Shown here: positions 1 through 64,000 of the stretch, piece by piece | Numbering within the stretch: the stretch's first letter is position 1 | Layout: each line of letters starts with the position of its first letter | DNA from: Pseudomonadota bacterium | GTDB taxonomy: Bacteria > Pseudomonadota > Gammaproteobacteria > Steroidobacterales > Steroidobacteraceae | Assembly (NCBI GenBank): GCA_021816775.1 | Contig: JAKAXA010000013.1 | Coordinates: forward strand, 1 to 64,000 | DNA length: 64,000 nt | Direction: 5' to 3' | Notes under the pieces: model-generated | Seen by the model: only the letters and a program-made list of their open reading frames with translations | Database searches by the model: none | Told to the model about the DNA's origin: nothing | Made by a program: the position numbers and the translations under genes

Positions 1-39
1 CGAGAATTTTTCCTTCTTACAATCGAACGACAGCCTCTC

Positions 40-420
40 TTGCTGCATCTCCCCGCGGATCTCGAAACTCTCCTGACGCACGCGGGGGACTGCGCGCTGG
101 TCGTTGGGGAGTCGGGCTCCATTCTGTTCGCCACCGATCCGGCCTGCCGCCTGCTCAAGTATGCGCCGGGTGCGCTCGACGGTCAGATTGTCGAGTCCCT
201 CATGCCCGAACGGTATCGCGTGGCGCACATCAGCCACCGCCTGCGCTTCACGGACGAACGCCGTATGCGGCCGATGGGAACAGGTCTCCCGCTGGTCGCT
301 CTCTGCAAGGACGGTTCCGAGGTGCCGGTGGACATCAGCTTGAATCCGGTTCAGCGTGGGCTGGTCACCCTCACTGTCGTCGGAATCCAGGTGCGAGAAT
401 CCGGTTCCTCCCTCAGATGA
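40..420 (+). CDS. PAS-domain protein (short, sensor fragment)
   Basis: ORF 126 aa; PAS-like sequence 'DCALVVGESGSILFATDPACRLLKYAPGALDGQIVESLMPERYRVAH...KDGSEVPVDISL'. Confidence 0.7.
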   Translation: MLHLPADLETLLTHAGDCALVVGESGSILFATDPACRLLKYAPGALDGQIVESLMPERYRVAHISHRLRFTDERRMRPMGTGLPLVALCKDGSEVPVDISLNPVQRGLVTLTVVGIQVRESGSSLR

Positions 421-542
421 ATACGATCCACCGTCGGCTGACGGTGACCTGGTAGCGGCCCGGACGCTTGAGGTCCGAGTGGCCAATCCCCTGGTCAGCG
501 GGAGCCGGGACACGAGCGGGCGCGATGAGGCAGAAGCACGGC

Positions 543-860
543 TTATCGCGACCCGCGATCCTTCTTCTCGCGCGCCGCTTTGATCTCCTCGCTCAATCTG
601 CGCAGGTCATCCAGCGTGCGCTTCCTCGGGCGGGGCTGACCGTCCGCCGCTAATGTGGATCTATTGTATGGATCATGCGGCGGCGCGGGATCCCGCAGGT
701 CGTTGCCGTCGCAGCTCAAATCCGAGCCGAGCGTCCTCAGACGCTGAGTATCGATGTCACGGTCGAATCCGCCGGTTTCGCCTTGCCACTCCCACGTGGC
801 ATTTCCCCGCTCATCGAATGCGACCCGCCCGGAAGGCTTGCGCGGTTTGTGGGTGCTCAT
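543..860 (-). CDS. Conserved hypothetical protein (starts MSTHKPRKPSGRVAFDERGNATWEWQ)
   Basis: Within ORF 543..944; the likely start at 860 overlaps the stop of a short upstream DsrE-like ORF (ATGA). Confidence 0.6.
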   Translation of the reverse strand: MSTHKPRKPSGRVAFDERGNATWEWQGETGGFDRDIDTQRLRTLGSDLSCDGNDLRDPAPPHDPYNRSTLAADGQPRPRKRTLDDLRRLSEEIKAAREKKDRGSR

Positions 861-991
861 ATTCCAACTCTTCTTGACAATAGGATAGTACCGTCGGGTC
901 TTGACTTCTGCAGCGCCACTGCCAAGCGCAGCGCGTTGTAACACCGCTCGGTTCCGTAGGGTGGGTCATTGAGGACGAACAAGACCTTCAT
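857..991 (-). pseudogene. Truncated DsrE/DsrF-like protein N-terminus (44 aa)
   Basis: Manual translation from ATG at 991: MKVLFVLNDPPYGTERCYNALRLAVALQKSRPDGTILLSRRVGI*; resembles the DsrE-family N-terminus and then ends early. Confidence 0.55.
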
Positions 992-1021
992 GGCAACCTC
1001 ATCGCACGCGCAGGAAGGAAT

Positions 1022-1270
1022 TCAGTCGCCCAGCACGCGTCGACGCTCCTCGAACTCCTCCTTGTTGAATTCCCCGCGCGCATACCGCTCCCTGAGAATG
1101 TCGAACGCAGTGCGCGCAGGAGGCGCGTGCCGTGGCGTCTCGAACGCGTGCCAGGAGCCGCCTAACCAGCGCACGAGCAGCACGATGGCTGAAATGAGCG
1201 CGGCTAGAACGAGGATCATGATCAGCGGACCGAAAATCATGCCGTACCACCCTGCGCCCCAGCCCATCAT
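1022..1270 (-). CDS. SHOCT-domain small membrane protein
   Basis: TM segment followed by C-terminal 'AFDILRERYARGEFNKEEFEERRRVL'. Confidence 0.8.
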   Translation of the reverse strand: MMGWGAGWYGMIFGPLIMILVLAALISAIVLLVRWLGGSWHAFETPRHAPPARTAFDILRERYARGEFNKEEFEERRRVLGD

Positions 1271-1463
1271 GGACGGGCCACAGGCCTAGCCTCTGGGCTC
1301 AAGGGGTTGCTGCGCCCAGAGCACATGTGGCGCAGCGGCGCCGCTGGATGCGGCCAGGAATGTCCACGTCGATGCCTTATTCATGTTCATCCTCCGTTCT
1401 CGAGCCGATCCGAGGGGTACGGGCCCGCGGGCACCTGTTGCGCGCATCGTGCCCGGCGAAGGG

Positions 1464-2136
1464 CTAAGCGGCTGTGGACGCTTCGACCGGCAACCCGGCG
1501 GCTTTCCATTCCGGATAACCCTCCTCGAGACGATACGCTTCGAGGCCTTTGGATCTCAGCACCGCGACCGCCTCGTAGGAGAGAACGCAATAGGGTCCCC
1601 GGCAATATGCAATCACCGCGTGGTCCTTCGGCAGACTTGCCAAGGCTGCGTCCAGCTCTGCGAGTGGAGCGTTGATCGCACCGGGCAGGTGGCCGTGCAA
1701 AAACTCATCGGCCGGGCGGACATCCAGCAGCGTCACCGATTCACTGCGCAGTCGCTCGATCAGCTCCTCCCGGGAGATCGGCTCAAGCGCATCGCGCGCG
1801 CGGAAATAGCTGTTCATGATCCGCTCGATCTCGGCAACGTTGCGCTCGCCGACCCGGCCGAGCGATCCAAGGAGGGCGACGACGTCGGAGTCCGAGATCA
1901 GGCTGTAGAGCATCCGCTTGCCCTCGCGGCGGGGCTCAGCCAAGCGCGCGCCGCAGGATCTGCAGGTGCCGCGAGGCATTGGCGAGCGAAAACCCGGTGC
2001 GCACAGCGAGTTCTTCGACGCTGCGCTCGCCCTGAGCGATCAGCTCGAGAAGCTCCAGTCGGTGCGGATGCGCGAGGGCCGCCGCGATATCGGCGAGGTG
2101 CCCATAAACGCGATGCTTGGGCGTATTGGTTGACAT
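1464..2136 (-). pseudogene. ArsR-family HTH + rhodanese regulator, frame-disrupted
   Basis: ORF 1936..2136 (ArsR HTH 'LAHPHRLELLELIAQGERSVEELAVRTGFSLANASRHLQILRRA') continues in another frame as ORF 1464..1979 ('LAEPRREGKRMLYSLISDSDVVALL...' then rhodanese 'VTLLDVRPADEFLHGHLPGAIN...VIAYCRGPYCVLSYEAV'). Confidence 0.75.
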
Positions 2137-2150
2137 GGCAGTGCCTTAAG

Positions 2151-2174
2151 TCAATCATTCCGCGAACTGATTGA
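2151..2174. promoter_or_regulatory. Inverted repeat TCAATCA-N10-TGATTGA between divergent ArsR-rhodanese and MBL genes (candidate operator)
   Basis: Perfect 7-bp arms at 2151-2157 and 2168-2174. Confidence 0.5.
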
Positions 2175-2204
2175 ATAAGCAAGCATCCAAGGCGAGGAAA
2201 TGTC

Positions 2205-2944
2205 ATGATCCTGCGTCAGTTCCTGCACAAAGATCCGATTGCCGTGTCTTACCTGCTGGGATGCGCAGGCAAAGGCGCCGCCGCGATCGTTGATCCGGTT
2301 TTTCCGATTGAGCCCTACCCGATGCCGCAAGGGTCGCCGGGACACCGATCCGGCTCGTGGTCGATACCGACATTCATGCCGATCACCGATCAGCCGGCCG
2401 GGAGCTGGCCGTTAGAGCGGGAGCGGATTACGCGCTGCATGCCTCGGCCGAGACCGGTTTCGCATTTCGCGGTCTGACGGACGGCGAGCGGATCGAACTC
2501 GGCAATGTGGCGCTCGATGTCCTTCATACCCCGGGGCACACGCCGGACCACCTCTGCCTGCTGGTCACCGACCGGACTCGGGCCCAGGAACCCTGGTGCG
2601 TGCTGACTGGGCACACGCTCATGGTAGGCGATGTAGGGCGCACCGAGCTCGCCTCCGATGCCGCGAGCGGTGCCCGGGCATTGTTCACGAGCCTCGAGCG
2701 GCTGAAGGCTCTGCCGGACCATATCGAAGTCTTGCCGGGCGCCGTGGCCGGCTCGGTGTGCGGCCGCGGCCTCTCGGGAAAGCCGATTTCCACGATCGGA
2801 TTTGAGCGGCGCCACAACGCCGCTTTCGGTATTGCTGAAGCGGGGCAGTTCGCCGCGTTCATGCTCGAGAACATACCGCCGGCACCCCCTGAAGCGATGG
2901 AGCTACGCGCCGGGAACGCCGGGCTGCCGGGCGCGCCCGCATGA
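2205..2944 (+). pseudogene. MBL-fold metallo-hydrolase (persulfide dioxygenase / Blh-like), frame-disrupted
   Basis: N-terminus in ORF 2205 ('MILRQFLHKDPIAVSYLLGCAGKGAAAIVDPVFPIEPY') and remainder in ORF 2357 ('VVDTDIHADHRSAGRELA...HTPGHTPDHLCLLV'); reading 'DAARVAGTPIRLVVDTDIHADH' requires a 1-nt correction near 2320. Confidence 0.75.
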
Positions 2945-4212
2945 GGGCAGAGGCGAGCGGTGCCGGCGCAATGGCAGCGCATCCGCGTGGCATTGCGGCC
3001 AACCGGAGTCAGTTCAGCCTGCAGATGCTGCAGGTGTTCTTCGTCGGCTTGATCATCGCCATGGATCGCGCCGTTCTGCCGGCGGTCGCGCGGGATTTCG
3101 GAGTGGCGCGCGGCGCGTTTCTCTTCCTCGCGAGCTTCGTGCTCTCCTTCGGCCTGGTCAAGGGCGCCCTCAATCTCCTCGCCGGCGGGCTCGCGGACCG
3201 CTTCGGTCGCAAGCCCGTGTTGCTTGCCGGATGGCTGGCCGCCATTCCGATTCCGTTGCTGATCTACGTCGCGCCGAACTGGTGGTGGATCGTTGCCGCC
3301 AACGTGTTTCTCGGCGTCAGTCAGGGATTCACCTGGACGATGACAGTCACCAGCCAAATCGACCTCGCGAGCAGCCATCAGCGCGGACTCGCGGTCGGGA
3401 TCAACGAGGCGACCGGGTATGTTGCTGTGGGGTTCGCGGGTCTCGGGGCGGCGTTTCTCGCTGAGCACATCGGTGCCCGACCGGCGTTGCTGCTGTTTGG
3501 CCTCGCCACGATCGGTGCGGCGCTTGCGACGCTCGTGCGAGTGCGTGACACCCTTGCGTGGGTCCATGCGGAACACGCCGAGATGCACGGAGCTCGGTTG
3601 GCCGGTGATGCGCCGAGTCTTGGCGCGACCTTCCTCCGACTTTCCTTTCGCGACCGAGCGGGAAGCGCGCTGTGCCAGGGCGGCGTCGTCAACAAGATCG
3701 CCGATACCCTGGTGTGGGTGATGTTCCCGCTGTACTTCAAGGCGCACGGCGCGGGACTGCTGGAGATCGGATGGTTGACGGGGGTGTACGCGGTGATCTG
3801 GGGGCTCTCTCAGCTCTGGACCGGGCACCTAGCCGATCGTATCGGCCGCAAGCGGCCGGTGGTCGCGGGGTTCTTTCTGCTGGCCGGGGGGATCGTCTTG
3901 ACTGCGCTTGGGCAAGGGGAGGGACTTTGGTTGCCCGCCGCCGCAATCATGGGCGTCGGGATGGCTCTCCTATATTCGAACCTGATCGCCGCAATGTCCG
4001 ACCGGGCGCCGCCCCTCATTCGCGGCAAAGCCCTGGGCACGTACCGCTACTGGCGCGATACAGGCTACGCCATTGGCGCGCTGCTTCTGGGGTCGATCGC
4101 GCAGCTCGCCCACGCAGCGTTGCCGGCGTTTTGGATCACCGCGGCACTCGTGGGCGCCTCTGGCCTGTGGATTGCTCTCGCAGTGGAAGACAGCGGCAGG
4201 ATGGTAAGCTAA
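2941..4212 (+). CDS. MFS transporter
   Basis: 423 aa polytopic; 'LADRFGRKPVLLAG' and 'LADRIGRKRPVVAG' MFS loop motifs. Confidence 0.85.
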   Translation: MRAEASGAGAMAAHPRGIAANRSQFSLQMLQVFFVGLIIAMDRAVLPAVARDFGVARGAFLFLASFVLSFGLVKGALNLLAGGLADRFGRKPVLLAGWLAAIPIPLLIYVAPNWWWIVAANVFLGVSQGFTWTMTVTSQIDLASSHQRGLAVGINEATGYVAVGFAGLGAAFLAEHIGARPALLLFGLATIGAALATLVRVRDTLAWVHAEHAEMHGARLAGDAPSLGATFLRLSFRDRAGSALCQGGVVNKIADTLVWVMFPLYFKAHGAGLLEIGWLTGVYAVIWGLSQLWTGHLADRIGRKRPVVAGFFLLAGGIVLTALGQGEGLWLPAAAIMGVGMALLYSNLIAAMSDRAPPLIRGKALGTYRYWRDTGYAIGALLLGSIAQLAHAALPAFWITAALVGASGLWIALAVEDSGRMVS

Positions 4213-4688
4213 CCAACAGAAACAGAGGCCGCGGCAAGGTGCAGTGCCACGACGACAGTAGTCGGCAAACTCTATTCCTGGCCCACAAGCGAGCCCTTGC
4301 CGTTGCCGAAGAGTTCCAGCGACGGTTCGACGCCACGGTCAAGGCGACGAGGCAGGGAGGGAGGGCCAGTTCGACGTGGAGATCAATGGCGTGCTCGTGG
4401 AATCGCGCGGTCAGAGCTACCGGGAACAAATGAGGCCCGTTCTGCCACCCAAGACCGCGACAACGATTGCCGTGATCGAGCGGCGGCGCGCAGCCTCGCA
4501 ACTCAAGCAAATAGCGACAGCAACGCGCCGAGTGCTGCGCCGGCGAGGACTGATTACCGCGCCCGAGCGGGACGCTGCGTGCGCACCAGCGAATGAGCAA
4601 TCAGCCGAGCGGCCCCAGAGCGCTACCGACGCGAAAGCCATCTGCCAGGGACACGGCACCTCTGTCGGTACTGCACCCGCAGGCGCGG

Positions 4689-4997
4689 CTACGCCGGGAT
4701 GCCGTAGGTGATGCGTCCGAGCAGATCTTCGACGCGTTCAGCGCCGTCGGGGGTCTGCGCTACAAGAATGGGCCTCTCGCCCTGCAGCTCCCAATGCGGG
4801 GTCGTGAGAAACCGCGCGGCATCCTCCGCGAAAAGCTCAATAGCTTGAGCGCAGACTTTGGCGAGATGGGGCGGCAAATCAGACGAAGGCGCATTGAGCA
4901 ATCTCGTCAGGCGAGTCAGCAGCTCGCCATCGCGTTCCCGCGCCACAGTCAGCTCCGCGAGGATCGCAGCGAGACTGGTGCATTCTTCGAGAGACAT
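4689..4997 (-). CDS. MbcA/ParS/Xre antitoxin C-terminal-domain-like protein (DUF2384-like)
   Basis: C-terminus 'FLTTPHWELQGERPILVAQTPDGAERVEDLLGRITYGIPA' resembles the DUF2384 toxin-binding domain. Confidence 0.55.
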   Translation of the reverse strand: MSLEECTSLAAILAELTVARERDGELLTRLTRLLNAPSSDLPPHLAKVCAQAIELFAEDAARFLTTPHWELQGERPILVAQTPDGAERVEDLLGRITYGIPA

Positions 4998-5230
4998 CGC
5001 CCCATCCTGACCGGAGTGTACCGAGGATCATAGCGCATCTGAGGCAGCTTTTTTAATGACTCATACACCCCCAACCCATGGTCGGAAACCGCGTGGCACC
5101 GCGCCGCGGATCACTGCGCGAGTTTGCCTTTTGAACCGAGCCGACTTGGGCTTCCGGGCAACGCACGCGATGGGCCCGAGGGGGACAGTGGGCATACATT
5201 GATCGATACGGGTTTTGGCGCTGGACCGGC

Positions 5231-6293
5231 TCATCGGGGCGGCCGTTCGAGCGGATGCGGCTGCAAAAGACCCTCGGCAGGGTGATCCTCGAACGGCTCC
5301 TCACTCCGCACGTAGGCGCAGCACATCGAGCGACTTGTGCCGTGATTGATCGGCCAGCGTGAAGATGCTGGCGCGTGCGAGGACCGCCGATGTCAGGAAG
5401 CCGCTTCTCAGACTCTGGCCGGAGTAGCGCTCGGCATCCAGACCCACTTTCGCCGCGAGGCGCTTCACGATGAGCGCGACGCTCTGGGCAGTGAGGCGCG
5501 ATCGTCCCACCCGGTCGCCGCGGTGGAGGCGCCGGAAGAGCGGGCCGGTTGCGATGCCCGCGAGGACCTGCCAGTCGAGCACGGCCTGAACGGGACAGTA
5601 GGGCGAGTTGGGTACGCGCGGGATGGCGATAACCGCTCCCTCGCCCTCCTGGTCAGTCTTGGAGCTCGCAATCAGCACAGCGAGGCCTTGCGGGCGCACG
5701 CTGAGATCCTCGACATCGAGCGCGACGAGCTCCGAGCGCCGTAGCGCACCGGCAAAGCCCAGGAGCAGCAGCGCGCGATCGCGCAAACCCTTCATCGTCT
5801 GCGGTTCGGCAGCGTCCACCGTCCGTTTCACCTCCTCATCGATCGCAGGGGCCTTCTGCGCCGGTGGGCGCTTCCAAGCGCGGCGGATCCCGCGCAGGAC
5901 CTCTGCGACCTCGATCGCATCGTGGCGCGAGAGGTGGTGTGCCCCGATGTGCATCAGGCGAATCGCTGCCAGGCGCCGTCCGAGCGTCGAGGGGGCGCGA
6001 CCGAGTTTGGCTTCGGCCGACAAGTAAAGCGCCACCGTGTGGGCGGTGGCGGGGAGCGGAACGAGTTTGAGGGGCCGGCACCAGGCTTCAAATGCTCGCC
6101 AGTCAGCTTCATAAGCGCGCCAGGTAGCGGCGGCGCGGCTGCTTCGGACGTAGGCGGCGCCGGCTTCGCGGGCCTCCTCGAGCGAGAGGATAGGGAGCGT
6201 ATGCCGCGCGGCGCGGCGAGATGCATGGGCGCGCGGATCGGTGTGCTGCCTTATCGGCGTGCTGTCGGTCGCTTGATCGAGTCGTGTGGCCAC
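5231..6293 (-). pseudogene. Tyrosine recombinase/integrase, frame-disrupted at C-terminus
   Basis: ORF 5301..6293; 'LRDRALLLLGFAGALRRSELVAL', 'SLRSGFLTSA', 'SRHKSLDVLR'; catalytic-Tyr segment 'YVRSEEPFEDHPAEGLLQPHPLERPPR*' lies in the next frame (to 5231). Confidence 0.75.
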
Positions 6294-6806
6294 GAGGTCG
6301 TGCGAGGCACGGGATTCGGTGAAAGGAACGGGCGACTGAGCCCGTCCGTGTTACGTATTCGCGATCGATCAGTGGCCTGAGTGGTCAGCCGTGTCCTCCA
6401 TGTCTCGAATGCAAAATTCTTGCACCATGGCACGAGGAAGGGCAAGCTCATAAGTTGGATTAGAATCCGTGAAGCAGCCGTCCCCCCTTGCAACAGGTAC
6501 ACCGGCGTGGCGCCGGAGGAGGTCAACAACACACGCACCAACCGAATGCTTGAGCTGAACATTCCTGGTTCGGGGAAGAGGTGCAGCGGACCCGTACGGT
6601 GAGGCGTCCGGGCCCGCCGCGGCGACAGAGTCGTTCTTCGGCGCATCTGTGGTCGCCCGTAGTATTTGCGCCTCCCTGATTCCGCGTCAAGAATCGGGCA
6701 GGTCCCCGAGGGTGCAATATTGCCCGCCGGAGCGTCGGATTCCCTCCCGCGTCTCGGGCGGCCGATTGGGGTTGCGCGTCCTGTGCGCTGCCTCGAAGGG
6801 GATCTT

Positions 6807-8831
6807 ATGCAATCGAGTAACTCCCGCGCTCGGCGCCCGGCTGCGAACGACGGCGCAGCACGCGTACCAACTCCGGATCCGAACGCAGACACGGACGCAG
6901 CATCCCCGCCGGGCTCGGCGCATCCGGATGACATTCCGTACTCGCCGGGAGCGCGCCTTAGACTCGGGCCCATTCCGGTGCAGCTCGTGCACGCGCTCTC
7001 GCTCGAGCGGCTGCTGGTCAGGGACCTTCAGACAGGCGAGACGCGCATCGTCGCGCGCGCCGCGGTAGGAGCGATCGAATCAAGCTCCGCGGAGCCGGAT
7101 CCGCCCCGTGCCGCGGGCACAAATGTCAACGACGAACAGGTGGCTCGGCTAACCGCGCGTGAAGAAATGCTAAAGCCCTACCTCGGTGGACGCGCGCTGA
7201 CTCGCAAAGAGGCACGACGCTTGGGCAATGCCTTGGGTGTTTCTGCTCGCACGGTGTGCCGGTGGCTGCAGCGCTACCGACACGCTGGCGACATCACGGG
7301 GTTGATGCCGAGACCTCGGGGCGTGCAGTCGGGGCAACGCACGCTCGATCCGGCCGTGGACGCCATCATTCGCTTCGCCGTCGCAGGGAAGCTCAGGAGC
7401 ACCGGGAACTGCTCGGTTCGCTCGGTGTATGAGGCGATTCGCGGCGACTGCGAGGCCATCGGCAAACCGGTGCCCGCACGCGCGACGGTCCTCAGTCGGG
7501 TCAAAGCGCTCAAGGCGGATCCGCAGTGTCTGCCTCCTGAGGTTGCCCAAGAGGTGCGCAGCCGGCGGCGCTTGGTGCGCGGTTCCGCTGAAGCCCCTCA
7601 CGCGCTCTCCCGAGTGGAAATTGATCATACGCTCGTCGACACACATATCGTTGACGCTCGGGATCGCGAGCCTTTGGGGCGCCCCTGGCTCACAATTGCG
7701 ATGGATGTCTGCACGCGCGTCATCATGGGTTTTGTGCTCACCCTCGAGGCGCCGAGCCGACTGAGTGTGGCGCTGTGCCTGCGGCAAGCCATTTACCCGA
7801 AGGAGCAGTGGCTCGAGAGAGTCGGCGCGAAAGGGCCTTGGCCGGTATACGGCCGTCCGCGCTTGATCTACACGGACAATGGGGGCGAGTTCCGCTCGCC
7901 GTCGTTTCGGATGGGCTGCAAGCGCCAGCACATCGAGAACGGCTATCGGCCCGTTCGCACGCCGCGATTCGGCGGCAGCATCGAGCGCCTGATCGGAACG
8001 TTCATGCGACGCATGCGTCTCATTCCGGGCAACACGTTCAACGAAATTCTCGGCAAGCGCAGTCCGTTTCCGGCGCAGGAGGCAGTTCTAACTCTCGAGG
8101 ACCTCGAGCGCTGGTTCGCCCACGAGATCACCGCCTATCACCACGAACGCCATCGCACCCTCGGCATGACGCCTCTTGCCGCCTGGGAAGCCGCGTGGCG
8201 TACGCCGCACGGGATGGTGGTGCCCCCACACCCAGCCGACCCGCACACGCTCTTCACCGACCTCCTGCCGCATGCGCTGCGGGCGATCAAGCCGGTCGGC
8301 ATCGACTGGCACTGCCTGCGCTATCGCAGCGATGCCGTGGCGCCGTATGTCGATCCCGACACCAAGCGCGTGATTCGCTTCGATCCGCGCGACATTTCCT
8401 CCGTATGGCTCGAGTTACCCGGGGGAGGACACCTGCAGGTGCCCTGGGTGAATGCCGCTTGGCCGCGCCTCTCGCTCTGGGAGTGGAACGAGATTCGCAC
8501 GCGCGATCGGCGGCGCGCCAAGGGCGCTGACCCGGAACTCGTCCGGCAGTGTCTCGCGGAGAACGATGCGCTGATTGCCGAGCAAGCTGCCCAAGGACAG
8601 TTGCGGGCGCGCCGCCGCCGCGCCCGCGCAGCGCGCTGGCACTCGGAGGAAGCGAACCAGGAGGCTGCACCGGCACTTGAACCCCCTGCGCACCATCCGC
8701 AGCGCAAGCCGGGCAAACGCGGACGAAAAGCGCTGCGTCAAATGCTTCCATTGCCGCCGCTGCCGCGCACCCAACTCGAAGTGACCCGAACCTCGGTGGA
8801 AAGTGCCGTGCCGTTTGAAGTGTTGGAGTAG
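6807..8831 (+). CDS. tniA: TniA-like DDE transposase (Tn7/Tn402/Tn5053 group)
   Basis: HTH region 'GNALGVSARTVCRWLQRYR' plus rve core 'SRVEIDHTLVD...RLIYTDNGGEF...GSIERLIGTF' (DDE). Confidence 0.85.
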   Translation: MQSSNSRARRPAANDGAARVPTPDPNADTDAASPPGSAHPDDIPYSPGARLRLGPIPVQLVHALSLERLLVRDLQTGETRIVARAAVGAIESSSAEPDPPRAAGTNVNDEQVARLTAREEMLKPYLGGRALTRKEARRLGNALGVSARTVCRWLQRYRHAGDITGLMPRPRGVQSGQRTLDPAVDAIIRFAVAGKLRSTGNCSVRSVYEAIRGDCEAIGKPVPARATVLSRVKALKADPQCLPPEVAQEVRSRRRLVRGSAEAPHALSRVEIDHTLVDTHIVDARDREPLGRPWLTIAMDVCTRVIMGFVLTLEAPSRLSVALCLRQAIYPKEQWLERVGAKGPWPVYGRPRLIYTDNGGEFRSPSFRMGCKRQHIENGYRPVRTPRFGGSIERLIGTFMRRMRLIPGNTFNEILGKRSPFPAQEAVLTLEDLERWFAHEITAYHHERHRTLGMTPLAAWEAAWRTPHGMVVPPHPADPHTLFTDLLPHALRAIKPVGIDWHCLRYRSDAVAPYVDPDTKRVIRFDPRDISSVWLELPGGGHLQVPWVNAAWPRLSLWEWNEIRTRDRRRAKGADPELVRQCLAENDALIAEQAAQGQLRARRRRARAARWHSEEANQEAAPALEPPAHHPQRKPGKRGRKALRQMLPLPPLPRTQLEVTRTSVESAVPFEVLE

Positions 8832-10026
8832 CGCCATGGCCCAGAACGCAATCCCAGGGCGAAGCGGGAAATTCTCCCAGCAGCGACCACTGGCAGCCAC
8901 GCGCAAGTCGTCAGCGCGTCGAAAGTCTCAGGGAGCCGCCGGACGGTCGATCCCGGCGGGCATTCGCACGGCGAGGATGAGTGAGAAGGCCCGAGCGACC
9001 AACTGGGCGCACCTCGATCCGGCCATCCGCCCGATCGCGGCACAGAAGGATCTTGCTCGCGCACGCCACATCCTGAAAGACCTGTACGTGAGCCATCCGC
9101 CCGCGCAGCACGTTGAGCGGCAGATCGAGCAACTGATCCGACTCCCGCGGCGCATCCGCATGCCGGGACTCTTCCTCTGTGGCGAATCGGGCATGGGCAA
9201 GACGCATGTGTTGCGCCGCATCGAACGGCGTCACCCTGAACGGGACGACGCGACGACGAAGCGGCACATCCGCCCCGTGCTCTATGTGCAGGTGCCGGCG
9301 GGGCCCGATCTACGCACGCTGCGGCGCACCGTGATCGATGAGGCCAACATCCCCTTCCTCGATCATCCGTCAAAGCCGCTGCTGCAATCGGTATTGCGCC
9401 GGGGCCTCGCGGCCGCCGGCACCGAGCTCATCGCGCTCGATGAGATCCACAACATCGTGCACACCGAGGGTAAGCAGCGCAGGTGGTTGCTCGACTGGGT
9501 ACGCTGTCTTTCGAATGAGACACAGCGGCCCATCGTGCTCGCAGGCACCGAGGAATTCGAATCGGCCATTCTCTCCGACCCGCAACTCTCGAGCCGATTC
9601 CCGATCGTGCGCCTGGCACGGTGGACGGAAGGTCCGGATCTGGCGGCATTCCTACAGGGTTACGAGCGCGCCTGTCCGCTGCGCCTGGCCTCGCATCTTT
9701 CGGATGGGCCCCTGATGCGCGCGCTGCTCGATGAGACCGAGGGTCTTACCGACACGATCGTCCGCTCGCTTCAGGCCGCAGCGCTGGTGGCCATCCGCGA
9801 GGGGACCGAGCGCATCGTGCCGGAGTATTTGAGCTGGTGGCGAGACCCGCCGCTGCTCGCGTACTACGAGGCAGGAGATGCGGAACAAGAGAGCCTTGCG
9901 TTGGCCAGAGCCTGGCTCAAGGATGAGCGACGTGGCGCACCGTCGCCCTCGGCGCCGGCGGTGCGGCGTTTTCGCAATCGTGCGAGCCTCAGGGCCGAGG
10001 GCGGGCGATGCACCGGCTCGTTGTAG
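8803..10026 (+). CDS. tniB: TniB/TnsC-like AAA+ ATPase
   Basis: Walker A 'LFLCGESGMGKTHVLRR', Walker B 'ELIALDEIHNI'; directly after tniA. Confidence 0.85.
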   Translation: MPCRLKCWSSAMAQNAIPGRSGKFSQQRPLAATRKSSARRKSQGAAGRSIPAGIRTARMSEKARATNWAHLDPAIRPIAAQKDLARARHILKDLYVSHPPAQHVERQIEQLIRLPRRIRMPGLFLCGESGMGKTHVLRRIERRHPERDDATTKRHIRPVLYVQVPAGPDLRTLRRTVIDEANIPFLDHPSKPLLQSVLRRGLAAAGTELIALDEIHNIVHTEGKQRRWLLDWVRCLSNETQRPIVLAGTEEFESAILSDPQLSSRFPIVRLARWTEGPDLAAFLQGYERACPLRLASHLSDGPLMRALLDETEGLTDTIVRSLQAAALVAIREGTERIVPEYLSWWRDPPLLAYYEAGDAEQESLALARAWLKDERRGAPSPSAPAVRRFRNRASLRAEGGRCTGSL

Positions 10027-11351
10027 CACAGGCGCCGCTGCGACCGCGGGCGCGACTCAACTTGGCACCGCGCCTGCATGCCGAGGAAACGTTGTCCTCG
10101 TGGCTCGAGCGTTTCGCAGCCCGCTATGGCATGAGCATCCGGGAGTTGTTCCTCTGGCTCGGCTATCCGGATTTTTTCCAATTCGCTCGCAACCCTTTCG
10201 ATCTGGACGTATTGCAGCCTGCCGACCTGGCCGGAGTGCTCGCCGCCCACACGGGCATCGGCGCGGAAGTGATCGCGGCGCAGGGCATGGATGGGGCGAG
10301 TGCGTTGCCCCCTGAACGTCGGCGTGCGTTTTGTCCCGAGTGCTGGGTGGAGGAGGGTCCTTATCGGCGCTTCGAGTGGGCCCGCGGCTGGTCGCTGGTG
10401 TGTCGTCGCCATCGGCGACTCTTGAGTGAATGGCCGCGGGCCAAGGGATCGTTCGTCCACTGGTCCGAGGAAGCGTGGAGCGTGTTTTATGGCGACACGG
10501 GTGCATGGCGGGACTTACGCCCGTCTTGGCAATGCGAGACTTGGCAGAGAATCTGTGCGCACCTCGGCGTCGAGCCGCGTGCGGAGTTCCTGCGTGCCTG
10601 GCCCTGGCTGCTCGAGCTTTCGCAAGGCCGGCCGAACAGCGGCAGCACGGCGAGACGGTCGGCCCCGAGCAAGTGCGTCCTCAAGGACAGGTATTACCCG
10701 CAGGGCGTGCCGGTCGATGAGCTCACCGTCAAGCAGGACCTGGTTCTCTACGGGATGATCCGGTTCCACGGTTCATCGCTCCTGCAATCACTCGACGGCA
10801 CGACCTCACGGGACGATCTGATGGAAGACACCTTGGGCGGATGGATCTGCAGTGTGCGCACGCCCGCCGCGCCGTATGGGATCCGGCTGTTCGCGGCGAC
10901 GGCAGCACGCCATCTCTGGGTGCGACTCACCCAGGGCCACTGGCGGTGCGCCCGGTACCCAATCCTGGAACAAGTCGTGGAGCACTGCGAGCGCTGGAAC
11001 GATGAGGATTGGTGGCTCGAGCAGCGGCTGCGGACCTGGCCGCCGGCGCTGGCGGCCTCGGGTCGAGAGCTCTTTCGCAGAACGAATCCGTTCGTGATGC
11101 TGCCGCCCTGGGACCGCTGCCGAGAATGTCTGCGGGGCGTTCAGGGAGCGGTCCGGGAGGCACTCACGATCTGCCTGCCCGAGAGCTGGCGATGTATTAT
11201 CTGGGACCCCTCCGTGGTGAGTGAGCTCAATGAACTCATCGCGCGGCTGAGTCGTCCGGCAAGGCGCCGAGCAGATCCGCCGCGGCGCTCGACTGCACGG
11301 CGCCCGATTGATAGTAGCGAAGGAAGGTCGCAAGGCTGCGGTGCCCGGTGA
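10008..11351 (+). CDS. tniQ: TniQ-family target-selection protein
   Basis: 'LHAEETLSSWLERFAARYGMSI', 'FCPECWVEEGPYRRFEWARGWSLVCRRHRRLL' TniQ zinc-binding signature. Confidence 0.85.
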   Translation: MHRLVVAQAPLRPRARLNLAPRLHAEETLSSWLERFAARYGMSIRELFLWLGYPDFFQFARNPFDLDVLQPADLAGVLAAHTGIGAEVIAAQGMDGASALPPERRRAFCPECWVEEGPYRRFEWARGWSLVCRRHRRLLSEWPRAKGSFVHWSEEAWSVFYGDTGAWRDLRPSWQCETWQRICAHLGVEPRAEFLRAWPWLLELSQGRPNSGSTARRSAPSKCVLKDRYYPQGVPVDELTVKQDLVLYGMIRFHGSSLLQSLDGTTSRDDLMEDTLGGWICSVRTPAAPYGIRLFAATAARHLWVRLTQGHWRCARYPILEQVVEHCERWNDEDWWLEQRLRTWPPALAASGRELFRRTNPFVMLPPWDRCRECLRGVQGAVREALTICLPESWRCIIWDPSVVSELNELIARLSRPARRRADPPRRSTARRPIDSSEGRSQGCGAR

Positions 11352-12438
11352 GGGCCATCGCCTCCTTCAAGGGCACGGCCTGCCGGCCGGCCTCCGTGAC
11401 GAATCCCGAACGCAGCGAATGCGCTCCGAAGTCGCCTTCGAGCTTCGCGAGCGCCGCCCGACGCTTGACGATGAGCCATACGGCCTGACCCGAGAGCCGC
11501 CCGCCCGGGCGGGTCTTGTGGAGCCGCCGGAAGATCGGCCCTGAGGTCACCCCGGAGGCGCTGAGCCAGGCGGTGAGCGCCGCGGCGGCCGCGCCGACGA
11601 TGGGTTTGACGGCATCCGCTTGGCTCCCGGTGCCCGTTTGGTCGGTCTTCGAATGCGCCATGCGATAGAGATACGTTCGGTCGTCGACTTTCTCGAGGTG
11701 TTCCATCAGGGCTCCGGCGACCTCCGAGCGCCGGCGGCCGCCGGAGGCGAAGGCGAAGAGGAGGAGGGCCCGATCGCGAATGCCCTTGACCCCGTCGGTA
11801 CACGTCGCGAGAAGCGCCGCGAGCGGATCGCGGGTCAAGGCGGTCTTGGCTTGCGGCCGCACCCCACGGGTCGCGTGGCCCCGGCGAATACGCCGCACGA
11901 CCTCCTGCACCGCCGGATCGCGCACCGGATTGGGGAGCTCGCGCAGTTGGTGGGCTTTGGAGAGCACCGCGAGGCGGTGCATCACCGTGGCGAGCGCCGG
12001 AGCGCCCCGTTTGGCCTTGAATCCGCCCGCGACGAGCGCCGCATCGATCGCCGCGGGCAAATCGTGCACCAACGTGCCCCCTGCGGGGCTGGCGATCGCC
12101 GAATCGCCGCCCGCAGGGCTGCGCAGCACGTGATCGACGAGGAACTGCAGCACCACGGGCACCGGCACGGGGAGGGCAAGGGCCGCGTGATAGCGCAGCT
12201 GAAACCACGCCGCCCAGTAGCGGAGCGCGCTCGCGTAGCTGCGCACGGTGTTCGTCGATTCGCCTTCCTTCAGCAGCGCCACAACCGAGGCTTGCGTCTC
12301 GGCGTGCAGCACTTGCGGGTCGAGGGCCTCCACGGTCGCGTGCAGCACGAGGCTCGTGGGCCCCGCGGTGCCTCCCGCAGGGGGAGTGCCCCTGGCCGGG
12401 GCGGTTGCACGGCGGCGTCGTTGTGTCATACTTCTCAC
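11236..12438 (-). CDS. Tyrosine recombinase (candidate cointegrate resolvase, TnpS-like role)
   Basis: 'IRDRALLLFAFASGGRRRSEVAGA', 'AHSLRSGFVTEAGRQ', 'TGHRSLATFLRYYQSGAV' catalytic R-H-R-H-Y region intact. Confidence 0.85.
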   Translation of the reverse strand: MRSMTQRRRRATAPARGTPPAGGTAGPTSLVLHATVEALDPQVLHAETQASVVALLKEGESTNTVRSYASALRYWAAWFQLRYHAALALPVPVPVVLQFLVDHVLRSPAGGDSAIASPAGGTLVHDLPAAIDAALVAGGFKAKRGAPALATVMHRLAVLSKAHQLRELPNPVRDPAVQEVVRRIRRGHATRGVRPQAKTALTRDPLAALLATCTDGVKGIRDRALLLFAFASGGRRRSEVAGALMEHLEKVDDRTYLYRMAHSKTDQTGTGSQADAVKPIVGAAAAALTAWLSASGVTSGPIFRRLHKTRPGGRLSGQAVWLIVKRRAALAKLEGDFGAHSLRSGFVTEAGRQAVPLKEAMALTGHRSLATFLRYYQSGAVQSSAAADLLGALPDDSAAR

Positions 12439-12470
12439 AGAATATGCGAAATATATCGCTTAACTCAAGC

Positions 12471-12505
12471 GTTATTCACGATAACGCTCTCTTATCGTGA
12501 GTAAC
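12471..12505. promoter_or_regulatory. loxP-like tyrosine-recombinase core site: GTTATTCACGATAA-CGCTCTC-TTATCGTGAGTAAC
   Basis: 14-bp inverted arms (12471-12484 / 12492-12505) with one mismatch and a 7-bp asymmetric spacer, between divergent recombinase and KfrA-like genes. Confidence 0.7.
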
Positions 12506-12528
12506 CTGACGACAGGGCAGGGCACCGA

Positions 12529-13593
12529 GTGACCACCGAATCTCCCCCCGAGGGTAAGCCGGCTACCCGGCACCGCTCCGACGCCCCCTATGAGTCCCCG
12601 CTGCCTCCGGCGCGCCGTTCATCGGTCGCGGAGCCGCCGTCGGAGAACGAGGAGAACTCGCCGGAGCGCCTCGCAGCCGGGGCACCGCGGGCGCGGCGCC
12701 TCTCGGCACCCGATGTCTTCGCCGCCGCCGATGCGCTGCTCGTCGAAGGCCACCGGCCCACCATCGATCGGGTCCGGGTCCATCTGGGGCGTGGCTCGCC
12801 CAACACCATCAACGAGCACCTCGACACCTGGTGGCGACAGCTCGGCGCCCGGATCCGGGACCTCCCCGGACAGGAATTCCCGCAGCTGCCCGAGCGCGTG
12901 GCGCACACGTTGCAGCTGCTCTGGAATGAAGCGCTAAAAAGCGCGCACGAGGCGTTGCATGAGGCCGTAACGACACGCGATGAAACGCTTCGGCAGCGGG
13001 AAACGTCGCTGGGGGATCGCGAGCGACAACTGGAGGAGGAGCGACAGGCCCTGGCGGCCCGTGGCTCAGCGCTCGAGGAGAGTCTTGCATTCGCCCGCAC
13101 GCAGCTTGCTGAATCCAATCAGCGCGCCGGCGCCCTCGAGCAGGCCCTGCGCGAACGGGATGAGTCGATCGCGAGCCTGCAGCGGCGGCTCGAGCCGCTC
13201 GAGGCGCAGACCACGACGCTTGCCGAGCGACTTGAAGCCGAGCAGACGGCCCGCCTGGCGGAGCGTGCCAAATTTGATGAGCGCTATGATGCCGCCGAGC
13301 GGCGCTGGCTCACCGAGGTCGACCAGGCGCGCGAGCGACTCAAGACTCATGAAAAGCAAGCTCGTGCAGACGCCGCGGATCGTGCTCGACTGCAAGATGA
13401 GCTGCAGCGCGCGAGGCGCGAAGCACTCGATGCTGTTCACGAACTGAAAACCGCGCACGCGGTGAACGAGGAGCTGCGTGAGCGTATCAAGGCCTTCGCC
13501 GATCGTTCGCAGATGTCCAGCATCCCGCGCCGGAAGTCTAGCCCGTCCCGCCGTGCCCCCTCGGCACGCAAGCGGAAGAACAAGACCGAGTAG
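12529..13593 (+). CDS. KfrA_N-type DNA-binding coiled-coil protein (TnpT-like candidate)
   Basis: 'VFAAADALLVEGHRPTIDRVRVHLGRGSPNTINEHLDTWWRQLG' KfrA N-terminal domain followed by a long coiled coil. Confidence 0.8.
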   Translation: MTTESPPEGKPATRHRSDAPYESPLPPARRSSVAEPPSENEENSPERLAAGAPRARRLSAPDVFAAADALLVEGHRPTIDRVRVHLGRGSPNTINEHLDTWWRQLGARIRDLPGQEFPQLPERVAHTLQLLWNEALKSAHEALHEAVTTRDETLRQRETSLGDRERQLEEERQALAARGSALEESLAFARTQLAESNQRAGALEQALRERDESIASLQRRLEPLEAQTTTLAERLEAEQTARLAERAKFDERYDAAERRWLTEVDQARERLKTHEKQARADAADRARLQDELQRARREALDAVHELKTAHAVNEELRERIKAFADRSQMSSIPRRKSSPSRRAPSARKRKNKTE

Positions 13594-13638
13594 TATTCGA
13601 ATTCCCAAGGTTCCGCGACCGGAGACAGGGGAGGACGC

Positions 13639-14718
13639 ATGCCGACCGCGAAAGAGTTACTTGCAGGACGAACGCTCACCAATGGCTGGAAAGTCACGCA
13701 GAGGGTCACGCACGCGGCCGGTGAGACCGGCGGTCACTTCTCCACCGGCTATCTCGTGCAGTCTCCTTCGGGGAAGCAACATTTTCTGAAGGCGATCGAT
13801 TTCGAAGTGGCCATGCGGGCCCCAGACCCGGCCCGGGCCCTTCAGGCTTTGACCGAGGCATTCAACCTCGAGCGCGACATTCTGAACCTGAGCAAGAGCA
13901 AGCGCATGAGCCATGTCGTCACGGTAATCGAAGACGGCACCGAGAACGTATCCATCCCCGGCACACCGCCAGCCGGTCCACCGCAAACCGTTCAGTACCT
14001 CATTTTTGAGCTCGCGCACGAAAGTCTGCGGCACATGGTCACGGTCTCGAAGCGGCTCCCGATGTCGCAGGCGCTTTCGGCCCTCCACAACATTGCCAAC
14101 GGGCTGCGACAGCTGCACGGTGCGCAGGTCGCCCATCAGGACATGAAACCCTCGAACGCGCTGCGCTTTCCCGACGGGTTATTCAAAGTCTGCGATGTTG
14201 GACGGGCGTCGATGAAGGGGCGAGCGGCGCCGCATGATGGCTTGCATGTTGCAGGCGAGCGCACTTACGCTCCACCGGAGCTGCTATACGGCCAGGTGGA
14301 TCCGGATTTCGTCGTACGTCGGTTAGGCTGCGATGCCTATCTACTGGGGAGCCTCGCCGGTTTTCTGATCACCGGCTTGCCGATGACGGCGATGATCATC
14401 GATGAGCTCGATCCGGCGGCCCGGCCGACGACATGGACCGGTTCCTATGCTGGTGCTCTCGGTCAGGTTCGAGCGGCCTACGCGCGAGCGATCGACCGTG
14501 TGGCGAACGAGATTCCGGCTGATGCACCGTATCGAGACGATCTGCTGGTGTGCATCCGACAGCTCTGCGATCCAGACCCCGCTCTGCGGGGCCACCCGCT
14601 CACTCGGGCAATGCTTGCTGGCGTCGGGAACGTCTATGATCTCGAGCGCTACGTTTCAATCTTCGATCGGCTGTCGTACGAGGCCAAGATCTACGAGCGA
14701 CGCAAGGCCAGTCAATGA
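13639..14718 (+). CDS. Hanks-type Ser/Thr protein kinase
   Basis: 'HFLKAID' (VAIK-type Lys), 'VAHQDMKPSNAL' catalytic loop, 'VCDVGRAS' (DFG variant), 'TYAPPELLYG'. Confidence 0.8.
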   Translation: MPTAKELLAGRTLTNGWKVTQRVTHAAGETGGHFSTGYLVQSPSGKQHFLKAIDFEVAMRAPDPARALQALTEAFNLERDILNLSKSKRMSHVVTVIEDGTENVSIPGTPPAGPPQTVQYLIFELAHESLRHMVTVSKRLPMSQALSALHNIANGLRQLHGAQVAHQDMKPSNALRFPDGLFKVCDVGRASMKGRAAPHDGLHVAGERTYAPPELLYGQVDPDFVVRRLGCDAYLLGSLAGFLITGLPMTAMIIDELDPAARPTTWTGSYAGALGQVRAAYARAIDRVANEIPADAPYRDDLLVCIRQLCDPDPALRGHPLTRAMLAGVGNVYDLERYVSIFDRLSYEAKIYERRKASQ

Positions 14719-16247
14719 GCATCAGTCAGCCAGACGCCAACAGGCGCCTTCTACCGCGATGGCGGCCGTCAGGAGCGACGATATCGGCAGGCGAGCTCGC
14801 GAGTAGCTCTACCGTACAGAAGGACGCCGAGCCAGATGCGCACTTCGAGGAGCGTAAGCTCGAATGGGAACACGAGCATTCCATCGAGGTTGCCGCCGAA
14901 CTGGTTGCCTCAGGCATCGTGCTCGGTCGACTCAATGAAGTCGAGCCTGCGGTGCGGTTGCTAGCGGACAATGCGTCCGATGCCACCCCGAGCATCCGGG
15001 CGGTCGCTCGGCGTGCGCTTGGTGAGCGCCCAACAGGGCCAGCGGAGTCACCGAGACTTCGTCCCGGACGCCTCGATCCGACAGCCATTTACAGCCGAAT
15101 CAGTGCATTGCGTCGACACGTGCATCTGCACCCGCGCGATGCCTACGCATGGGTCGACCTCGCGCGGCTTTACACCATCTTGGGCCAGACGTCGAGCGCC
15201 GATCGGGCGATCCGCATCGCCATCCGCCTCGCACCGGAGGATCGGTTCGTATTGCGATCGGCCGTTCGGTACTTCGTGCACGTCGAGGATCCGCCGGCTG
15301 CACAACGGCTCCTGAACGGCGCGCGCGCAACACGGGTCGATCCCTGGCTCATCGCGGCGGAAATCTCGGTATCGCAGGTCGCCAATCGGCGCAGCCTGAC
15401 GGCATCCATCGGGCAGCGCGGCCTTGACCATTCCCTGTGGGCTCCCCGGAGCAGTTCCGAACTGGCGGGTGCCCTTGGGACTTTGCTTCTTGAGGAGGGT
15501 GCGACGCAGAAGGCGCGGCAATTCTTTCGACGCAGCCTCGAGGATCCGACCGAGAACGCGATTGCCCAAGCTCAGTGGGCGAGTCAACGCACCTCCGGTC
15601 TCGTCGTGCCTGCACTATTGCTCAATCAGCCGACCACGTATGAGGCTCGGGCGCTGCGCGCTCGCCTCGACGGCCGATGGGAGGCTGCGATCTCGAGCAG
15701 CTGGGAGTGGGCGGACTTCGAGCCGACTTCAAGTCGACCCTTAATGATGGGGTCCTATGTCGCAAGCGTGGTGTACGGGGATGGGGCCACCGTACTCGAT
15801 TTCAGCGAACGCGGTCTGAATGCGGAACCACACAATCCGTGTTTACTAAATAACAAAGCGGTTGGACTCGCCTATCTCGGTCGAGTCTCGGAGGCGATAA
15901 CGATTCTCGCCAAAGTCGTGATCGACGCGAGCCCACAGTTCATTCAACCAGCACTTTATGCGACGAGCGGGCTTCTGGCGTTTCGTGCTGGCGACTTCGC
16001 GGCAGGACGGAAACTCTACGAAAGGGCTGCGACTCACCCCTACACCAAACGGGATCGCGATATGCGCGTTCTAGCTCTGTGGCACTTGGCGCTGGAGGAG
16101 GCTCGGGCGCGGACTGACCAGGCCGAGGCTGCCGCTGCGCGCGCGGAGCGCGCTAGCAAGGACACCAAGCTCGCCGAGATAGCGGCACTTCGAAAACGTC
16201 TCGAGGAGGTCAAAAGCGAAGCCCCTGGGTACCAGAGCCGCCATTGA
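14715..16247 (+). CDS. TPR-repeat protein with N-terminal HEAT-like stretch, coupled to kinase
   Basis: ATGA overlap with kinase stop (14715-14718); TPR-like 'DAYAWVDLARLYTILGQTSSADRAIRIAIRLAPED', 'NPCLLNNKAVGLAYLGRVSEAITILAKVV'. Confidence 0.7.
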   Translation: MSISQPDANRRLLPRWRPSGATISAGELASSSTVQKDAEPDAHFEERKLEWEHEHSIEVAAELVASGIVLGRLNEVEPAVRLLADNASDATPSIRAVARRALGERPTGPAESPRLRPGRLDPTAIYSRISALRRHVHLHPRDAYAWVDLARLYTILGQTSSADRAIRIAIRLAPEDRFVLRSAVRYFVHVEDPPAAQRLLNGARATRVDPWLIAAEISVSQVANRRSLTASIGQRGLDHSLWAPRSSSELAGALGTLLLEEGATQKARQFFRRSLEDPTENAIAQAQWASQRTSGLVVPALLLNQPTTYEARALRARLDGRWEAAISSSWEWADFEPTSSRPLMMGSYVASVVYGDGATVLDFSERGLNAEPHNPCLLNNKAVGLAYLGRVSEAITILAKVVIDASPQFIQPALYATSGLLAFRAGDFAAGRKLYERAATHPYTKRDRDMRVLALWHLALEEARARTDQAEAAAARAERASKDTKLAEIAALRKRLEEVKSEAPGYQSRH

Positions 16248-16264
16248 TTAAGTGCACAAATGCA

Positions 16265-16457
16265 AATCATTTGTGTCACCCGGGTCAATAGCGCGAATCA
16301 TGGATGTCACCCGTGAGGACGGTCGGTGACATCAATGATTAGTCTGGCGCCAGCTGATCGCGACCCGCGTCGGGAATTGTGTCACCGGACCGCCAACCCA
16401 TTGATTCGCTGAGCACTATCGGTGACACCAATGAATCGACGGGTGACACGAATAAAC
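16265..16457. repeat. Cluster of six GGTGACA(C/T)nnATGATT-type motifs in both orientations (candidate transposase-binding end repeats)
   Basis: Copies at 16265-16280(-), 16296-16311(-), 16325-16340(+), 16375-16386(-, partial), 16421-16436(+), 16442-16457(+, degenerate 3' half). Confidence 0.65.
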
Positions 16458-16513
16458 CGTCCTCACAGCCCGCGGCGACAACATGTCGGGAGGCTATTCG
16501 CGGTACGCCAATT

Positions 16514-16541
16514 ATTTACCATAATATACATTATGCGCACC
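16514..16541 (-). other. dif: Chromosomal dif (XerCD recombination) site
   Basis: Reverse complement GGTGCGCATAATGTATATTATGGTAAAT matches E. coli dif GGTGCGCATAATGTATATTATGTTAAAT at 27/28 positions. Confidence 0.85.
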
Positions 16542-16856
16542 TATGGGGCGACGTTGACCTCCGGGTCGGGCCGCGCCGTGGCTCCGGGCATCCCGTCACC
16601 GGCCCTACGGGCACTGTAAATTCCAGAAGGCAGCTGCTCCACATCACATTGGCACACAGGGACCGAGGGGGGCCTGGCGCCTCGGAACATTGCGCGCCAG
16701 GAAGACGCGCCGGTGTGGCTCCAATCTGATCATGCCGGAGGAAGCCAGATCCGCTCGCCGATCAAGGGGACACCTGTGACGGAGTGAGAGACTGGAGAGC
16801 GCATAAACTTCACACAGGTGGTCTCGATCGATCGTCACATCGGATGCCACGCCGAG

Positions 16857-17081
16857 CTACTTTTGGGCTTTCAGCTCAACGATGGTCAATCGTCCGTAAC
16901 GATCGCCTTCGAACTGATTGACAGTCCGAATCCGGTCCTTGGGACGGATGTCCCAGATCACTGGGTTCCGGGTGTGATCTGAGGTTGCCCACGTCACGAT
17001 TTCGTCCAGACTCGCCGTCATTGGAAAAAGAACTTCCGTCGCCTGTCCGACGTGCGAGACCAGCGCCACCTCCGTCAGCAT
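16857..17081 (-). CDS. Small hypothetical protein
   Basis: 74 aa ORF, same strand as the downstream TPM genes. Confidence 0.35.
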   Translation of the reverse strand: MLTEVALVSHVGQATEVLFPMTASLDEIVTWATSDHTRNPVIWDIRPKDRIRTVNQFEGDRYGRLTIVELKAQK

Positions 17082-17122
17082 CGACCCTCTCGTCAGGGCT
17101 TCCCTCCGCCTGAGAAACCGAG

Positions 17123-17743
17123 CTACAGTTCGATCAGGCCGTCGGAGAGCACATCAGATGTGCCGGGATCCGGCGGAAAATGCTCGGCCATGGCCTTGCC
17201 GCACGCGCCAATGGCAGCGACGAAGCCATCGACCACGCGTCCGTGGCTCACCTCGTCCACAAACAGATCGATGATCCCCTTCCAATGAGCCTCGCCGAGC
17301 TTCTCATGGATTCCCTTGTCCGCCACGATCTCGACGTAGCGCTCGGCAAGTGAAACGAAAAACAGCACGCCGGAGTGATGTTGCGTGACGTGCACGCCCT
17401 GCAGATAGAACTGTGCCTTTGCAAGACGGCTTGCGCGCGCGCGCTTTACACGCGCTGGAACCAGCATGACGTGCAACCCGGGCACGAACACCAGCAGAGC
17501 AGCCAACACGATGAACGTGAGCAGCTGTATCTGGTAAATATGGATCCATCGGACCGACACATCAAGGACCAGGCAGACCCCTGGTATCAGCAGCGCAGCC
17601 ATGGCCGACCACAACAGCGGTACGAACACGTAGTGATCGCTGGCGTGGGCCACCACCGCGACGAACTCGCCGCTCGTGCTTCTTTCCGCGCTGTGAATCG
17701 CGGCGGTGATTCGAGCTTTGTCTTGCTCCGAGAAGTGGACCAT
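17123..17743 (-). CDS. TPM-domain membrane protein
   Basis: 'ITAAIHSAERSTSGEFVAVV...HHSGVLFFVSLAERYVEIVADKGIHEKLGEAHWKGIID'. Confidence 0.8.
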   Translation of the reverse strand: MVHFSEQDKARITAAIHSAERSTSGEFVAVVAHASDHYVFVPLLWSAMAALLIPGVCLVLDVSVRWIHIYQIQLLTFIVLAALLVFVPGLHVMLVPARVKRARASRLAKAQFYLQGVHVTQHHSGVLFFVSLAERYVEIVADKGIHEKLGEAHWKGIIDLFVDEVSHGRVVDGFVAAIGACGKAMAEHFPPDPGTSDVLSDGLIEL

Positions 17744-17746
17744 GTC

Positions 17747-18559
17747 TCACCAGCTCCCGGCGGCGCCACCGCCCCCAAAAGATCCACCACCGCCGGAGAA
17801 TCCGCCGAACCCACCTCCTCCGAAGCCGCCTCCACCGAAGCCACCTCCGCTCAACATGCCGAGAGCGAGCCAGCCGAGCCAACCACCGCCGCGTCCTGAG
17901 CTACCCGGACCGCCGCGCCCGCCGCGGCCGAATATTGCCCGCAGCAGCGGCGAGAGCGCAAAGAGAAGGATCAGCAGCATCAACGCGCCCGTTCCATTGC
18001 GCTCCTGGACACGCTGCTTCTCGATGGCAGAGTGCCGCTTACCGAGTACCGCCAGGATGGCCTCCGCCCCCGCTTCAACGCCGTTCGCATATTGGCCTTT
18101 CTTGAAGAGCGGCGCGATCACATCATGGATGATGAGGAAGCTCTGCGCGTCGGTAAGGGTTCCCTCGAGGCCATAACCGACGTCGATGCGCACCTGCTTC
18201 TCGCCGACATCCACGAGCAGCAGAACACCATTGTTCTTGCCCTTCTGGCCGATGCCCCAATGCCGCCCGAGCTGATACCCGTAGAGATCGATGGGAAAGC
18301 CGTTCAGAGTTGGGAGTGTCACTACCACGAGCTGAGTTCCGGTCGTGCGCGCATAGGCCGCGAGCTTTTGCGAGAGCCGCTCGAACACACCCTGCGGAAG
18401 CAAGTGAGCATCATCAACTACCGGCCCGGTCAGCGCCGGAAATGGCGGCCTGCCGGCATTGAGAGGGTTTTGCGCCGCGTACGCGGGGGCGGCAATAATG
18501 AGCATCACCGCGAGCAGCCAGCATGCCCGAGCGCTCTGCAGAACAGTCGTTGTGGCCAT
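17747..18559 (-). CDS. TPM-domain protein with Gly-rich C-terminal tail
   Basis: 'VVDDAHLLPQGVFERLSQKLAAYARTTGTQLVVVTLPTLNGFPIDLYGYQLGRHWGIGQKGKNNGVLLLVDVGEKQVRIDVGYGLEG'; tail GGGFGGGGFGGGGFGGFSGGGGSFGGGGAAGSW; start chosen at MATTT. Confidence 0.85.
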   Translation of the reverse strand: MATTTVLQSARACWLLAVMLIIAAPAYAAQNPLNAGRPPFPALTGPVVDDAHLLPQGVFERLSQKLAAYARTTGTQLVVVTLPTLNGFPIDLYGYQLGRHWGIGQKGKNNGVLLLVDVGEKQVRIDVGYGLEGTLTDAQSFLIIHDVIAPLFKKGQYANGVEAGAEAILAVLGKRHSAIEKQRVQERNGTGALMLLILLFALSPLLRAIFGRGGRGGPGSSGRGGGWLGWLALGMLSGGGFGGGGFGGGGFGGFSGGGGSFGGGGAAGSW

Positions 18560-18638
18560 CAGACCTGACGTGCGCCGAGTCCCCGTGGGTTCTCGACCTG
18601 TCGGGCGCCTCGAGGTCAGATCGCAAAAACGCCTCATA

Positions 18639-19244
18639 TCAGAACTTGACCTTGGGAACCTGCTGAGCCTGCTGCGAGATCGTGAAGTTCTGCACCGGCT
18701 TGTAGTTGCTATAGAAGAGGGAGTGGTACCAGCGGCCCGGGATCGTGGTGAGCTCGGTGTCGTACTGCTGCACTGCCAGAATGTAATCGCGGCGCGCGAC
18801 CGCGATGCGGTTCTCGGTGCCTTCCAGCTGCGCCTGCAGCACCAGGAAGTTCTGATCGGCCTTGAGGTTGGGGTAGTTCTCGGTGACGACCATGAGACGC
18901 GAGAGCGCGCCGCCCAAAGTCGCCTGGTTGCGCTCAAAAGCGTGAAATTCCTTCGGGTTGGTCAAAATGTCCGAAGGAATCCGGGTCTGAGTGACCTTGG
19001 CGCGGGCGTCGGTGACCGCCTCGAGCACGGACGCCTCGTGCGCGGCGTAACCCTTGACGGTCGCCACCAGATTCGGGATCAGATCCGTCCGCCGCTGGTA
19101 CTCATTGAGCACCTGGCTCCAGGCCGCGTTGACCTGTTGCTTGTCGGCAGGTATGTTGTTGATTCCGCAGCCGCTTAGCAGCAGCAGCGCCCCTACGACG
19201 GCCAGCCATCTGGCATTTACTAGGTAACGACGGAGCTCTTGCAT
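18639..19244 (-). CDS. lemA: LemA family protein
   Basis: 'INNIPADKQQVNAAWSQVLNEYQRRTDLIPNLVATVKGYAAHEASVLEAVTDARAKV'. Confidence 0.9.
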   Translation of the reverse strand: MQELRRYLVNARWLAVVGALLLLSGCGINNIPADKQQVNAAWSQVLNEYQRRTDLIPNLVATVKGYAAHEASVLEAVTDARAKVTQTRIPSDILTNPKEFHAFERNQATLGGALSRLMVVTENYPNLKADQNFLVLQAQLEGTENRIAVARRDYILAVQQYDTELTTIPGRWYHSLFYSNYKPVQNFTISQQAQQVPKVKF

Positions 19245-19905
19245 CGGAGGCCTCTCAATGATCCCGACGGGAACTAAGGCTCATAGTACCACGATCGCAA
19301 CACTTTCGGATGCAGGACGATGTCGATCTGTTCATCCGCTTCGCCGTCCTTCGGAAGACAAACATCGAACGGCCCGACATAGGTACGGGCACGTCTCACC
19401 TCCAGAGCCACGCCAACCTGAAGATGCAGCTGCCGGACTATCTCTTGATGGAATCTCAATGGAGCCGACGGCTCACCAATATCAACGACACCCCAGAATG
19501 CACAGCACCTGCATAGGAAGGCAGCACGAATCATCGGCCTATTGGTGCGGGGATCATATCGCCCACGAATTCCGCTTGCCGCCGCAGCCACTACGGTCCG
19601 ACACTGTATCTCGGCCCCGATAAGACGCACCAAGGCTCCTCCGAACGGCGCTCAGAGTGCCCGGCGGCCTTCCGTCATAGCAGCTCTCAGTCCCCGTTCA
19701 TCCAGCCATCCCTCCCGTTCATGCGAGTGGAACACGCCTCGTATTCGGCAGGGGCTGGCCTGACGTATGCAATGCCGACGAGACCGGCAAGATAGGAAAG
19801 GCGGCTGTGCAGCTTCTGCTCGTACATCAAGCCGGCCTCAGTCGAATCGTTGGCAAGCGGCACAGCCAGCTTGTCCCGCCAATGAAGCTGACGAAGACCG
19901 TATTC

Positions 19906-19945
19906 GGGGTCCGCTTGATTTTGGTGCCAAAATAATGGGGACCCC
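19906..19945. repeat. Nested palindrome GGGGTCC...TTTTGG-TG-CCAAAA...GGACCCC
   Basis: Outer 7-bp arms 19906-19912/19939-19945; inner 6-bp arms 19919-19924/19927-19932. Confidence 0.6.
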
Positions 19946-20232
19946 TATCGTCAGTGCCTTGTTTCCTTCTCCGATTTCAACATTCATGCCCATGCGCCTC
20001 GAAGTTCCGCGTTTCTGTCCAGAATTCCGGATGTAAATCTGATGCCGAGGAAAGACAGTGAACGACAATTCAATGCGTTACGACCACGATCCGGTTCCAT
20101 ATTTACGCCCACGAGCCGAATGTGAATTCTTGGGCCCAGTTGCCCCTCATCTACCTCATCCGGTCTCCCAGATCAGCTCAGCGCTCGCCGCGAGGACGGA
20201 TGGAGCCTCACCGCGGCGCAATCAGCAGCAAA

Positions 20233-21270
20233 TCAGCCCGTTGAGCCCGCCGCAGCGCGCAACCGACGACCTTCGATCCATTGCCAGGAAACCAGGGATG
20301 GCACCCCGCACAGAACCTCGCGCAAGCGCTTGACCATGGAGACCGCGAGCGCGAGGTCGACGCCAACTCCGAGCATGTGCCCGAACAGTACGAAGCCGGC
20401 CTCCTGCACGCCAATCCCCGCCGGCACGATAAATGCCACATACCGTGCGGCCTGCGTGAGGCTTTCCAATGCGATAGCCGCCTCCATGCTGATTGGGTGA
20501 CCGAACAGCCGTAGTGCAAACCAGACTTCGAACGACGCGGAAAAAAAAGCCACTAGCTGCAGACCTCCGGCAATCGCCAGGGCCCAGATTCTGCACAGCG
20601 AGGCACGCAGTTCCGCATCGAGCGATTGGGCTCCCTCGGCCAGCAAGCGTTCACCGACGAACGGCCGCACCAGCGCATGCAATCGCTTGAACACCGATCC
20701 GTAGCGAAGCAGCACTGCTGTCAAGACCGGAACCGGCAAGCTCAGCAGGAACGCGATCAGCACTCGATGGTAGTCGTGACCGGTCGCTCGCAGATGCAGC
20801 AACAGCAGCAAACCCACTGCCGTGAAGACATACACCATGATCAGCGTCAGAAGAATCTCAACAATGACGGTGACTACCACCGGCGTTGACGCCAACCCGC
20901 GCCAGCGCATGAGGCGAACCGCAGCGACAGCGCCCCCAACACTTGCAACCGGCAGCAGCCGATCGATTGCATCGCGTACCGTTGTGACCCAATAGACGTA
21001 GCCGAAACTGGCACGAGATTGCGGATCATACGGAAGCAACAGCGCTCGCCATCCAATGGCGTACAGCAGGAAGTACCCGGCTCGGTACGGCACCAGCCAC
21101 AGCAGGGACCACCCTCCCCGGTGCCACGAATGCAGCAGCGTTGCGAAGTCTGCCCGTATGAACAGCCCAACGAATAGCGCCAGTCCCAGCAGGCCGCCGA
21201 TATATCCCGCCTTTTTTTTCAGACCCTCTCCCCGCTCAGTGCCGCAGCACCGTTTCTTGCGCAGACGCAA
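20233..21270 (-). CDS. Lysylphosphatidylglycerol-synthase-TM-like / HpnL-like membrane protein
   Basis: 'DAIDRLLPVASVGGAVAAVRLMRWRG...YVAFIVPAGIGVQEAGFVLFG'. Confidence 0.75.
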   Translation of the reverse strand: MRLRKKRCCGTERGEGLKKKAGYIGGLLGLALFVGLFIRADFATLLHSWHRGGWSLLWLVPYRAGYFLLYAIGWRALLLPYDPQSRASFGYVYWVTTVRDAIDRLLPVASVGGAVAAVRLMRWRGLASTPVVVTVIVEILLTLIMVYVFTAVGLLLLLHLRATGHDYHRVLIAFLLSLPVPVLTAVLLRYGSVFKRLHALVRPFVGERLLAEGAQSLDAELRASLCRIWALAIAGGLQLVAFFSASFEVWFALRLFGHPISMEAAIALESLTQAARYVAFIVPAGIGVQEAGFVLFGHMLGVGVDLALAVSMVKRLREVLCGVPSLVSWQWIEGRRLRAAAGSTG

Positions 21271-21285
21271 CCAAGCATGCGCAGC

Positions 21286-22446
21286 TCAGGACAATCGGTG
21301 CATGACGCCCTTGCCGTCCACATCAAACTCGTTCCCCCTCCAGGTAACGCGGGAGGTGAACAGGCTCTTGCACCAGACCCAGCAAAGCAAAAAGTCCCGG
21401 AGCGGCACCAACCATAAATCCGCAAGCGCCCTCCGAGGCTCGCGCATGCGATGAAGGAAGTACAATGCAACACGGGTGCCAATTGCGACAGCAAACAGTA
21501 CCCATGCGATCGAGGTCAGGACATGCGCACCGACGGCAAGCGCAAAACCAAGCAGTGCCAAGGGAAGGCTGAAGCTGAGAAAGAGAAACAGGAAACATCG
21601 CGGCTGCAACACTTGCAGTGTCCGCATCCAGCGCACTTCATGGCGGATCAGCCTTGCAAGGCTCGGTTCATGATACTCAGCGCTCGGAACGTAATGCGAG
21701 AGTACGACGCGCTTGCCGAGCGCATGCACGCGTTCGCCCAACTGATGATCGTCGGCGAGGTGGTTCACGATGCTCTTGAGGCCGCCGATCGCATCGAGAG
21801 TCTCGCGGCAAATACACAGCGTCTGCCCGGAAACGTAGCCTTGGTGGCCGAACAACCACGCAAGCAGCACCGAGGGCATGTACCATTCATTGATGTACAT
21901 GGCCCCGAGCCTTGAGGATATCGATCGCGTCGGCACCGCGCGGTACAGGCACGTCACCAACCCTACTGACTCGTCTTGCAATGGTGCGGTGACGATACCG
22001 AGATATTCCGGGCACACGAATGCATCGCTGTCCGCCATGACCAAGACATCATGACGGACCTTCGAGACCATGTTGATCAGGTTGCTGACCTTGCAGTTGC
22101 TGCCATGCTGGGACGAGCTGACGACAAGATCAATCGGCAGTGAGGGGAATTCCTCCTGCAGCCGCCGCACCACGGCAAGTGCTGGATCGTTAGTGTCCTG
22201 CACACCGAATACGATCTGATATTCCGGGAAGTTCTGCCGGCAGAAGGTGCGCAGATTCTCGTACAGGCTCGGCTCCGGTCCGCACAGTGGCTTGAGCACC
22301 GATACTGCGCACTGTTGCCGTTCGCGGCCTAGTGGCTTGCGGCGCTGCCAGACCAACACGGCGATCACGGCAAGCACGCCGTAGGCCGATGCGCTGACCA
22401 GAAAGACAATCCCGATCGCAGCGATGAGCACGGCGAACTCCGACAT
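21286..22446 (-). CDS. HpnI-like glycosyltransferase (ceramide-glucosyltransferase type)
   Basis: 'VSVLKPLCGPEPSLYENLRTFCRQNFPEYQIVFGVQDTNDPALAVVRRL...VMADSDAFVCPEYLG'. Confidence 0.75.
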   Translation of the reverse strand: MSEFAVLIAAIGIVFLVSASAYGVLAVIAVLVWQRRKPLGRERQQCAVSVLKPLCGPEPSLYENLRTFCRQNFPEYQIVFGVQDTNDPALAVVRRLQEEFPSLPIDLVVSSSQHGSNCKVSNLINMVSKVRHDVLVMADSDAFVCPEYLGIVTAPLQDESVGLVTCLYRAVPTRSISSRLGAMYINEWYMPSVLLAWLFGHQGYVSGQTLCICRETLDAIGGLKSIVNHLADDHQLGERVHALGKRVVLSHYVPSAEYHEPSLARLIRHEVRWMRTLQVLQPRCFLFLFLSFSLPLALLGFALAVGAHVLTSIAWVLFAVAIGTRVALYFLHRMREPRRALADLWLVPLRDFLLCWVWCKSLFTSRVTWRGNEFDVDGKGVMHRLS

Positions 22447-23663
22447 AGGCGTCTCTGGCGACAGCTTCTCGCTAGGAAATGCCTAGCTGCAGTTTGACAG
22501 CTTCGTCCTTATACGGCAACCGCGAAAGTGACCCGCCGATCGGTCCGTTGTTCAGATGCCACCCTGCGATGCACGGCCGAGCTACCGCGGTGAGCATGCT
22601 GGGGCACTGTCTTTCTCGCCGAGTTGACCTCAGTTTTTTGCGCAAATGCGACGCCCGGGTTGCCGGACGATGGCGGTTTTGGGAGACCTCGTGCTGGTGA
22701 GCCAGTTCGGGGGGATTGAACAGCGAACGTCTAATCGCGTTTCGGTGCGAAGCAACTCGATGCGGCCTCGAGGTGGGCTCGGGGCGGCGAGCGAACGGAA
22801 ATACCGAACTCGGTTGACCGCTGATCGGCAAGCACCGCGGGCTTCGTCCTACGTAAGGAATGCCCCGGAGAGCTCAACAGGGCGGCTCGTTGCCGATTGC
22901 GGCGCGGCATCGAGTGCTTGTGCCGAGCCGGACACCCCAACGGCCGCTCGATGCGGCGCTCGAATGAGTCCGAGCCCGCATCTCCGGAGGGATTCGGGTA
23001 CGTGCACTGCGCTGAAATGAGTTGCCGGCCGCCGAACGCGGCGGTGTTGCGGTGTGATTGCTCACGTTACTGACGACGTGCCCTGTCTGGGTAACTGTGT
23101 TCTGGGCCACACAATCGGTGGACGTTCACTCCGGTGTGGACTCCCCGGCTACGCATCGGGCGAAGCGAATATAGTTAATTAGATATTTCAATGACTTATA
23201 ATGCTTTTCTCGATCGCGTTTCCGCAATCACGGTGATGCGGGCCAGGGGCAATCCGGCACCCGGCCACCCGACCGGTGCGGCCCGCCCGCCGGCGGGCCG
23301 CACCCGTGATAGCGCCCTGATCATGCTCAAGGCCCCGCACCGGTACTACTCGAAGTCCTACCTGTGTCCCGAATCGCATGAACCGCAGGCCTGCCGTCCC
23401 GTAATCCGTGACGGCGTTCCGGCTAGACGCAGGATGCCTGCTTGACAATATCTGGCGTGAACCTCATGTCCAGTCTCAAGTTGCGTCCATACCGGCCGAT
23501 GACCGCTCGTGGTGCGGCACGCGTTGCCGGGCAACCCGCCCATCCTGGGAACTGGACCTGCGCCGATCACAACGGCGAGCGACCGCAACCGATTGACCGG
23601 TGTGCCGTTGGCGAGCTGCGGCGCGTAGCACGGCGCCTTTTTCCTACGCGTATCCGACGCGCC

Positions 23664-26522
23664 ATGATGCTCGTGGCAACGGTGGCACTGTCGGGGCTCG
23701 TACCGCTCTCGGCGGCCCGCGCCTCCGGGCTGCCGTCTGTGGCGATTTTCTACGGCGGTCATCCGCCGCTTAGCGTGTTGCAGGACTTCGACTGGGTGGT
23801 GGTGCAGCCGCATGCCTTGTCGAGGCCTGAGGCGCTCGCGCGAAGCCACACGACAGTCTTCGCGTATGTCTCACTCGGCGAGATCGCGTGGGATTCCGCC
23901 GCCGCCCGTGTCCTCCCCGCGCAATGCCGTCTCGGCAAGAACCGTGTGTGGAAGAGTTGGATTGTCGATCAGGGCAAGCCTGCATGCCGCGCGTTCTATC
24001 TCAATCACGTATTCCGGCCGCTTCAGGCGCACGGTTACCGCAACTTTTTCTTCGATACGCTTGACAGCTACCGTCTTACGCTCCATTCGCTCGACGAGCG
24101 CGCCGCGTACCGTGCCGGATTGATTGCACTGATTCAGGCCGTGCACCGGCGCGACCCCCAGGGACAGTTCATATTCAATCGCGGCTTCAAGCTCCTTGAT
24201 GCCCTCAAGGGCACGGGTGTGGTCGGGGTGGCCGCCGAGTCGCTCTACCGTGGATGGAGTCAACGATCCCGACAATACGTTGTTGTTGCTCCCACCGTTA
24301 CCCGCCAGTTGCTGGATCAACTCGAACGCGTGCGAAAGCTGGGACTCACGGCCATCGCAATCGACTACGTGCCGGCGGCCGAACGCTTACAAGCTGAGAG
24401 CTTGGCGCGACGCATCGAAGCCCACGGCATCGTGCCGTACGTCGGAAGTTCGGCGCTCGACATCGTCGGGGTGAGCACGATTACACCGCTGCCGCGTCGC
24501 GTACTCATGCTCTATGACGGCTCCGACAGTGTCATGAGCAACGATCTCAGCTGGTATGCGGCCATGCCGCTCAATCATCTCGGCTATGCCACGCGAGTCA
24601 TCGACGTCAGCCGCGAACAGCTCCCCTCTGGCCCGCTCACCGGTCAGGTTGCCGGAATCGTCACTTGGTTCAACTCTGATCACTTCCGCCACTCGGCAAC
24701 GACATGGCGATGGCTGCATACTCAGATGCGGGCGGGCGTGCCCGTGATGATCCTCGGCAACTTCGGGATGCCGATCCGGGCAAGCGGCCTTGCCCCGCTC
24801 GGCCTGCACCTCGGTAGGCAACCGCCTTCCGGTCTCTACAGGGCCCGCATCGCGCACGTCGATCGCCGGTATTTCGGGTTCGAGAGCCCGCCATTGCCGA
24901 GCGCACCGGACTTCAGTCCGATAAAGGCCGATCGACCGGCCGTGCCGCTCCTCGAAGTCAAGCTGGCGCAAAGCACGGAAGTCGCCGCTGCAATCACGCC
25001 CTGGGGCGGGTATGCGCTCGCTCCATTCGTCGTGCGCAGCCTGCCGCAGGGCGACCTTACGAGTGGACAGCTGCAGGCCGCATGGATTCTAAATCCCTTT
25101 CGCTTCTTTCGCGCGGCCCTGCATCTGCCCGACGCACCGGCCTACGACTACACCACGGCCAGCGGCCGACGGTTGCTCTTCGGACTCATCGATGGCGACG
25201 GGTTTTCCTCGCTGTCCTGGATCGGCGCCTATCGCGATCAACCGGGGGCCAAGGTGATTCTCGATCAGGTCCTCAAGCGCTTCCGCCTGCCTGTCACCGC
25301 ATCCGTAATCGCCTCGGAATTCGCCGCGCACGGCCTGTATCCGCCGGCCGAAGTCGCGAAGTTGCGCCCCATTGCGCGCGCCATATTCAGCCTGCCGTGG
25401 GTACAGATCGGCTCGCACACCTACTCGCATCCGTTCGACTGGCAGGCGCTCGAACGCGATCCCGCGCTGTCGGCGGGACTGCACATCAAGGCGCCGAGCA
25501 AGGGACTCATTGCGTACGTTCCGCGCGAGAACCTCAAATTCAATTACGGGGTCAATCTGCCGGTGCCCGGTTACCGCTTCAGCCCCGAGATGGAAATCAC
25601 CGGCTCCGCAGACATCATCAACCGCGAGCTTGCCCCACCCGCAAAGCGGGTGAGTGTCATCCAGTGGACGGGCGACACTGACCCTGATGCGCAAGTAGTT
25701 GGCATTGCCTATCACGACGGCCTCCAGAACATCAACGGCTATAACAGTACCATCACTCGGACGCGCCCCTCGTTGACCAACGTCGTGCCGCTGGGTGTGT
25801 GGAAGGGACCCTATTTCCAGGTCTACTCGCCCATTGCCGATGAGGATGAGTACACCCGCGGCTGGCAAGCGCCCTATTGCGGTTACAAGCGGGCCATCCA
25901 GACCATGGAGATGACGAATCGGCCGCGCCGCCTGACGGTCATGGAGATCTACTATCACTACTACTCGGGCACACGGGCCTGCGCGCTGAGACAGCTTGTG
26001 CAGGTCTACCGCTGGGCGCAGAAGCAGCCCGCCACCCCGGTGTTCGCCTCCACCTACAGCCGCATCGCAGTGGCTTTCGAATCCGCAGGTCTTGCAATCG
26101 ACGGCCGGTGCTTTCTAGCGCGTGGTTACGGTCGGGATCAGGAGCTGCGCATTCCGGTCTCGCTGGGTTATCCCGATCTCGCGGACTCCCGGAATGTCGC
26201 CGGTTTCGACGAGTTCAATGGGAGCCGCTACGTTCACCTCGGTCCGGGTGGAGAGGCGTCGTTGATTCTGCAGGCCGCGCCGCCGCGCGAGCCCTATCTT
26301 GAAAGCGCCAATGGCCTCATCGAGGTGCTGGAGCGAAAAGCCGGCACGCTCGAGATGAACTTGCGTGCGCGCGTCCCCCTGGCATTCACGCTCGCGAATG
26401 CGACGGGGTGCCGGACCCAGATCAACGGACGCATTCGCGACGGCGAGCTGACTGCCCGCGGCGCGCTGCGCTTTCAGCTGCGCGCCGAGCACGCGCGCAT
26501 CACCGTCAAGTGCCAAGGATGA
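23664..26522 (+). CDS. pelA: PelA, Pel polysaccharide deacetylase/hydrolase
   Basis: 'VAIFYGGHPPLSVLQDFDWVVVQPHAL...VFAYVSLGEI'; first gene of a pelABCDEFG-like run; start chosen at MMLVATV (953 aa). Confidence 0.9.
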   Translation: MMLVATVALSGLVPLSAARASGLPSVAIFYGGHPPLSVLQDFDWVVVQPHALSRPEALARSHTTVFAYVSLGEIAWDSAAARVLPAQCRLGKNRVWKSWIVDQGKPACRAFYLNHVFRPLQAHGYRNFFFDTLDSYRLTLHSLDERAAYRAGLIALIQAVHRRDPQGQFIFNRGFKLLDALKGTGVVGVAAESLYRGWSQRSRQYVVVAPTVTRQLLDQLERVRKLGLTAIAIDYVPAAERLQAESLARRIEAHGIVPYVGSSALDIVGVSTITPLPRRVLMLYDGSDSVMSNDLSWYAAMPLNHLGYATRVIDVSREQLPSGPLTGQVAGIVTWFNSDHFRHSATTWRWLHTQMRAGVPVMILGNFGMPIRASGLAPLGLHLGRQPPSGLYRARIAHVDRRYFGFESPPLPSAPDFSPIKADRPAVPLLEVKLAQSTEVAAAITPWGGYALAPFVVRSLPQGDLTSGQLQAAWILNPFRFFRAALHLPDAPAYDYTTASGRRLLFGLIDGDGFSSLSWIGAYRDQPGAKVILDQVLKRFRLPVTASVIASEFAAHGLYPPAEVAKLRPIARAIFSLPWVQIGSHTYSHPFDWQALERDPALSAGLHIKAPSKGLIAYVPRENLKFNYGVNLPVPGYRFSPEMEITGSADIINRELAPPAKRVSVIQWTGDTDPDAQVVGIAYHDGLQNINGYNSTITRTRPSLTNVVPLGVWKGPYFQVYSPIADEDEYTRGWQAPYCGYKRAIQTMEMTNRPRRLTVMEIYYHYYSGTRACALRQLVQVYRWAQKQPATPVFASTYSRIAVAFESAGLAIDGRCFLARGYGRDQELRIPVSLGYPDLADSRNVAGFDEFNGSRYVHLGPGGEASLILQAAPPREPYLESANGLIEVLERKAGTLEMNLRARVPLAFTLANATGCRTQINGRIRDGELTARGALRFQLRAEHARITVKCQG

Positions 26523-26525
26523 GCG

Positions 26526-27344
26526 ATGGAACCGCTCGCGCTTCCAGAGCTGACGAGTCACACGCCCGGACACACAGATTCCGAGCGACGCCTGCGCTCG
26601 CGCGAACGGCCGTCGCCCGAGCGTTTTGCGCCATTGTGGCTGCGCGCGAGCCTGGTTCTCGCCACACTCGGCATACTGTGGCTCCTTTATCCCAGGTACT
26701 ACATTGAGAATAGCCTGCGCCGGCAGTCCGCACCGAATTCCGCGACGCTCGTCTATTTGCGGCTGATCGTGCTGGCGCAGCCGGCGGTCACGGAAACGCG
26801 TGTCCTTCTGGCAAAACAGGCCCTTGCCGCCGGCAATGTCGCACTGGCGCGCTATGCCCTCGCGCCGTGGGCAAAGCGTGGTCTTGAGGCGGTCCCACTG
26901 AAGATCGCCTTGCTGCGGCTGCGCCTGTTGCGCGTCGAACTCTACGCGCAGCGGCCGGCTTCCATGCGTCGTGCCGAGCTGACAGAGGTCTACACCCGCG
27001 CGCTCCTGCTGCTCGCGCCACGGATGGGAGCTTCTGAGCTCCTGAGACATGCCGGTGCCGTTGCCGCTCTAGGACAGTACCGAGTGGCGGCGCGTCTCTA
27101 CCGGCAAGTCATGGCGACGACCGGCGATCCAGCAGTGCGCCTCAAGGCCTTCTACGGTGGTATTGCGGCGCTGCGCGCCGCGGCACAGCCCTTCGACGCC
27201 CTCGCCTTTGCGCGCAGTGAGTTGGCCGCTGTGCCACCCAGCACCGGGCTTTGGAGGGAAATGACGCGGCTTGCGCTGATGGCGGATGCCCCCATGCTCG
27301 CTGCGAGCTATGCACGTCGGCTCATTGGGCTTGAGCCGCCATGA
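26526..27344 (+). CDS. PelB N-terminal part (TM + TPR) as separate ORF
   Basis: 272 aa with one TM segment and helical-repeat region; overlaps the downstream ORF by ATGA; located between pelA and the barrel-bearing pelB. Confidence 0.6.
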   Translation: MEPLALPELTSHTPGHTDSERRLRSRERPSPERFAPLWLRASLVLATLGILWLLYPRYYIENSLRRQSAPNSATLVYLRLIVLAQPAVTETRVLLAKQALAAGNVALARYALAPWAKRGLEAVPLKIALLRLRLLRVELYAQRPASMRRAELTEVYTRALLLLAPRMGASELLRHAGAVAALGQYRVAARLYRQVMATTGDPAVRLKAFYGGIAALRAAAQPFDALAFARSELAAVPPSTGLWREMTRLALMADAPMLAASYARRLIGLEPP

Positions 27345-30190
27345 GCGCACCGCGCACACAACCGTCCCGGAGGCTGCGCCTGTATGCGACACTGGCGCTC
27401 CTGGCGATCGGTCATTTCTCCGATCCTGCCTCTGCCGCCCCCCCGCCTGAGCGGCCCACCCGCTCCTTCCGGACTCGGGACTGGGATCTCGCCTGGCAGG
27501 CGTTCGTCGGCGCCGGCGAGGTCAACGATGCTTACGCGTTGTCGCAACGTGCCGTGCAGGCACGGCCGCACTCGCGTCTGTGGCTCGCTCGTCTGGCCCA
27601 GGCCGCCCGCTGGAGCAACCATCCGCAGGCTGCGCTCGCGGCGCTGTGTAGCCTGGCACTCGACCTGCATCAGACACACTACCTGCAACCGGCCCTCGAT
27701 CTTGCCATTGGTTTGGGCAAGGAGCACCGTGCCATCATCCTGTTGCGGGAACTCATCGACTTGCACCGCGCGACGGCAGCGCAGCGGCAGATGCTGAGCA
27801 GCCTCTATCTGGATGTCGGCGAGCCGGAACGGGCAATCCGCGAGCTGCAGCGGGAATTCGCCCGCCATCGCGTTCCTGCGCTGCTGTGGGAGCAGGCGGT
27901 GATCTACCACACGCTGGGCGATCCTGAGCGCGAGCTCGCAACCTTGCAGCGATACCGCAAGATCTTCGGATCAGGTCCGAAGGTCATGCTCGCCATCGCC
28001 ACGCGTGAGTACCTGCAGAACCGGTTGCCGAGCGCGTTGCATGCTCTGCTGGCCGCCGAACACCACGCCCGGCCGTCCGATAGGACCTATTGGCAGACGT
28101 TGAGCGCGCTCGCGTGGGAGCTCGGGCACTACCGAGTTGCGGCTCGCGCCGCGAACGTGCTGATTGGCACGGGTCACGCCGATTCGACCGCCTTTCTACG
28201 TGCCGTCTACGCGACGCAGTACCGCCATCCCAGACGAGCGTTCGCTATCGCCGAACGTGGTTGGAAGCAGACGCACGAGCGCGCCCTGTTTCTGTCCCTG
28301 CTCGGCATCGCCTCTTCACTGCATCCACCGACACCTTGGCTCGCTCGTGCTTTCGCGCTGCTCGGACCGGGACAGGCGGCGGCCCTTGCCGATGCGCCTT
28401 TTTATTGGACCAGCCTTGCCCAGTTGCGCTCCGGCGAGGGACGCGATCGCGCGGCACTTGCGGCGTACCGTCACGCTCTGCGCGAGAGCCCGGGAGACAA
28501 CAGCCTGCTGGCCGACTATCTGTGGCTGCTGATCGACCAACGCGACCTGAGGTCGCTTGCGCCGATGCTGCATCGCCTCGCCCGCCGAGCCGGCAAAGCG
28601 CCTGTCTTGTGGCCTCCCCTAGCCGCCGCCTACACCGCCGTCCACCGCCCCGAGCGTGCGCTGCCCTGGCTACAGGTCCAATGGGCCGCCCGCAAGAACG
28701 ATCCGCTGTGGCTGATCGGCTATGCCGATACGCTGCAGCAGGCGGATCGCTCCGAGGCCGCCTGGCGGCTACGCCGGCGGGCCTACGATCTGCTCATGCG
28801 CCGTATCACCCCGCCGCCCGATGCGGCGCAGCTCGAGCGGCGCGACATTGCACTGACGCGGCTCGCCGTCACGCTCTTTCCCGGCGATCCGGCGCGCCGT
28901 CTCATCGAGGGGCTCGCGCGCCATCCTGGTCAGCGGCAAGCCCGTCTCGCCGTGCTGTCCGGGATGCAGGTCGAGCAGGACTATGCCCTGGCACGCTGGT
29001 GGCGTCAGCGAGCCTTTCTGCACCGTGCCCCGCCGCCTTGGGCGCAGCTCGCCCAAGCCATGGCGCAAAACGACGGCGCGGCGATTGCCTCGCTGCTCGA
29101 GCGCCAGCGATCGCGTCTGCCGAGTCGGGACCAGGTCGCCGCGGCAACGGCTCTGGGATGGAATGCGCTGGGCGTCAGTCTCACGTATCGCGGGCTCGAG
29201 CGGGATCCGGGTGACGCCAGTCTGCATCGGGAATTTGAGGAGCTGGCCCTACCCCGGGCCGATAGTCTCGGCGCCGCGGCGGTCGCGACCGAAACAAGCG
29301 GCCTGCTCGACGAGGGTGTCAAGCTGCAGGCAAGCCATTGGCTCTCGAGGCGCAACGGACTTGACATTCGCATCGGCACCATTCAACAGCGCACCGTCGA
29401 CACCGCGCAGTTGCGCAGTCCCCCGTCCCTCAGCAGCTCCGCTGTGCTCACGTGGCGCCACGTCACAGCATTCGGTCGGCTCACATTCAACCTCGGCGCA
29501 GGCAGAGACCTCGCGACATGGCTGCGTGAGGGCGTACTGTGGCACAAGCGCTTGAGCGACGGTCTGCGCACTTCCCTCGGAGCTGTCGCCGGTGCTCAGC
29601 CGCTCGACACCGCGGCGCTCAGCGTCGCGGGGCTGGAAGATCGCCTTCAAGCCGCAGTGAGCAAGCAGATGACACCCCGCGTAGGCTTGCAGCTGCAGCT
29701 GCAGGCGGGCCGGCTTCGGGCGCAGGGCGGCGGTGCACTGGGTTCGGTGCAACGCTTCTCACTTGCCGCCAACTACCAGCTGTGGTTCTCGCCTCCGGAC
29801 TTCGCCCTGGATGCCTCGGTGAGCGGCGCGCACTATTCGCGCGCTGTGCACCTGCCCGCACAGTTGCAGTCCCTCGTGCCGAGGCAGGAGACGCCGAGTG
29901 TCGATTTCTTCGTTCCCGCAAGCTTCGTGCAAGCCTGCGGCGGCGGTCACTTCAATATGCGGTACGCCACCATCTTCACCTCGCAGGTTCGCCCGTTCGC
30001 GAGCGCGGACCTGTGTGCCAACACCGTCAGTGGTCAGGGCTATGACCTGACCGCCGGCATCGCCATGCCCGTGTTCGGCGCGGACCATCTGTCCCTGAGC
30101 CTGAATCTAGAAAACAACGTGGGCACGCACAGCGGACGCACGGCGGGTGTCATGCTGCGCTACCGCCACTACTTCACTCCACTGCAATGA
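27341..30190 (+). CDS. pelB: PelB, TPR plus outer-membrane beta-barrel porin
   Basis: 949 aa TPR-rich; C-terminal barrel-like alternating pattern ending 'GVMLRYRHYFTPLQ'; pel operon context. Confidence 0.85.
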   Translation: MSAPRTQPSRRLRLYATLALLAIGHFSDPASAAPPPERPTRSFRTRDWDLAWQAFVGAGEVNDAYALSQRAVQARPHSRLWLARLAQAARWSNHPQAALAALCSLALDLHQTHYLQPALDLAIGLGKEHRAIILLRELIDLHRATAAQRQMLSSLYLDVGEPERAIRELQREFARHRVPALLWEQAVIYHTLGDPERELATLQRYRKIFGSGPKVMLAIATREYLQNRLPSALHALLAAEHHARPSDRTYWQTLSALAWELGHYRVAARAANVLIGTGHADSTAFLRAVYATQYRHPRRAFAIAERGWKQTHERALFLSLLGIASSLHPPTPWLARAFALLGPGQAAALADAPFYWTSLAQLRSGEGRDRAALAAYRHALRESPGDNSLLADYLWLLIDQRDLRSLAPMLHRLARRAGKAPVLWPPLAAAYTAVHRPERALPWLQVQWAARKNDPLWLIGYADTLQQADRSEAAWRLRRRAYDLLMRRITPPPDAAQLERRDIALTRLAVTLFPGDPARRLIEGLARHPGQRQARLAVLSGMQVEQDYALARWWRQRAFLHRAPPPWAQLAQAMAQNDGAAIASLLERQRSRLPSRDQVAAATALGWNALGVSLTYRGLERDPGDASLHREFEELALPRADSLGAAAVATETSGLLDEGVKLQASHWLSRRNGLDIRIGTIQQRTVDTAQLRSPPSLSSSAVLTWRHVTAFGRLTFNLGAGRDLATWLREGVLWHKRLSDGLRTSLGAVAGAQPLDTAALSVAGLEDRLQAAVSKQMTPRVGLQLQLQAGRLRAQGGGALGSVQRFSLAANYQLWFSPPDFALDASVSGAHYSRAVHLPAQLQSLVPRQETPSVDFFVPASFVQACGGGHFNMRYATIFTSQVRPFASADLCANTVSGQGYDLTAGIAMPVFGADHLSLSLNLENNVGTHSGRTAGVMLRYRHYFTPLQ

Positions 30191-30202
30191 ACGAGCCGCG
30201 CC

Positions 30203-30742
30203 ATGAGAATCTCAGCCAAATCGACAACCTGGATCTTCTTGATGTTTGCCGCAGCTGGCATCTCCGGCTGTGCAACCGTTCAGATCAACACCTCGGCCTC
30301 GCCGCACCCGGATAGGCAGGCCGCGTGGTGCGTGCTGACGCCGATCAACAACACATCGACGCCTTATGCCGGCGGACGTGTCCAGCAACAGCTGGCGGCG
30401 TTGCTTGGTGCGCGTGGCCTGAGCCACGTCCTGGTCGCGCCAGCCCCGGGCGGCGGCGGTCCGCTGCCCGTCGGCGAGGGTGCAAAGGATCAGAAACAGC
30501 AGCTCGCTTGGGCGCGTCACCACGGCGCGCGCTACGTGCTGCTCGGCAGCGTCGATGAGTGGCACTACAAGATTGGCCTGGACGGTCAACCGGCGGTCGG
30601 GTTCACACTGCGGCTGATGGACCTGCGCTCCGGCCAGACTCTCTGGAGCGGTGCGGCCTCGGCGAGCGGCGGCAGCCGCGAGGGGCTCGCGGTGCTCTCG
30701 GAACGGACGCTCGCCGGACTCCTGAAGCGTTTGCTGCGCTGA
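30203..30742 (+). CDS. pelC: PelC lipoprotein
   Basis: Lipobox-like 'AGISGCATVQINTS'; 'WCVLTPINNTSTPYAGGRVQQQLAALLGARG'; operon context. Confidence 0.85.
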   Translation: MRISAKSTTWIFLMFAAAGISGCATVQINTSASPHPDRQAAWCVLTPINNTSTPYAGGRVQQQLAALLGARGLSHVLVAPAPGGGGPLPVGEGAKDQKQQLAWARHHGARYVLLGSVDEWHYKIGLDGQPAVGFTLRLMDLRSGQTLWSGAASASGGSREGLAVLSERTLAGLLKRLLR

Positions 30743-30749
30743 TCCGCAG

Positions 30750-32084
30750 GTGACGCCGAGCATGGATAAGAGCACCGAACGTCGTTACGGCAACCTGGTC
30801 TGGGCGGAAGTCGCGCTGCTGCCGCTCGCAGGCCTGGCGCTAGCCGTGTGGCTTTTTTCCACCACCCCGTTCACCGTCTCGGCATTTCCGTGGCTCTGGC
30901 TGATCCCGCTCTTTCTTGGGCTGCGCTACGGCCTCTCCCCGGCCGCATTGTCCACCTTGATCCTGGCGGTGGCCGGCATCGCCGCACATCGACTCGGCAT
31001 CAGCGGCCAGGCGCCGCCGCTCATCCAGATGGCCGGGGGAGCGCTCGCGGCGCTCGGCGCGGGCCAATACCGCTCGCGCTGGCACGAGCAGCTGCGGGCA
31101 GGACAGGCGCGCACAGATTACACGGAGCAGCGGCTGGAATCCTTGACCCGCGCATTCTTCATCACCCGTCTGTCCCACGACCGGCTCGAAGAGGCTCTCA
31201 TCGCCCAACCCGTGACGTTGCGCGGTGCGCTGGAAGCGCTGCGCGAGCTCGGCACGCAGTTGCACGCCGGCATCTCCGCTGCGGGCGCCGAGGCGCTGCT
31301 GCAGCTGCTGGCGCAATATTGCCGGTTCGAGACTGCTGCGCTGCACCTGTACCGAAACGGCAGGCTCGCCGAAGCCCCGCTCGCGGCGCTTGGCCCACCC
31401 GCCACACTGGCGCGCACCGATCCTCTGCTCAAGTACGCCCTCGAGCACGAGCAGACCGCCTATCACAGTGTCGACCAACTCGTTGAGCTCGAGCAGGGCG
31501 GCAGTTACCGCGCAGTCTTCCCGTTGATCGACTCCGCCGGTGAGAAGCTCGGCGTGCTTGTGGTGCGCGATCTTCCGCTGCTTGCTCTCGTGGAGGAGAA
31601 TCTCACCGCGGCCTCGGCCATGCTGCAGTACTTCGCCGACGAAAGCTGGGCGGCCGCGCAGACAGCCGACCTGCGCGCACGCATTCCGTACTGTCCGCCT
31701 GCGTTCGCGCACGAATTGATCAAGCTGCAGCGCCTGCACGATCGCAGCGGCGTGCATTCCACGCTCGTGGTGGTGCGCGCCAGCACCGATGATGCACTGC
31801 CATCGGCGCTCCATGCGCTCTACGACGCGCGCCGCGGCCTGGACCTCTATTGGCGCGAACCTTTCGGCCCGATGGTGGCCGGCCTGCTCATCCTGCTGCC
31901 GCTCGCCGGACCCGCGACTACGCGCGGCTTTCTCGAGCGCATCGACGGTATCCTGCGGGCCCACCGAATGGAAGGAGGACTCGAGGCCGCTGGATTCAGC
32001 GTCGCGCAAGTGCCTGTCGATCATCGTGTGCCGCTCGCGCTCTTGCGTGAATGCGGTATCGAGGTCGACCAGCCTTCATCATAG
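30750..32084 (+). CDS. pelD: PelD, membrane c-di-GMP receptor (GAF + degenerate GGDEF)
   Basis: N-terminal TMs; RGLD motif (RxxD I-site) in 'YDARRGLDLYWREPFG'; operon context. Confidence 0.85.
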   Translation: MTPSMDKSTERRYGNLVWAEVALLPLAGLALAVWLFSTTPFTVSAFPWLWLIPLFLGLRYGLSPAALSTLILAVAGIAAHRLGISGQAPPLIQMAGGALAALGAGQYRSRWHEQLRAGQARTDYTEQRLESLTRAFFITRLSHDRLEEALIAQPVTLRGALEALRELGTQLHAGISAAGAEALLQLLAQYCRFETAALHLYRNGRLAEAPLAALGPPATLARTDPLLKYALEHEQTAYHSVDQLVELEQGGSYRAVFPLIDSAGEKLGVLVVRDLPLLALVEENLTAASAMLQYFADESWAAAQTADLRARIPYCPPAFAHELIKLQRLHDRSGVHSTLVVVRASTDDALPSALHALYDARRGLDLYWREPFGPMVAGLLILLPLAGPATTRGFLERIDGILRAHRMEGGLEAAGFSVAQVPVDHRVPLALLRECGIEVDQPSS

Positions 32085-32094
32085 GGATCGTGCG

Positions 32095-33093
32095 ATGAGC
32101 CCAGTGTTCATGATGCACCTCAGCCGCTGGTTAGAGCCGGCCTCGATGTCCGCGGCGGGTTATCTTGTATTTGCGTTGCTGGTCGCCAACGTTGTGCTCA
32201 GCACGCTCTGTGCAGTGCTGATGCACGGCGTGCTGCCACGCCGCCTGCGCAAGCGCAGGCTGCCCAGCGTGCTCACGCTCATTGCCCTAGGCAGCGTCCT
32301 GCCGCTGCTCGGCCCGCTTCTGGTTCTGCTCATCGGCCTCGTATACCCGCATTTGGAACAAGGCTCGCACCACCCGCCCCCGAAGCTCGTGCGCCAGCCG
32401 ACGTACACGACCGAAGTACGCGGCCACGTCAGCCACTTCGGCGCTGGTGGAGCACTCGCCCGCCTGCGCACCGCAACGCCCTACAGTCAGTTTGGCTCGC
32501 GCGCTCTGCTTGCCATAGCAACCCGCCGCAGCCGCGATACCACCGCCCTGCTCCGCGGAGCGTTGAGCCATCCCGATGAGACGCTCCGCCTGCTCGCGCA
32601 CAATCTGCTGGCACGCCGGGAGGAAACCATCGTCGCGCAGATGAGCCGTCTCGAAACGCACCGTCGCGCACACGGTCTCGGCAGCGCGCAAAGCACCTTG
32701 GATCTCGCCGAGCTCCATCTTGAGTTCGTCTATCTTGGCATCGCCAGCGGCGGCCTGCGGCAGATGCACCTCGACGCCGCGCAACAGCTCATCGCTGCAA
32801 TCGGCGAACCGGCCGTGGACGCCGCCTGGCGTAATCGCCTACTGCTTACGCGCGCGCGGCTCAATCAGCAGCGCGAATCCGAAGCGCACGAGTCAGATGT
32901 GGCGCGCGACTACGAACTGGCACGCGAGGCGGGCGCCGCCCCAGCGCGTGCACTGCCGTGGTTGCTCGAGCGCGCATGGCGAGCACGCAATTACTCGCGC
33001 CTGCGAGACCTGCTCGAGCGCAACCCGTTGTATCGGCACATTCCGCTCATCGGGCCGGTGGCACGGCTGTGGGGGCTTGCGATCGATGCCTGA
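32095..33093 (+). CDS. pelE: PelE
   Basis: Two N-terminal TMs and helical repeat region; ATG at 32095; position between pelD and pelF. Confidence 0.8.
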   Translation: MSPVFMMHLSRWLEPASMSAAGYLVFALLVANVVLSTLCAVLMHGVLPRRLRKRRLPSVLTLIALGSVLPLLGPLLVLLIGLVYPHLEQGSHHPPPKLVRQPTYTTEVRGHVSHFGAGGALARLRTATPYSQFGSRALLAIATRRSRDTTALLRGALSHPDETLRLLAHNLLARREETIVAQMSRLETHRRAHGLGSAQSTLDLAELHLEFVYLGIASGGLRQMHLDAAQQLIAAIGEPAVDAAWRNRLLLTRARLNQQRESEAHESDVARDYELAREAGAAPARALPWLLERAWRARNYSRLRDLLERNPLYRHIPLIGPVARLWGLAIDA

Positions 33094-34594
33094 CACTCAC
33101 ACGACCGAATGCGACATCGCATTGCTGCTCGAAGGGACCTATCCGTACGTCAAGGGCGGCGTATCGAGCTGGGTCCATCAGCTGGTCACGCAGCTGCCAA
33201 ACTGGCGCTTCGCGGCCGTCTTCCTCGGCTCGCAGGCCAAGGACTACGGCGGCGTGCAATACCGATTGCCGGACAATGTCACGGCACTGCAGAGGCTCTA
33301 CCTGTTCGAGGAACGCGAACACCGGCGGGTCAAACCACCCCGTCTGCCGGCGGATACGACGGCCCTCTATGCCCGCCTGCACGATTCGTTGCGCGCGGGC
33401 AAAGCCGAGGTTCTCGACTTCAGCGCTCATCTCGCAGCCGGCGATCCGCTCAACGAGGACGCGTTCCTCTATGGGGAGCCGGCGTGGCACTACATCACCG
33501 CCGCCTATGAGGCCAACGCCACGGAGCCGTCATTCCTCGACTACTTCTGGACCGTGCGCAATTTGCATCGCCCCATCTGGGCGCTGGCCCGCGCGGCGCG
33601 CGAACTGCCGCGGGCACGGCTGTTTCTCAGCCCCTCGACCGGTTACGCCGGGCTGCTGGGCGTGCTCGGCGCGCAGGCCCAGCGACGCCCCTTCGTGCTG
33701 ATGGAACACGGCATCTACACCAAGGAGCGGCGCGTCGATCTGATGAACGCCGATTGGATCAACGACGCACGCAGCCCGCTGCAGTATGACCCGACGGAAG
33801 TCAGTCATCTGCGCGAGATGTGGATCCGCTTTTTCGAAACCCTTGGCGGCATGGCCTACCGCCGCGCCGATCCCATCATCAGCCTGTTCGAAACCGCTCG
33901 CCAGCAGCAGATCCACGACGGCGCGGACCCCGCGCGCACTCGAATCATCCCCAACGGCGTGGACGTCGAGCGCCTCGCCCGCCTGCGCCGCCCGAGCGGC
34001 ACCGCGCCGCCGCCGGTCATTTGTCTGCTCGGCCGAGTCGTGCGGATCAAGGACATCAAGACCTTCATCCGCGCCGCTCATGCCTTGCGACAACGGCTGC
34101 CCGACGCACAGGCCTGGATCGTCGGCCCTGAAGACGAGGATCTAGAGTACAGCCGCGAATGCCACGAGCTCGCGCAGGCCTTGGGACTGGGGGAGTCACT
34201 GCGTTTCTTCGGCTTCAGGCGCATCGAGGAGATCCTGCCCGAGGTCGGCGTGCTCGTCCTGAGCTCGATCAGCGAAGGGCTGCCCCTAGCGATCCTAGAA
34301 GGATTTGCCGCCGGCCTGCCCTGCGTGACCACCGACGTCGGCGCATGCTCGGAACTGGTGTATGGCCGTGGCGATGATGACCGCAGCCTGGGTGCTGCCG
34401 GCTCCGTGGTCGGCCTTGCCAACCACGAGGCGCTGGCCGACGCCTGCGCCGCGCTGCTGTCGGACCGCATCGCCTACGGTCGGGCCGCGCAGACCGCGAT
34501 CCGGCGGGTGGAAGCCTATTACGACCAGCGGCAGATGATCGATGCCTTCGATCGACTGTTCGCCGAGCGGGTTGGCGACGAGGGCTCACTCTGA
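33086..34594 (+). CDS. pelF: PelF glycosyltransferase (GT4)
   Basis: 'DIALLLEGTYPYVKGGVSSWVHQLV...VICLLGRVVRIKDIKTFIRAA...SSISEGLPLAILEGFAAGLPCVTTDVG'. Confidence 0.95.
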   Translation: MPDTHTTECDIALLLEGTYPYVKGGVSSWVHQLVTQLPNWRFAAVFLGSQAKDYGGVQYRLPDNVTALQRLYLFEEREHRRVKPPRLPADTTALYARLHDSLRAGKAEVLDFSAHLAAGDPLNEDAFLYGEPAWHYITAAYEANATEPSFLDYFWTVRNLHRPIWALARAARELPRARLFLSPSTGYAGLLGVLGAQAQRRPFVLMEHGIYTKERRVDLMNADWINDARSPLQYDPTEVSHLREMWIRFFETLGGMAYRRADPIISLFETARQQQIHDGADPARTRIIPNGVDVERLARLRRPSGTAPPPVICLLGRVVRIKDIKTFIRAAHALRQRLPDAQAWIVGPEDEDLEYSRECHELAQALGLGESLRFFGFRRIEEILPEVGVLVLSSISEGLPLAILEGFAAGLPCVTTDVGACSELVYGRGDDDRSLGAAGSVVGLANHEALADACAALLSDRIAYGRAAQTAIRRVEAYYDQRQMIDAFDRLFAERVGDEGSL

Positions 34595-35970
34595 TGGCCG
34601 GCATCGGCTTCGAACTGCGCCGCTTGAGCCGCAGCAAGAGCTATCTGGGTCTGCTGCGCGCCTACCTTTACGCTGGCGTCATCGGATCGGGACCGTGGGT
34701 GCTGTCGATCCTGGCGATCCTGATACTCGGGGTGATGAGTCTCGGCGTCGTGCTGCCGGCCAGCAAGATCACCGACTTCGAGACCAGCGTGACCTGGCTG
34801 ATCGCCCTCAGCCTCATCTACTCCGGGGGCACGCAACTGCTCTACACGCGTTACGTCGCCGACCGGCTGTTCGAAGGCCAGTCCGCACGGGTGTTACCGA
34901 ACCTGCTCGGCATCCTGGTGATCACCGGACTGCCGTTGCTGCTCGTCTCGGTGCCACTCGCGCTGTGGCTGCTTCCGGATTCGAGCCCGGCGTACCGCAT
35001 GCTGATGATCGTTAGCCTTAACCTACTCAACACGGTGTGGGTGCTCACGGTCCTCCTTTCCGGTCTGAAGCAGTACCGATCGCTGCTGGTGCTTTACTTC
35101 CTCGGCTACGGCGGCTCGGTCGCATTGGGGTTCGCGCTCGGCAAAGCAGGGCTCGGCATGGAGGGCCTATTGCTCGGTTTCGCCTGCGGCCAGGCGGTCA
35201 TCATCACCGGCTCGCTCGCCCTGGTGTGGCGAGAGTACCCGCCCTCAGGGCTGATCGAATTCGATTTCCTGCGCGCCGGCCGAGTGCATCTGTGGCTGCT
35301 GCCGATCGGCCTGCTCTTCAACGCCGGCATCTGGGCCGACAAGTTCCTATTCTGGCTCTCCTCGGGCACCGGTCAGCGCGTCATCGGTGATCTGCACGCA
35401 TCGGCGGTCTACGACACGCCGATCTTTCTCGCCTATTTCACGCTGATTCCCGGCATGGCCGTATTCCTGCTGCGCATGGAAGTCGATTTCGTGCGCGCCT
35501 ACGACCGCTACTACAGCGCAGTGCGCGAGGGGGGAGCGCTGAGCGCCATTCGTGCCTACCGCGAGGAGATGGTCCTCACCGCCCGCGAGGGCATCTACGA
35601 CATCATCAAGATTCAAGGCTTCACACTGCTCGTGCTCAGCGCGCTCGGTCCGTCGCTGCTTGCGTTCTTCCGCATTCCGACCCTGTATTTCCCTCTGCTC
35701 GCCATTGATTCGGTGGGTGTCGGACTGCAATTGCTGGTCATGGCCGGGCTGAACATCCTGTTCTATCTCGACCGCCTGCGGATCGCCGCTGCCGTCAGCG
35801 CCACGATGCTGCTCGCCAATCTCGCCTTCAGTTACCTGAGCCTGATGTTAGGTCCGTTCTTCTATGGATACGGCTTCGTCCTGGCCATGCTATTGACCAG
35901 TCTGTTCGTTCTCACCGTCACCGACGGCGCGCTGCACAAGTTGAACTACACCACGTTCATGCTCGGCTGA
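34594..35970 (+). CDS. pelG: PelG polysaccharide export membrane protein
   Basis: 'MAGIGFELRRLSRSKSYLGLLRAYLYAGVIGSGPWVLSI'. Confidence 0.95.
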   Translation: MAGIGFELRRLSRSKSYLGLLRAYLYAGVIGSGPWVLSILAILILGVMSLGVVLPASKITDFETSVTWLIALSLIYSGGTQLLYTRYVADRLFEGQSARVLPNLLGILVITGLPLLLVSVPLALWLLPDSSPAYRMLMIVSLNLLNTVWVLTVLLSGLKQYRSLLVLYFLGYGGSVALGFALGKAGLGMEGLLLGFACGQAVIITGSLALVWREYPPSGLIEFDFLRAGRVHLWLLPIGLLFNAGIWADKFLFWLSSGTGQRVIGDLHASAVYDTPIFLAYFTLIPGMAVFLLRMEVDFVRAYDRYYSAVREGGALSAIRAYREEMVLTAREGIYDIIKIQGFTLLVLSALGPSLLAFFRIPTLYFPLLAIDSVGVGLQLLVMAGLNILFYLDRLRIAAAVSATMLLANLAFSYLSLMLGPFFYGYGFVLAMLLTSLFVLTVTDGALHKLNYTTFMLG

Positions 35971-36307
35971 TCGCGCCACCCCCGAGGCTCGCCGGCTTTA
36001 GCCTACAGGCCTCATGCCACGCCCACCGCGGGCATGTACACGAGCCATGCGGTCTTCAGGTCAGCGGCCGATCGTACGCCCCGGCGCGTGCCTCTTGAGC
36101 GGTGTGCCACGGGTTCTCATGCGGAAATCCGCAGCCGCACGCCACGTTGATGCACCCAGACGGATGCGCAGTCTTCCGATCGGCGTTGTGGAGTTGATTC
36201 TGATACCCAGCCGCGCAGACGCTTGACTTTCGGCGGTCCGGGCGGAGCGATCTCGGGTGCGCGATCATGCCGCCGGACCAGGGCATTCCCCGAAAGAATG
36301 CCACGGT

Positions 36308-36979
36308 TCACCCGACTGCCCGCACCAGCCCCTCGTCATCACAGGCCAGGGAATTGACCCGCGGGCTCACCGCGTGGCTCGTGAGCAATGCATCGGGCGG
36401 TGTTCGCAGCAGCGCCCGCGCCGCGGCGGGCGTGCCGTGAAGCCAGGTCTCGCAGTCTTCGGCACTTAGGACCGCCGGGATCTCACGCGTGGCCGTCTGT
36501 ATCGACTCGAGCGGCGCGTTCGCCGGCACCGTGAGGATCGCGCAGCCTTCGATCACGTCGCCGTCGTCGGTCTCCGTGCGATCCCAGACTGCGGCTACGG
36601 CGAATACAGGCCGGCCGTTGGCATGCACGAAATAGGGCTGGCGGTATCCCGCGGGCGTCAACCGCCACGTGTAGAAGCCTGCGAACGGCAGCATGCAGCG
36701 CTGGCCATTCAGCCAGGGACCGCGGAACAGCGGACTGCTCTCCAGGGCGCTGCACGAGAGCCGCAGCCAGTGTCCGGCGGACATGTCCCCATGCGCCCAT
36801 GCCGGGATAAGCCCCCAGCGCATCATGACAGCCTCGGACCGGCCTTCGTGCAGACGAACAGCCGGCACGTAGCGTGACGGCGCAACGTTGAAGCTCGCCG
36901 AAAAATGCCACCAGCGCAACTCCGGCGCCAGCGCGCGCTCGACGAGGTCCTGGTCCGGCACGACATATCGCTCGCACAT
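36308..36979 (-). CDS. yedK: SOS response-associated peptidase YedK/HMCES
   Basis: 'MCERY...FNVAPSRYVPAVR...MMRWGLIPAWA...MLPFAGFYTW...' with Cys2; start chosen at the MC. Confidence 0.9.
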   Translation of the reverse strand: MCERYVVPDQDLVERALAPELRWWHFSASFNVAPSRYVPAVRLHEGRSEAVMMRWGLIPAWAHGDMSAGHWLRLSCSALESSPLFRGPWLNGQRCMLPFAGFYTWRLTPAGYRQPYFVHANGRPVFAVAAVWDRTETDDGDVIEGCAILTVPANAPLESIQTATREIPAVLSAEDCETWLHGTPAAARALLRTPPDALLTSHAVSPRVNSLACDDEGLVRAVG

Positions 36980-37297
36980 GGGAAAAGCGTAGTGCAGACC
37001 CGGGCCACCTGCCTGTGACACAGTGCACTAAACATGCGACTCCCTTGGGACGGCTTTGTCGCTCGAGAGCGACGGGACTGCCGGCAATCCAGACAGCCGG
37101 GCCGCGTCATCACTCCGCCCGCTGCGACCCCACGGACGAGATCACGGATGCGTTCGCTCGAGGCCTGCCGCTGCCCAAGCCGCTGGACCACCGGTTGCCG
37201 TGCGATCCCAGCCAAGGAGCAGCATAACGGTCGGCATGAGAGCCACGAAAGAGCCTTGGGCGAGCGCCGGGGGGAATGCTGGCACGGGGTGGGCTGA

Positions 37298-37612
37298 TCA
37301 GTCATCCGTCAGCATACCTTGCGGTGATTGTGCAGCGGTCGATTGCCGAACAGACCCACAGCTGTCGCCTCCGCGGTGAACATGATCATCAGCAGAATCG
37401 CATGGTGCTCGTACAGCTTGCGTGCACGCCGAAACAGCCGTCCGCGAACGTAAGCAGGACCACGCTGCGCCATGAGCGGCGTACAAGATGGAGCCGACGA
37501 GGACGCTTGATACAAAGAGGAATCCGGCGGCCACGGAGGCATCGCCGAAGCGCTCGCTCGCATGCCGATTCCGTGCGGTGTGCAGATGCACTCCCGCCAT
37601 CAGCAGCAGCAA
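37298..37612 (-). pseudogene. Small membrane protein, probably frame-disrupted
   Basis: 'MLLLMAGVHLHTARNRHASERFGDASVAAGFLFVSSVLVGSILYAAHGAAWS' then apparent continuation in the next frame 'YVRGRLFRRARKLYEHHAILLMIMFTAEATAVGLFGNRPLHNHRKVC'. Confidence 0.4.
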
Positions 37613-38120
37613 AGTGCCTCACAGGGCGTCCAGATCATTGCGACGCGTCATCGATTTCCTGTATCACGCCCCGCGAGGCATGGCGTGCGCGAGCGTCACG
37701 TCCATATCGCACGCAGCCCGTATGGCGCGCTTGTGCGGCTCCCTGCTGATAACGACACGTGAAGAGGTGTGCCGGCCGGACGCCGCTAAAATCTTTTTGA
37801 TCCGTCAGCCCGGCTCGGGTTTCCCGTCTGAACTCTCGCGCCCGCCTCAGCTCCCGGCAGATTCCGCGCGGCAAGTCCACTGGCCGCGGCTGCGCCTCGC
37901 GCGTGACTGATGGAGCACTGTCTTGATCGAGCGAGAGTCGCGATCTGGTGCGAACGACGCATTTGCGTGCATTTGCCGATTCGTGCGACCGGCGCCCACC
38001 CCCCGCATACAACCTGTAGGCCGCCAGCTGCTTGCAGAGAGCGAGGCATTGAAGGGATGGTGGAGACTGTTGCCCGGGTGGATGTGTTCTGTACAATCTC
38101 TGCCACTACAAGGGGGGATC

Positions 38121-39749
38121 ATGCACGTCAAGTCTCATCGATCATCCGCGGTGAAGCGCCGCGCTGCTCTGGCCGTCGGCCTTGTCGCAGCATTCGCGTC
38201 CGTCGCGGCATGCGCGCAGAAGCCGCGGGAGCCGGCCCATCATCTGTTCTTCCGCGTCCTTGCGGGACCTGCGATTCATGCGCCAGTCTCCGGGCGGCTC
38301 CTGCTCTTCATTGCCAAGGGAGCCGGTGCCCAGCACGTTTCCATCAACGAATTCCGCCCTGACGCCACCTGGGTTGCAGCCCGTGAGGTCCACGATCTTG
38401 CGCCGGGCGCCACCATCGACATCGACACCGATGGGACCGCTTACCCGAAGCCATTTTCCGACCTGGCGCCCGGCGATTACCAAGTCCAGGCCGTCCTCGA
38501 TGTTGCTCACACGTACAATTACAGTGGCCTCACGGCCGGCGACCTCATCAGCCCGGTACTGACGCTGAGGAACTGGACGCCCGGCCACGGCGCCGAACCG
38601 GAGCTCGCGCTGGATGCCGTTGTGGCCCCGCACGCGCCGTTCAAGCTCAGACCCCAGGATCAGCAGGCGGCCACGCATCTGCGCCTCGCGCAGGATCTCA
38701 GTGCCCTGCTCACGAAGTTCTGGGGCCGCCCCATGTTCGTGCGAGCCTGGGTGGTGCTGCCCCCCGGGTACCATAAGCATCCGTCGCGCCGGTACCCCAC
38801 CGTTTACTGGACGCATGGCTTCGGTGGCACGCTCGCATTCTGCAAGTTCATGGGCATTCACATCTACGAGCGAATGACGGCGGGCAAGATGCCGCCCATG
38901 ATCTGGGTCATGCTCGATGAGCACCTGCCCACCGGGACGCATGAATTCGCCAATTCCGTCAATGACGGGCCCTGGGGGTCCGCCCTCACCCAGGAATACA
39001 TTCCGTGGATCGAAGCGCATTACCGGATGCTCGATCAGGCGAGGGACCGCTATCTGCAGGGCCATTCCTCGGGCGGTTGGGCGACCCTGCAGCTGCAGAT
39101 CAACTACCCGCGCATCTTCGGCGGAACGTGGTCCACGTCGCCGGACCCAAGCGACTTCCATGATTTTACGGGCATCAATCTCTACGCGCCCGACGCCAAC
39201 GTGTACCACCGACCGGACGGATCGCCCTACCCGCTCGTGCGCATGCACGGCAAAGTCATAGAGACCTTCGAGCAGTTCGCGCGGCTCGAACAGGTTCTTG
39301 GACCCTACGGCGGCCAGATGGCCTCGTTTGACTGGGTCTTCTCACCACGCGGCCCCGATGGCCGTCCCGAGCCGATGTTCGACCGCAAGACCGGCGATGT
39401 GAATCCCGCTGTCGTCGCCTATTGGCGCGCGCATTACGACCTGGCGCACATCCTCAAGACAACCTGGACCCGGCGCGGCCCGTATCTCAAGGGCAAGATC
39501 CACGTCTACGTTGGAACTGCCGACACGTTCTATCTAAACGGCGCCGCCGAAAAGCTTGACGTCGTGCTGAAGCAGCTCGGCGCTGACGCCCACTTCACGT
39601 TCCGCAAGGGCCGCACGCACTTCAACCTGTATGCAAAAGGCGGCGACCGAATGGCGCTCATCGACACGATTGCGGCACAGATGTATCAGGTGGCCTATCC
39701 GAACGCCGCTGCCAAATGGAAGGCCCTCGGGGCGGTGAAATTCGAATGA
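38121..39749 (+). CDS. Secreted alpha/beta-hydrolase (esterase-D-like)
   Basis: Signal peptide; 'YPTVYWTHGFGG' and 'YLQGHSSGGWATLQL' (GHSSGG nucleophile). Confidence 0.8.
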   Translation: MHVKSHRSSAVKRRAALAVGLVAAFASVAACAQKPREPAHHLFFRVLAGPAIHAPVSGRLLLFIAKGAGAQHVSINEFRPDATWVAAREVHDLAPGATIDIDTDGTAYPKPFSDLAPGDYQVQAVLDVAHTYNYSGLTAGDLISPVLTLRNWTPGHGAEPELALDAVVAPHAPFKLRPQDQQAATHLRLAQDLSALLTKFWGRPMFVRAWVVLPPGYHKHPSRRYPTVYWTHGFGGTLAFCKFMGIHIYERMTAGKMPPMIWVMLDEHLPTGTHEFANSVNDGPWGSALTQEYIPWIEAHYRMLDQARDRYLQGHSSGGWATLQLQINYPRIFGGTWSTSPDPSDFHDFTGINLYAPDANVYHRPDGSPYPLVRMHGKVIETFEQFARLEQVLGPYGGQMASFDWVFSPRGPDGRPEPMFDRKTGDVNPAVVAYWRAHYDLAHILKTTWTRRGPYLKGKIHVYVGTADTFYLNGAAEKLDVVLKQLGADAHFTFRKGRTHFNLYAKGGDRMALIDTIAAQMYQVAYPNAAAKWKALGAVKFE

Positions 39750-39970
39750 GAGACACCGCTGGGAACTGCTCCTGATCGCGGCACGGATCGGCCGCAACAG
39801 GGGTCTGCACGGGCAGGTGCGTTGTGCACTCATTGCCGTGGCGCGCAGCGGGCCGGCACACCGGCCTGCCCGAGAACCGGTCGCGCGCGGGACGGGCCTG
39901 CGCTCAGGGGTCGGGTCAAGAGCATCGGGAAGGTCGGAGGACACCGCAGAATCGAGGGCTGCAGACATCC

Positions 39971-40498
39971 GTGCCGGTCATCGAGACCCGACGCCTGCGT
40001 CTGCGCGGCCCCAGGCGCGATGATCTGCCGCAATGCGTCGCGATGTGGTCCGACCCCATCGTGAAGGGGTTTATCGCAGGCATGCCCTCGGGCGAGCAAC
40101 GGACCTCGGCACGAGTGTTGGCCCACGCCGGGCACTGGGTCCTCAGCGGTTTCGGCTACTGGGCCATCGAAGAGCGCGAGACCTCGACGTTCGTCGGTGC
40201 AATCGGTTTTGCGGACTGCAAGCGCGACGGGGCACCGCTGCGGCGCACGGGACCGGAGCTGGGTTTCGCACGGGCGCCGAGCTTTCACGGCAAGGGCTAC
40301 ACCACGGAAGCCGTGCGAGCCGCCCTCGCGTGGGGCAATGAGTGGCGGCCACGCGGCCGATGCATGTGTCTGGTCGATGAGGAAAATGCTGCATCGCTGC
40401 ATGCCTTGGGGAACGTCGGCTCGGAGGTGCTGCAGCGAAGCGCACTCAATGGGCTCCCGGTGATCTATCGCTCCACACCCACCGGCACCCAGCGGTGA
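39971..40498 (+). CDS. GNAT N-acetyltransferase (RimJ/RimL type), GTG start
   Basis: 'IETRRLRLRGPRRDDLPQCVAMWSDP...GFGYWAIEERETSTFVGAIGF...FHGKGYTTEAVRAALAWG'. Confidence 0.8.
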   Translation: MPVIETRRLRLRGPRRDDLPQCVAMWSDPIVKGFIAGMPSGEQRTSARVLAHAGHWVLSGFGYWAIEERETSTFVGAIGFADCKRDGAPLRRTGPELGFARAPSFHGKGYTTEAVRAALAWGNEWRPRGRCMCLVDEENAASLHALGNVGSEVLQRSALNGLPVIYRSTPTGTQR

Positions 40499-40892
40499 GC
40501 GCCTGCCCGCCTGGGATCTGATCTGAGAATTGATTGGAGTATAGCAATATAAGAACTTGATAATACGGGAATAATTATTATCGCACTCTCTGGATCGAGG
40601 CGATCGTCTCTGCCTGCGCAGGCGGTGGGGCGGCCGGACACTGGCGGTGCGCCCACGGTGCGGCACGCGGTCCTTCTTCGACCGCGGATTGAGGTTTCGC
40701 GTTGACAGCTTGCGCATTTCGTCGCGCAATACGCCGCGAGCGAAGCGTTACGGGACTATTGCGGTCAGCTGCGGGGGCCCGATGGCTGGCCGCAGGCAAA
40801 CACTGGAACGGCGGCCCTCGCCGCACGGGCGTCCTTTGGACGGCCCCAGAAGCAAACCCGAGGCGGCAGACCGTTGCGGAGGGCGATCATCC

Positions 40893-41720
40893 ATGGCCAT
40901 CACAGTCCGCCCGAGCCGCCTGCTCTTCGCCGCAGCGCTGACCGGCCTCGGCATCATCGGTGTGGTCAACGGCGATTTCGCGCTGGTCTGGCAGCACATC
41001 CCCGTTCACCATCTTCCGGGACGCACTGCCATTGCCGATGCATGCGCGGCAGTTGAGCTGGCATGTGGTGTCGGTCTGCTGCTCAGGCGTACGCGCCGGT
41101 TGGCGTGCCGTATTCTTTTCTCCTTCCTACTGCTGTGGGTGATCCTGCTGGAGATTCCGTCGCTGCCCGGTCATTGGCTCAATGTCGATGCGTGGGCGGG
41201 TGTCGCCGAGATCACCACCATTCTCGCCGGCGGCTGGGTTCTGTTTGCCGTCTATTCCGGGCCCTGGGAGCGCCATTACCTGAAATTCGCCGTCGTGCGG
41301 CACGGCGTCGAGATCGCCCGGTGGCTGCTGATCGCCTCGCTCCCTGCGCTCGGGCTGCAGCTGATCCTGCGGGGCGCGAGCTACCACCTCCCGCCCTGGC
41401 TCGCGTGGCTGCCCTCAGGCCGCGACTGGGTCTATCTCAGCGGAATAGGCAGTCTTGCCGCCTCACTCGCTCTGCTCTTCGGCGTGTGGCCGCGGCTGGC
41501 TGCGACGCTGGAGGCGGCCATGATGGGGGTGATCACGATCTGTGTCTGGGGGCCTTGGTTGCAGACGGGCCGGACCGCAATGACCGCGTTCCTGATTTCC
41601 AGTCTGATCGTCGCGAGCATCTGGATTGTCGCCGATACGTACCGCGGTGTGCCGTGGCTTGCCGTTGGCCACCCCGCGTGGGACGGCGAGCCGGGTCTGC
41701 ACGCGCAAGAAGGCGCCTAG
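40893..41720 (+). CDS. DoxX-like hypothetical membrane protein
   Basis: 276 aa polytopic; 'MAITVRPSRLLFAAALTGLGIIGVVNGDFALVWQ'. Confidence 0.65.
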   Translation: MAITVRPSRLLFAAALTGLGIIGVVNGDFALVWQHIPVHHLPGRTAIADACAAVELACGVGLLLRRTRRLACRILFSFLLLWVILLEIPSLPGHWLNVDAWAGVAEITTILAGGWVLFAVYSGPWERHYLKFAVVRHGVEIARWLLIASLPALGLQLILRGASYHLPPWLAWLPSGRDWVYLSGIGSLAASLALLFGVWPRLAATLEAAMMGVITICVWGPWLQTGRTAMTAFLISSLIVASIWIVADTYRGVPWLAVGHPAWDGEPGLHAQEGA

Positions 41721-41758
41721 CGGCAGCGCGGCAGAAAGTCTTGCCGCACGTCCGGGGC

Positions 41759-42898
41759 TCAGTCGGAGGCGACCTCGAAGTCCGCATCGACTTCGGCAGC
41801 CCAGGCAAGCAGCCCGCCTTCCAGGTGCCCCGGTGCGGCAATCCCGGCACGCCACGCGATCGCACACGCGAGGAGGCTTCGGTGTCCGGAGCGACAGAGA
41901 AAAACGGGATCGCCAGCGCCCGCGAACTCTGCAAGACGGCTCTCGAGTTCCCGCAGCGGAATGTTGCGCGCTCCCTCGAGATGCCGGGCGGCGAATTCCC
42001 GCGGCTCGCGCACGTCAATCAGGACTAACGGCGGCCCGGCCGATTCGGCCGACGCCAGCAGATCACGCAAGTCGATCGCCGAAAGACGGCGCGCGGCGAG
42101 CGTCTCGGTGTCACACGCCGGGCCGATGTCCCTCGGCGCCGTGATCTGAGGATGCTCGCCGCACACCCGGCAGTCATGGCGCCGGCTGACGGGCAGCTCC
42201 GTGAAGCTGAGCTCGAGCGCATCGTAGCTCAGGAGCCGGCCGATCAGCGGCGCGCCGATGCCTGCGGCGATCTTGATGGCCTCATTGGCTTGTATCGTGC
42301 CCAACACGCCGGGCAGCACCCCGAGTACGCCGGCTTCGGCGCAGCTGGCCACTGCGCCCTCCTCGACCTGCGGAAACAGACAGCGGTAACACGGGCCCAG
42401 ACCCGGAATGTACGTCATGGCCTGGCCCTCGAAGCGGTGAATCGCCGCCGTGACGAGCGGCCGGCCGAGCAGCACGCAGGCGTCATTGACCAGATAGCGA
42501 GTGCTCAGCCTGTCGCTGCCGTCGAGTACGATGTCGTAACCTTCGATAACTTCACAGACGTTGTCCGCGCGCAGCGTCAACGCGTGGGTCAGCACTGCTA
42601 TTTCCGGATTCAGGGCGAGCAGGCGCCGGCGTGCTGCCTCCACCTTCAGCTGCCCGAGATCCTCGGTGCCGAACAGCACCTGGCGCTGGAGGTTGGAGAG
42701 CTCCACCCGGTCGAAATCGACGAGCCCCAGCGTGCCGATACCGGCAGCGGCCAGATACAGGGCAGCCGGACAGCCAAGTCCCCCCGTTCCCACCACGAGC
42801 ACGCGGGTGTCCTTCAGCCGTTGCTGGCCGCTCGGTCCGATCTCAGGCAGGCTCAGATGCCGTCGATATCGCGCTCGCTCGTTCGCGCAGAGCGTCAC
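41759..42898 (-). CDS. moeB: ThiF/MoeB adenylyltransferase with C-terminal rhodanese domain
   Basis: 'RVLVVGTGGLGCPAALYLAAAGIGTLGLVDFDRVELSNLQRQVLF'; rhodanese 'VLIDVREPREFAARHLEGARNIPL'. Confidence 0.9.
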   Translation of the reverse strand: MTLCANERARYRRHLSLPEIGPSGQQRLKDTRVLVVGTGGLGCPAALYLAAAGIGTLGLVDFDRVELSNLQRQVLFGTEDLGQLKVEAARRRLLALNPEIAVLTHALTLRADNVCEVIEGYDIVLDGSDRLSTRYLVNDACVLLGRPLVTAAIHRFEGQAMTYIPGLGPCYRCLFPQVEEGAVASCAEAGVLGVLPGVLGTIQANEAIKIAAGIGAPLIGRLLSYDALELSFTELPVSRRHDCRVCGEHPQITAPRDIGPACDTETLAARRLSAIDLRDLLASAESAGPPLVLIDVREPREFAARHLEGARNIPLRELESRLAEFAGAGDPVFLCRSGHRSLLACAIAWRAGIAAPGHLEGGLLAWAAEVDADFEVASD

Positions 42899-42901
42899 GA
42901 C

Positions 42902-43168
42902 TCACCCTCCGGTCAGCGCACAGATCACGTGCACCGTGTCGCTGGTGCCGACCGGTGCGGAAAGCTCTTGCGCTTCGCGGGCGTTGACGTAGAAGCGGAT
43001 GTGCGGGCGGATGCGGCTCTGCTCATCGACGAGGCGGAATCGGATGCCCGTGAAGCGGCCTTCCAGGCTTGCGAGCACTTCCTCCAGAGTGGTTCCGTCC
43101 GCTGGGACCTTGAGCGCGCCGGCCGTGTAGGAGCGCAGCGGGCTGGGAATGTGGACCGTGCAGCTCAT
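42902..43168 (-). CDS. MoaD/ThiS ubiquitin-like sulfur carrier
   Basis: 89-codon ORF ending in 'ALTGG' (C-terminal GG). Confidence 0.85.
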   Translation of the reverse strand: MSCTVHIPSPLRSYTAGALKVPADGTTLEEVLASLEGRFTGIRFRLVDEQSRIRPHIRFYVNAREAQELSAPVGTSDTVHVICALTGG

Positions 43169-43190
43169 CGGGAACAGATCGTCGCCGCGT

Positions 43191-44339
43191 CTAAATTGCG
43201 TGCGTGACCGAGTAGATCTCCGGTAGATGGCGCGCAATGCATCGCCAGATCTCCCCGCTGTTGACACTCGCCCACACCTCGCCGCCGGTGGTGCCGAAGT
43301 ACAGGCCCAACTGCGGCAGACGATCGTCCGTGCACATTGCCTGGCGCAGAACGGTGAGCCAGGCCTGCGATTTCGGCAGTCCGTCGTCGAACCGCCGCCA
43401 CCGCCTGCCACCGTCGTTCGTGCGGTACACCGCCGGCTTGCCGCCGATCGAGGTTCGCGGCCACACCGTCTGTCCGTCCATCGGGATCACCCAGGCCGTG
43501 TCGGGATCGGTCGGATGGAGCACGATCGGAAAGCCGACGTCGCCGATGTTCTTCGGCATCGCCTGTCCAATCCGCACCCAGCGCCGCGCGGGCCGATCGA
43601 GGCGATAGATGCCGCAGTGGTTCTGCTGGTAGAGCCGATCGGGCGCGCGCGGATGCATCGCCAAACAGTGCGGATCATGTCCGAATTGCGCGTTGGGATC
43701 CGGCAGAAAATCGGCCGCGCAGCCTTCGTTGAGCGGCGTCCAATCGGCACCCCCGTCGGTCGACTCGAACACCCCTCCAGCGGAGATCGCCAGATACAGG
43801 TGCTTCGGGTCCCGCGAGTCGATGCGCACGGAGTGCAGCAACTCCCCGTCCGGCGTGCCGAACCCGACCCATTTCGAGCGCATCGGATGATCGTTGAAGC
43901 CGGCCACCGGCTCCCACCGCTCACCGCAGTCCTCGGAGCGGAACAGGCCCGCCGGCGAGCTGCCGGCATACCAACTGCCGCGCTCGCTGGCGTGACCCGG
44001 TGTTAGCCAGAAGACCTTCTGCACCGCCCGTGCGGGTTCGCCGTCGGCCGCCTTGCGGAATGCCGGAGGCTGGCCCGCCTCCTGCCAGGTCCGCCCCCGG
44101 TCACTCGAGCGGTACACGGTCGGCCCCAGATGCCCGGTCTTGGCCGCCATCATCAGTACGCGCGGCTCCCGCGGGTCCTGCACGATGTGATGGATGATAT
44201 GTCCCAGAAACTGGGGACCCGACAGCTTCCAGCTGCGCCTGCGTGCATCAGGACGAACAGTGAAGGCACCTTTGCGAGTCCCGATCCACAGCGTCGCGGC
44301 CATGGCGCACAGCATTCCAGCGCCGGGGCATGCGGTCAA
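43191..44339 (-). CDS. BNR-repeat / exo-alpha-sialidase-like protein
   Basis: Repeated 'YRSSDRGRTW', 'FRSEDCGERW', 'FESTDGGADW', 'YRTNDGGRRW' Asp-box motifs. Confidence 0.85.
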   Translation of the reverse strand: MTACPGAGMLCAMAATLWIGTRKGAFTVRPDARRRSWKLSGPQFLGHIIHHIVQDPREPRVLMMAAKTGHLGPTVYRSSDRGRTWQEAGQPPAFRKAADGEPARAVQKVFWLTPGHASERGSWYAGSSPAGLFRSEDCGERWEPVAGFNDHPMRSKWVGFGTPDGELLHSVRIDSRDPKHLYLAISAGGVFESTDGGADWTPLNEGCAADFLPDPNAQFGHDPHCLAMHPRAPDRLYQQNHCGIYRLDRPARRWVRIGQAMPKNIGDVGFPIVLHPTDPDTAWVIPMDGQTVWPRTSIGGKPAVYRTNDGGRRWRRFDDGLPKSQAWLTVLRQAMCTDDRLPQLGLYFGTTGGEVWASVNSGEIWRCIARHLPEIYSVTHAI

Positions 44340-44788
44340 CTCCTCCGCGCGAGGGGCCCGGGCTGCCGCGGTTGAGCCTCCTGCCGGGCCACGGTCCGCA
44401 ACCCAACGGAGACCTGCGATCCTGTCGGCTCGATGCCAACGCCAATGACCGGCGCTGGATGCGGCAGCAGTAGAAGAGTCGTCGTTAAGTCAATGATTAA
44501 TATCTGAATATTCTTAGACCCGTCTTCACGGCGCGCCGCCGGTGACCGCCGCCGCCGATTCAAGCGGGCGATGCCGATCCTGTCAGCAGATCTCGGGCGC
44601 TCGCCGCACTGCGGCTGCGCGTCGTCGCGTGGAACCACTCCTGGATCGCTTCAGGCATCGCCGAATGAACGAGGCGGGTTTTGATGTCGTCATTTGCGCA
44701 GCCGTGGCCCCGGCGCGGCGATGCCTCGCCGCTCTCGATGCGTCGATCATCCGCGATGCGCTGCGTCGGCGGGCATCCGCCGCCGCTC

Positions 44789-44802
44789 TTGATGCACATC
44801 AA
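44789..44802. promoter_or_regulatory. FNR/DNR-type box TTGATGCACATCAA
   Basis: Perfect TTGAT-N4-ATCAA upstream of the Rieske ORF. Confidence 0.65.
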
Positions 44803-44865
44803 GGAGCGCGTCCGTGGATTGGCCGTAGTGTTTGCTCACGGTTGGAAAAGAGCAATGAACATGAC

Positions 44866-45177
44866 GCAGTGGATTGAAGTCGCCCGAGCCGGCGACATCC
44901 CGGATCGCACCGGCAAGGTGATTCCCCTCGGCGGATCCAATCTCGCCGTCGTCAACCTGGACGGTGAGTATTTTGCTCTGCGGGACGTATGCACCCATCG
45001 GGGCAGCGACCTCGCCAACGGCTGGGTAGAGGGCGACCGGGCACTGTGTCCATGCACCTTGCCGAGTTCTCCGTCCGAACGGGCACCGCAGTCAAAGCGC
45101 CTGCGTACGAAGCCGTGCACACCTTCCCGGTCCGCGTGCGCGACGGGGTCATCGAGGTCCGCGATGACCGCCCATGA
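44866..45177 (+). pseudogene. Rieske [2Fe-2S] / NirD-like ferredoxin, frame-disrupted (start approximate)
   Basis: 'MTQWIEVARAGDIPDRTGKVIPLGGSNLAVVNLDGEYFALRDVCTHRGSDLANGWVEGDRALCP' then other frame 'MHLAEFSVRTGTAVKAPAYEAVHTFPVRVRDGVIEVRDDRP*'. Confidence 0.75.
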
Positions 45178-45394
45178 CCGCGACGAAGCGCTTTCGGCGC
45201 TCGCCGGGCTGCTCATACGTGCACTCGTGAGCCTGTCTGAGGCCGCAGATGCCCAGCACCACATCGCCTGCACCCTCGCCGCTCGCGCTTGGTGCGTTCT
45301 GCACGATTCCCGGCCGCGCGAGGCGGAACGCTTCAACGGCGCATTGCACAGACTGAGCCGTGTTCAATACAACCCACCTGAGAAGGAGTCCCCC

Positions 45395-45640
45395 ATGTCA
45401 CAAGCCCGAATTCTCGACGTTCGACCGCTCATTCCCATGGAACGGCACCGCCAGATCTTCGAGACCTATCGCGCGCTCAAGCCCGGTGAGAGCTTCGTGC
45501 TGGTCAACGACCACGACCCTCGGCCGCTTTACTATCAGTTCGACGCTGAGCACACGGGCGAGTTCTCCTGGAACTATCTGCAGCGGGGGCCGGACACCTG
45601 GCAGTTCGAGATCGGCCGCCCCGCAGCCGTTCACTCCTGA
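45395..45640 (+). CDS. DUF2249-domain protein
   Basis: 'ILDVRPLIPMERHRQIFETYRALKPGESFVLVNDHDPRPLYYQF'; RBS-like GAGAAGGAG upstream. Confidence 0.8.
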   Translation: MSQARILDVRPLIPMERHRQIFETYRALKPGESFVLVNDHDPRPLYYQFDAEHTGEFSWNYLQRGPDTWQFEIGRPAAVHS

Positions 45641-45948
45641 ATGCCGAAGTGCGCCTTGGCGATGGGCGTCATCCGTTGCGGTGACCAGGCGGGCTCCCAG
45701 ACGAGGTTGATGTCCACAGCACTGATGCCTGGAAGGCTTCTGGCGCGCTCGTAGACACCCGCGAGGATGTAATCCTGAGCCGGACAGCCCGGGGTCGTCA
45801 TGGTCATGCTGATCTTGACGACGCCGGCGTCCACCGCCAGCTCATAGACCATGCCGAGATCGACGATGTTGTAGCCGAGCTCCGGATCGATCACCTCGTG
45901 CAGGGCGGCCAGCACGTACTGGCGATCCGGCGTGATTGCCGCATCCAT
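45631..45948 (-). CDS. DUF59/MIP18-family metal-sulfur cluster assembly factor
   Basis: 'VLAALHEVIDPELGYNIVDLGMVYELAVDAGVVKISMTMTTPGCPAQDYI'. Confidence 0.85.
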   Translation of the reverse strand: MDAAITPDRQYVLAALHEVIDPELGYNIVDLGMVYELAVDAGVVKISMTMTTPGCPAQDYILAGVYERARSLPGISAVDINLVWEPAWSPQRMTPIAKAHFGIQE

Positions 45949-45953
45949 GGCGA

Positions 45954-46472
45954 TCAGCCCGCGCACCGGATCAGCAGCCGGACACCCTCGCCCACCGTCT
46001 CGGTGTGGATCACCGCGCCGCGAGCCTGCAGCTCCGGGTAGAGAAAGACCGGCTCGCGCTCGTTGAGCGCCTCGAGCACCTGGCCCGGCGCGAGGTGCTC
46101 GAGCGCCTCGAGGATCCGCATCATCGGCTCAGGCGGCGAGAGCCCGCGGTTGTCGAGGACCGCACTCGGCATGGGCCATTCATCGCTCGACGTATGCGGG
46201 ACGGCCGCAACCGCCGCAGCGCCGGAGCCCGCCTCTGCTCCCCGAGGCGCGAACAGCACCTCCCAGTCCCCTTCGCCGTGTCGAACGGCACTGTGCTCGA
46301 AACCCTTGCGTCCCAGCACGGCGTAGAGCGGTAGCGGCTCGAATGTGACCAGCAGACGCAGCGGCTGGCCCGGCGCGAGGCGGCCCACGGCCTGCATGAT
46401 CTTCGGCAGAGGCTCCCCCCCACTGCGCAGGATTTCACGGACATCAAGTGTGAGTGGCTCGGTCATGGTCAT
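45954..46472 (-). CDS. Tandem DUF2249 protein
   Basis: Two repeats of the 'LDVREIL.../LDNRGLSPPEPMMRILEALEHLAPGQVLEAL' type. Confidence 0.75.
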   Translation of the reverse strand: MTMTEPLTLDVREILRSGGEPLPKIMQAVGRLAPGQPLRLLVTFEPLPLYAVLGRKGFEHSAVRHGEGDWEVLFAPRGAEAGSGAAAVAAVPHTSSDEWPMPSAVLDNRGLSPPEPMMRILEALEHLAPGQVLEALNEREPVFLYPELQARGAVIHTETVGEGVRLLIRCAG

Positions 46473-47812
46473 TCTCTCGGGCTCGCTAGGAATGGAGGAA
46501 TCGCGGCTTCGGCGTGGCGCGCTTGCACGTAGTGGCCCCGCCAGGCACGCCAGTACTCGGTGACGAGGCCGGCAGTCGCGAGCGCCACGAGCGCGATGCA
46601 CGAACGAAACCCGGGCGCGCTGCCGGACAGGGCGAAGGCGCTGCCGAGGAGTATGGCGGCGAAATACAACACGAACCATTGACCGCCGCGTCGTTCACGG
46701 ACCAGGTCCTGCACGCGGGGCACGGAGGCGCGGCCGAGCGCGCTGCCGTAACGGCCGAGCCAGGTCAGAAATGGAATGATCTTATAGAGTTGAGTCAGCC
46801 CGAGGCCGCCGAGCCATCCGAACACGACCAGGAAGACGCTCACCGGCGCGCCGGCCGCGGGACGGCCCGTGCCGAGGCTGCTGATCGCCAGCGCCGCGGC
46901 GAGTCCGAGGAAGCCGAAGGCGCCCACCGCGGCCCGGTTGTGCACCTCGATCGCCGTGCGCCGGCGCGTGCGGTAGATCCGGCGGATATCCCACAGGTAG
47001 ATCGCCACGGCGATGGTGATCGCCACATATCCGCTCGACTGCGCTATGCGCAGGAAACCGGCCGAGACCCACACCTGCGCCACACCGGCCGCGACGGCCA
47101 GAGCGAACCCCAGAGTGCCGAGAATGTGGACGCAATCGCCCGGGATGCCCCGGTCCTCCGGGGCGAGCATGAACATCGGCAGCAGCTTGTAGCTGACGCC
47201 CATGGCCGTCAGCGTGAACCATCCGCCGAGGCCGGCCAGCGCATGATCGCCGAATGCATTGAGCAGCCCAGCCAGGTACGGCGCAAGCGCCGGCACCGTG
47301 AACGCCAATGCGAACGACAGCCCGAGCATCACCGTGATGACCAGGAACACAAGTCCCGTGAGCACCATCCGCCCGGGCAGCGCCAGGGGGCGTGCGCGCA
47401 CCAGAGGGACGCCCACGTTCCACGATGCGGCCAGCACTCCCAGCAGCACTGCGGTTGCGCCAGCCGGCAGCGCCATGGCCAGAACCGGCGAGGCGGTGAT
47501 GCCGAAGAAGCCGCAGATCATGCCGCCGAGCCCGACCTCGATGCCGATCAGAGCCCAAAGCGCCATGCGCTGGCTTGTCAGCGGGCGCGCGGTGATGACC
47601 GGCACGAACTGAAACAGCGCCCCCAGCATCATCAGCAGCAGCCACCCGATGACCAGCAAATGGACCGCGGCCAGCGTGCCGGGTGCGGACAGCGCCCGCG
47701 CCGGCCAGGTCATGCCGGCGAGGATCAGCCCCTGGGCCGCCAGAAAATTCACGAGCGCACAGGCAAACAGGAGCAAGGTCCAGCGCGAGAGCCGGTTGCT
47801 GAGCGTGGCCAT
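46469..47812 (-). CDS. Polytopic membrane protein, NnrS-like / heme-copper-oxidase-like
   Basis: Multi-TM, His-containing helices ('AAVHLLVIGW', 'FGDHALAGLGGWF'); context with NO genes. Confidence 0.6.
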   Translation of the reverse strand: MATLSNRLSRWTLLLFACALVNFLAAQGLILAGMTWPARALSAPGTLAAVHLLVIGWLLLMMLGALFQFVPVITARPLTSQRMALWALIGIEVGLGGMICGFFGITASPVLAMALPAGATAVLLGVLAASWNVGVPLVRARPLALPGRMVLTGLVFLVITVMLGLSFALAFTVPALAPYLAGLLNAFGDHALAGLGGWFTLTAMGVSYKLLPMFMLAPEDRGIPGDCVHILGTLGFALAVAAGVAQVWVSAGFLRIAQSSGYVAITIAVAIYLWDIRRIYRTRRRTAIEVHNRAAVGAFGFLGLAAALAISSLGTGRPAAGAPVSVFLVVFGWLGGLGLTQLYKIIPFLTWLGRYGSALGRASVPRVQDLVRERRGGQWFVLYFAAILLGSAFALSGSAPGFRSCIALVALATAGLVTEYWRAWRGHYVQARHAEAAIPPFLASPRE

Positions 47813-47846
47813 TGACGAAGCGTCCGCGCACCCGCGCGTCTTCGCC

Positions 47847-47860
47847 TTGACGCCGGTCAA
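47847..47860. promoter_or_regulatory. FNR/DNR-like box TTGACGCCGGTCAA
   Basis: Palindrome CCTTGACGCCGGTCAAGG upstream of the membrane protein gene. Confidence 0.5.
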
Positions 47861-47863
47861 GGG

Positions 47864-48550
47864 TCAATGCATGTGGCGGCGGAGCCGGTCCACATCGGTC
47901 ACCGTCACTTCGTCCCCGGCGACCTCGATCAGACCCTCATCGGTGAGACTGCGCAGTGTCCGCGAGAGCGTCTCCGGCGTGACGGCCACGTGCGCCGCAA
48001 TCACCACCTTGCGTGTCGGGAGAGTCACGGTGAATCGGCCACCAGCATCGGACGGGACAAGCCCCAGCAGATAGTGCACGACCCGGTAGCGGCTGTTCTG
48101 CAGCGCCAGCGTCTCGATCTCGTCCCAGTGGGCCTGGATGCGCCGAGTCATCTGCGCCATCACTGCCCGGCAGGTGGCGAACGATTCCTGCAGGATTCCG
48201 AGGAAGGTTTCGCGGTCGAACGCGACCAGTTCGGCCGCCTCCACCGCTTCCCCCGAGACCGGATATCGCGGCGCATCCATGAACAGGATGCTCTCGGCGA
48301 ACGTCTGTGCGGGGCGGATCAGCCGCATGACCTTCTCATCACCCTCCGGTGAGAGGCGATAGAGCTTCACGCAGCCGCTGCGCAGCAGGAAGAACTGCCC
48401 CGCCGCATCCCCGTGACTGAAGAGCGGCTCGCCTGCGGCCAGCCGCCTCGCAGCGGCCGTCGCCAGCAGCCGCGCCTGCTGCGCCTCGGTCAGCGCACAG
48501 AAGAGGTAGTGGTGGCGCAGCTCACGCGCCAGCGCGCTGTCGGCCTGCAT
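47864..48550 (-). CDS. Crp/Fnr (Dnr-like) transcriptional regulator
   Basis: cNMP-binding-like N-terminus 'GEPLFSHGDAAGQFFLLRSGCVKLYRLSPEGDEKVMRLI' and HTH 'KVVIAAHVAVTPETLSRTLRSLTDEGLIEV'. Confidence 0.9.
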   Translation of the reverse strand: MQADSALARELRHHYLFCALTEAQQARLLATAAARRLAAGEPLFSHGDAAGQFFLLRSGCVKLYRLSPEGDEKVMRLIRPAQTFAESILFMDAPRYPVSGEAVEAAELVAFDRETFLGILQESFATCRAVMAQMTRRIQAHWDEIETLALQNSRYRVVHYLLGLVPSDAGGRFTVTLPTRKVVIAAHVAVTPETLSRTLRSLTDEGLIEVAGDEVTVTDVDRLRRHMH

Positions 48551-48673
48551 GATGATTCCGGTGTATCCGCCATGAAGTGGTGATTGGCGTCATCAGGGTG
48601 AATGGGCGCCAAAGCTATACCAGCGCGAGGCCGAGCGGCAAGCTGCGCTCCGCGGCCCGTGGGCGGCGCCCTT

Positions 48674-48687
48674 GACGGCCATCAAGG
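48674..48687. promoter_or_regulatory. FNR/DNR-like box TTGACGGCCATCAA
   Basis: One mismatch to TTGAT-N4-ATCAA, about 66 bp upstream of fdxA. Confidence 0.55.
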
Positions 48688-48752
48688 CGCACAGATTGCC
48701 CTGACCGCTATGGTTTGCGCCTCGAGCCGCGCAGCGCGGCACGGAGGCCGCT

Positions 48753-49076
48753 GTGGCCCACGTCGTCACTGAAAACTGCATCAAATGCAAGTACACCGAT
48801 TGTGTCGAAGTATGCCCCGTGGACTGCTTCCATGCCGGCCCCAACATGCTGGTGATCGACCCGGACGAATGCATCGACTGCACCCTGTGCGTCCAGGAGT
48901 GCCCCGCCGAGGCGATCTTCCCCGAGGATGAGGTGCCGCCGAGCCAGAACCACCTCTTCGAGCTCAACAGGCAGCTTGCCCGCAAGTGGCCCGTGCTCGC
49001 GCAGAAGATTCCCGCGCCCGACGATGCCGAGCAATGGGACGGCGTGCCCGAGAAGCTGCCGCTGCTGCAGCGATGA
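48753..49076 (+). CDS. fdxA: FdxA-type 7Fe ferredoxin
   Basis: '[55 protein letters not shown]'. Confidence 0.95.
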
Positions 49077-49266
49077 GCGCGCGGCACGCAAAGCCGCACC
49101 GCCGCTCGGCGGTAGTGCCGATCGCCGCGCCTTCGACCCCGCTGGCACTTCTACCTATTCACCCTCGGATGCCCCTCCGGGAATTATTCTCGTACCACGA
49201 CATACAGGCGCCCACACCGGCAGCGATTCTCACCCGCAGCACGGCGTCCTTGCGAGGAGTGCGTAG

Positions 49267-51603
49267 ATGACAGACCCAGTCACAATGTCCGCAGCGAGCC
49301 ACGAAGACGGCGTCGGCAACGTCCTCAAGTGGGTGCTGCTTGCGGTCGCTGTCGTGACGTTCGCGCTGTTTGGCTGGGCGACCAGCCGCACCTACCAGCT
49401 CGCCCCGCCCACCCCGGCGCGCTTCCTCGCGCCCAACGGCGCGACCGTGCTCACGGCGGCAGACATCGAGGCGGGCAAAGCCGGCTTCCAGCGCGCCGAC
49501 CTCATGGACTACGGGAGCCTCTACGGCATGGGCTCCTATTTCGGTGAAGACTACACGGCCGCGAACCTCGTCAAGCTCGCCGCGCTCACCGAGCAGAGCC
49601 TCGCCATGGAGCGATTTGGCAAGCCCTACCGGGCGCTCTCGCCGGGCGATCGCTATGAGGTCAGGACGGCGATGCGCCAAGCGTTGCAGGGCATCGATCT
49701 GACGCAGTCCGTCGTATCGCTGCCGGACGCGGTGGCGCGATCGATCGCGGCGCTGCGTGCTCAGATCGCGAGCGCCCTGCTCAAGCCGGACTATGCCAGG
49801 GGCTGGACGCAGGCTCACAGCCTCGATGCCGCCAGCGCCGCGCAGACCGCCGATTTCCTGATCTACTCGTCGATCACGACGGTCGCCCGCCGCCCCGGCG
49901 GTGTGGCCTCCCGGACGCAGAACTGGCCGTACGAGCCTCTGGTCGGCAACACTCCCACGACCAGCACATTCATCTGGACGTGGGTCAGCTTCTGCTTCAC
50001 TTTCTTCGCCTTCGGCGCAGTGATCTTTCTGTATGAGCGCTATATCCACGGCCCCGACCCGGGGATCATGGAGCCGGTTCTGGCGTTGCGGCCGCTGACG
50101 GCGAGCCAGCGGCGCATCGGCAAGTACTTCCTGGCGGTCGCGGCAGTGCTGCTGCTGCAAATCCTCGCCGGCACCGTGATGGCGCACTACTACACCGACC
50201 GCAGCAGCTTCTACGGCATTCCCGTCGATCGGTTCCTGCCGTTCAACTTCGCCCGCGACGTGCACATCCAGACCCCGATCGTCTGGATCGGCCTGTCGTG
50301 GATCGGCGCCGGGCTGTTTCTCGCGCCGATCATCGGGCGCGCCGAGTCCAGGGGGCAGGCCTGGCTGCTCGATGCGCTCTTCTGGGTGACGGTCGCGATC
50401 GTCGTTGGCGCGCTCGCCGGCAATTACCTCGACATCATGGGCTATCTGCACAAGGGCTGGTTCTGGTTCGGGCAGCAGGGCCTGTCCTACATCCAGCTCG
50501 GCCGGGCCTGGCAGATCGGCTTCTTCGCGGGCCTGGCGATCTGGAGCGCACTGATGTTCCGGGCGTTGTGGCCGAGCCGCGCAGCGATGCGCACCGCGAC
50601 GCGGGCCTTCTGGTGCGGAGCGATCCGCCTGGAGCACCTGCTGTGGGCCTCCACGGCCAATATCGCGCTGCTTTACGCATTCGGCATGATCCCGCTCACC
50701 GGGATCGAGAAGTCCTTCACCATCACCGATTTCTGGCGCTGGTGGGTGGTGCACCTGTGGGTCGAGCAGTCCTTCGAGTTCTTCGCCGCCGCCGTGAGCG
50801 CCTACCTGCTGATGGCCACCGGGCTGGTCTCGCGTCAGCTGTCCGAACGGGCGGTGTATCTGGAGCTGATTCTGATCTTCCTCGGCGGCGTGCTCGGCAC
50901 GGGACACCACATGTACTGGGTCGGCGAGCCCGGCCTGTGGGTTGCGGTCGGTTCGATGTTCTCCTTCATCGAGGTGCTGCCGCTTCTGCTGCTGGTCATC
51001 GAGGCGTTGCAGCAGCACCGTCTCATCAAGGCCGCGGGCAGCTTCCCGTACGGGCTCGCCTACCTCTACGTGATGGGGGCCGCGTTCTGGAACTTCGTCG
51101 GCGCCGGAGTCTTCGGCGGCGGCACGCTGAACGCACCGCTCGTCAACTATTACGAGCACGGCACCTTCCTCACCCTCAATCACGCCCACACCGCGCTGTT
51201 CGGCGCTTTCGGCCTGCTCGGCATCGGGCTCATCTACTTCTGCCTGCGCTACGCCGCTGGCGAGCAGCACGCCTTCAGCGAGAAGGCCGGCCGCTGGGCC
51301 TTCTGGCTGTACAATGGCGGGCTGGCGCTGTGGATCGTGTTCAATTTCTTCCCCATCGGCTGGCCGCAGCTCGCCGCGGTCTACGAACATGGCTATGCCT
51401 ACGCGCGCAGTCAGTCGTTCTATGCGACCACGACCTTGTGGCAATGGATGCGCATGCCCGGCGACATCGTGTTTGCCGCGGGCGCGCTGCTGATGGCGTG
51501 GGATTTCCTGGTCAAGCTGCGCCCGCTCCAGCGCCGCTCGGTCGCTCCCGTCACTCGCGGAGCAGCCCCGCTGGCGCGGCAGGCTCATAAGGAGGCGCGT
51601 TGA
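49267..51603 (+). CDS. norB: Quinol-dependent nitric oxide reductase (qNOR)
   Basis: 778 aa; N-terminal qNOR extension; His-rich helices 'WWVVHLWVEQSFEFFAAAV', 'GTGHHMYWVG', 'LNHAHTALFGAFG'. Confidence 0.93.
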   Translation: MTDPVTMSAASHEDGVGNVLKWVLLAVAVVTFALFGWATSRTYQLAPPTPARFLAPNGATVLTAADIEAGKAGFQRADLMDYGSLYGMGSYFGEDYTAANLVKLAALTEQSLAMERFGKPYRALSPGDRYEVRTAMRQALQGIDLTQSVVSLPDAVARSIAALRAQIASALLKPDYARGWTQAHSLDAASAAQTADFLIYSSITTVARRPGGVASRTQNWPYEPLVGNTPTTSTFIWTWVSFCFTFFAFGAVIFLYERYIHGPDPGIMEPVLALRPLTASQRRIGKYFLAVAAVLLLQILAGTVMAHYYTDRSSFYGIPVDRFLPFNFARDVHIQTPIVWIGLSWIGAGLFLAPIIGRAESRGQAWLLDALFWVTVAIVVGALAGNYLDIMGYLHKGWFWFGQQGLSYIQLGRAWQIGFFAGLAIWSALMFRALWPSRAAMRTATRAFWCGAIRLEHLLWASTANIALLYAFGMIPLTGIEKSFTITDFWRWWVVHLWVEQSFEFFAAAVSAYLLMATGLVSRQLSERAVYLELILIFLGGVLGTGHHMYWVGEPGLWVAVGSMFSFIEVLPLLLLVIEALQQHRLIKAAGSFPYGLAYLYVMGAAFWNFVGAGVFGGGTLNAPLVNYYEHGTFLTLNHAHTALFGAFGLLGIGLIYFCLRYAAGEQHAFSEKAGRWAFWLYNGGLALWIVFNFFPIGWPQLAAVYEHGYAYARSQSFYATTTLWQWMRMPGDIVFAAGALLMAWDFLVKLRPLQRRSVAPVTRGAAPLARQAHKEAR

Positions 51604-51605
51604 AC

Positions 51606-52844
51606 ATGCACGCTGAGTCTGACACCGGCGCCCGGCGGACGCTGCTGTCCTACGGATTCCGGCCGTTCTTTCTGGCAGCGGCGCTGTGGGCGGCGATCGC
51701 GCTCGCGCTGTGGATCACGATGCTCCTGACGGGGCTTGAGCTCCCGAGCCGCCTCGCTCCGCTCGACTGGCATATCCATGAGATGCTCTTCGGTTTCGTG
51801 CCGGCCGCGGTGGCGGGCTTTCTGCTGACTGCCATTTCCAACTGGACGGGCCGCCGTCCCGTGAGCGGCGCGCTGCTGGGGCTGCTCCTGAGTCTGTGGC
51901 TCCTGGGACGCCTTGATGAGCTGCTCAGCGCGTTCTTCCCCGCATGGCTTGCGATCGCCGCGGACCTCGCCTTCCCCTTCGCGCTCACCGCGGTCGTGGC
52001 CCATGAGATCATCGCATCGCGCAACCGGCGCAACTACCAGATGATCGCCCCGATTGCGGTGATCGCTCTGGCGCAGTTGCTCATGGATCTCGGCGCGCAG
52101 GGCGGTGTCACGGCGCTCACCGGCTACGGCTGGCGGCTCGGCCTGGTTGCGATTCTCATTCTGATCTCGGTGGTGGGCGGGCGCATCGTGCCGAGCTTCA
52201 CGCGCAACTGGCTGGCCGCGCGCGGGACGAACCGGCTGCCGCCGGCGGCCGGGCGGCTGGATCAGGTCTCCCTGGCGGCGCTGCATGCGGCACTCATGGC
52301 CTGGGTGCTCTTTCCGTCGGCGCGACTCACCGGAGTGGCGCTGCTAGCCGGCGCAGCGCTCAATCTGTGGCGCGTGCTTCGCTGGCGGGGCTCCGCGACA
52401 CGCTCGGAAGCGCTGCTCCTGGTCCTGCACGTCGGATATCTGTGGCTGGTCGCGGGTGTCGCCGCGCTGGGCGTCGCGATTCTCGATCCCGGCTTCCCGC
52501 TCGATGCCGCGATCCACTCGCTCACCGCTGGCGCAATCGGCACCATGATTCTCGCGGTCATGACCCGCGTCAGCCGCGGACACACGGGTCGAGCGCTCTC
52601 TGCGGATGGCGCCACCATTCTCATCTACGTGATGGTCATCCTGGCGGCTGCGGCGCGGATCACCGCGGCGCTCGTGCCCGTCGTTTGGGAAGAATTCCTG
52701 CTCGGGGCCGCCGCGCTGTGGATCGGCGCGTTTGGGCTGTTCGCGGTGCGCTACGGTCCGTTCCTGCTTCGGCGCCGAAGCGCGTCGGGTGCCGCGCAAG
52801 CCGTGGCCGTCCAGGTCCCGAGGACGGCTTCCAGCCCGCATTGA
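51606..52844 (+). CDS. nnrS: NnrS family protein
   Basis: 'LLSYGFRPFFLAAALWAAI', 'WHIHEMLFGFVPAAVAGFLLTAISNWTGR'. Confidence 0.9.
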   Translation: MHAESDTGARRTLLSYGFRPFFLAAALWAAIALALWITMLLTGLELPSRLAPLDWHIHEMLFGFVPAAVAGFLLTAISNWTGRRPVSGALLGLLLSLWLLGRLDELLSAFFPAWLAIAADLAFPFALTAVVAHEIIASRNRRNYQMIAPIAVIALAQLLMDLGAQGGVTALTGYGWRLGLVAILILISVVGGRIVPSFTRNWLAARGTNRLPPAAGRLDQVSLAALHAALMAWVLFPSARLTGVALLAGAALNLWRVLRWRGSATRSEALLLVLHVGYLWLVAGVAALGVAILDPGFPLDAAIHSLTAGAIGTMILAVMTRVSRGHTGRALSADGATILIYVMVILAAAARITAALVPVVWEEFLLGAAALWIGAFGLFAVRYGPFLLRRRSASGAAQAVAVQVPRTASSPH

Positions 52845-52979
52845 CCAGTCGCTGCGCAGGAGCCTTCATCGACGCCACCACGGCACACTCGCCCGCTTCG
52901 CGATGCCGGGCTCGTCCCCGCAACCCTCGCGACGATGCCGATCGCCGCTGCACCCAGCCGCAGCGGCTTCGCGGCTCAC

Positions 52980-53402
52980 TCAGGCGGCGCCGCGCAACTC
53001 GGCAAACAGGCCCTTCTCCTCCCGCTCGTGGTGGTGCTCCACCACGTGCTTTAAGGTCTTCTCCTCATCAAGCAGCGCGATCATCGCTGCAGCCGTCACC
53101 CCGAACCGGCGTGCGCGGGCCAATCGTTCCATGGCTTTGCGCACGAACTGCTCAATGCGGCGGTGTTCTGCCAGGTAGACCTCTGGTCCCCACCGGGATC
53201 GGCCGGCGCGGCAGTGCGCCAGCAGGTGCCGTTCCTCGAATTGCATGTGGGCTCGCAAGCGTTGCTCATACTCCACGAGCAGCTGCGCCGCCTGCGCCCA
53301 GCGGCGCTCCACCAAGGCCTCCTGATGTCGCGCGAACACTTCACCGAGGGCAAGATGTTGCGCAAGAAGGTCATCGATATGTCGGGCTGGCATCCTCATC
53401 AC
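52980..53402 (-). CDS. Hemerythrin-like domain protein
   Basis: 'LLAQHLALGEVF...QFEERHLL...EHRRIE...VVEHHHEREEKGLF'. Confidence 0.8.
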   Translation of the reverse strand: MMRMPARHIDDLLAQHLALGEVFARHQEALVERRWAQAAQLLVEYEQRLRAHMQFEERHLLAHCRAGRSRWGPEVYLAEHRRIEQFVRKAMERLARARRFGVTAAAMIALLDEEKTLKHVVEHHHEREEKGLFAELRGAA

Positions 53403-53423
53403 CCCGGGAAAGCAGGCTCTCTC

Positions 53424-53684
53424 TCAAATGACGCCGTCTCCGGCGAGCCACTCCTGAAATTCGCGCATCGAGTTCTCGAACTGCGGCTTGTAGGAGGGAT
53501 CACAGGCGTGGCTCCTCGGGTCGCGTACAGTGTCGCGATAAATAGCAAGCGTACGCACGACCCAGGCACGTGCCGCCTCCGAACCATCGCGTCGCACCAG
53601 AAACGCGATCCGGTCGAATTCGGATCGCGGCTCGAGATGGGAACATCGCAGGGGCGATCCCATCCGGCCGATCCCTGCGCTCAC
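53424..53684 (-). CDS. Hypothetical protein
   Basis: 86 aa ORF between same-strand genes. Confidence 0.45.
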   Translation of the reverse strand: MSAGIGRMGSPLRCSHLEPRSEFDRIAFLVRRDGSEAARAWVVRTLAIYRDTVRDPRSHACDPSYKPQFENSMREFQEWLAGDGVI

Positions 53685-53812
53685 GGATCAGCTGCCGCGA
53701 GTCCCCGATCCCTGGGGAACGCTGCGCGCAACGAACCGTGCTGCGCTCGTGTCGGGCAGCGCATTGAGCTTCATGTTCAAGCCCGCCGGACCACCTGACC
53801 CGTGGCAGTGAG

Positions 53813-54196
53813 TCATCCTGGCCCCGCCGAGGCGCCATGCAGCTGCGTTGTGCCCGCCTGACAGACCCCGGCCTCCTCCATGGCCGACAGCGCGACAATG
53901 GAGTGCGCGTAGGCGCCTCCGGCGCGCATTTCCGCCGCAACCCAGATCGCTTCCATGATCTCCTCTGGCCGCGCGCCATGCCTGAGCGCCGCTTGGGTAT
54001 GCCCGCGGATGCAATAGGGGCATTGCGTCACATGCGCCACGGCGACGGCGATCAACTGCTTCGTTTTGGTCGGTAGCGCGCCGTCTGCGAATACCTCGCG
54101 GCTGAATGCCTCAAACGCCTGCTCGGCTTTCGGGGCGAGCGTGCGCCGCTGCGCGCTCCATTTCGGTGCGGAGCTCGGATAGACAGACTCGCTCAT
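53813..54196 (-). CDS. Carboxymuconolactone decarboxylase / AhpD-like protein
   Basis: 'LPTKTKQLIAVAVAHVTQCPYCIRGHTQAALRHGARPEEIMEAIWVAAEMRAGGAYAHS' (CxxC-H). Confidence 0.9.
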   Translation of the reverse strand: MSESVYPSSAPKWSAQRRTLAPKAEQAFEAFSREVFADGALPTKTKQLIAVAVAHVTQCPYCIRGHTQAALRHGARPEEIMEAIWVAAEMRAGGAYAHSIVALSAMEEAGVCQAGTTQLHGASAGPG

Positions 54197-54288
54197 ACGC
54201 GTTCTCCTCCATGGGGGGATCTGCCGGGGAGGCTGTGACTTCAATCCCGCGCAGGCAGAGAGCTTGCGCAACCGGCGCGGATACTGCC

Positions 54289-54302
54289 TTGACCGGTATC
54301 AA
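54289..54302. promoter_or_regulatory. FNR/DNR-like box TTGACCGGTATCAA
   Basis: One mismatch to TTGAT-N4-ATCAA, between divergent ahpD-like and NDH-2 genes. Confidence 0.55.
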
Positions 54303-54515
54303 GGGCAGCGGCGCTGCTCAGCGGGTCGATGCACCGAACATGGCGCTGCGGGTACCACCATGACCGGTCGAATCCTGGAATTGTTCCAGAAGCGGGACAC
54401 CTCGGCGCCTCGCGCGCACCGATGGCGCAATGAACTCGCAAACGAGGCCGGGGACGGGTTGATATCCGCACAGTTACCGATGGCGCTCGACCCGGGTCCG
54501 GTGGCTGAATGACGA

Positions 54516-56069
54516 GTGCGTACGCGAACCTTGAGGGGACCGGCCGACAGCGCTGCGCGTGAGGCGATGATTTCACACACTCGAGACGAGCCGACGCTCA
54601 TGACGGCCGCGGATGACCCCGCGCGATCCGAGCATGAGGCGCCGAGTCCGCGCAAAGCGGACGGCCCAGCCGGTCAGGATCCGGCGGCACGCCCGAGCGC
54701 GAGCGACCCACAGCATGCGCCCGCCACGGCGGTATCCCCAGGTCCACCCGCACGCCGCACGCAGCCGCACAAGATCGTCATTGTCGGTGGTGGCGCGGGT
54801 GGCTTGGAGCTCGCCACGATGTTGGGCGACAAGTTCGGCAAGCGAGGACGTGCGCGCATTGAGCTCATTGACCGGGAGCGCACGCACCTGTGGAAGCCGC
54901 TGCTGCACGAGGTCGCGGCCGGCAGCATGGACCTGAGCGTCCACGAGCTGAGCTATCTCGCCCAGTCCCACTGGCATCACTTCCGATTCCGGCTGGGACA
55001 GATGATCGGCCTCGACCGAGCGCGGCGCGAGGTGCATGTCGCTTCCGTGCTCGATGAGGCCGGCGCGCAGATCACCGCCGAGCGCCTCTACACCTATGAC
55101 ACCCTGGTCATCGCGGTGGGCAGTCTGACCAATGACTTCGGCACCCCGGGCGTCAAGGAGCACGCCATTGCGCTCGAGACCACCGCCTCGGCGGCGCGCT
55201 TCCACCGCCGTCTGGTCGATTCCCTGATCCGTGCCCACGACCAGCGCGAGCCGCTGCGGCCGCCGCAGCTGCAGGTCGCGATCATCGGCGCGGGCGCCAC
55301 GGGCGTCGAGCTGGCAGCGGAGCTGCACAACACCACCCGCGATCTGGTGTCCTTCGGGCTGGACCGGATCGACCCGGACGAGGACATCCAGCTCATTCTG
55401 ATCGAAGCCTCACCACGAATCCTGCCGGCGTTGCCCGAGAGACTCTCCGATGCCGCCGCGTCACTGCTCGGCAAGCTTGGCGTACGGCTGCGCACCGGCG
55501 CGCGCGTCGCCGAAGTCATGAAGGACGGCGTCAGACTCGCGGACGGTCAATTCATTCCCGCGGAGCTGGTGGTCTGGGCGGCCGGCGTCAAGGCGCCGGA
55601 TCTTCTTCGGGATCTCGATGGGCTCGAGACCAATGGAGTGAACCAGCTGATCGTGGGCGCGACTCTGCAGACCAGCCGCGATGAGAATGTCTTCGCCATC
55701 GGCGACTGCGCCGCCTGTCCGTGGCTCGGCAGAGAGGGCAATGTTCCGCCGCGCGCCCAGGCGGCGCACCAGCAGGCCGCTCACATGGTCAAGCAGATGC
55801 AACGGCGTTTCGGCGGGAAGCCCCTGCTGCCCTACCGCTACCGCGACTTCGGCTCCCTCGTGTCCTTGGGCCGGCACAGCACGGTCGGCAATCTGATGGG
55901 CGCGCTGGTCGGCGGAAACCTGATGCTCGAGGGTTACTTCGCCCGGCTGATGTACCACTGGCTGCGCAAGATGCACGAGCTCGCGCTGCATGGCCCCACG
56001 AAGGTGACCCTGGATACGCTGGCCAGGCTGATCACCCGACGAACGGAGCCGCACGTCAAGCTGCATTGA
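54516..56069 (+). CDS. Type II NADH dehydrogenase-like NAD(P)/FAD oxidoreductase
   Basis: 'HKIVIVGGGAGGLELATMLGDKFG', 'VAIIGAGATGVELAAEL', 'VFAIGDCAACP'; start uncertain. Confidence 0.88.
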   Translation: MRTRTLRGPADSAAREAMISHTRDEPTLMTAADDPARSEHEAPSPRKADGPAGQDPAARPSASDPQHAPATAVSPGPPARRTQPHKIVIVGGGAGGLELATMLGDKFGKRGRARIELIDRERTHLWKPLLHEVAAGSMDLSVHELSYLAQSHWHHFRFRLGQMIGLDRARREVHVASVLDEAGAQITAERLYTYDTLVIAVGSLTNDFGTPGVKEHAIALETTASAARFHRRLVDSLIRAHDQREPLRPPQLQVAIIGAGATGVELAAELHNTTRDLVSFGLDRIDPDEDIQLILIEASPRILPALPERLSDAAASLLGKLGVRLRTGARVAEVMKDGVRLADGQFIPAELVVWAAGVKAPDLLRDLDGLETNGVNQLIVGATLQTSRDENVFAIGDCAACPWLGREGNVPPRAQAAHQQAAHMVKQMQRRFGGKPLLPYRYRDFGSLVSLGRHSTVGNLMGALVGGNLMLEGYFARLMYHWLRKMHELALHGPTKVTLDTLARLITRRTEPHVKLH

Positions 56070-56141
56070 CGCCCCGCTCCACCGCGGCGCGCACAGCGGC
56101 GCCGAGCGGCGCGCCGGGTCACCCCCGCGGCCGGCCCGCGC

Positions 56142-56645
56142 CTACGGGCTGATCTGCACCTCGATCGGTGTAGTGCCCCGCAGCGTCGCGAGGATCACGC
56201 AGTAGCGCTCCGCAGTCCGCACCAGCCGTTCGCGGGCAGCCTGATCCGCCGAGCTGTCGAGCTCGAAGCGCAGCGTGATGCGTTGGATTCCGACCGGGAC
56301 CGTCTTGTCGACGGCGAGCGTGCCGCGCGCATCCCAGACCCCTTCGGCAACGATCCGCCCGCCCGTGACCGCAACCCCCGTGGCGGTGGCGACGGCAAGC
56401 AGCGTGACCCCGGCGCACGCCGCAAGAGCCTCGAGCAGCATGTCCGCGGAACAGGCCGCCGCTCCGGTGCCGCCGGTTGCAGGGTGCAGGCCGGCGACGC
56501 TCGGGCGGTCCGGCACGAGCCGCACGGCGAGGGAGGCGGGCTCGAGACTCACCTCGATTCGCGAAGTGACGAGCGCCGAGTCCGGCGTGGATCGATACGC
56601 CTGCTTGATGGGCGTCTGCAGCGCCCGTAGTTCGTCAGCATTCAT
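56142..56645 (-). CDS. OsmC family protein
   Basis: 'ACSADMLLEALAACAGVTLLAVATATGVAV' OsmC signature. Confidence 0.85.
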   Translation of the reverse strand: MNADELRALQTPIKQAYRSTPDSALVTSRIEVSLEPASLAVRLVPDRPSVAGLHPATGGTGAAACSADMLLEALAACAGVTLLAVATATGVAVTGGRIVAEGVWDARGTLAVDKTVPVGIQRITLRFELDSSADQAARERLVRTAERYCVILATLRGTTPIEVQISP

Positions 56646-56705
56646 CGCGGCCGCTCCACTTCAGTAACACCTCGGCGCACAGCACGCGGGCGGGTTTGCG
56701 CCGGT

Positions 56706-58868
56706 TCACGCCGCCGGTTTCGGGCTGAGGTACTTGGCAAACCAGCGCAAAGCACGCTCCAGCACGTTTCTCTCATCGGCGGGCTTGTGAAAGCCGTGAC
56801 CCTCGCCGGCGTAGACCACCAGCTCGGTGGCAACCCCCATGGCGCGCAACGCATGCCAGAACTCGAAGGACTGCGGCGCCGGGCACTCGCCATCGTACTG
56901 CCCTACCACGATCAACGAAGGCGTCTTGTCGTTCTGGATGAAGTTGATCGCCGAGCTCTTCGCGTAGACCTGCGGATCCTGGTACACCGAGGCGCCGAAG
57001 AACGGAATCATCCACTCGTCGATCGAGTTCTCGCCGTAATAGCTCTTCCAGTCCGACAGACCGGCGCCCACGACCGCGGCCTTGAAGCGCTTGGTCTGGG
57101 TCGGGGCAAACATGGACATGAACCCGCCGTAACTCCAGCCGGTCAGGCCAAGGCGGTTGTTGTCGATCGGGTATTTCGCTTCCACCCGGTCGATGCCGGC
57201 CAGGATGTCGCGCAGGTCGCCGTAGCCCATGTCGCGCCGAACGGCCTTGGCGAAGCGCTCGCCCTCGCCGAAGCTGCCGCGGGGATTCGGCATCAGCACG
57301 AAGTAGCCCATTGCCGCCAGTGGCACCGGCCCGTAGCCGTCCCAGGGCCAGCTCGGGCGCGTCGCCCAGCTCGGCCCGCCGTGCACGAACACGATCATCG
57401 GATAACGTCTGTGCGGATTGTAATGCGCCGGGAACAGGAGCCAGCCCTGGACGTGGAAGCCCTGGTTCAGCCAGTGAACCGACACGGCCTTGCCCCACAT
57501 AGTCCTGACGTTGGCGTTGACGTGCGTGATGGCATGCGGTGCGTCCATGACGCCCACAGGCTCGCGTGCGAGGTTCGTCCGCAGGGTGGCAGCGTCGATC
57601 TCAGGCGGTGTGTCGAACGTACTGTAGATGAACGCGACCAGATTGTGCGCCCCCGAGACGGATACCGCGGAAGCGAACGTTCCATCGCTGACGTTGGACG
57701 CCACTCGGAACAGCCGCTGCTGAGTGGCGGCGGCGTGTCCGTGCAGCCGGAAGAGGGACAAGCGCGTGGATCCGCCGGCGAAGGACGACACCAGCAGCGC
57801 GTGATCGCCGGTCCAGGTCAGCCAGGACGGGGTGATGCCGATCCCAGGGGTGACATCGGCCGGCTGCCCCCCGTTCGCGCCGATGACGTAGAGATCCCCG
57901 CCGGTCGCCCCTTGATCGCTCATCAGTCCGCCGATGAAGGCGATCTGCGCGCCGTCGGGCGACCAGCGCGGCAGTGCTATCTGCAGACCGTGCAGCGGAC
58001 CTGCGACCGACCCGGGATCCAGAGCGACCCGCGGCGCCCGGCCCACCGTCTGGGTGTAGAGCTTCGCCACCCACCAGTTGTCGCGCCCGGGCGGCGGGGC
58101 GCCGACATAGGCGACCCGATCCCCGCGCGGGGCCCAATCATACTCGTACACGAAAATCGACCGGGGCGTGATCTGACGGACCGCTCCGCCGTCCACCGGC
58201 AGCATCGCGAGGCGCTGGTGCTCGACACCGGTGCGGCCGATCACCCCGATCTGCGGCTTGGTCGCGGACACGGCGGCGATGGGATGCAGATCGCCCTTCA
58301 CGTAAAGAAAGCTCAGCCCGCGGCCGTCCGGCGTCCAGGCGAGCTCGTGCACGAAGCCGTCCAGATGGGTGATGCGCCGGGCCTGGCTGCCCGCGGCGCC
58401 GACCTCGTAGACGTCCCGCTGGTTCGCCGTCTGCTTCGCGTGATTGCAATTGGAGAGGAACGCCAGCGTGCGGCTGTCCGGCGACCACGCCAGGCTGCCG
58501 TAATGGCACGATCTCACGGCATGGGGAATCACCACCGTGCGCACGTGTGATCCGTCCGCGGCGGCAATCTGCAGAATCTGAGCGGACTTGGCCCGCTTCG
58601 ACGGGGTGCCCTTGCCCGGCCCGGCGTGATGCGGCGCACTCGCCTGCGCAGGCAGAGTGAGCGTCCAGGCAATCGCCGCTCCGTTCGGCGCAACCGAAAC
58701 GGCATTGAACCGCCGCACATCGCGCAGCCGCCGCATGATCTGCGCAATCCGTGCCGCATCGCGTTCCCCAGGCTTCGCCACGGCCGCCTTGCAGGGCTGA
58801 TGCATCGCGGCGGCGCCGAGGCAAGTCAACAGGGAGGCCGTCACCACGGTACCACGGCGCAATTTCAT
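56706..58868 (-). CDS. S9 family prolyl oligopeptidase / acylaminoacyl-peptidase
   Basis: 'NRLGLTGWSYGGFMSMFAPTQT' (GWSYGG), 'GEGHGFHKPADERNVLERALRWFAKYL'. Confidence 0.92.
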   Translation of the reverse strand: MKLRRGTVVTASLLTCLGAAAMHQPCKAAVAKPGERDAARIAQIMRRLRDVRRFNAVSVAPNGAAIAWTLTLPAQASAPHHAGPGKGTPSKRAKSAQILQIAAADGSHVRTVVIPHAVRSCHYGSLAWSPDSRTLAFLSNCNHAKQTANQRDVYEVGAAGSQARRITHLDGFVHELAWTPDGRGLSFLYVKGDLHPIAAVSATKPQIGVIGRTGVEHQRLAMLPVDGGAVRQITPRSIFVYEYDWAPRGDRVAYVGAPPPGRDNWWVAKLYTQTVGRAPRVALDPGSVAGPLHGLQIALPRWSPDGAQIAFIGGLMSDQGATGGDLYVIGANGGQPADVTPGIGITPSWLTWTGDHALLVSSFAGGSTRLSLFRLHGHAAATQQRLFRVASNVSDGTFASAVSVSGAHNLVAFIYSTFDTPPEIDAATLRTNLAREPVGVMDAPHAITHVNANVRTMWGKAVSVHWLNQGFHVQGWLLFPAHYNPHRRYPMIVFVHGGPSWATRPSWPWDGYGPVPLAAMGYFVLMPNPRGSFGEGERFAKAVRRDMGYGDLRDILAGIDRVEAKYPIDNNRLGLTGWSYGGFMSMFAPTQTKRFKAAVVGAGLSDWKSYYGENSIDEWMIPFFGASVYQDPQVYAKSSAINFIQNDKTPSLIVVGQYDGECPAPQSFEFWHALRAMGVATELVVYAGEGHGFHKPADERNVLERALRWFAKYLSPKPAA

Positions 58869-59031
58869 GTCACGATCTCCACGTCGTCGTTCTGGAAAAA
58901 AGCGCGATCGAAACGAAAAATACTAGCACGCGCGCCGTCGAACGTCGAATCATGGCGCCCCTGGACAGCGTCTTCAGTTTCATTTTCCACGGCGGATTCC
59001 GGCTCGCGCGCATCGCGACCATGCCGCACGA

Positions 59032-59640
59032 ATGTCGAGCGAGGGCGATGCCAAGGTCGTTTGCGGGAGGACGCCGGAGTCGGCGACCATGCTGGCCAAC
59101 CTCAAGCGGGCGATGGCCATTACCACCTCCCTCAACCGCCTGACGTTCAGCGATGCAGAGGAGATTCGGACATTGTTCAGCCAACTCATTGGCAAGACGG
59201 TGGACGAGAGCGCTCTGCTCATCCCGCCTTTCTCTACCGCCGGCGGGGATGAAATCCGTGTCGGGGAAAATGTCTTCATCAACCAGAACTGCACTTTACT
59301 ATGACCTCGGCGGCCTCGACATCGCGGACGATGTGATGATCGGGCCGAACGTGAGCCGCATCACCGCGGGGCATCCCGTCGAGGCGTCGCGGCGCCGTGA
59401 CGATCGGCAAGCCCATCGCAATTGAGCGAAGAGTCCGGATCGCAGCCGGCGCAACAATCATCGGCGGGGTGACGGTAGGCGAAAACTCCGTTGTGGCCGC
59501 AGCTGCGGTCGTCACCCGGGACGTGCCCCCCAATACCCTCGGCGGGGAAAATCCGGCGCGAGTCATCCGGTCGATCGGCGAGGACCGAATGAGCGTGCAC
59601 ATTCCCGTGGCACGGCAATTCACAACGGCGATGGTGCGTT
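59032..59640 (+). pseudogene. Maltose/galactoside O-acetyltransferase-like (LbH), with two apparent frame breaks
   Basis: Homology-like segments in three frames: 59032..59304 ('RVGENVFINQNCTLL*'), then 'YDLGGLDIADDVMIGPNVSRITAGHPVE', then 59397.. 'VTIGKPIAIERRVRIAAGATIIGGVTVGENSVVAAAAVVTRDVPPNTLGGENPARVIRSI'. Confidence 0.75.
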
Positions 59641-59818
59641 GTGATCTGATGGGCCTCCCTGAGCGAACGCGCCAGAAGAAGCCTTGCGCTGTTGCCTGCG
59701 CCGTGTCAGGCAAACCGGCGTCGCGGACGCAGGTCTGCTCGGTCCGCTCATACCGTCACGGCGGGAGCGGCCGGCCGGCCGGGACGCGGCAGTGCCGCGT
59801 GCAGCGCGCGCTCACCGC

Positions 59819-60493
59819 TCAGAATGCGCAGACCGTCTCGTGCAGCAAGGGAGCGGACTTGATCCAAGCTCGCACGCCGCTCTCGCCTGCCCGGGCGTGC
59901 AAAGCCTCCCCGGGCGGCAATCGCAGCCACGACCAGCGGCTGAGCTCCTCGCCGCCCTCAGTGATGCCGCCGCTCAGCACCAGCAGCTCGAGGCCCCGTG
60001 CATTCGGGATGTTGATCGAGGCGCGCGCCGCCCACTCGTCGATCCGGACCTGCTCGTAGGCGTCCTCGAAGAGGATGATCGAGCTGACCTGACCACAGTC
60101 CGGCTCCTGGTGCCGTCCTTCGCCCGGGCGCCGCGCAACCGGCTGCAGGTCATCCCTGCGGAACTGCCAGAGCTTGACGAATATGATGCAGCCATCCGTA
60201 CTGCCCGGCGCATGGGCGGTTCCAGGCGGGTTCCTGACGTAAGCGCCTGCGGGATACTCGCCGCTCTCGTCCTCGAAGGTCCCCTCGAGAACCAGGAACT
60301 CCTCGCCGCCGGGATGGGTGTGCCGCGGGAAGCGGCTTCCCTTGGCATAGCGGACGATGGAGCTCGCCCGCGCCTTCTCATCGCCTATCCGGAACAGCAT
60401 GCGGCGCTCGACGCCGGCGGTGGGGCTCGCGACCCAGTCCAGTCGGGCCGCATGCACGCGCGCGCGCTTGGAAAGATCGTTGTTCAGAAGCAT
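59819..60493 (-). CDS. Cupin (ChrR-like anti-sigma type)
   Basis: 'YAKGSRFPRHTHPGGEEFLVLEGTFEDESGEYPAGAYVRNPPGTAHAPGS'. Confidence 0.8.
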   Translation of the reverse strand: MLLNNDLSKRARVHAARLDWVASPTAGVERRMLFRIGDEKARASSIVRYAKGSRFPRHTHPGGEEFLVLEGTFEDESGEYPAGAYVRNPPGTAHAPGSTDGCIIFVKLWQFRRDDLQPVARRPGEGRHQEPDCGQVSSIILFEDAYEQVRIDEWAARASINIPNARGLELLVLSGGITEGGEELSRWSWLRLPPGEALHARAGESGVRAWIKSAPLLHETVCAF

Positions 60494-60758
60494 GGTGGGC
60501 CTCCGCGCCGTGTCCCCGTTGGTGACCGTCGCCGCAACACCGGGTAGCGCTCGAGCACTGCCTGGCGTGACCGAGCCGGGCCGCGGCAATCTGTTCGCGC
60601 TTGCGCCCCCGCAGCGAGCGTGAGCTGCGGCCGAGGCAGGCAGACATCCTGCATTATACCGTCAAGTCACCATCGCGCCCATCGCGAAGCCCGCCGCGTT
60701 CATTCGCGTGGAACTCGGACGGGCACTTTTCGCCCGCGGCGAGACAATGCGACGACGG

Positions 60759-62813
60759 CTAGCGGAGGGACTCTGCCGCGCCCAGGACGACGGCCTCACC
60801 GCTTACGGCATCGTGATCCGTCTCGCACCCGAGGAGAGCCTCGATCTCCTGGCGGACCCGGCCGGCGGTGAACCCGAACTGGGACAGCAGTTCCGGACCC
60901 TTTCCGGAGGCGCCAAAACGGTCGATGCCGAGGATCCGGCCTTCGATTCCGACATACGGCCACCACGAGAGCGTCGCGCCGGCTTCGACCGCGAGCCTGC
61001 GACGGACCGCCCTGGGCAGCACGCTTTCGCGATACGAGGCATCCTGCGCATCGAATACCTGGGTCGAGGGCATGGAGACCAGCCGTACGCGCCGTCCCGC
61101 CGCATTCAGCGCCCTGACTGCCTCCGCGGCGATTGCAACCTCGGAGCCGGTTGCAATCACGAGGCATTCCGGGATTGCGGCGCTGTCGATCAGCACATAA
61201 CCTCCCCGCCCGGTCATGTCCTGCTGCCGGCTCTCGCGCGGCTGCTGCGCGAGAGCCTGGCGTGTCAGCACAATGGCCGTGGGTCCCGGCCGCTCGATGG
61301 CGGCCGTCCAGGCCACCGCGGTCTCGAACGCATCGCACGGGCGCCACACGTGTACGTTGGGCAGTGCCCGCAGACTCGTCAGGTGTTCGACCGGCTGATG
61401 CGTCGGTCCGTCCTCGCCGAGCCCGATGGAGTCGTGCGTATACACGAGCACGACCGGAACGTTCATGAGCGCCGCCATGCGCACGGCATTGCGCGCATAG
61501 TCCGAGAACACGAGGAAGGTGCCTCCATAGGGCAAGAACCCGCCGTGCAGCGCCATGCCGTTCATCATGGCGGTCATGCCGAACTCGCGCACGCCGTAAT
61601 GCAGGTAATTGCCGCCGTCGGCCGAAATCTCGCGCGCAGTCTTGAACCGCGTGTTGTTCGACGGTGTGAGGTCAGCCGAACCGCCGAACATCTCCGGCAG
61701 CGCCGGACCGATCAGGTCGAGAACCGCCTGGGACGACTGCCGGGTCGCCTGCGGCGCAACCTGCGCCCGAGCGCTCGCGAGCGCCTGTGCCGCAAGGGCT
61801 GGCCAGGCTGGCGGGCGCGCCCCGCTGATGCGCCGCTCGAGCTCGCGCGCCAGAGCCGGGAATGCCGCGCGATAGCGCTCGAGCAGTTCCCGCCAGAGGC
61901 GTTCCTCCTCAGCGCCGCGCGCACGATGATCCCATGCGGCGCGCAGCGGCTCGGGGACGACGAACGGCTCGTGGGGCCAGCCGATGGCCGCGCGCGTGGC
62001 CGCGACCTCGTCGACGCCGAGCGCCTCACCGTGCGCGTGCGCGGTGCCCTGCTTGTGCGGGGCACCCCAGCCGATCACGGTCTTGCAGCAGATCAAGGAC
62101 GGTCGCGCGCTCTGCGCGCGCGCCGCCTCGATGGCCTTGGCGACCTGCTCGCCATCGTGCCCGTCGACATCGGCGATGACATGCCAGCCGTAGGCGGCAA
62201 AGCGCTGCGGCGTCTCGTCCGTGAACCATCCCTCGACGCGCCCGTCGATCGAGATTCCGTTGTCATCGTAGAGCACGATCAGCTTGCCGAGGCCCAGCGT
62301 GCCGGCGAGCGAGCAGGCCTCATGCGACACGCCCTCCATCAGACAGCCGTCGCCGCAGAACGCGTACGTGAAGTGATCGACAACCGGGTATCCCGGCCGG
62401 TTGAATTCGGCCGCGAGCAGCCGCTCCGCGAGCGCCATCCCGACGGCGTTGGCGAGTCCCTGGCCGAGCGGCCCGGTGGTGGTCTCGATGCCGAGATCGG
62501 GCTCGTACTCCGGATGCCCCGGCGTGCGGCTGCCGAGCTGGCGGAAGCCCTTCAGATCCTCGATGCCGAGCGGATATCCGGTCAGATACAGCAGCGCATA
62601 GAGCAGCATCGAGCCATGGCCGTTGGAAAGCACGAAGCGGTCGCGATTGAACCAGCGCGGATTTTCAGGATTGTGGCGCAGAAATCCGCCCCAGAGCGCC
62701 TCGGCGACGTCCGCCATGCCGAGCGGCATGCCCGGATGCCCCGAGTTGGCGCGCTGCACCGCGTCCATCGACAGGGCGCGGATGGCGTTGGCAAGTTCCC
62801 GACGAGTGCTCAT
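60759..62813 (-). CDS. tkt: Transketolase
   Basis: '[42 protein letters not shown]...', '[20 protein letters not shown]'. Confidence 0.95.
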
Positions 62814-62890
62814 AGTGAACCCCAAGGGGCCTCGCGGCCCGGTGTTGGCCGGCTTGCGCCGGCGGCGCCTCGTGAATGCCGCGCGCCGGC

Positions 62891-63952
62891 TCAGCCGGCG
62901 CGACGCAGCCGTTCGTGCCGGTAGCGCTCGGCCATCTGCTCGAGCGGCACGGGACGGATCAGTCCGCCCTGCCCGGCACAGCCGAAGGCTTCAAAGCGCT
63001 CCTTGCACAGGCTCCGCGCCGCAGCCGTCGCCGCTTTCAGAAACCCACGCGGATCGAAATCCGCCGGCTTCTGCGCGAGCGAGCGCCGCACCGCCGCCGT
63101 CATGACGATGCGGATATCGGTGTCGATGTTGACCTTGCGCACCCCATGGCGGATGCCTTCCTGGATCTGCTCCACGGGCACTCCGTAGGTCTCCGGAATG
63201 TCCCCGCCGTACTCGCGCAGGATCGCGAGCCAATCCTGCGGCACCGAGGAGGAGCCGTGCATGACCAGGTGCGTGGTGGGAACGGCGCGGTGGATCTCCT
63301 CGATCCGCGTGATCGCCAGCACCTCCCCGCTCGGCTGGCGCGAGAATTTGTAGGCGCCGTGGGAGGTGCCGATCGCGATGGCGAGCGCATCAACACCGGT
63401 GCGCTCGACGAAATCCACGCATTGCCCCGGATCGGTGAGCAGCTGTTCGCGCGAGAGCTTGCCCTCGGCCCCAACGCCGTCCTCCTCGCCCGCGAGGCCC
63501 GACTCGAGCGATCCCAGGCAGCCGAGCTCGCCCTCGACCGACACGCCGATCGGATGGGCCATCTCGACCACCCGTCGCGTGACCTGCACATTGTATTCGT
63601 ACGAGGCCGGCGTCTTCATGTCCTCGAGCAGCGATCCGTCCATCATGACACTGGTGAAGCCGGAGCGGATCGAGCGCTGGCAGACCCCGGGGCTCGCGCC
63701 GTGGTCCTGGTGCAGCACGAGCGGCACATGCGGCCAGGTCTCGACCGCCGCCTGCACGATGCGCCTGAGGAAGGACTCCCCGGCGTAGCTGCGCGCGCCC
63801 GCGGAGGCCTGCAGAATTGCCGGGCTGTCCGTCTCGGCGGCGGCCTGCATGATGGCCTGCACCTGCTCCATGTTGTTGATGTTGAATGCCGGCACGCCAT
63901 AGCCGAACTCGGCCGCGTGATCGAGCAGTTGTCGCAGTGAAATCAGCGCCAT
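62891..63952 (-). CDS. fba: Class II fructose-bisphosphate aldolase
   Basis: '[38 protein letters not shown]...[13 protein letters not shown]'. Confidence 0.95.
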
Positions 63953-64000
63953 GGAAGCCTCCCCGTGGTGTTCAGATGCAACGCCGCAATGCGATAGCGC

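Follow-up and report, generated by a model that had tools for sequence, protein, structure and literature searches.

An uncultured bacterial genus hosts a large transposon equipped with a tyrosine-recombinase resolution module of its own, and this element looks like a new kind of "site hunter". It is probably a Tn5053/Tn402-like replicative transposon that targets tyrosine-recombinase sites, namely dif and the cores of TyrR/KfrA modules, and that uses TyrR/KfrA as its resolvase. The Tn5053/Tn402 family itself is known as "res site hunters", which insert at serine-resolvase res sites, and dif is the site of chromosome dimer resolution, needed by almost every circular chromosome. The copy described here lies in a stretch of 64,000 nucleotides, referred to below as the window.

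Gene Content and Extent of the Element

The element is ordered as tniA-tniB-tniQ, followed by a convergent tyrosine recombinase gene (TyrR), a KfrA_N gene divergent from TyrR, and a kinase/TPR gene pair. The first five genes lie at the coordinates given in an earlier note on this DNA, and a Pfam profile search returned domains that agree with it. tniA (6807..8831, + strand) encodes a DDE transposase of the TnsB/TniA type of 674 aa with Mu-transpos_C, rve, and HTH domains; it matches TnsB structures in the PDB at E 1e-34, and is preceded by a non-coding leader (6349..6806, + strand) that is strongly conserved in an alignment of 5 elements. tniB (8836..10026, + strand) encodes an AAA+ ATPase (Pfam TniB E=1e-41, AAA_22), its reading frame opening at 8803 and its start codon likely being 8836, and tniQ (10008..11351, + strand) encodes a presumed target adaptor of 447 aa (Pfam TniQ E=2.5e-12). 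No TnsA was found in the element, and Rfam gave no match within the window.

The earlier range of 6807-13593 holds for the transposition and resolution core only; the kinase and TPR genes extend the element beyond 13593, as far as its right end at window position 16467. The kinase (13639..14718, + strand; PDC-M71A, E=2e-100) and the TPR protein (14715..16247, + strand; PDC-M71B, E=2.5e-113) are cargo, and the pair is listed by PADLOC as the candidate defence system PDC-M71. On the other side, positions 1..6348 belong to the element as its left cargo; most of this sequence recurs in related elements, and it includes an MFS transporter (2941-4212), an Xre/MbcA/ParS antitoxin (4689-4997), and a broken tyrosine recombinase, TyrR2 (5274-6293). 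Because this left sequence is shared and the part common to related elements extends over more than 10 kb, the left end is placed before the window, whose start is also the start of the contig. A position-weight scan upstream of tniA found no left end, nor was one found on a 67-kb contig of the near relative G794. A left end just upstream of tniA and a weak end-like match at 5038 were both dropped, since comparison with relatives shows 1-6348 to be cargo inside the element.

The tniABQ-tyrR-kfrA order, first noticed in the window, recurs in G674, G783 (two copies), G736, G774, G795, and G772, so that 7 further copies, whole or partial, have been assembled across 6 other genomes of the genus, with gene order and orientation wholly or partly kept. 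This conservation across the genus excludes a chance neighbourhood. The G674 proteins are 79-87% identical to those of the window at the amino acid level, TniQ being at 74%. The analysis draws on metagenome-assembled genomes, whose bins may mix strains. When 85,462 species genomes were scanned for TniA with two exact peptides taken from the alignment, a search that remote kin could escape, copies appeared only in metagenome bins. Separately, TniQ- and TniB-like genes were seen near a TyrR on a Variovorax plasmid (L013).

The TyrR/KfrA Resolution Module

Comparison with R751 bears out the earlier description, in which a tyrosine-recombinase/KfrA pair is attached to the TniABQ core and takes the position occupied in Tn402 by the serine resolvase. 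TyrR (11236..12438, - strand; Pfam Phage_integrase E=2.4e-16) is Cre/XerC-like in PDB comparison, and its alignment with XerD contains the active-site residues R, HxxR, H, and Y, the Lys column being one that did not align. The KfrA_N coiled-coil protein (12529..13593, + strand; Pfam KfrA_N E=7e-24) resembles the helper TnpT, with 35% identity over 95 aa of the TnpT N-terminus (E=1e-6). The gap between the two divergent genes holds a conserved dyad, CGATAA-N7-TTATCG, which is the expected recombination core and is predicted in the window as TTCACGATAA-cgctctc-TTATCGTGAG (12475..12501). Most Tni elements share this dyad with the stand-alone plasmid modules, and in several cases changes in one arm are matched in the other. 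A TnpS/TnpT-like resolution module in the element is thus well supported at the level of sequence. The likeness in layout to tnpS-rst-tnpT of Tn4651-type transposons of the Tn3 family, also pointed out in the earlier note, was found to extend to the divergent pair of recombinase and coiled-coil helper, the dyad core between the two genes, and the related helper N-termini; however, the recombinase here belongs to another clade and is joined to TniABQ, not to a Tn3 transposase.

Derivation of the module from Tn4651-type transposons, as had been proposed, was not supported. TyrR is 28% identical to TnpS of pWW0, and the AU test rejects a tree that joins the Tni-element TyrRs directly to TnpS (p=8.5e-5), which rules out a Tn3/TnpS origin as direct ancestry; a wider TyrR-module clade as sister to TnpS is not rejected (p=0.15). 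The Tni-element TyrRs nest among stand-alone plasmid TyrR/KfrA modules with support of 100/98, and by this phylogeny their descent is from such modules and not from TnpS. The possibility that the recombinase would group with phage integrases was not borne out either, 3 of 50,697 phage records giving a match.

Right Ends, Target Sites, and Insertion

Neither the dif site nor the targeting was noticed in the earlier note, which described the core and the module. The right end (16263..16467) has the terminus 5'-TGTGAGGACGGTTTATTCGTGTCACC (complement of 16442-16467) and, at +21, +117, 147 (inverted), and 178 (inverted), an array of repeats of the ATTCATTGGTGTCACC type that presumably bind TniA. 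Relatives have the same architecture, and homology among elements stops at the right terminus. Just beyond lies the chromosomal dif (16514..16541, - strand), with 27/28 bases as in E. coli, at which the sign of the GC skew switches; its centre is 60 bp from the terminus, which is on the XerD side.

Twelve right ends have been located. In 8 of them dif lies at 54-67 bp and in one at 124 bp (centre-to-terminus distances of 60, 67, 60, 60, 59, 64, 54, 67, and 124 bp), two others have the core of a foreign TyrR/KfrA module at 60.5 and 61.5 bp, and for the last (L169) the flank of 139 bp contains no such site. Since the element copies are related, these 11 placements represent fewer than 11 independent events; 0.14% of random positions fall within 50-70 bp of dif or a TyrR/KfrA core. 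The right end is on the XerD side in all dif cases except G767, where it is on the XerC side. Searching the whole genus for the right-end pattern itself led to the same result. No TyrR/KfrA and no dif or core site is found close to nine more distant TniAB loci of the same bacterial family, two of which sit in genomes that also carry the present element.

Insertion by transposition can be read in the relatives. A locus of G795 (L183) is the uninterrupted empty site, base-exact, for the G772 insertion, whose flanks share exactly 5 bp (TGTGC) as a perfect target duplication, and G763 has both ends with an imperfect duplication (ACCCC/ACCGC). Terminal inverted repeats of the TGT...ACA type with internal repeats and a 5-bp duplication are therefore seen in these relatives; the window copy has its left end outside the window, so its own target duplication cannot be read there.

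The location at dif, a known integration site of IMEX-type elements, could also suggest an island integrated by XerCD recombination, in which the tni genes would be no more than cargo. We give this next to no chance: each site has a single dif and none at the distal end, the offset is about 60 bp, and insertions occur also at a non-dif core, while the TGT/ACA end structure and the 5-bp target duplication rule out XerCD integration. It is also improbable, if less extremely so, that a single ancestral insertion beside dif was inherited vertically, so that the association would reflect history instead of targeting. The divergence of the element between G000 and G674 (~80% nt) is indeed like that of backbone genes, but of two near-identical elements (98.9% over 5.46 kb) the one in G783 sits at dif and the one in G772 at a TyrR/KfrA core, and these two kinds of target contradict such inheritance. 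Moreover, the G783 bin has two clearly different elements, each at dif, one copy faces dif from its XerC side, and for one insertion both an empty site and a 5-bp duplication are known.

Proposed Mechanism and Related Systems

In the transposition that we favour, TniA with TniB and TniQ would join the TGT...ACA ends to the target, and, as there is no TnsA, the product would be a cointegrate, judging from the related families. TyrR and the KfrA-like helper would then resolve the cointegrate at the dyad that separates their genes, in place of a serine resolvase. To choose its target, the element would sense a tyrosine-recombinase site (XerCD-dif or a TyrR/KfrA core) and insert about 60 bp from its centre, with the right end facing the site, as the observed positions have it. 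The sensing protein is most likely TniQ, acting on the recombinase-DNA complex, in line with the proposal for Tn5053 at res sites; for Tn5053-type elements, recognition of the recombination site is still presumed to occur via TniQ (PMC11406308).

TyrR itself might instead, or in addition, be the target selector, binding dif or TyrR-type cores and recruiting TniQ/TniB. A precedent exists in TnsF, an inactivated tyrosine recombinase that is the target selector of Tn6022 at comM (PMC10293859), the inner arms of the target sites (ATAA...TTAT) resemble the element's own core, and TyrR is present in all TniABQ elements whose assembly spans its locus. Nevertheless, we regard this role as rather unlikely. 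Tn6022 with its TnsF/Tsy resembles the present case in tying a tyrosine-recombinase-like protein to a TniQ transposon, but TnsF has no catalytic site, whereas TyrR is intact (R, HxxR, H, Y): since all of its alignable catalytic residues, its own conserved core, and its helper gene are retained, it has the features of a working resolution system. Host XerCD, furthermore, would be expected to occupy dif already. The roles of resolvase and target selector are compatible with each other.

The element resembles Tn5053/Tn402 in its operon-like tniA-tniB-tniQ order (as in R751) without TnsA, TGT/ACA ends, repeated subterminal sites, 5-bp duplication, and insertion beside a site-specific recombination site. 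It differs in that serine TniR/res is replaced after tniQ by a tyrosine recombinase, KfrA, and a dyad core, in that dif and TyrR/KfrA cores take the place of serine-resolvase res targets, and in TniA, which is 31.5% identical to the Tn402 TniA of R751 by pairwise comparison only. The ISAjo2 group of the IS1202 family is known to target pdif/dif (PMC10132070), and shares a TnsB-like transposase, TGT/ACA ends, a 5-bp duplication, and insertion at dif. However, IS1202 elements are single-gene IS that lie on the XerC side of dif at a distance of 5 bp, whereas the present element is multi-gene, inserts about 60 bp from the centre and mostly on the XerD side, and uses TyrR/KfrA cores too. We lean towards the view that it represents a distinct TniABQ lineage that senses tyrosine-recombinase/DNA complexes generally, both host XerCD at dif and foreign TyrR/KfrA cores of plasmid type, with fixed offset and polarity, and in which a serine resolvase has given way to a tyrosine module of the targets' own class, resolvase and target type having switched together.

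Within the openly accessible literature, no publication linking Tn5053/Tn402 with XerD and dif was found, and the titles and abstracts on Tn7-like elements and the dif site describe no such element. With resolvase and target both of the tyrosine class at a constant offset, the lineage amounts to a natural swap experiment, predicting that what the transposon reads is a recombinase-DNA complex, not a sequence. It also makes dif a landing pad for multi-gene transposons with defence-like cargo, which differ from IS1202 in their distance from the site and mostly also in the side on which they insert.

Gene Content of the Element

The five genes that the earlier note had claimed for this Tni element, namely tniA, tniB, tniQ, a tyrosine recombinase gene (TyrR) and a KfrA_N gene, were all confirmed in place. 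tniA, tniB and tniQ lie on the + strand, TyrR is convergent with tniQ and the 3′ ends of the two overlap, and the KfrA_N coiled-coil gene forms a divergent pair with the TyrR gene. The ordinary order, as in the Tn402 carrier R751, is tniA-tniB-tniQ-serine resolvase, and since a serine resolvase follows tniQ there, the label "hybrid" is a fair one. Behind the KfrA_N gene lies the PADLOC candidate defence pair PDC-M71A/B (window 13639-16247), composed of a kinase (E 2e-100) and a TPR protein (E 2.5e-113); this cargo is swapped for another in genome G783 (L070) of the same uncultured genus and possibly also in G774 (L075).

Related Tni elements share some of the sequence in the left portion of the window, and the left region they have in common exceeds 10 kb, so the window contains the element's right 16.5 kb. 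Its left end lies outside the window and was also sought without success in the near-identical G794 contig. A 458-bp non-coding leader of tniA (window 6349-6806) has long near-invariant blocks in five elements and is without an Rfam match; it may represent a regulatory RNA, or a site close to the element end. A second tyrosine recombinase, TyrR2 (window 5274-6293), carries a frameshift ahead of the catalytic Tyr and is missing from four related elements, and in G770 (L117) a TyrR2-related remnant lies on the opposite side of dif. The cargo at window 1464-4212 encodes an ArsR-rhodanese, a metallo-beta-lactamase-fold protein (both named by eye) and an MFS transporter; similar sets occur near left ends (L155, and L154 in part) and near dif in G771 (L118), against which the first two genes of the window appear frameshift-broken.

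Conservation of the Unit

The order tniABQ-TyrR-KfrA, which had been proposed for a search in other genomes, recurs within the same genus. In G674 every gene up to and including the TPR gene is retained, the proteins being 79-87% identical and TniQ, at 74%, less so, and G783 carries two copies of the unit. Units are whole or partly assembled in G736, G774, G795 and G772, and partial units or tniA-like fragments are present in G768, G796 and G767. TniA matches were obtained in 11 of the 58 genus genomes (E<=1e-30), some of them representing a more distant TniA, and a TniA-alignment scan of 85,462 species genomes returned eight loci, all in metagenome bins. None of nine more distant TniAB loci from this bacterial family has TyrR, KfrA, dif or a core site in its vicinity, so the association with these features is specific to this Tni lineage.

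Putative Resolution Module and Its Ancestry

Between tyrR and kfrA lies a core dyad, TTCACGATAA-N7-TTATCGTGAG (window 12475-12501), whose inner CGATAA-N7-TTATCG is shared by most Tni elements and by stand-alone TyrR/KfrA pairs. In several cases the two arms carry matched changes, such as CGGATAA/TTATCCG on plasmid pA82, and the cores of L029, L070 and L071 have one arm deviant. The dyad occupies the same place as rst of Tn4651, which sits between tnpS and tnpT (PMC7157771). TyrR has R, HxxR, H and Y of the active site; the lysine column did not align.

KfrA relatives were found on 45 plasmids, and among the matches listed most are accompanied by a TyrR relative, usually close by. Only 3 of 50,697 phage records matched TyrR. 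In the maximum-likelihood tree, the TyrRs of Tni elements form one clade (100/99) nested within the plasmid-module clade (100/98), TnpS proteins group apart in a clade of their own (100/100), and the positions of XerC, XerD and lambda Int are distant. The direct grouping of Tni TyrR with TnpS, for which the earlier note had suggested a phylogeny, was rejected (p=8.5e-5); the whole TyrR-module clade as sister of TnpS was not (p=0.15). This nesting and this rejection indicate plasmids as the probable source of the module, and not a Tn3-family transposon. On a Variovorax plasmid, TniQ- and TniB-like genes (L013:1341-5016) lie near a TyrR relative, possibly an independent Tni/TyrR pairing.

Right End and Insertion Next to dif and Core Sites

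Elements that differ in cargo can be aligned as far as window 16467, the right terminus, which reads inward TGTGAGGACGGTTTATTCGTGTCACC; right-end repeats are located at +21, +117, 147 (inverted) and 178 (inverted), with the same spacing in relatives. The 28-bp dif (window 16514-16541) starts 47 bases outside this terminus and is one base off E. coli dif. Its identity is supported by a GC-skew sign change at the site, by the orientation of a few KOPS-like octamers, and by a dif-like site being single in 20 of the 22 genus genomes that have any.

From right terminus to dif centre, the distance is 60 bp in the window and 67, 60, 60, 59, 64, 54, 67 and 124 bp elsewhere, and at two TyrR/KfrA modules foreign to the element the core centre lies 61.5 and 60.5 bp away. 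The spacer sequences are different between most genomes. In every case the right end faces the site, and the insertions at dif are on its XerD side except that of G767, on the XerC side. A genus-wide search for the right-end pattern, made without reference to dif, retrieved the same ends together with one in G694, which has no dif or core site within its 139-bp flank. Among positions picked at random in these sequences, just 0.14% lie at 50-70 bp from a dif or core site, a figure that is not a formal probability because the element copies are related.

Gene order, core dyad, ends, offset and polarity were all observed directly, and in one relative a target duplication and an empty site demonstrate transposition. 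In G772, TGTGC flanks both the left end (L155:4981) and the right end (L168:5456), and G795 (L183) carries the uninterrupted target, in which the left-flank match extends to 8564 and the right-flank match starts from 8560, overlapping by exactly 5 bp; the two G772 contigs are assigned to one insertion on the grounds that their duplications match and the target is split between them. The sequence hit here separates a further TyrR gene from its own core. Given that the G772 element and the G783 element at dif share 98.9% identity over 5.46 kb, nearly the same transposon has used both kinds of target. G763 contains a decayed 7.4-kb element with both ends present, the right one 59 bp from dif.

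In seven genomes (L114, L115, L118, L119, L120, L122, and L127), element-like ends of a second family, GGTTACCGAAATCTCG...CCGACA, terminate 46-48 bp from the dif centre on the XerD side, and remnants of the CCGACA type in roughly that position adjoin the right end in L070, L071, L113, L116, and L125. Left ends of Tni elements abut second-family termini in L154 and L158 and lie 3-8 bp from the right end of another element in L157 and L160, suggesting that elements have piled up in tandem at these loci. An IS1202-like transposase gene (by eye; L113:402-1928, - strand) adjoins the XerC side of dif in G763.

Plausible Mechanism

Targeting of dif by the IS1202 family, at 5 bp from its XerC side (PMC10132070), and hunting of res sites by Tn5053 are already known; a TniABQ transposon that combines a tyrosine resolution module with targeting of tyrosine-recombinase sites at ~60 bp was not found in the literature searched. 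Tn5053 undergoes TnsA-less replicative transposition with cointegrates (PMC11406308), and the window element would do likewise, forming cointegrates that TyrR/KfrA would then resolve, a role that we infer by analogy with the families named. For target choice the parallel is again Tn5053, which senses res sites to which their resolvase is bound (Minakhina, 1999, as cited in PMC11406308); the present lineage would correspondingly sense dif carrying XerCD, or a core carrying its TyrR. The main rival reading is that TyrR itself may select the target in the manner of TnsF (PMC10293859).
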